From: a virus
Length of the DNA stretch: 20,844 nucleotides
Reading direction: 5' to 3' (one strand)
Virus record (IMG/VR): IMGVR_UViG_3300020392_000099
Span: 1 to 20,844 of that record
A program made the position numbers and the translations under genes. Every line of letters begins with the position of its first letter. Position 1 is the first letter of the stretch. Below are positions 1 to 20,844 of this stretch, one piece after another. The notes under the pieces are model-generated. The model saw only the letters and a program-made list of their open reading frames with translations, was not told where the DNA came from and ran no database searches.

Positions 1-1887
1 ACAATATATGCCTCTTATCCTACAAGCACTGCCGTAATTGTTGGATCAGGTGCATCTGTATCTCAACTGAATACCATTCCTGTTATAGGAGGATCTAATT
101 ATGTAACTGCTTCTGATGTTGAAACATTCGCAATAACTGGTAAAGGCACTGGGTTAAAAGTGTCGATAACAGGTGTCACTAATGGTGTCATAACTAATGT
201 TAGTGCAACTCCAACTACAGGTGCAATAGGAAGTGGATATCAAGTAGGTGATATTGTGGGTATAGTTACGACATCAGTTGGTACTAAAGGTGGCACAGGT
301 CGAGGTGCTCAACTTAGCATCGCATCTGTAAGTGATATCAACACTCTATTCTTAACAAATATACAAGCAGAAAGTGGATCATATGGTCCAAATGCTGGTA
401 TCGGTATTACTCTTGTTAATGATAATGGATCAATAACAGCTGTACCTGGTCAAATTACATCAAGAAGTTTTGATTCTGGAGCAAATGCAGGAAACGTTAT
501 GAAGGTTAATCATTTTAATCATGGTATGCATTCTAACTCAAATAAGGTTTCTTTAAAAAATATTGAATCAGATGTTCTTTCTACTACGTTAAGTGATACA
601 CTAGGGAGAACGATTACAGGACAAATTAGTGTGGCATCAACCATTCAATTTGCTAACTTTGAGGGAATACCAGTAAATAATACAAATATTGGATATGTTA
701 AAATTGGAAATGAGGTTATTGGGTATTCTGCAGTAACTTCAGGAAATGGTGATGCTGGAACTTTAACCATTGCAGCAGGTGGAAGAGAAATAGAGGGATT
801 AGCTACAAATCATGAAGTAGGATCTGTTGTTAGAAAACATGAATTATGTGGTGTATCAATAAGAAGACTTGAGGTTAAAAGAAATGTTTTAGGATCACCC
901 AAAGCTACTCTTGATGATTATCATATATCTTTTGAGAGAGATGGAAGTGATGGTCAAGGTGGAGTTGTAGGAAAAGACAGGAGTTCGGATGCAACAGGAT
1001 TACCTCAATTATCATTTAGTAAACAATCACCAGTTGGGGGATCTAATGTCAGAGGCACTCAAAACATCTTATACAGTGCTTTAGTTCCAAGATATGATGT
1101 ATTGACTCCAGTGGGAATAGAAGGCACTGTAACGTCGATAGAGGCATCAATTAGGACAGTATCAGGTACAAGTGTAGATGGAAATGAGGTATCATTTCAG
1201 GATCAAGGATTTCAAAATGTCCAACTTAACAGATATAATTCTTTAGATAAAGTTAATTTAGTTGCCTCTAAAATTAATGAAGATCAATATCTAACAAATA
1301 TACCATCTAATAAATCATTTACTACAATAATGAATTTTATTTCCAATGATGAGAATTTATCTCCTATTATAAGGTTGAGTAGTGGATCAGAAACTGAATT
1401 TATTAGTCATAGATTAAATAGACCAATTGATTTGGATAATTATGATATTGATAATAGAGTTGACTCAATATTAAACGATCCACATGCAGCATCCTACGTA
1501 TCAAATACTGTAAGATTAAAAAAACCTGCTAGTTCATTAAAAGTTTTATTGACTGCTTTTAGACCAGAATCATCAGACTTTAGAGTTTTATATAGTTTAA
1601 TTAAATCTGATTCTAGTGGTATAAATCAGGCATTTGAGTTATTTCCTGGTTTTAAAAATTTCACAAGAGATGATGCTGATGGATTTTTAGTTAATGATGA
1701 ATCAAAAAATGATGGTAGACCAGACTTATTTGTTACACCAAGTCAAAACAATGAATTTAAGGAATATCAATTTACAGCAGATGGATTGTCTGAATTTATA
1801 GGTTACACAATAAAAATTGTGATGTCAGGAACAGATCAGTCTCGTCCACCAAGGATAAAAGATTTAAGAACTATTGCAATCAAATGA
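1..1887 (+). CDS. Large virion structural protein, probably baseplate or tail associated (5' end outside window)
   Basis: The frame is open from base 1 without a stop, so the true start lies upstream; the GTG at 160 is only an internal codon. About 628 residues are visible. The first ~110 residues contain two imperfect copies of a Gly/Tyr-rich beta unit (G-x-x-Y...V/I-x-I...GxG), a repeat style common in structural proteins of marine T4-like phages. A middle segment (about 685-837) carries an I-G-x-E-V-I ... H-x-x-G-S-V-V module that also occurs in the gp18 insertion of this window. The last ~120 residues (from SSLKVLLTAFRP to DLRTIAIK) resemble the conserved C-terminus of large cyanophage virion proteins as I remember them. 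The position just before the neck genes fits a baseplate or tail protein, but no T4 gene number can be assigned. The stop overlaps the next start (ATGA). Confidence 0.8.
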   Translation, partial: TIYASYPTSTAVIVGSGASVSQLNTIPVIGGSNYVTASDVETFAITGKGTGLKVSITGVTNGVITNVSATPTTGAIGSGYQVGDIVGIVTTSVGTKGGTGRGAQLSIASVSDINTLFLTNIQAESGSYGPNAGIGITLVNDNGSITAVPGQITSRSFDSGANAGNVMKVNHFNHGMHSNSNKVSLKNIESDVLSTTLSDTLGRTITGQISVASTIQFANFEGIPVNNTNIGYVKIGNEVIGYSAVTSGNGDAGTLTIAAGGREIEGLATNHEVGSVVRKHELCGVSIRRLEVKRNVLGSPKATLDDYHISFERDGSDGQGGVVGKDRSSDATGLPQLSFSKQSPVGGSNVRGTQNILYSALVPRYDVLTPVGIEGTVTSIEASIRTVSGTSVDGNEVSFQDQGFQNVQLNRYNSLDKVNLVASKINEDQYLTNIPSNKSFTTIMNFISNDENLSPIIRLSSGSETEFISHRLNRPIDLDNYDIDNRVDSILNDPHAASYVSNTVRLKKPASSLKVLLTAFRPESSDFRVLYSLIKSDSSGINQAFELFPGFKNFTRDDADGFLVNDESKNDGRPDLFVTPSQNNEFKEYQFTADGLSEFIGYTIKIVMSGTDQSRPPRIKDLRTIAIK

Positions 1888-2090
1888 TAAAAGTAGAAGG
1901 TCACCCACATTTATACAGAGATCCTAAAACAGGTGCAATTGTCAATAATGATGATGTTGGATATAATCAATATCTAAAATCTTTAGAATCTCGAAAAAAA
2001 CAAAAAGATGAAATTAAAAGACTGAGAGAGGAATTGGATGAAATCAAGTCATTACTTGCAACTTTTGTGGAGGGCAACAATAAGACATAA
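1884..2090 (+). CDS. Small coiled-coil protein of unknown function
   Basis: It encodes 68 residues and starts in an ATGA overlap with the upstream virion gene, implying translational coupling. The N-terminal half (MIKVEGHPHLYRDPKTGAIV) resembles a short conserved protein found at this place in marine T4-like phages, from memory. Residues ~35-60 are a highly charged Lys/Glu/Leu helix with heptad-like Leu/Ile spacing, likely a coiled coil. There is no Cys, signal peptide or membrane segment. Its position inside the structural operon suggests a minor virion or assembly role, but nothing in the sequence proves it. Confidence 0.75.
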   Translation: MIKVEGHPHLYRDPKTGAIVNNDDVGYNQYLKSLESRKKQKDEIKRLREELDEIKSLLATFVEGNNKT

Positions 2091-2093
2091 ATA
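2086..2093 (+). promoter_or_regulatory. T4-type late promoter -10 box (CATAAATA)
   Basis: CATAAATA differs in one base from the T4 late consensus TATAAATA. It spans the end of the 68-residue gene and the short intergenic gap, with the next ATG 26 bases downstream at 2120. No -35 element is expected for this promoter class, which uses a gp55-like sigma factor and the sliding clamp. Confidence 0.55.
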
Positions 2094-2119
2094 TAATTAG
2101 AAAATATTATTTTAAGTAG

Positions 2120-2461
2120 ATGGCAGCTGTATATGTTTCGAATTTAGTAATTAATGCAGGATCAGATTTTAGTCAAACTTTTAGTTTAGTAGAGTCTGAT
2201 GATTCAGGACCATTAGATTTATCTGGATTTACAGTTGCTGCTCAGTTTAGAAAACATGCTGGCAGTTCATCAAAACATGATTTTACAACAAACGTATTAG
2301 ATGCGACTAATGGAGAATTGTTAATTTCTCTATCAGCATCAGCATCTAATGTACCAAAACCAGGTCGATATGTATATGATATTGTGATAACAAATGCAGC
2401 AAGTGAAAAAACAAGAGTCGTAGAGGGTTCAGTCCTCTTAAGAGAAGGAGTCACTCGATAA
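2120..2461 (+). CDS. Small beta-rich virion protein (Ig/BppU-N-like)
   Basis: It encodes 113 residues. The alternating pattern fits a small all-beta domain of the kind seen in phage baseplate upper proteins and Ig-like virion domains: N-terminal strand VYVSNLVINAGSDFSQTF, then 'LDLSGFTVAAQFRKHAG', 'GELLISLSASASNVPKPGRYVYDIVI' and a final strand ending VVEGSVLLREGVTR. The comparison is by pattern only. The gene is preceded by a late promoter box and has only a weak ribosome site (AAG near 2114). Its stop TAA shares its last base with the next ATG, so it is probably translationally coupled to the fibre-like gene that follows. It may be a structural partner of that fibre. Confidence 0.75.
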   Translation: MAAVYVSNLVINAGSDFSQTFSLVESDDSGPLDLSGFTVAAQFRKHAGSSSKHDFTTNVLDATNGELLISLSASASNVPKPGRYVYDIVITNAASEKTRVVEGSVLLREGVTR

Positions 2462-3180
2462 TGCCAATTAAAGTCAGAGTTGGGCAATCAGATGCAATAA
2501 AAATACTTGCCAGTGCAGGTGGTGGTTCGATTAATGCACAAACTGCTAGAAACGTTATTGGTGGTATTGCATCGGTTACTCAACTTAGTGTATCTGGAAT
2601 ATCGACTTTAGGAAATGTTGATGCAGGTATAATAACTGCAACATCATTTGTAGGACCTCTGACTGGCAATGTAACAGGAATTGCCGATACAGCACTAAGT
2701 TTATTTGGAACACCAAATATTGATGTTGGAGCAGTAAATGCTGATTCTATAAATGTCTCAGGATTATCAACATTTGTAGGAGTAGTTACTACAACGAATG
2801 ATTTATTTGTTGGTGGTAATCTTTTTATTAAGGAAGATATTACTCTTGATGAAATAAATGCTAGAAATCTAAATATCACAGGGTTATCCACTTTTCTAGA
2901 GGATGCTGAATTCAAGGCAAATGTTTCTATAGGTGGAACATTAACTTATGAAGATGTAACAAATGTTGATTCTGTTGGTCTTATTACTGCTAGGACGGGT
3001 ATAAGAATCAACACTGGTGGTCTAATTATAACTACTGGAATTTCTACATTTAATGATAATACACCATCCACTTCTCCCACAACAGGAGCGTTACAAGTAT
3101 TAGGTGGAGTGGGTATCGGATTAAGTTTAAACGTTGGGGGATTACTCACTGCTGGAGCTATAGATGGAGGTGAATTTTAA
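2461..3180 (+). CDS. Short fibre-like virion protein with G[IL]ST[FL] repeats
   Basis: It encodes 239 residues. Four copies of a 'G-[IL]-S-T-[FL]' turn occur at residues 46-50, 101-105, 141-145 and 193-197. Each is preceded by short hydrophobic strands (LSVSG, INVSG, LNITG, IITTG) and followed by Gly/Val/Ile-rich beta sequence. The C-terminal segment 'LQVLGGVGIGLSLNVGG' is a motif I associate with tail-fibre-like proteins of cyanophages. Composition is Gly/Thr/Ser/Val-rich with no Cys, fitting a trimeric beta-solenoid or fibre shaft. It is much shorter than typical fibre genes and shows no C-terminal chaperone or receptor-tip domain. It starts by TAATG overlap and ends by TAATG overlap into gp13, so it may be a neck whisker or collar fibre rather than a host-binding fibre. 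Confidence 0.75.
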   Translation: MPIKVRVGQSDAIKILASAGGGSINAQTARNVIGGIASVTQLSVSGISTLGNVDAGIITATSFVGPLTGNVTGIADTALSLFGTPNIDVGAVNADSINVSGLSTFVGVVTTTNDLFVGGNLFIKEDITLDEINARNLNITGLSTFLEDAEFKANVSIGGTLTYEDVTNVDSVGLITARTGIRINTGGLIITTGISTFNDNTPSTSPTTGALQVLGGVGIGLSLNVGGLLTAGAIDGGEF

Positions 3181-4025
3181 TGGCTAAACCAAGTACTAGA
3201 CAAGAATTAATTGATTACTGTTTTCGCAAGTTAGGTGCACCAGTATTAGAAATTAACGTGGACGATGATCAGGCAGATGATTTAGTCGATGATGCTTTGC
3301 AATTATTTGGGGAAAGACATTTTGATGGTATTGAGAGGATGTATCTCAAATATGAATTAACTCAAGAAGATATAGATCGTGGAAAGGCAGCAGGAACAAC
3401 AGGCGTAGGAATTGTCACTACAACTGGTAACTCAACTGAAGTGAGTGGATTAGGTACAGTTACGTCTAAATTCTATGAAACATCGAACTTTATACAAGTT
3501 CCTGATGCAGTCGTAGGAATCGATAAGATATTTAAATTTGATACAAGTTCGATATCTGGAGGAATGTTCAGTATCAAGTATCAATTATTTTTAAATGATT
3601 TATATTACTTTAATTCAGTCAATCTTTTACAATACTCAATGACCAAAAGGTATTTGGAAGATATAGATTTTTTATTGACAACAGATAAACAAATAAGATT
3701 TAATAAAAGACAAAATAGATTATATTTAGATATAGATTGGAAAGCACAAGAAGTAGGTACATTCCTTGTGATTCAATGTGATAGAATTTTAAATCCAGAT
3801 GATTTTACTGGTGTTTATAATGATAGTTTTCTTAAATTGTATCTTACATCATTGATAAAAAGACAATGGGGACAAAATTTAATTAAGTTTCAAGGTGTTA
3901 AATTGCCTGGTGGATTGGAAATGAATGGAAGACAAATATACGACGATGCAGAAAGAGAATTAGAAAGTATAAGATCAAGATTAATTTCAGAGTATGAATT
4001 ACCACCTCTTGATTTCATAGGTTAA
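3180..4025 (+). CDS. gp13: gp13 neck (head completion) protein
   Basis: It encodes 281 residues (T4 gp13 is 309). It begins MAKPSTRQELIDYCFRKLGA, followed by an acidic 'DDDQADDLVDDALQLFGERHFDG' helix typical of T4-like gp13. A Gly/Thr/Val-rich stretch at residues ~74-105 looks like a small beta insertion. The rest is the conserved core with 'FNKRQNRLYLDIDW' and a C-terminal charged helix 'ERELESIRSRLISEYELPPLDFIG'. gp13 binds the portal after packaging and, with gp14, forms the neck to which the tail attaches. It overlaps the preceding stop by one base (TAATG) and is followed five bases later by gp14, matching T4 order. Confidence 0.88.
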   Translation: MAKPSTRQELIDYCFRKLGAPVLEINVDDDQADDLVDDALQLFGERHFDGIERMYLKYELTQEDIDRGKAAGTTGVGIVTTTGNSTEVSGLGTVTSKFYETSNFIQVPDAVVGIDKIFKFDTSSISGGMFSIKYQLFLNDLYYFNSVNLLQYSMTKRYLEDIDFLLTTDKQIRFNKRQNRLYLDIDWKAQEVGTFLVIQCDRILNPDDFTGVYNDSFLKLYLTSLIKRQWGQNLIKFQGVKLPGGLEMNGRQIYDDAERELESIRSRLISEYELPPLDFIG

Positions 4026-4030
4026 TTGTA

Positions 4031-5461
4031 ATGGCATTAAATCCCTTTTTTCTACAAGGATCACAAAGTGAGCAAAGACTTGTTCAGGACTTAATTAATG
4101 AACAATTAAAAATATATGGTGTTGAGGTAAAATATTTGCCTCGAAGAATTGTTAATAAAGATAATATTTTTACAGAAGTACAGTCATCTAGATTTGGTGA
4201 TAATTTTTCTATCGAGGCATATGTAAACACGTTTGACGGTTATGGTGGAGCTGGTGATATAATGACAAAATTTGGTGTGAGTTTAAAGGATGAATTAATA
4301 GTTACGATATCAAAAGAAAGATTTGAGGATTTTATATCACCATTTTTAGTAGGATTACCAGAGGGAGAAATTGAGGTAACAAGTAGACCAAGTGAAGGAG
4401 ACTTGATATATTTCCCATTAGGACAAAGAATTTTTGAGATAAAATTTGTAGAGCATGAAAAACCTTTTTATCAATTAGGTAAAAATTATGTTTATGAACT
4501 TAGATGTGAACTATTCGAACTTGAGGATGAAATAGGTGGTTGGAATCAACTCAGTACAACAACTGAAGAGATTGATGATGCTCTTGTGGATCAAGGTTAC
4601 ATAACCTCACTTAAACTGATATCTAGTGGATTAACTGCAACACTAGGTGTAACTACTTCGACTGGATATATTCGTAAAATATTTCTTAATGAGGATGGAT
4701 ATGATTATGATAAAGTTCCAACTGTAGCAATTGGAACTGCACCTGCAGGTGGTGTTGATGCAACTGCTGTTGCAATTACAACATCAATAAATGGTGTCAA
4801 TTCTGTAAAGGAAATATTACTCACAAATGCTGGTGCTGGATATACAGAAGCTCCAACAGTCACGATTGTGAGTGCCACAGAAGTTATCAAGGGAGTTGGT
4901 TTAACTACCTACGGTGTCGGTGCAGCTGCCACCGCATTAGTGGTTACAAATTCTGCTGGTATAAGAGATGTATCTATAACAAATTCTGGTGATGGATATC
5001 CGACAGCACCCACTTTATTCTTTGATGCTCCTTCTTCTGGTATAAACACTGCAACAGGTAGAGTTTTAGTAAGTGCTGCTAATACAGTCACACAAGTTCT
5101 TATTTCTGATGCAGGTCTTGGATATGATAGCACTACTGGAGTTGCAACAGTCTCTCCTCCACCAGTTATTACAGGAATTGGTACATTTAAATTTAATGAA
5201 GTGGTCACAGGTTCTCTATCTAATGCAACTGGAAGAGTTAAGTCTTGGAATGTCACTACTAATGTGTTAAAATTAGGCACAACTAATGGCACATTTGTTT
5301 CTGGTGATGTGGTAACTGGAGCAGATTCGAACGCCTCATATACTATTGACTTTATTGAGTCGGCAGAATTTGCTGATAAATATGATAAAAGTGATGAAAT
5401 TGAAACAGAAGCAGATGCAATCATCGATTTCTCAGAAAATAATCCATTTGGTACATTTTAA
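4031..5461 (+). CDS. gp14: gp14 neck protein with large beta-repeat insertion
   Basis: It encodes 476 residues, nearly twice T4 gp14 (256). Residues 1-190 are the conserved neck core, starting NPFFLQGSQSEQRLVQDLIN. Residues ~190-440 are an insertion. It contains four copies of a unit with the pattern (V/I)-x-x-(I/V)-x-(I/L)-x-(D/N)-x-G-x-G-Y-x-x-x-P-x-(V/L)-x-(I/F), starting near 213, 257, 310 and 353. A different module follows (382-439) in which G-x-x-S-N-A-x appears twice. Residues 440-476 return to a gp14-like acidic tail ending NPFGTF. With gp13 it completes the filled head. The insertion probably projects from the neck as a beta-structured decoration. The stop overlaps the gp15 start (TAATG). 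Confidence 0.88.
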   Translation: MALNPFFLQGSQSEQRLVQDLINEQLKIYGVEVKYLPRRIVNKDNIFTEVQSSRFGDNFSIEAYVNTFDGYGGAGDIMTKFGVSLKDELIVTISKERFEDFISPFLVGLPEGEIEVTSRPSEGDLIYFPLGQRIFEIKFVEHEKPFYQLGKNYVYELRCELFELEDEIGGWNQLSTTTEEIDDALVDQGYITSLKLISSGLTATLGVTTSTGYIRKIFLNEDGYDYDKVPTVAIGTAPAGGVDATAVAITTSINGVNSVKEILLTNAGAGYTEAPTVTIVSATEVIKGVGLTTYGVGAAATALVVTNSAGIRDVSITNSGDGYPTAPTLFFDAPSSGINTATGRVLVSAANTVTQVLISDAGLGYDSTTGVATVSPPPVITGIGTFKFNEVVTGSLSNATGRVKSWNVTTNVLKLGTTNGTFVSGDVVTGADSNASYTIDFIESAEFADKYDKSDEIETEADAIIDFSENNPFGTF

Positions 5462-6258
5462 TGTTAGGAACTTATTACTATCACGAAATAATTAGAAAAA
5501 CGATTGTTTCTTTTGGAACTTTATTTAATGCTATTAGTATCCGACATGATGATAAGTCGGGTAATACCTATAGTGAATTAAAAGTTCCTTTGGCATACGG
5601 ACCATCACAAAAGTTTCTTGCTAGATTAGAACAACAAGCAGAATTGAATAAACCTGTTGGTATTACACTTCCACGAATGTCATTTGAGATGAATAGTGTT
5701 TCATATGATCCAACTAGAAAAAGTGGAGTCACACAAACATTTAAGGCATCTGATGGAACTAACATTAAAAAAGTTTTTATGCCAGTGCCTTATAATATAG
5801 GATTTGAATTAAACATATTGGCAAAATTAAACGATGACGCTTTACAAATTATTGAACAGATTTTACCATATTTCCAACCCTCATTTAATCTAACGGTAGA
5901 TTTAGTAAAATCAATTGGAGAAAAAAGAGACATACCAATCGTATTAGATAGTATCAATTTTCAGGATGATTATGAGGGTGATTTTTCCACAAGAAGAGCT
6001 CTTATATACACACTAGGATTTACGGCAAAGACATATCTATTTGGTCCTATCGCAGAATCATCATCAGGACTTATCAAAAAAGTTCAGATTGATTATGCTA
6101 CAGACACTGACACTAAAAATGCAAAACGTGAAGTTAGATATACAGTTACTCCAAAACCTGCTGATGCAGGTCCAGATGATGATTTTGGATTTAGTGAAAC
6201 CACTTCATTCTTCTCTGATTCCAAATCTTATAGTCCAACAAGACAAACTGATATCTAA
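5461..6258 (+). CDS. gp15: gp15 tail completion / proximal sheath stabiliser
   Basis: It encodes 265 residues (T4 gp15 is 272). The N-terminus 'LGTYYYHEIIRKTIVSFGTLFNAI' parallels T4 gp15, and the hallmark 'QIIEQILPYFQPSFNLTVDL' at ~124-143 is close to T4 'QIVEQILPYFQP'. 'LPRMSFEMNSVSYDPTRK' also fits the family. In T4 gp15 forms a hexameric ring on top of the sheath and tube and docks the tail to the neck. The gene sits between gp14 and gp16 as in T4, with TAATG overlaps on both sides. No insertion relative to T4 is evident. Confidence 0.92.
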   Translation: MLGTYYYHEIIRKTIVSFGTLFNAISIRHDDKSGNTYSELKVPLAYGPSQKFLARLEQQAELNKPVGITLPRMSFEMNSVSYDPTRKSGVTQTFKASDGTNIKKVFMPVPYNIGFELNILAKLNDDALQIIEQILPYFQPSFNLTVDLVKSIGEKRDIPIVLDSINFQDDYEGDFSTRRALIYTLGFTAKTYLFGPIAESSSGLIKKVQIDYATDTDTKNAKREVRYTVTPKPADAGPDDDFGFSETTSFFSDSKSYSPTRQTDI

Positions 6259-6713
6259 TGACTAACTATGATCCTATTGACGAGGCTTTGAATATAAAGT
6301 CCGAAATCATTCCAACACCAGAGGATGTTGTTTCTAAAAAGAAAAAAGAAATTAAAAAGGTTGAGGGAGAAGATATCGGAAAGGATTATGATTACACAAG
6401 AGGTAATTTATACTCCCTGATTGAGAAAGGGCAAGAGGCAATTAACGGTATTATGGAAGTTGCTGGTGAAACTGCAAGTCCAAGAGCATATGAAGTTGCT
6501 GGACAGTTAATTAAATCAGTTGCTGATACCACTGATAAACTTATGGATTTACAAAAAAAGGTAAAAGAAGTTGATGAAGATACAAATAAAACAACCAACA
6601 ATGTCACGAATAATGCATTATTTGTTGGTTCCACTTCAGAATTATCAAAGATACTGAAAAAAGGTTTTCTAAATAATAAAGAGGCACCGAATCCAAAGAA
6701 TGAAAAAGTGTAA
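6258..6713 (+). CDS. gp16: gp16 terminase small subunit
   Basis: It encodes 151 residues (T4 gp16 is 164). It has a charged N-terminus with a Lys-rich run 'KKKKEIKKVEGED', a motif 'YDYTRGNLYSLIEKGQEAINGIMEVA' and a central region 'SPRAYEVAGQLIKSVADTTDKLMDLQKKVKEV' predicted as alpha-helical coiled coil. This fits the T4-type small terminase, which forms a ring, recognises DNA and stimulates gp17. The assignment rests on size, helical character and position after gp15. The gene overlaps gp15 (TAATG), and its last 14 bases overlap the next gene. Unlike T4, gp17 is not adjacent. Confidence 0.82.
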   Translation: MTNYDPIDEALNIKSEIIPTPEDVVSKKKKEIKKVEGEDIGKDYDYTRGNLYSLIEKGQEAINGIMEVAGETASPRAYEVAGQLIKSVADTTDKLMDLQKKVKEVDEDTNKTTNNVTNNALFVGSTSELSKILKKGFLNNKEAPNPKNEKV

Positions 6714-9700
6714 ATCTGGATACTATTATTGTAATACTGACAAGAAATGCAAACCTATTCCAAAGGGTTATCGCATTGGTTATGGTGGATATTTACGTCA
6801 TGATAAAGATGATGATGACAGTAATGGTAAAAAGAAAAACGGTAATGGCAACGGAGGAAACGGAAATGGTGGCAATGGTGGTAATGGTAATGGTAACGGT
6901 TCTGGCGGGAATGGCGGTGGCAATGGTGGATCCAACGGTGGTGGAGGAGGAATGAGTGAAGGATCACTTCATAAGTGGTTCAAAGGTTCCAAATCTAAAG
7001 ATGGTAAAGGTGGTTGGGTCAACGTCGTTACGGGTGGAACCTGTGCGAGTGATGAACCTGGTGAAGGAACACCCAAATGTGTATCTTCCTCAAAGAGAGC
7101 AAGTATGACAAAGGCAGAAAGATTATCTGCTGCACGTCGCAAAAAGAAAGCAGATCCTGGTCAACAATCTAAATCTGGTGCTGCTAAACCAACATACGTA
7201 TCAACTGATAGTCCAAGGAAAAAGAAAATGAAAGAAAGTCACTCTGATTGGAGAAATGATTTAAATGAGTTAAAATTTGGTGAGAAGGGAAAAACTTTCT
7301 TCTATAATGATCCAGCAGCAAGAAGAAATACCTTAAAGCAGACAGGGAAAGATCCTGGAAGGTTTGATGGAGCAAAACAGTATATGGGAGGTAAAGCAGT
7401 TAGTGCATTAAAACATGTTGCAGGACCAGTTGCTGCAGGATTAGCAGTTTCCAAAGGTGTGGATAGTCTAATGAAAATGAGAAAGAAAAAAGAAGAACAG
7501 AAAGAGGGAGTTGAATATATTGATGAGAATCTTATATCAACGGGTCTAAAGGTAGGAGCAAAGCAAGTTGCTAAACAGATTGCTAAAAGAGGTTTAAAGA
7601 GAACAGCAACACGTGCAGCAATTAAAGTTGGTGGAAAGGCAGGTGGAAAAGCAGCTCAACAAGCAGGACAAGTAGCAGCAAGAGAAACTAAAAAAGCAGC
7701 ACTAGATACAGCAGCTGCAGTAGGTAAAGGTGCGTCAGAGGGTCTTAAGAAAAGAAAAGAAGTAGCTTTAGGTAACATACAGAAAAAAACTGAGAGAATG
7801 GTTTCAGGTGAAGTACAAGAATCATCAGTAGTAGCTCAACCCAAAAAGAAATATGGTAAATTTGAAAAAGCAGGTAGAGTTATGGGTGGAATTGGTGGAA
7901 GTGTTGGTGGTGGTTTAGCAGGTGCTACTGTATCTGCCCCTACAGGACCAGGTGCTCTTGCAGGTACTGTTGCAGGTGGATTAGCAGGTGATATTGCAGG
8001 TACAAAAGTTGGTGGAACAATTGGTAAAAAAATTGATAAGGTTTTAAGTAAAAAGAATCCTCCTATTAAAAAAGAAAGTTACTCTGATTGGAGAACTGAT
8101 TTTGAAGAGGCATACGGTGGAGCAGGTGTGTCAAGAAAAGCAAAATTAGCATCAACACATCCACCAACAGCACAAGCAGCAGTCAAGAATATTCCAACAG
8201 AGACTGATAGAGGTGCAGGAAATAAGGCAATGCGTAGAGCAGGTAAACCAGTTGAGAAGAAGAGTCCTAATTATAAGGCATATATCATGAATAAGGAAGA
8301 GAAGGAAATGCCTAAGAATGTAAAAGGTATTGCAAAGGAATTGGATAAGGCAGTTGAGATGCATAAGAGTCAAGCAAAGAGATTAAGAAAAGCAGGAGTA
8401 AGTGAAGAAATTGTAACAGAAGGAGATAAGAAAGGTAAGGGAAGTGGTAGTAAGGATGCCTGTTATCATAAGGTTAAGTCAAGGTATTCAGTATGGCCAA
8501 GTGCTTATGCATCAGGTGCATTAGTTAAGTGTCGTAAGGTAGGTGCTGCGAACTGGGGTAATAGTAGTAAGAAAGAAGAGTTCGAACCAACTGGTGTATC
8601 ATTCCAACAGTTCTCAGAAAAATGCTGGAAGGGATATGAAAAGAAAGGCATGAAGACAATGTTTGGTAAGAGATATCCAAACTGTGTAAAAAAAGAAGAG
8701 GTAGAAAATGTAGATGAAAAAATTAAGTATGATAAGTCAGGTTCCTCTATGGATTATTTCTTAGGTGCTGATCCAAAGAAAACACAACATTACAAAGATA
8801 CAGTTAAGAAAAAAACTAAAAAAGAAGAGGTAGAGATTCTTGATGAAAGACAGAAAGACAGTGACAATCAAAGGTTAAGTCAAGAACGTGGTCGTTCTAA
8901 CTATGGTAAAGCATCTGTTAGAAACATGAGAGCATTTGGTAAGGGTGGCAATGCTGCTGATCCTGCTGAAAGACTGGTAGCAATCGACGCAAGACACAAA
9001 GCACATAAAGAAAAACGTGGTGTAAAGACCAAGGGAATGAGTGAAGCAAAGGTGGATGATAAAAAAATATTTGGTGTAACAGCAGACCGAAATGAGAGAA
9101 GGTTTGGTAAAAAAGGTGCTTTTGATATGCGAGGATCTGGTTCTCGTGGGCAAGACCCATCAGAAAGAGCAAAACTCGCAGCAAAAAGAGGAGAGGAGCA
9201 CAGAGCAAGAAGAGGTGTAAAGACCAAGGGTGTGAAAGAAGAAGTTGGAGTAAGCACTAATGCTGAAATGATGAAAGCAAGAAAAGAGGCAGAACTTCGT
9301 AAAAAAGAACAGGATGCTGTATCCAAAAAAATGAGAAAAGAGGAAATAACAACATTGCAGGATGCAAATGGTAATGATTTCATACAGGTAGTTGATGTTA
9401 TTTCATCAAAAAAGATAATGTCTGATTGGAGAAATGAATTAAGTGAAGATGACATGAAAGGAATGAGTGTTAAATCAGGACACAAAAGACCTACCAAATC
9501 AGGCGCTGGTATGACAAAGAAAGGTGTTGAGGCATATCGTCGTAGAAATCCTGGTTCTAAATTAAAGACTGCAGTGACTACAGAACCATCTAAGTTAAAA
9601 AAGGGATCTAAAGCAGCAAATCGTAGAAAAAGTTATTGTGCAAGAAGTGCAGGTCAAATGAAGAAGTTTCCAAAGGCAGCTAAAGATCCAGATAGCAGAT

Positions 9701-9732
9701 TAAGACAAGCACGTCGTCGTTGGAATTGCTGA
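6700..9732 (+). CDS. 1010-residue mosaic structural protein of unknown function between terminase subunits
   Basis: Visible segments in order: N-terminal Cys cluster (C4, C11, C17 in CKSGYYYCNTDKKCKP); Asn/Gly-rich linker (46-84); a 'WFKGSKSKDGKGGWVNVVTG' module with C115 and C127 (about 86-150); SDWR motif 1 (182-190); Lys/Ala-rich stretch (281-370); Gly-zipper stretch (392-443); SDWR motif 2 (462-470); 'KDACYHKVKSRYSVWPSAYA' module (585-613); 'CWKGYEKKGMKTMFGKRYPNC' type module (642-662); two related ~55-residue units each ending RGVKTKG (773-779, 838-844); SDWR motif 3 (908-916); C-terminal basic module with C980 and C1010, ending RRRWNC. Several modules recur in marine phage and microbial proteins (DUF5872/DUF6321-like, from memory). 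The protein is strongly basic. The gene overlaps gp16 by 14 bases; GAGG at 6681-6684 is a distant ribosome site. It is probably a virion or internal head protein; function unknown. Confidence 0.85.
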   Translation: MKKCKSGYYYCNTDKKCKPIPKGYRIGYGGYLRHDKDDDDSNGKKKNGNGNGGNGNGGNGGNGNGNGSGGNGGGNGGSNGGGGGMSEGSLHKWFKGSKSKDGKGGWVNVVTGGTCASDEPGEGTPKCVSSSKRASMTKAERLSAARRKKKADPGQQSKSGAAKPTYVSTDSPRKKKMKESHSDWRNDLNELKFGEKGKTFFYNDPAARRNTLKQTGKDPGRFDGAKQYMGGKAVSALKHVAGPVAAGLAVSKGVDSLMKMRKKKEEQKEGVEYIDENLISTGLKVGAKQVAKQIAKRGLKRTATRAAIKVGGKAGGKAAQQAGQVAARETKKAALDTAAAVGKGASEGLKKRKEVALGNIQKKTERMVSGEVQESSVVAQPKKKYGKFEKAGRVMGGIGGSVGGGLAGATVSAPTGPGALAGTVAGGLAGDIAGTKVGGTIGKKIDKVLSKKNPPIKKESYSDWRTDFEEAYGGAGVSRKAKLASTHPPTAQAAVKNIPTETDRGAGNKAMRRAGKPVEKKSPNYKAYIMNKEEKEMPKNVKGIAKELDKAVEMHKSQAKRLRKAGVSEEIVTEGDKKGKGSGSKDACYHKVKSRYSVWPSAYASGALVKCRKVGAANWGNSSKKEEFEPTGVSFQQFSEKCWKGYEKKGMKTMFGKRYPNCVKKEEVENVDEKIKYDKSGSSMDYFLGADPKKTQHYKDTVKKKTKKEEVEILDERQKDSDNQRLSQERGRSNYGKASVRNMRAFGKGGNAADPAERLVAIDARHKAHKEKRGVKTKGMSEAKVDDKKIFGVTADRNERRFGKKGAFDMRGSGSRGQDPSERAKLAAKRGEEHRARRGVKTKGVKEEVGVSTNAEMMKARKEAELRKKEQDAVSKKMRKEEITTLQDANGNDFIQVVDVISSKKIMSDWRNELSEDDMKGMSVKSGHKRPTKSGAGMTKKGVEAYRRRNPGSKLKTAVTTEPSKLKKGSKAANRRKSYCARSAGQMKKFPKAAKDPDSRLRQARRRWNC
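6835..6951 (+). repeat. Low-complexity Asn/Gly codon tract
   Basis: About 39 codons (residues 46-84 of the mosaic protein) are almost only Gly and Asn, with a few Ser, built from ggtaatgg / ggcaatgg units. It is likely a flexible linker joining the N-terminal Cys cluster to the following module, and it could vary in length between strains by slippage. Confidence 0.8.
7243..7269 (+). repeat. SDWR...LxE motif copy 1
   Basis: It encodes SDWRNDLNE (residues 182-190). The DNA tctgattggagaa is shared with two further copies at 8083 and 9421, and the 10 bases upstream (aaagaaagtc) nearly match copy 2. The motif ends in L-N-E, which fits a T4-type prohead protease site. Confidence 0.85.
8083..8109 (+). 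repeat. SDWR...FxE motif copy 2
   Basis: It encodes SDWRTDFEE (residues 462-470) followed by Ala. The first 13 bases are identical to copies 1 and 3, and the preceding codons Lys-Glu-Ser are also shared with copy 1. Confidence 0.85.
8878..9246 (+). repeat. Two diverged tandem units ending in RGVKTKG
   Basis: Unit A covers about 8878-9048 and unit B about 9079-9246. Both follow the pattern R-x-F/Y-G-K ... R ... (A/Q)-D-P-[AS]-E-R-x-x-x-A ... H-[KR]-A ... R-G-V-K-T-K-G. The 17 bases ggtgtaaagaccaaggg are identical in both (near 9020 and 9215), 195 bases apart. This indicates an internal duplication within the mosaic protein. Confidence 0.75.
9421..9447 (+). repeat. SDWR...LxE motif copy 3
   Basis: It encodes SDWRNELSE (residues 908-916). 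The first 17 bases match copy 1 exactly. It precedes the C-terminal basic Cys module of the mosaic protein. Confidence 0.85.
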
Positions 9733-9739
9733 TTAAATT

Positions 9740-11386
9740 ATGAAAGATAATGTATACCTTGGAAATCCGAATTTAAAAAAAGCAAATACACCGATAGAAT
9801 TCACTGAAGAGAATGTCATTGAGTTCATGAAGTGTAAGGATAATCCTGTTTATTTTGCAAAGAAATATATAAAGATAGTATCACTTGATGAAGGATTAGT
9901 TCCTTTTAATTTATATCCATTTCAAGAAAAACTCGTAAACAATTTCCATGAAAACAGGTTTAATATCTGCAAGATGCCAAGACAGACTGGTAAATCTACT
10001 ACTGTGGTATCTTATCTTTTACACTATGCGGTATTCAATGATAACGTTAATATAGGTATTCTTGCGAACAAAGCAAAGATTGCCATGGATCTACTTGGTA
10101 GATTGCAGACTGCATATGAGAACTTACCAAAATGGATGCAGCAAGGTATTATTGCATGGAATAAAGGATCATTAGAATTAGAGAACGGATCAAAAATACT
10201 AGCAGCATCTACATCTGCAAGTGCGGTTCGTGGTATGTCATTTAACATCTTATTCTTGGATGAATTTGCTTTCGTACCGAATCATGTGGCAGAAGATTTC
10301 TTTGCATCTGTATATCCTACAATTTCATCTGGTACACAAACAAAGGTTATAATCGTTTCTACCCCTCGTGGTATGAATCATTTTTATCGTATGTGGCACG
10401 ATGCCGAACGAAATAAAAATGAATATGTTCCCACCGATGTTCACTGGTCAGAGGTGCCAGGTAGAGATGAGCAATGGAAATTGCAAACGATTGCAAATAC
10501 ATCAGAACAACAGTTTAAAGTTGAGTTTGAGTGTGAGTTCTTAGGATCCGTTAATACATTAATTAATCCTGCAAAGTTAAGAAATCTTGTTTATGAAAAT
10601 CCGAGAACAAGAAATGCTGGATTGGATATTTACGAAAACGCATTAGAAGATCATAATTACATGATAACCGTTGATGTAGCAAGAGGTTTAGGAAATGATT
10701 ACTCTGCATTTATAGTATTTGATATCACACAGTTTCCATACAAGGTTGTTGCAAAGTATCGAAACAATGAAATAAAACCAATGTTATTCCCAAACATAAT
10801 TCATAACGTGGCAAAAGGATATAACAATGCTTTTCTTTTAGTAGAGGTAAATGATATCGGAGATCAGGTTGCAAGCATCATACAGTATGATTTGGAATAT
10901 GAAAACTTACTCATGGCATCGATGAGAGGTCGTGCAGGGCAGGTTGTAGGTCAAGGATTTAGTGGAAAGAAAACACAACTTGGTGTTCGTATGACATCTG
11001 CGGTTAAAAAACTAGGGTGTAGTAATCTCAAAGCCATGATGGAGGATGATAAACTCTTAACTTGTGATTATGAAATTATATCTGAGTTGACAACATTTGC
11101 ACAGAAACACAATTCATTTGAGGCAGAGGAAGGATGTAATGATGATTTGGCAATGTGTCTTGTAATATTTGCATGGTTAGTTGCACAGGATTACTTTAAG
11201 GAGATGACAGATAATGACATTCGTAAGAGGATGTATGAGGAACAAAAAAATCAAATTGAGCAAGATATGGCACCCTTTGGATTCATCAATGATGGATTGG
11301 AAGATACAGTGACAGTTGACGCAAACGGAGATAGATGGTATGCTGATGAATATGGGGATCGTTCCTATATGTGGGACTATATGTGA
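9740..11386 (+). CDS. gp17: gp17 terminase large subunit (packaging ATPase/nuclease)
   Basis: It encodes 548 residues (T4 gp17 is 610). The ATPase domain comes first, with Walker A-like MPRQTGKST at 79-87, Walker B ILFLDEFAF at 170-178 (D174, catalytic E175) and coupling motif IIVSTPRG at 204-211. The RNase H-like nuclease domain follows, with acidic residues D312 (ITVDVARG), E369 (LLVEVNDIGDQ) and D469 (CNDDLAMCL), matching the T4 D401/E458/D542 triad by motif. gp17 powers DNA translocation through the portal and cuts concatemers for headful packaging. The N-terminus lacks part of the T4 gp16-binding extension. It starts seven bases after the mosaic gene, with a poor ribosome site (gattaaattATG), so it may rely on coupling to upstream translation. 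Confidence 0.96.
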   Translation: MKDNVYLGNPNLKKANTPIEFTEENVIEFMKCKDNPVYFAKKYIKIVSLDEGLVPFNLYPFQEKLVNNFHENRFNICKMPRQTGKSTTVVSYLLHYAVFNDNVNIGILANKAKIAMDLLGRLQTAYENLPKWMQQGIIAWNKGSLELENGSKILAASTSASAVRGMSFNILFLDEFAFVPNHVAEDFFASVYPTISSGTQTKVIIVSTPRGMNHFYRMWHDAERNKNEYVPTDVHWSEVPGRDEQWKLQTIANTSEQQFKVEFECEFLGSVNTLINPAKLRNLVYENPRTRNAGLDIYENALEDHNYMITVDVARGLGNDYSAFIVFDITQFPYKVVAKYRNNEIKPMLFPNIIHNVAKGYNNAFLLVEVNDIGDQVASIIQYDLEYENLLMASMRGRAGQVVGQGFSGKKTQLGVRMTSAVKKLGCSNLKAMMEDDKLLTCDYEIISELTTFAQKHNSFEAEEGCNDDLAMCLVIFAWLVAQDYFKEMTDNDIRKRMYEEQKNQIEQDMAPFGFINDGLEDTVTVDANGDRWYADEYGDRSYMWDYM

Positions 11387-11436
11387 GTTTCCAAATCTAA
11401 AGCAAACATTAAATGATTAAATAATTTTTGTAAGGC

Positions 11437-11616
11437 ATGATGGATTGGGATAAAGAATCAAAATTAGAAAATTTGGAAAACATGATTACTGTTTACGAAA
11501 AACACATTGAAGAACTTGAACAAGAGAATAAAAGTTTAAAAATGCAAGTTGATTTTTTAAAAGAACAATTAGCATATAAAACTTTTGGTAAACCAAACAA
11601 TGAGGAGGATCTATGA
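11437..11616 (+). CDS. 59-residue leucine-zipper protein
   Basis: It starts at the first of two adjacent ATGs, behind TAAGG (11431-11435). Residues 10-45 form five heptads: a positions L10, I17, I24, N31, V38, L45 and d positions L13, Y20, L27, L34, L41. A single Asn in the middle of the a positions, as in GCN4-type zippers, suggests a parallel dimer. The short C-terminal tail KTFGKPNNEEDL is likely flexible. There is no basic DNA-binding region. It opens the accessory pocket between gp17 and gp18, and its stop overlaps the next start (ATGA). Function unknown. Confidence 0.7.
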   Translation: MMDWDKESKLENLENMITVYEKHIEELEQENKSLKMQVDFLKEQLAYKTFGKPNNEEDL

Positions 11617-11768
11617 GTGGAGACATGGGATTACGAGACGATAATATCGTCTTTTATAGTAAAGAAATGACCCAAGCAAAACTAATTCTTTTAGCACACA
11701 AGGGTATTAAATTAGATTGGAAAGAATATGACTCTTACGTCTCAACAAGTAAACGAATCACTGAATGA
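11613..11768 (+). CDS. 51-residue protein of unknown function upstream of Nfu
   Basis: It begins in an ATGA overlap with the zipper gene and has a very good ribosome site (GAGGAGG near 11602-11607). The product starts MSGDMGLRDDNIVFYSKEMT and has a central hydrophobic 'AKLILLAHKGIKLDW'. It ends 41 bases inside the Nfu gene in another frame, an unusually long overlap. Either the overlap is real or the functional product ends differently. I do not recognise a family. Confidence 0.5.
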   Translation: MSGDMGLRDDNIVFYSKEMTQAKLILLAHKGIKLDWKEYDSYVSTSKRITE

Positions 11769-12012
11769 TATCAGACCATACATCGAAGCAGATGGTGGTT
11801 ATCTTGAATTCATAGAATTAGATTATGATTTAGAAGAAAACATTAGAATGTATTATGGTGTTAAGCAAGGTGAGAAGGCAGCAATTGCTAAAGTTAGATT
11901 AAGTGGTGCCTGTGAATCCTGTGCAATGAGTGCTCAAACTTTAAAAATGGGGATTGAACGACACCTTACACAACAGTTTCCAGAAATAGTCGGAGTGATA
12001 CAGGTGTTATGA
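11728..12012 (+). CDS. nfu: Nfu/NifU C-terminal-type Fe-S cluster carrier
   Basis: It encodes 94 residues, essentially one NifU C-terminal domain. Diagnostic parts are the N-terminal helix with 'IRPYIEADGGYLEFIELD', then 'KVRLSGACESCAMSAQTLKMGIERHL' containing the cluster-binding C62-x-x-C65, and a C-terminal 'PEIVGVIQVL'. Stand-alone Nfu proteins bind and transfer [4Fe-4S] or [2Fe-2S] clusters; in cyanobacteria the homologue supports photosystem I and other Fe-S proteins. Differences from the usual ~75-80-residue form are about 15 extra residues (roughly 33-50) before the beta strand preceding the CxxC, and Ala in place of the common Pro after the second Cys. It is a likely auxiliary metabolic gene sustaining host Fe-S assembly during infection. 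Its stop overlaps the next start (ATGA). A GGAAAG ribosome site is just upstream. Confidence 0.9.
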   Translation: MTLTSQQVNESLNDIRPYIEADGGYLEFIELDYDLEENIRMYYGVKQGEKAAIAKVRLSGACESCAMSAQTLKMGIERHLTQQFPEIVGVIQVL

Positions 12013-12215
12013 AATCAGTTATCCTAGCAGCATGTTTCTTACCACTTGCAATAATCTACATAGTTATGAAACTGGCATTATGGTTATCGGCAACTAAAGC
12101 TGAGTCAAAGTATGTTAAAGAAGAATCTAAAAAACCTCATGGACCATATCTGGCAGACGCATATGCAGACGTTGACGAAGAGGAAGAGGAATATTGGAAT
12201 ATCTCAGATGATTGA
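12009..12215 (+). CDS. Small single-pass membrane protein
   Basis: It encodes 68 residues. Residues 2-28 (KSVILAACFLPLAIIYIVMKLALWLSA) form one hydrophobic membrane segment. It could alternatively be a lipoprotein-like signal, but no lipobox is convincing. The remainder is hydrophilic, with a strongly acidic C-terminus (DVDEEEEEYWNISDD). It is coupled to nfu by ATGA overlap. It could be a membrane anchor or a small lysis/inhibitor peptide; nothing decides this. Confidence 0.65.
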   Translation: MKSVILAACFLPLAIIYIVMKLALWLSATKAESKYVKEESKKPHGPYLADAYADVDEEEEEYWNISDD

Positions 12216-12333
12216 TAGAACTTTATTTGAGTATTATTCTGAGAGAGGTATGGATGTGCCAAAATGGAAAATGAAAAAAGATCCTGATTGGTGGATAGAT
12301 TATCTTAAACAACTTGAGATAAATGGAATTTGA
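12208..12333 (+). CDS. 41-residue protein of unknown function
   Basis: It starts at ATG 12208, overlapping the end of the membrane-protein gene by eight bases. A longer version from 12112 in the same frame is possible, but its extra N-terminus lies wholly inside the upstream gene and looks like a shadow. The product MIDRTLFEYYSERGMDVPKW... is rich in Trp, Lys and Asp ('PKWKMKKDPDWWIDYLKQLE') and probably helical. No family recognised. Confidence 0.5.
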   Translation: MIDRTLFEYYSERGMDVPKWKMKKDPDWWIDYLKQLEINGI

Positions 12334-12550
12334 TGAGCAGATAGAATTAGAACATTTACTTTTTTCTGAAAGAAAATGTAGAGTTTGTGGTAAGGTAAAA
12401 AATTTATTAGAAGATTTTTATTTGACAAGAAAATATAAAGGCACACTTCCGTCAGCATACTCTTATGAGTGTAAGACTTGCACTGTAAAAAGAATTACAA
12501 AAAATAGAAAAATAAAATTTACATCAGAAAATATATATCCAGATTGGTAG
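12323..12550 (+). CDS. Stand-alone zinc-ribbon protein
   Basis: It encodes 75 residues. Two Cys pairs, C19-x2-C22 (CRVCGK) and C50-x2-C53 (CKTC), are separated by 27 residues, with 'LLEDFYLTRKYKG' between them. This resembles the zinc ribbon that precedes HNH nuclease domains in phage proteins, but no HNH domain follows. It may bind nucleic acid, act as a transcription or nuclease regulator, or be a remnant of a homing nuclease. It overlaps the previous gene by 11 bases. The C-terminus is NIYPDW, and the last four residues recur at the end of the next peptide. Confidence 0.7.
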   Translation: MEFDEQIELEHLLFSERKCRVCGKVKNLLEDFYLTRKYKGTLPSAYSYECKTCTVKRITKNRKIKFTSENIYPDW

Positions 12551-12556
12551 AACTAC

Positions 12557-12628
12557 ATGATACTATTTTACTTCATATTATTTGTTTTAATTATAATTCT
12601 TGCTAATCATCTTTATCCAGATTGGTGA
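12557..12628 (+). CDS. 23-residue hydrophobic membrane peptide
   Basis: It begins MILFYFILFVLIIILANH and ends LYPDW. Residues 2-16 are fully hydrophobic, enough for one short membrane span. It starts six bases after the zinc-ribbon stop with no clear ribosome site. Tiny membrane peptides of this kind occur in cyanophage genomes, from memory, but an orphan this short could be fortuitous. Confidence 0.4.
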   Translation: MILFYFILFVLIIILANHLYPDW

Positions 12629-12666
12629 TGTTCACGCATTGTTTCCCCGTCGTAAATACCCTTTTA

Positions 12667-12674
12667 CATAAATA
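12667..12674 (+). promoter_or_regulatory. T4-type late promoter -10 box (CATAAATA) for gp18
   Basis: CATAAATA lies in the 80-base gap before the sheath gene, 34 bases before its ATG. It is followed by a strong ribosome site, GAGGAG at 12697-12702. This fits a separate late transcript for sheath and tube. Confidence 0.65.
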
Positions 12675-12708
12675 TTTTTAGATAAATTTGGATTACGAGG
12701 AGTAAGGG

Positions 12709-15417
12709 ATGGCCTTAAATTTAGCATCTCCAGGTATTCTTATAAGAGAGGTTGATCTAACGATTGGAAGGATCGATGGAACAACTGGTAAAGTCGGTGG
12801 AATCGTAGGATCTTTCGAAAAAGGACCTGTCGGTGAACCAACAGTTATAACTGGAGAAAATGATTTATTTGACCAATTTGGTCAACCATATGATACAGAT
12901 AAACAGTACGAAACATGGATGGTTGCATCTTCATACTTATCGTATGGAGGATCTTTAAATGTCATCCGAGCAGATGATGATGGTTTAAAAAATGGTTTTG
13001 TTGGTGCAACAGGAATAACAACTGTAAAAATTAGAAGCACTGAACACTATCAAGAATTAGGATATCAAGAAAACACTCTTGATACTGTCACAGTAGCAGC
13101 ACGAAATCCTGGTTCTTGGTCAAATGGAATCAGAATTGCAATTATTGATGGATTAGCAGATCAAATATTGACTTTATCTGATACATCTGGTATCAATGTT
13201 GGTACAGGTATAACCCAATCAATTCCTGCTGGCACGATTGATGCAAATGGTACCACATTAACAGGGCATTTTAAAGGTATTGTCACTGGAGTTGGAACTA
13301 CTTCTGGTTTATCGACAGATAAACAAATTGCAGTTAAGGTTGTAGGTGTTGTAACAACGGTGGATGACATACAAGTTGAATCAGCAGCAGATTACAATAG
13401 CATTTACAAATTTGCAGGATCATCTGGTGGTGAAATTGTTAACTTCCCAAATACTGGAGCAGGAACAACATCTGCCAACATAGTAAGAGCATTTGGAGGA
13501 ACAACTCCAACACAGCATAATCAGGGTGTTACAATTACTTCATTCTTCCTTGACAAATCTGGAACCTTGGATCAAGCAGGTAACGCACCATTACTAGCAG
13601 GTGCAACTGAAATTGGTATCAACACCACTGGATTGTCTGATATCCTTTCTAATAAATCATTTATTGGAATAGGCACTGAACTTATTGATGCCACAGGTGC
13701 AAGTATCGGTCTTGGAAAGATTACTGGACTATCAAGGGGATCACAAGGAACAACAGCTTTAGAACATGCTGAAGGTAGTGTGGTTAAAATTTTAACTCGT
13801 AATCAAAATATAGGTGATGTTACAGCACAAATTAACAATGAAGCTACAAAGGTGGGAATTACTACAAATGTAGACATTAGTGCAAAAGTAAATGCAGGGG
13901 GATTCCTAAGAATTACTAATGAAGTAATTTCAGTATCTCAGTTCTTTAATGGTCAATCCACTCAAACAACCAGTAGTTTAGCAGAGGACTGGTTTGATAA
14001 TCAAAAGTTTGATATTGCCACTGCTTCTGTAGGTGGAGAAAAAAAAGTTATAGAATCTAACTGGAATGCAATCGCTGAAAGACCAGGCACATCAGACTAT
14101 GCTTCTAAGAGAGGTGGTAGATTTGATGAGGTTCATGTTTTAGTTATTGATGCAAAAGGAACTGTAAGTGGTAATGCAGGTACAATTTTAGAAAAACATC
14201 TTAACTTATCAAAGGCAAAAGATGCAACGTTCTCTGTAGGATCACCATCTTACTGGAGAAAATATCTTTATACTAATTCTACTAACATTTTCGGTTTATC
14301 AGGAAATCTAATTGGTGTTACAACAACTGGATTTACTGGTGATAACTTTACTCCATTTGCTGATGGTTCATGGGATCAAAATGCAGAAGGAGTTGTATTT
14401 AATGCTTCAGGGGCACAAAATTTAGTGTTCAGTAATGGAGCTAATTATGGTGGTGTTGAAGTTATTACTGCAACTGGAGCACTTAATGCTGGATTAGGAG
14501 GATTGGTAGCAGGATACAAAGTATTCGAAAATGATGGAGTCAATAATGTTGACTTCTTACTTATGGGTGGTGGACATCTTGGTAAGAATCAGACTAGACA
14601 ACTAGCATCAACATTGATTGCAGTCGCAGAGGAAAGAAAGGATGCAGTCGCATTCATATCACCATCAAGAGATCAAGTTGTATCAGATACAACTGACCAG
14701 ACTGCTGCGATTGTGTTAGATGATCAAAAGATAACCGACAATTTGGTTGATTTTTATGATCCAGTTCCATCAACAACCTTTGGTGTATTTGACAGTGGAT
14801 ACAAATACATGTATGATAGGTTTAATGAAGTGTTCCGTTATATTCCATTAAATGGAGATATTGCGGGATTATGTGCAAGAAATGACATTAACGATTTCCC
14901 TTGGTTCTCACCAGCAGGTACAGACAGAGGAGCAATCTTAAATGCAGTTAAACTTCCTTATAATCCTACCAGATTACAGAGAGACAAACTATACTCAAGT
15001 AGGATAAATCCAGTCGTCAATTCACCTGGTGCTGGAATCATATTATTCGGTGATAAAACTGGTTTTGCAAAAGCATCTGCATTCGATAGAATTAACGTTC
15101 GTCGATTATTCATATTCCTTGAGCAAGGAATTGCAGCTGCTGCGAAGGATCAACTCTTCGAATTTAACGATGAAATTACAAGGGCAAACTTTGTAAATAT
15201 TGTCGAACCTTTCCTAAGAGATGTTCAATCTAAGAGGGGTATTCAAGATTACGTTGTTATCTGTGATGAGACAAATAACACTGCTGCCGTTATAGATAAT
15301 AACGAATTTATAGCAGACATTTTCATCAAACCAGCAAGATCAATTAACTTCATTGGTCTTACATTTGTTGCCACTCGAACTGGCATCTCATTCGAAGAAG
15401 TTATCGGTTCCGTTTAA
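12709..15417 (+). CDS. gp18: gp18 contractile tail sheath protein with enlarged middle domain
   Basis: It encodes 902 residues, versus 659 in T4. The N-terminus 'LASPGILIREVDLT' and 'GSFEKGPVGEPTVITGENDLFDQFGQP' match the T4-like sheath. 'NPGSWSNGIRIAIIDG' at 133-148 and the region from 'AERPGTSDYASKRGGRFDEV' (457) to the C-terminus are conserved core, including 'ARNDINDFPWFSPAGTDRG' and the contractile C-terminal domain ending EVIGSV. Residues ~160-440 are an insertion, Gly/Thr/Ile-rich, predicted mostly beta. Inside it (297-362) is a module ending RGSQGTTALEHAEGSVV that resembles one in the first gene of this window. The insertion is probably exposed on the sheath surface. The gene has its own late promoter and strong SD, as expected for an abundant protein. 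Confidence 0.95.
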   Translation: MALNLASPGILIREVDLTIGRIDGTTGKVGGIVGSFEKGPVGEPTVITGENDLFDQFGQPYDTDKQYETWMVASSYLSYGGSLNVIRADDDGLKNGFVGATGITTVKIRSTEHYQELGYQENTLDTVTVAARNPGSWSNGIRIAIIDGLADQILTLSDTSGINVGTGITQSIPAGTIDANGTTLTGHFKGIVTGVGTTSGLSTDKQIAVKVVGVVTTVDDIQVESAADYNSIYKFAGSSGGEIVNFPNTGAGTTSANIVRAFGGTTPTQHNQGVTITSFFLDKSGTLDQAGNAPLLAGATEIGINTTGLSDILSNKSFIGIGTELIDATGASIGLGKITGLSRGSQGTTALEHAEGSVVKILTRNQNIGDVTAQINNEATKVGITTNVDISAKVNAGGFLRITNEVISVSQFFNGQSTQTTSSLAEDWFDNQKFDIATASVGGEKKVIESNWNAIAERPGTSDYASKRGGRFDEVHVLVIDAKGTVSGNAGTILEKHLNLSKAKDATFSVGSPSYWRKYLYTNSTNIFGLSGNLIGVTTTGFTGDNFTPFADGSWDQNAEGVVFNASGAQNLVFSNGANYGGVEVITATGALNAGLGGLVAGYKVFENDGVNNVDFLLMGGGHLGKNQTRQLASTLIAVAEERKDAVAFISPSRDQVVSDTTDQTAAIVLDDQKITDNLVDFYDPVPSTTFGVFDSGYKYMYDRFNEVFRYIPLNGDIAGLCARNDINDFPWFSPAGTDRGAILNAVKLPYNPTRLQRDKLYSSRINPVVNSPGAGIILFGDKTGFAKASAFDRINVRRLFIFLEQGIAAAAKDQLFEFNDEITRANFVNIVEPFLRDVQSKRGIQDYVVICDETNNTAAVIDNNEFIADIFIKPARSINFIGLTFVATRTGISFEEVIGSV

Positions 15418-15438
15418 TTAAATTAGAGGTTTAAAAAA

Positions 15439-16032
15439 ATGCCTTCACGTCAACAAATCAACAATATTCCTTTAAGGAAGATAAGTGATTTTAAAAGTAG
15501 ATTGTCTGGTGGTGGTGCTAGACCAAACCTCTTTGAGGTAGAGTTAGCATTCCCAGATGCCGTTGCAATTGCAAACGATGTCTTACAGAAATCTAGATTT
15601 TTAGTTAAAGCAGCAGCACTTCCTGCTTCAACGATTGCTCCAGTCGAAATACCCTTCAGAGGTCGTATTTTAAAAGTTGCTGGAGACAGAACATTCGAAA
15701 CATGGACTATCACAGTTATCAACGATACAGATTTTGTTATCAGATCTGCGATGGAAAAATGGATGAATGTAATTAACAAACTAGAGGATGCCACAGGATT
15801 AACTGATCCAGACGAGTATCATAAAGATGCTTTTGTTCATCAGTTGGATCGTGATGGTTCGATTCTACGTTCGTACAAATTCTGGGATATTTTTCCAACC
15901 AATATTTCCACAATTGACCTAAACTATGAGACAACAGACACTATCGAACAGTTTGATGTCGAGATGCAGGTTCACTGGTGGGAAGCATTTAAAGGAACTA
16001 GCAGTTCAGCTGGTGGTGAAAATATCAGATAA
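15439..16032 (+). CDS. gp19: gp19 tail tube protein
   Basis: It encodes 197 residues (T4 gp19 is 163). Conserved tube features are 'SGGGARPNLFEVELAFP', 'KAAALPASTIAPVEIPFRGR', 'KVAGDRTFETWTITVINDTDF' and the late 'SYKFWDIFPTNISTIDLNYETTDTIEQFDVEMQVHWWE'. The product polymerises as stacked hexamers to form the rigid tube inside the sheath. The ribosome site is GAGG at 15426-15429, and the gene follows gp18 by 21 bases. The extra length is mostly in the middle (about 110-150) and the Ser/Gly-rich C-terminus. Confidence 0.93.
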   Translation: MPSRQQINNIPLRKISDFKSRLSGGGARPNLFEVELAFPDAVAIANDVLQKSRFLVKAAALPASTIAPVEIPFRGRILKVAGDRTFETWTITVINDTDFVIRSAMEKWMNVINKLEDATGLTDPDEYHKDAFVHQLDRDGSILRSYKFWDIFPTNISTIDLNYETTDTIEQFDVEMQVHWWEAFKGTSSSAGGENIR

Positions 16033-16035
16033 ATA
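16028..16035 (+). promoter_or_regulatory. T4-type late promoter -10 box (GATAAATA) for gp20
   Basis: GATAAATA overlaps the gp19 stop codon and lies 24 bases before the gp20 ATG, in a very AT-rich short gap. Confidence 0.5.
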
Positions 16036-16059
16036 GTAAAATACTAGTACAATTATAAT

Positions 16060-17724
16060 ATGGCACGGCTATTTGGTTTTTCTGTTGAGGATAACGAAAA
16101 AAAATCACCGTCGATAGTTTCACCCGTTCCTGAGAATAATCAGGACGGGTCAGACTTTTATATACAGAGTGGTTTTTATGGATCATATGTAGATATCGAA
16201 GGTGTATATCGCAACGAGTTTGACCTGATCAAAAGATATAGAGAAATGGCACTTCATCCAGAAGTTGATGGTGCGATTGAAGATATTGTTAATGAAGCAA
16301 TCGTAAGTGATCTATATGATTCACCTGTAGAAATCGAATTATCAAATTTAAATGCAAGTGATAAATTAAAAAAGATAATTCGTGAAGAATTTAAAAATAT
16401 TAAAGAGATATTAGATTTTGATCGAAAGGCACATGAGATATTTCGTAACTGGTATGTAGATGGTAAATTAGTTTATCTCAAAGTTATTGATCAAAAAAGA
16501 CCGCAAGATGGTATTCAAGATTTAAGATATATTGATTCTCTTAAGATCAAATATATTCGTAAAGAAAAGAAAAAAGATAGAAACGATTATGTCAATGTAA
16601 ATGGTAGACGAGAAGATCCGTCTTCTCTCAATCCTCAGATTGACGAGTATTTCATGTACACACCTGCTCCAGCATATCCATCAAATCTTGCAACAGGTGG
16701 TGGTGGAAGTAAAGGAATTAAAATTGCAAAAGATGCGATCACATATTGTACATCAGGATTGATAGATCGAAATCGTGGTAGTGTTTTATCATATTTACAT
16801 AAGGCAATTAAAGGATTAAATCAATTAAGAATGATTGAGGATAGTCTTGTAATCTATCGTTTATCAAGAGCACCCGAAAGAAGAATATTTTATATTGATG
16901 TTGGTAATCTTCCAAAGATAAAAGCAGAACAATATCTTAAAGAGGTAATGTATCGTTATCGTAACAAGTTAACTTACAATGCACAGACTGGTGAAGTTCG
17001 TGATGATCGTAAGTTTATGTCGATGATGGAAGACTTCTGGTTACCACGTAGAGAGGGTGGAAGAGGAACTGAGATTACAACATTACCTGGTGGACAAAAC
17101 TTAGGTGAACTTTCAGATATCGAATACTTCCAGAAAAAATTATATCGTGCACTTGCTGTTCCAGAATCACGTATTGCATCTGATGGTGGATTTAACTTGG
17201 GTCGTTCATCTGAGATACTAAGAGATGAACTTAAGTTTGCAAAGTTTGTTGGACGTTTGAGAAAGAGATTTGCTCAGATGTTTAATGATATGTTAAAGAC
17301 TCAATTAATTCTTAAAAATATAATTACACCCGAAGATTGGGAATCTATCAGAGAACATATCCAGTATGATTTCTTATATGACAATCAGTTCGCAGAACTT
17401 AAAGAATCTGAATTAATGAATGAGAGACTTGCAACTCTGGCAACAATCGAACCTTATGTTGGTAAATATTATTCGAATGATTTTGTAAGAAGAAAAGTAT
17501 TACGTCAGACTGACAGTGAAATCATCGAAATTGATCAACAGATTGAACAAGAAATTAAAGATGGTATCATTCCAGATCCAAATGCAGTAGATCCAATTAC
17601 AGGAGAACCACTCGAAGGTGGTGGTGGAGATTTAGGTGATGTTCCACAAGAACCAGACTTAGAAAAATCTGCTTCAGTCACTGATGCACAGTTAAGTAAA
17701 GATACTAAAACGGCGGAGATATAA
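16060..17724 (+). CDS. gp20: gp20 portal vertex protein
   Basis: It encodes 554 residues (T4 gp20 is 524). Landmarks are 'YREMALHPEVDGAIEDIVNEAIV' (60-82), 'RGSVLSYLHKAIKGLNQLRMIEDS' (239-262), and the strongly conserved block 'YRNKLTYNAQTGEVRDDRK' to 'MEDFWLPRREGGRGTEI', 'TLPGGQNLGELSDIEYFQKK' and 'ALAVPESRI' (300-371). That block is the region classically used as a marker for marine T4-like phages. The dodecameric portal starts prohead assembly, docks the terminase and later binds gp13/gp14. The C-terminal 60 residues are acidic and Gly/Pro-rich, probably disordered. A strong hairpin lies in the 5' coding region (see 16123-16149). Confidence 0.96.
   Translation: MARLFGFSVEDNEKKSPSIVSPVPENNQDGSDFYIQSGFYGSYVDIEGVYRNEFDLIKRYREMALHPEVDGAIEDIVNEAIVSDLYDSPVEIELSNLNASDKLKKIIREEFKNIKEILDFDRKAHEIFRNWYVDGKLVYLKVIDQKRPQDGIQDLRYIDSLKIKYIRKEKKKDRNDYVNVNGRREDPSSLNPQIDEYFMYTPAPAYPSNLATGGGGSKGIKIAKDAITYCTSGLIDRNRGSVLSYLHKAIKGLNQLRMIEDSLVIYRLSRAPERRIFYIDVGNLPKIKAEQYLKEVMYRYRNKLTYNAQTGEVRDDRKFMSMMEDFWLPRREGGRGTEITTLPGGQNLGELSDIEYFQKKLYRALAVPESRIASDGGFNLGRSSEILRDELKFAKFVGRLRKRFAQMFNDMLKTQLILKNIITPEDWESIREHIQYDFLYDNQFAELKESELMNERLATLATIEPYVGKYYSNDFVRRKVLRQTDSEIIEIDQQIEQEIKDGIIPDPNAVDPITGEPLEGGGGDLGDVPQEPDLEKSASVTDAQLSKDTKTAEI
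16123..16149 (+). promoter_or_regulatory. Strong hairpin in the start of gp20 coding sequence
   Basis: CCCGT-T-CCTGA / TCAGG-ACGGG forms ten base pairs with one bulged T (16128) and a six-base loop (gaataa). It begins 63 bases after the ATG and is GC-rich against an AT-rich background. It is followed by tcagacttttat, so it is not a standard intrinsic terminator. It may affect mRNA stability or translation rate; the function is inferred. Confidence 0.4.
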
Positions 17725-17727
17725 ATA
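17720..17727 (+). promoter_or_regulatory. Perfect T4 late promoter -10 box (TATAAATA)
   Basis: An exact TATAAATA spans the gp20 stop codon, 22 bases before the gp67 ATG. Confidence 0.7.
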
Positions 17728-17749
17728 AATTATAATGTTATATTAAAAT

Positions 17750-17944
17750 ATGGAAGACATCATCGATTTGATAGCAACAGATTCTGCTGCTTCTGAGGTC
17801 ACTGACAAACTCAAAGATATTCTTTTTACAAAATCTGCAGAAAGAATAGAGGGTCAGAGACCGAATGTTTCTGCATCTATGTTTGATGAACCAGAATATG
17901 AAGTGGAAGAAGAACCCGAATCAACTGAGGAACCAGAAGAATGA
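17750..17944 (+). CDS. gp67: gp67-like prohead core protein
   Basis: It encodes 64 residues (T4 gp67 is 80). The helical N-terminal half 'MEDIIDLIATDSAASEVTDKLKDILFTKSAERIE' is followed by 'VSASMFDEPEYEVEEEPE' and a run of Glu, the same helix-then-acidic-tail layout as T4 gp67. In T4 this protein is part of the internal scaffold and is degraded by gp21 during maturation. Its place directly after the portal gene matches T4. There is no clear Shine-Dalgarno. The stop overlaps the next start (ATGA). Confidence 0.75.
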   Translation: MEDIIDLIATDSAASEVTDKLKDILFTKSAERIEGQRPNVSASMFDEPEYEVEEEPESTEEPEE

Positions 17945-18210
17945 GTAGACTTTTACTTAAAGGAGCAGAAGCTGCAATGGGCACTAGCTCTGCTAATGGC
18001 AGTAATTTTAGTAGTGCAAAACTGGTTAGAGTTGTAAATACTGATTCTAGTGCTCATTTAGTTACACTTACGGAAACAGTAAATGGATCAACTATTGGAT
18101 CATTTACATTACCAGCTGGTGAAGCAGTTGAATTAGAAAAAGAACCGTTAAATGGTATCTTTGCTGCAGCTGCAGCAGTGAAAGGTGCTGCCATCGGATA
18201 CACGAATTAA
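17941..18210 (+). CDS. 89-residue beta-rich protein in the gene 68 position
   Basis: It encodes 89 residues. After a Ser/Gly/Ala-rich N-terminus comes a regular strand pattern: 'AKLVRVVNTDSSAHLVTLTE', 'NGSTIGSFTLPAGEAVELEKEPLNGIFA', then 'AAVKGAAIGYTN'. It looks like a compact beta-sandwich, unlike T4 gp68, which is a 141-residue helical core protein. The composition is neutral, with no Cys. It is coupled to gp67 by ATGA overlap. Similar small proteins occur at this position in marine T4-like phages, as far as I recall. Candidate roles are capsid or vertex decoration; no function is established. Confidence 0.75.
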   Translation: MSRLLLKGAEAAMGTSSANGSNFSSAKLVRVVNTDSSAHLVTLTETVNGSTIGSFTLPAGEAVELEKEPLNGIFAAAAAVKGAAIGYTN

Positions 18211-18215
18211 GAACC

Positions 18216-18866
18216 ATGAAACTAATTACAGAAGAAATTTCAAGCGTTAAATTTATCACCGAAGGAAAGGGTGCTAAAAAGAAAATGTATATTGAGGGTG
18301 TTTTCCTACAAGGTGACATCAAAAATCGTAATGGTAGAATGTATCCAGTAAATACTCTTGCAAAAGAAGTTGGTAGATATAATGAATCTTTTGTACAAAA
18401 AGGAAGGGCACTTGGTGAACTTGGGCATCCAGACGGACCAACTGTAAACCTAGATCGTGTTTCTCATAAGATTACTTCTCTTCGTCAGGAAGGAAATAAT
18501 TTTGTGGGTAAGGCACAACTTCTTGATACACCAATGGGTAAGATTGCAAAGTCACTTATTGGTGAAGGTGTAACACTCGGAGTCTCGTCTCGTGGTGTTG
18601 GATCTTTAAAAGAAAGTGGAAATGGGTGCAAAGTAGTTGGTGAAGATTTTATGTTAGCAACTGCTGCAGATATTGTTGCTGATCCCTCTGCTCCTGATGC
18701 ATTTGTGTCTGGAATTATGGAAGGAAAAGAGTGGGTTTGGGAAGGAGGAATTCTTCGTGAACAACAAGCAACAATCACAAAAAAGAGAATCAATACTCTC
18801 GTAGATCAAGGTAGATTAGAGGAGCATAAACTTAACTTGTTTACTGATTTCTTATCAAATCTATAA
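18216..18866 (+). CDS. gp21: gp21 prohead core protease
   Basis: It encodes 216 residues (T4 gp21 is 212). Peptidase family U9/S77-like landmarks are 'YIEGVFLQGDIKNRNGRMYP' (25-44), 'GRALGELGHPDGPTVNLDRVSH' with probable catalytic His71, and 'LGVSSRGVGSL' with the probable nucleophile among Ser124/Ser125. 'VADPSAPDAFVSGIMEGKEWVWEGG' lies near the end of the catalytic core. The protease activates itself inside the prohead and cleaves the scaffold, internal proteins and gp23 after (L/I)xE. The order between gp67 and gp22 matches T4. Confidence 0.93.
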   Translation: MKLITEEISSVKFITEGKGAKKKMYIEGVFLQGDIKNRNGRMYPVNTLAKEVGRYNESFVQKGRALGELGHPDGPTVNLDRVSHKITSLRQEGNNFVGKAQLLDTPMGKIAKSLIGEGVTLGVSSRGVGSLKESGNGCKVVGEDFMLATAADIVADPSAPDAFVSGIMEGKEWVWEGGILREQQATITKKRINTLVDQGRLEEHKLNLFTDFLSNL

Positions 18867-18870
18867 GTTC

Positions 18871-18878
18871 TATAAATA
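18871..18878 (+). promoter_or_regulatory. Perfect T4 late promoter -10 box (TATAAATA) for gp22
   Basis: An exact TATAAATA lies 38 bases before the gp22 ATG, in the intergenic gap after gp21. It would provide extra transcription of scaffold and capsid. Confidence 0.75.
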
Positions 18879-18916
18879 ATAACAGACTAATATCCGACGG
18901 TAACAATTTACACAAC

Positions 18917-20047
18917 ATGGAAAACGTAGTAACCAAAGGAGCTAAACCTGCAGAACCAATGCAGAAGCTTACCACAGGTGGAACACCACCAACAGTAGAA
19001 GACCTAGGCGGTCCTACACCAGAAAATTACAAACCAGATGACGACTCAGCAAAACTCAAAGATGCTGGTGCGATCCTTAAGCAAGTTAAAGACATCGTAA
19101 ACAAAGGTGCTAAACCTGCAGAGCCTATGAAATCATCAGGCATGAAAGAGGAAGAAGAGGTCGAAGGTGAAGTAGTTGCTGAAGATGAGCAATCTACTGA
19201 AGATGTTGTTTCCGAAGAAGAAACTACAACCGATGAAGTGGTATCAGAAGAAGAAACCACAGAAGAGGAAGTTGTTGCTGAAGAGGAGGAGGTTGTTACC
19301 GAAACCATAGTCAATGTAGACGAAGATATCGAGGCACTCTTAGAAGGAGAAGAACTATCTGAGGAGTTCCAAGAGAAAGCAAAAACAATCTTCGAAGCTG
19401 CTATTAGATCTAAAATCGCAGAAGTTAAATCAGAACTTCAAGAGCAATACGAAGCAACTATTGTAGAAGAAGTTGCTACAGTAAAAGCAGAATTAACAGA
19501 AAGACTCGACGCATACCTTGAGTATGTTGCCGATGAATGGATGTCCGAAAATCAACTTGCAGTTGAAGCAGGACTTAAAACAGAAATGTCAGAATCATTC
19601 CTCGAAGGAATGAAGACACTTTTTGAAGAACATTATGTAACTATTCCTGAAGATAAATATGATGTGCTCGATACTATGGTAGATAAACTTGATGAAATGG
19701 AAGGAAAACTCAACGAGCAAATTAATAAAAACATCACTCTTACTAAGAGATTATCAGAATCTACTTCTGATGTAATCTTTGCAGATGTCACAGAAGGTCT
19801 TGCTGTAACACAGAAAGATAAGTTGACAAAACTGGCAGAGAATGTTGAGTTTGATAGTGAAGACGCATACCGTGAGAAATTAGTAACATTAAGGGAGTCT
19901 TATTTCCCAACTAATGGAACTACTGTTCAGAGGAACGAAACTGAGACGTTAACTGAAGGTACAGAAACAGGTCATCAAGAACCAGCGGTCACTGGATTGA
20001 TGGAATCTTACCTTAAGACTCTAGGAAGATCAGTTCCTAAAAAATGA
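18917..20047 (+). CDS. gp22: gp22 prohead core scaffold protein with acidic N-terminal extension
   Basis: It encodes 376 residues (T4 gp22 is 269). Residues 1-75 hold two copies of KGAKPAEPM (7-15, 63-71) around 'DLGGPTPENYKPDDDSAKL'. Residues 77-130 are a Glu/Val/Thr tract with repeating VVSEEETT-type units. From 'LEGEELSEEFQEKAKTIFEAA' (142) on, it is the helical scaffold core with strong coiled-coil character ('KLDEMEGKLNEQINKNITL'), ending 'GLMESYLKTLGRSVPKK'. Several L-x-E sites (LLE/G 141-143, FLE/G 228-230, LTE/G 345-347) fit fragmentation by gp21. gp22 is the major component of the internal core that templates the prolate shell. A perfect late promoter precedes it. Confidence 0.92.
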   Translation: MENVVTKGAKPAEPMQKLTTGGTPPTVEDLGGPTPENYKPDDDSAKLKDAGAILKQVKDIVNKGAKPAEPMKSSGMKEEEEVEGEVVAEDEQSTEDVVSEEETTTDEVVSEEETTEEEVVAEEEEVVTETIVNVDEDIEALLEGEELSEEFQEKAKTIFEAAIRSKIAEVKSELQEQYEATIVEEVATVKAELTERLDAYLEYVADEWMSENQLAVEAGLKTEMSESFLEGMKTLFEEHYVTIPEDKYDVLDTMVDKLDEMEGKLNEQINKNITLTKRLSESTSDVIFADVTEGLAVTQKDKLTKLAENVEFDSEDAYREKLVTLRESYFPTNGTTVQRNETETLTEGTETGHQEPAVTGLMESYLKTLGRSVPKK

Positions 20048-20056
20048 TTTTTATAT

Positions 20057-20064
20057 CATAAATT
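20057..20064 (+). promoter_or_regulatory. Possible weak late promoter -10 box (CATAAATT) for gp23
   Basis: Two mismatches to TATAAATA, located 31 bases before the gp23 ATG, at the spacing seen for the better boxes. The high demand for gp23 makes a promoter here plausible, but the match is poor. Confidence 0.35.
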
Positions 20065-20095
20065 CAAACTAAACTTTTAAAAGAGGTAAATTTTA

Positions 20096-20844
20096 ATGCA
20101 ACCTATTAATCACGAAGGTTTGCAAAAGAAGTGGGCACCATTACTTGATTACGATGGACTAGATCCAATCAAGGATAATCACAAGAGAATGGTTACCGCA
20201 CAACTTTTGGAGAACCAAGAACAAGCAATTAGAGAAGAAAGAGAGTTTCTTTCCGAAGCTGTTCCAACAAACAGCACAGGTTCATCAGGTGCAACAGCAG
20301 GTTTCTCTGCTGGAGCAGATGCACCAGTGGCAGGTTTCGACCCTGTTCTCATCAGTTTAATCCGTCGTTCAATGCCTAACTTGGTCGCATATGACCTAGC
20401 AGGTGTACAACCAATGACTGGACCTACTGGATTGATCTTCGCAATGAGATCCAAGTTCAACACTATGGATGGAACAGAAGCACTATTCAATGAAGCAGAT
20501 ACAGCATTCTCTGGAGTGGGTACTGGTCGTTTGGATGCTAGTGTTGGTGGTCCATATTCAACAGGTTCTGACGGTAAGTCCGTTGGTTTCGGTACTACAG
20601 GTGGAACTCAGTCAACAGATCCTGGAGTTCTTAACCCAGTTCCTACTAGTGGTGACTTAAATGCCAAACAGATCCAGTATAAAACTGGTCGTGGTATGGA
20701 TACAGAGAAATCTGAAGCACTTGGTAGTGATGATCAGTTTAACGAAATGGCATTCTCAATTGAGAAGGTCACCGTTACTGCGAAATCCAGAGCACTAAAG
20801 GCAGAGTACAGTTTAGAACTTGCTCAAGACCTTAAGGCAATTCA
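20096..20844 (+). CDS. gp23: gp23 major capsid protein (3' end outside window)
   Basis: The ATG at 20096 follows AAGAGGT (20081-20087), and the frame stays open to the window end: 249 residues, of about 450-520 in the family. The N-terminus 'MQPINHEGLQKKWAPLLDYD' is a typical precursor region. 'EREFLSE/AVPTNSTG' gives a gp21 cleavage site after Glu54, comparable with the T4 gp23 propeptide cut at 65. Further signatures are 'PVLISLIRRSMPNLVAYDLAGVQPMTGPTGLIFAMRSKF', 'GTEALFNEADTAFSG' and 'FNEMAFSIEKVTVTAKSRALKAEYSLELAQDLKAI', the HK97-fold marine T4-like capsid protein. Confidence 0.96.
   Translation, partial: MQPINHEGLQKKWAPLLDYDGLDPIKDNHKRMVTAQLLENQEQAIREEREFLSEAVPTNSTGSSGATAGFSAGADAPVAGFDPVLISLIRRSMPNLVAYDLAGVQPMTGPTGLIFAMRSKFNTMDGTEALFNEADTAFSGVGTGRLDASVGGPYSTGSDGKSVGFGTTGGTQSTDPGVLNPVPTSGDLNAKQIQYKTGRGMDTEKSEALGSDDQFNEMAFSIEKVTVTAKSRALKAEYSLELAQDLKAI

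Follow-up and report, generated by a model that had tools for sequence, protein, structure and literature searches.

Why would a phage keep a gene for an Fe-S cluster carrier among the genes of its late structural region, and why would this carrier be longer than its cyanobacterial counterparts? Both questions are raised by an IMG/VR virus record (IMGVR_UViG_3300020392_000099, 20.8 kb), analysed here over its whole length of 20,844 nucleotides and called the window. It holds structural genes of a T4-like cyanophage, i.e., terminase subunits together with sheath, tube, and portal genes named by synteny with phage P-TIM68, and among them an nfu gene with an extra segment.

Viral nifU has been in print since 2008, when it was reported from GOS sequences and a role in nitrogen fixation was raised and judged premature (PMC2186209), and the gene is annotated in P-SSM2. 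It was also listed under Fe-S cluster assembly in viromes from Cariaco and the ETNP (PMC7785012, PMC8940887). The consulted sections of these papers leave open the reason for a phage Fe-S scaffold gene, the later virome studies suggesting Fe-S assembly or stress. Cyanophage ndhI has been covered by a review (PMC10452541), and the consulted sections of the paper on the photosystem I (PSI) cassette mention neither nfu nor ndhI (PMC5019241). In the open-access literature, a scope that leaves out most subscription papers, no description was found of the insert type or of a linkage between nfu and ndhI. The insert variant of the phage gene is what is new here.

An nfu gene between terminase and tail sheath

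The reading frame is complete from ATG to stop, and its coordinates, frame, and length of 94 aa are those given by a sequence-only reading that preceded this analysis (Table 1). That reading also recognized a complete NifU C-terminal domain with a CxxC motif, which is borne out by a Pfam match far beyond chance (PF01106, 70.8 bits for a cut-off of 27, E 1.1e-19), made of two stretches flanking the insert, and by the presence of C62 and C65. The equivalog cut-offs of E. coli-type NfuA (32.9 of 269.35 bits) and of full-length NifU (37.5 of 273.3 bits) are missed, and the additional domain of either protein is absent from the 94 aa.

Table 1. Features of the window around nfu
Feature	Position	Strand	Evidence
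Terminase large subunit gp17, upstream neighbour	9740..11386	+	PF03237, PF17289; phrog_2
Small ORF (MDWD); homologue upstream of ndhP-ndhI-nfu in L155/L200	11437..11616	+	
Small ORF (MSGD), overlaps nfu start; homologue in L155/L200	11613..11768	+	
nfu, 94-aa NifU C-terminal-domain protein, insert type	11728..12012	+	PF01106 70.8 bits; PHROG 29737 E 5.2e-48
Extra segment, about residues 33-51, YDLEENIRMYYGVKQGEKA	11824..11880	+	alignments; pN/pS; model
CxxC cluster-ligand motif, C62-E-S-C65	11911..11922	+	translation
68-aa ORF, phrog_2832, start overlaps nfu stop (ATGA); homologue directly 3' of nfu in L155/L200 beside ndhI	12009..12215	+	
Endonuclease VII-like small ORF, 75 aa, phrog_4723, between nfu and gp18	12323..12550	+	
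Tail sheath gp18, 902-aa ORF, downstream neighbour	12709..15417	+	named by synteny with annotated P-TIM68

Two types of phage Nfu are distinguished by the spacing from DGG to CxxC, which is 44 residues in the window and 26-30 in the short phage type, against 26 in 30 of 30 cyanobacterial Nfus. The window protein thus has 14-18 extra residues, in agreement with the earlier count of about 15. The insert-type set (n = 57) comprises 55 IMG/VR loci, the window, and P-TIM68, and since it is defined by a spacing of 44, its constant length follows from the definition; the actual observation is that no spacing falls between 30 and 44.

The location in a late structural region, between the gp17 terminase and gp18 tail sheath genes, had been called unusual for such a gene. 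The location itself holds, but the slot repeatedly harbours nfu in phages, as it is occupied in 54 of 57 insert-type loci and counted as occupied in 49 of 104 short-type loci (two ambiguous, L122 and L211, with ndhI-nfu upstream of gp17). The three insert-type exceptions are L039 and L043, where nfu stands before a large ORF that looks by eye like a fibre gene, and L045, whose neighbours look, again by eye, like the small ORFs that surround nfu within the ndhI islands of L129 and L143. The endonuclease VII-like ORF accompanies nfu at gp17/gp18 in many loci and may be what is left of a homing element, one that maintains this slot as a hotspot.

As nfu starts inside the preceding small ORF and shares an ATGA stop/start overlap with the following one, its translation may be coupled in one operon; the ATGA is present at the nfu stop in 20 of the 57 insert-type loci. 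Late expression of the gene is probable. A candidate late promoter, TATAAATA, was discarded, its two copies in the window both lying away from nfu and their count being no higher than chance.

Both cysteines of the CxxC motif are invariant in 69 aligned sequences. The sequence-only reading had singled out the Ala that replaces Pro after C65. This replacement is real in comparison with hosts, Pro being found in 30 of 30 cyanobacterial Nfus (best 30 of 291 genomes), but it is no peculiarity of the window gene, as Ala is ordinary in phages (41/57 insert-type and 101/104 short-type loci, 142/161 in total).

Among 50,697 phage records, 20 match Nfu. Fourteen of these come from Prochlorococcus phages or marine single-cell viruses, including P-TIM68, P-SSM2, P-SSM5, and eight single-cell viruses. 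The other six are labelled Listeria or Staphylococcus and show 34-35% identity. No record named Synechococcus or Cyanophage is among these Nfu matches. The window's terminase matched 478 records at E 1e-170, among which 375 bear the name Synechococcus, 61 Cyanophage, 24 Prochlorococcus, and 8 Marine. All seven single-cell viruses among the best 60 of these records carry Nfu. In these data, nfu therefore characterizes some Prochlorococcus phages as well as single-cell viruses from the ocean that have no host named in their records. Among cultured phages, the insert type was found only in P-TIM68. Relatives are encoded in 266 IMG/VR stretches, and the best 80 of these comprise 55 with the insert, 24 without, and one partial; both IMG/VR retrievals took the best 80 loci by similarity to the query and are not random samples.

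Relatives in phages and in cells

The closest known counterpart is the P-TIM68 protein AIR93439.1, of the insert type, 76.9% identical, and encoded at the same place between gp17 and gp18, although its record annotates it as a hypothetical protein and its upstream small ORF differs. The nifU products of P-SSM2 and P-SSM5, annotated as NifU-like or NifU domain protein, are likewise single-domain phage Nfus with CxxC, but they lack the insert (spacing 28) and their genes adjoin petE instead of lying at gp17/gp18. Cyanobacterial NfuA and chloroplast CnfU (NifU-like protein 2; 2z51) share the CxxC Nfu domain and fold with the window protein. Cyanobacterial Nfus are 18 residues shorter from DGG to CxxC, have CGSCP where phages have C..CA, and fall in a separate branch.

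Two trees place the phage Nfus in one branch separate from the cellular rows, cyanobacterial ones included, with supports of 100/99 and 100/98, which makes a recent copy of a host gene unlikely. In the first tree, nine cellular rows were removed (112 to 103) and rows with LHGAC, including P-TIM68, are absent. The second includes the LHGAC rows, keeps the insert columns, and was thinned from 121 to 94 rows at 96% identity, leaving out L060 and 14 cellular loci (long branches, NfuA-type, truncated, or copies). In both trees, which for this short domain hold 18 and 12 cyanobacterial rows drawn from the best 30 of 291 genomes after near-copy removal, the window Nfu is not nested in the cyanobacterial branch. 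It shares the phage branch with the P-SSM2 type in both, yet it lacks the short beta1-beta2 turn of that type (spacing 44 vs 26-30). The second tree places the origin of the insert in one change, with a support of 34/0, whereas the first gives two changes, L045 standing apart. The insert may thus have arisen once or twice, the domain being short and the trees weak within the phage branch.

Whether the loop is common in host Nfus was examined in cyanobacteria and SAR11, and it is absent from those inspected. A match to Nfu is present in 283 of 291 cyanobacterial genomes and starts at model position 50-54 among the matches listed; none of the best 30 of the 291 genomes has the insert, the spacing being 26 in each. 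In the SAR11 order, 137 of 147 genomes have a match, starting at model position 48-55 save one among the matches listed. The lone match that seemed to span the insert (G374) proved, once read, to be without it. An origin of the gene in SAR11 was considered and rejected: most matches belong to longer open frames (about 180-225 aa), and those listed begin after most or all of the insert. Two short peptide patterns searched in 84,980 species retrieved 19 relatives, none with the insert.

A 19-kb contig of a Pelagibacter MAG of SAR11 (L280/L099) encodes a 91-aa stand-alone Nfu with CAMS at CxxC and HGG for DGG. Unlike the usual longer SAR11 protein, it is perhaps the product of a phage contig in the bin.

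Gene neighbours and candidate clients

Away from gp17/gp18, 28 of 55 short-type nfu genes lie within 1.5 kb of petE (17), ndhP (9), or ndhI (5), some having two of these partners. For control positions taken in the same loci at a distance of over 3 kb, the corresponding share is 3.6%. Among the 48 loci with room for this control, 25 have such a neighbour where 1.8 would be expected, a count attained in none of 10000 simulations; as related contigs are not independent, the simulation overstates the certainty, and the three different partners are the better argument. The nfu gene overlaps or abuts ndhI in L155/L200, L122, and L268, and ndhP in L231, L232, L239, L263, and L266. None of the three insert-type genes outside the slot has petE, ndhI, or ndhP within 1.5 kb. 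In L155/L200, the order ndhP-ndhI-nfu is followed by the homologue of the window's 68-aa ORF, so that the two genes may have been transferred jointly.

L155 further contains, at 9021-9329, between the MDWD/MSGD ORFs and ndhP-ndhI-nfu, an ORF that is Nfu-like by eye (TKSNVEASF...PGIIGAIRVS) and has no CxxC. A tblastn search with it gave further matches upstream of nfu in L066, L068, L201, and L202. The stretch 9051-9326 matches nothing in Pfam at E 0.1 or in the phages collection. The ORF is reminiscent of the second domain of chloroplast CnfU, which lacks CxxC. In L254 and L256, a psbA match is found no more than about 2.5 kb from nfu, and matches to a heme oxygenase query and to glutaredoxin less than 5 kb from it; this region is possibly another photosynthesis island.

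The frequent position of viral nfu beside photosynthetic electron-transport genes suggests that these viruses take part in supplying clusters to photosynthesis proteins. Part of this linkage may merely reflect photosynthesis-gene islands, since plastocyanin, encoded by petE and the commonest neighbour, is a copper protein.

Candidate clients are encoded by several of the carriers. P-TIM68 possesses psaJF-C-A-B-K-E-D, ndhI, psbA, psbD, and a putative glutaredoxin gene, and a psaA match was obtained for no other phage in the collection of 50,697 records. Nfu and NdhI occur on one record in eight viruses of this collection, namely P-TIM68 and seven single-cell virus contigs. P-SSM2 and P-SSM5 have nfu and a Fer2 ferredoxin, with no NdhI match. 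A review describes NdhI as holding two [4Fe-4S] clusters, and cyanobacterial NfuA as a donor of [4Fe-4S] to PsaC in Synechococcus 7002 and of [2Fe-2S] to ferredoxin in Synechocystis (PMC7058544).

PSI and ribonucleotide reductase (RNR)-related enzymes had been proposed as clients from the sequence. The former gains indirect support from P-TIM68, in which an insert-type nfu coexists with psaA, psaC, and ndhI. The latter was abandoned, as P-TIM68 has annotated nrdA/nrdB, and class I RNR has a metal/radical site and no Fe-S cluster.

The co-occurrence has clear bounds. NdhI is found in none of 22 further nfu-bearing records beyond P-TIM68 (12 insert-type and 9 short-type IMG/VR contigs, and P-SSM2), nor in any of 10 further short-type IMG/VR contigs, including L246 (235 kb), L221 (123 kb), and L254 (116 kb). 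L246, L221, and L256 have no Fer2 or PsaA match either; L254 has Fer2. P-TIM40 carries ndhI and is absent from the Nfu matches. Among loci retrieved for ndhI or psaA, hmmsearch found Nfu in 5 of 83 (80 being ndhI loci) and in 4 of 26 whole records, all records being fragments. No psbA was found in 12 insert-type contigs by a search run without positive control, so these contigs probably end short of the photosynthesis island. Only one genome, P-TIM68, connects the insert type with PSI, no other insert-type contig being tied to PSI or NdhI. In IMG/VR at large, ndhI is common (198 stretches encode relatives), and a PsaA/PsaB motif is present in only two contigs (23 and 12 kb), neither of which matched Nfu.

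These data make it somewhat probable that the window gene encodes a carrier that supplies clusters to phage-encoded Fe-S proteins of photosynthesis. The best surviving rival, possible but rather unlikely, is a general supply or repair function, in which phage Nfu would reinforce the host's own delivery of clusters during iron shortage or oxidative stress, without preferring any phage client. It would account for the several large nfu contigs devoid of any sought phage Fe-S client and for the several different neighbourhoods of nfu, but it predicts neither the nearness to petE, ndhI, and ndhP nor the eight viruses with both Nfu and NdhI. A narrower proposal, unlikely and offered tentatively, is that insert-type Nfu would be a dedicated maturation factor for virus-encoded PSI and NDH-1 subunits, loading [4Fe-4S] clusters while the insert docks the client.

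The extra segment and the proposed role

In the 45 distinct insert-type genes, residues E37, R40, Y43, G44, and A51 of the insert are invariant. The pN/pS ratio is 0.25 in the insert versus 0.13 and 0.18 in the flanking core, ratios that are rough because pS is high (about 0.65), and the insert is under purifying selection. The AlphaFold model of the window protein (mean pLDDT 89.8) predicts an ordered loop with a short helix (37-42), modelled at high confidence, between strands 25-32 and 52-59; its lowest-pLDDT block is the CxxC loop (61-70). By topology, the insert would sit on the beta1-beta2 connection, at the hairpin end away from the CxxC loop. The Nfu fold is supported by the best solved match, Arabidopsis chloroplast CnfU (2z51, Z 10.4, rmsd 2.5, 74 aligned), and by a match to 2m5o (Z 10.3, rmsd 2.3, 75 aligned). 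Foldseek rows ranked under the Nfus (GMP synthase, CzrB, and others) were set aside as common folds.

A surface connection usually tolerates changes in length, and this one evolves somewhat faster than the core; the insert could accordingly be a functionless, neutral lengthening of the beta-hairpin, an idea that fits both readings of the clients. Such neutrality is doubtful, given the five invariant residues, the confidently modelled segment, and the spacings of 161 measurable phage loci, which are 26, 28, 30, or 44 with none in between. A role in virion assembly, suggested by the place of insert-type genes between terminase and sheath and by the overlap of the window nfu with its neighbour ORFs, is very improbable, since the same family lies elsewhere beside ndhI, ndhP, and petE, other small ORFs occupy the slot too, and CxxC is invariant.

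For the favoured reading, a carrier serving phage-encoded photosynthetic proteins, the insert would probably be a docking element. The phage gene encodes a stand-alone Nfu, two subunits of which would hold a cluster between their CxxC motifs and hand it to apo-proteins made during infection. The likeliest clients would be NdhI, PsaC/PsaA/PsaB in the PSI phage, and the ferredoxin PetF in others. Light-driven, perhaps cyclic, electron flow could thereby be kept going as host synthesis stops. The insert would most likely add a partner-docking surface and leave the cluster chemistry unchanged.

The linkage to ndhI, ndhP, and petE, together with the insert type in a PSI phage, makes the purpose of phage nfu directly testable. 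If phage Nfu loads NdhI, PsaC, or PetF, with the insert determining which of them, viral photosynthesis genes would bring their own cofactor supply. If the insert type is dedicated to PSI and NDH-1 maturation, a virus bringing a reaction centre would also bring the carrier that loads its [4Fe-4S] clusters.
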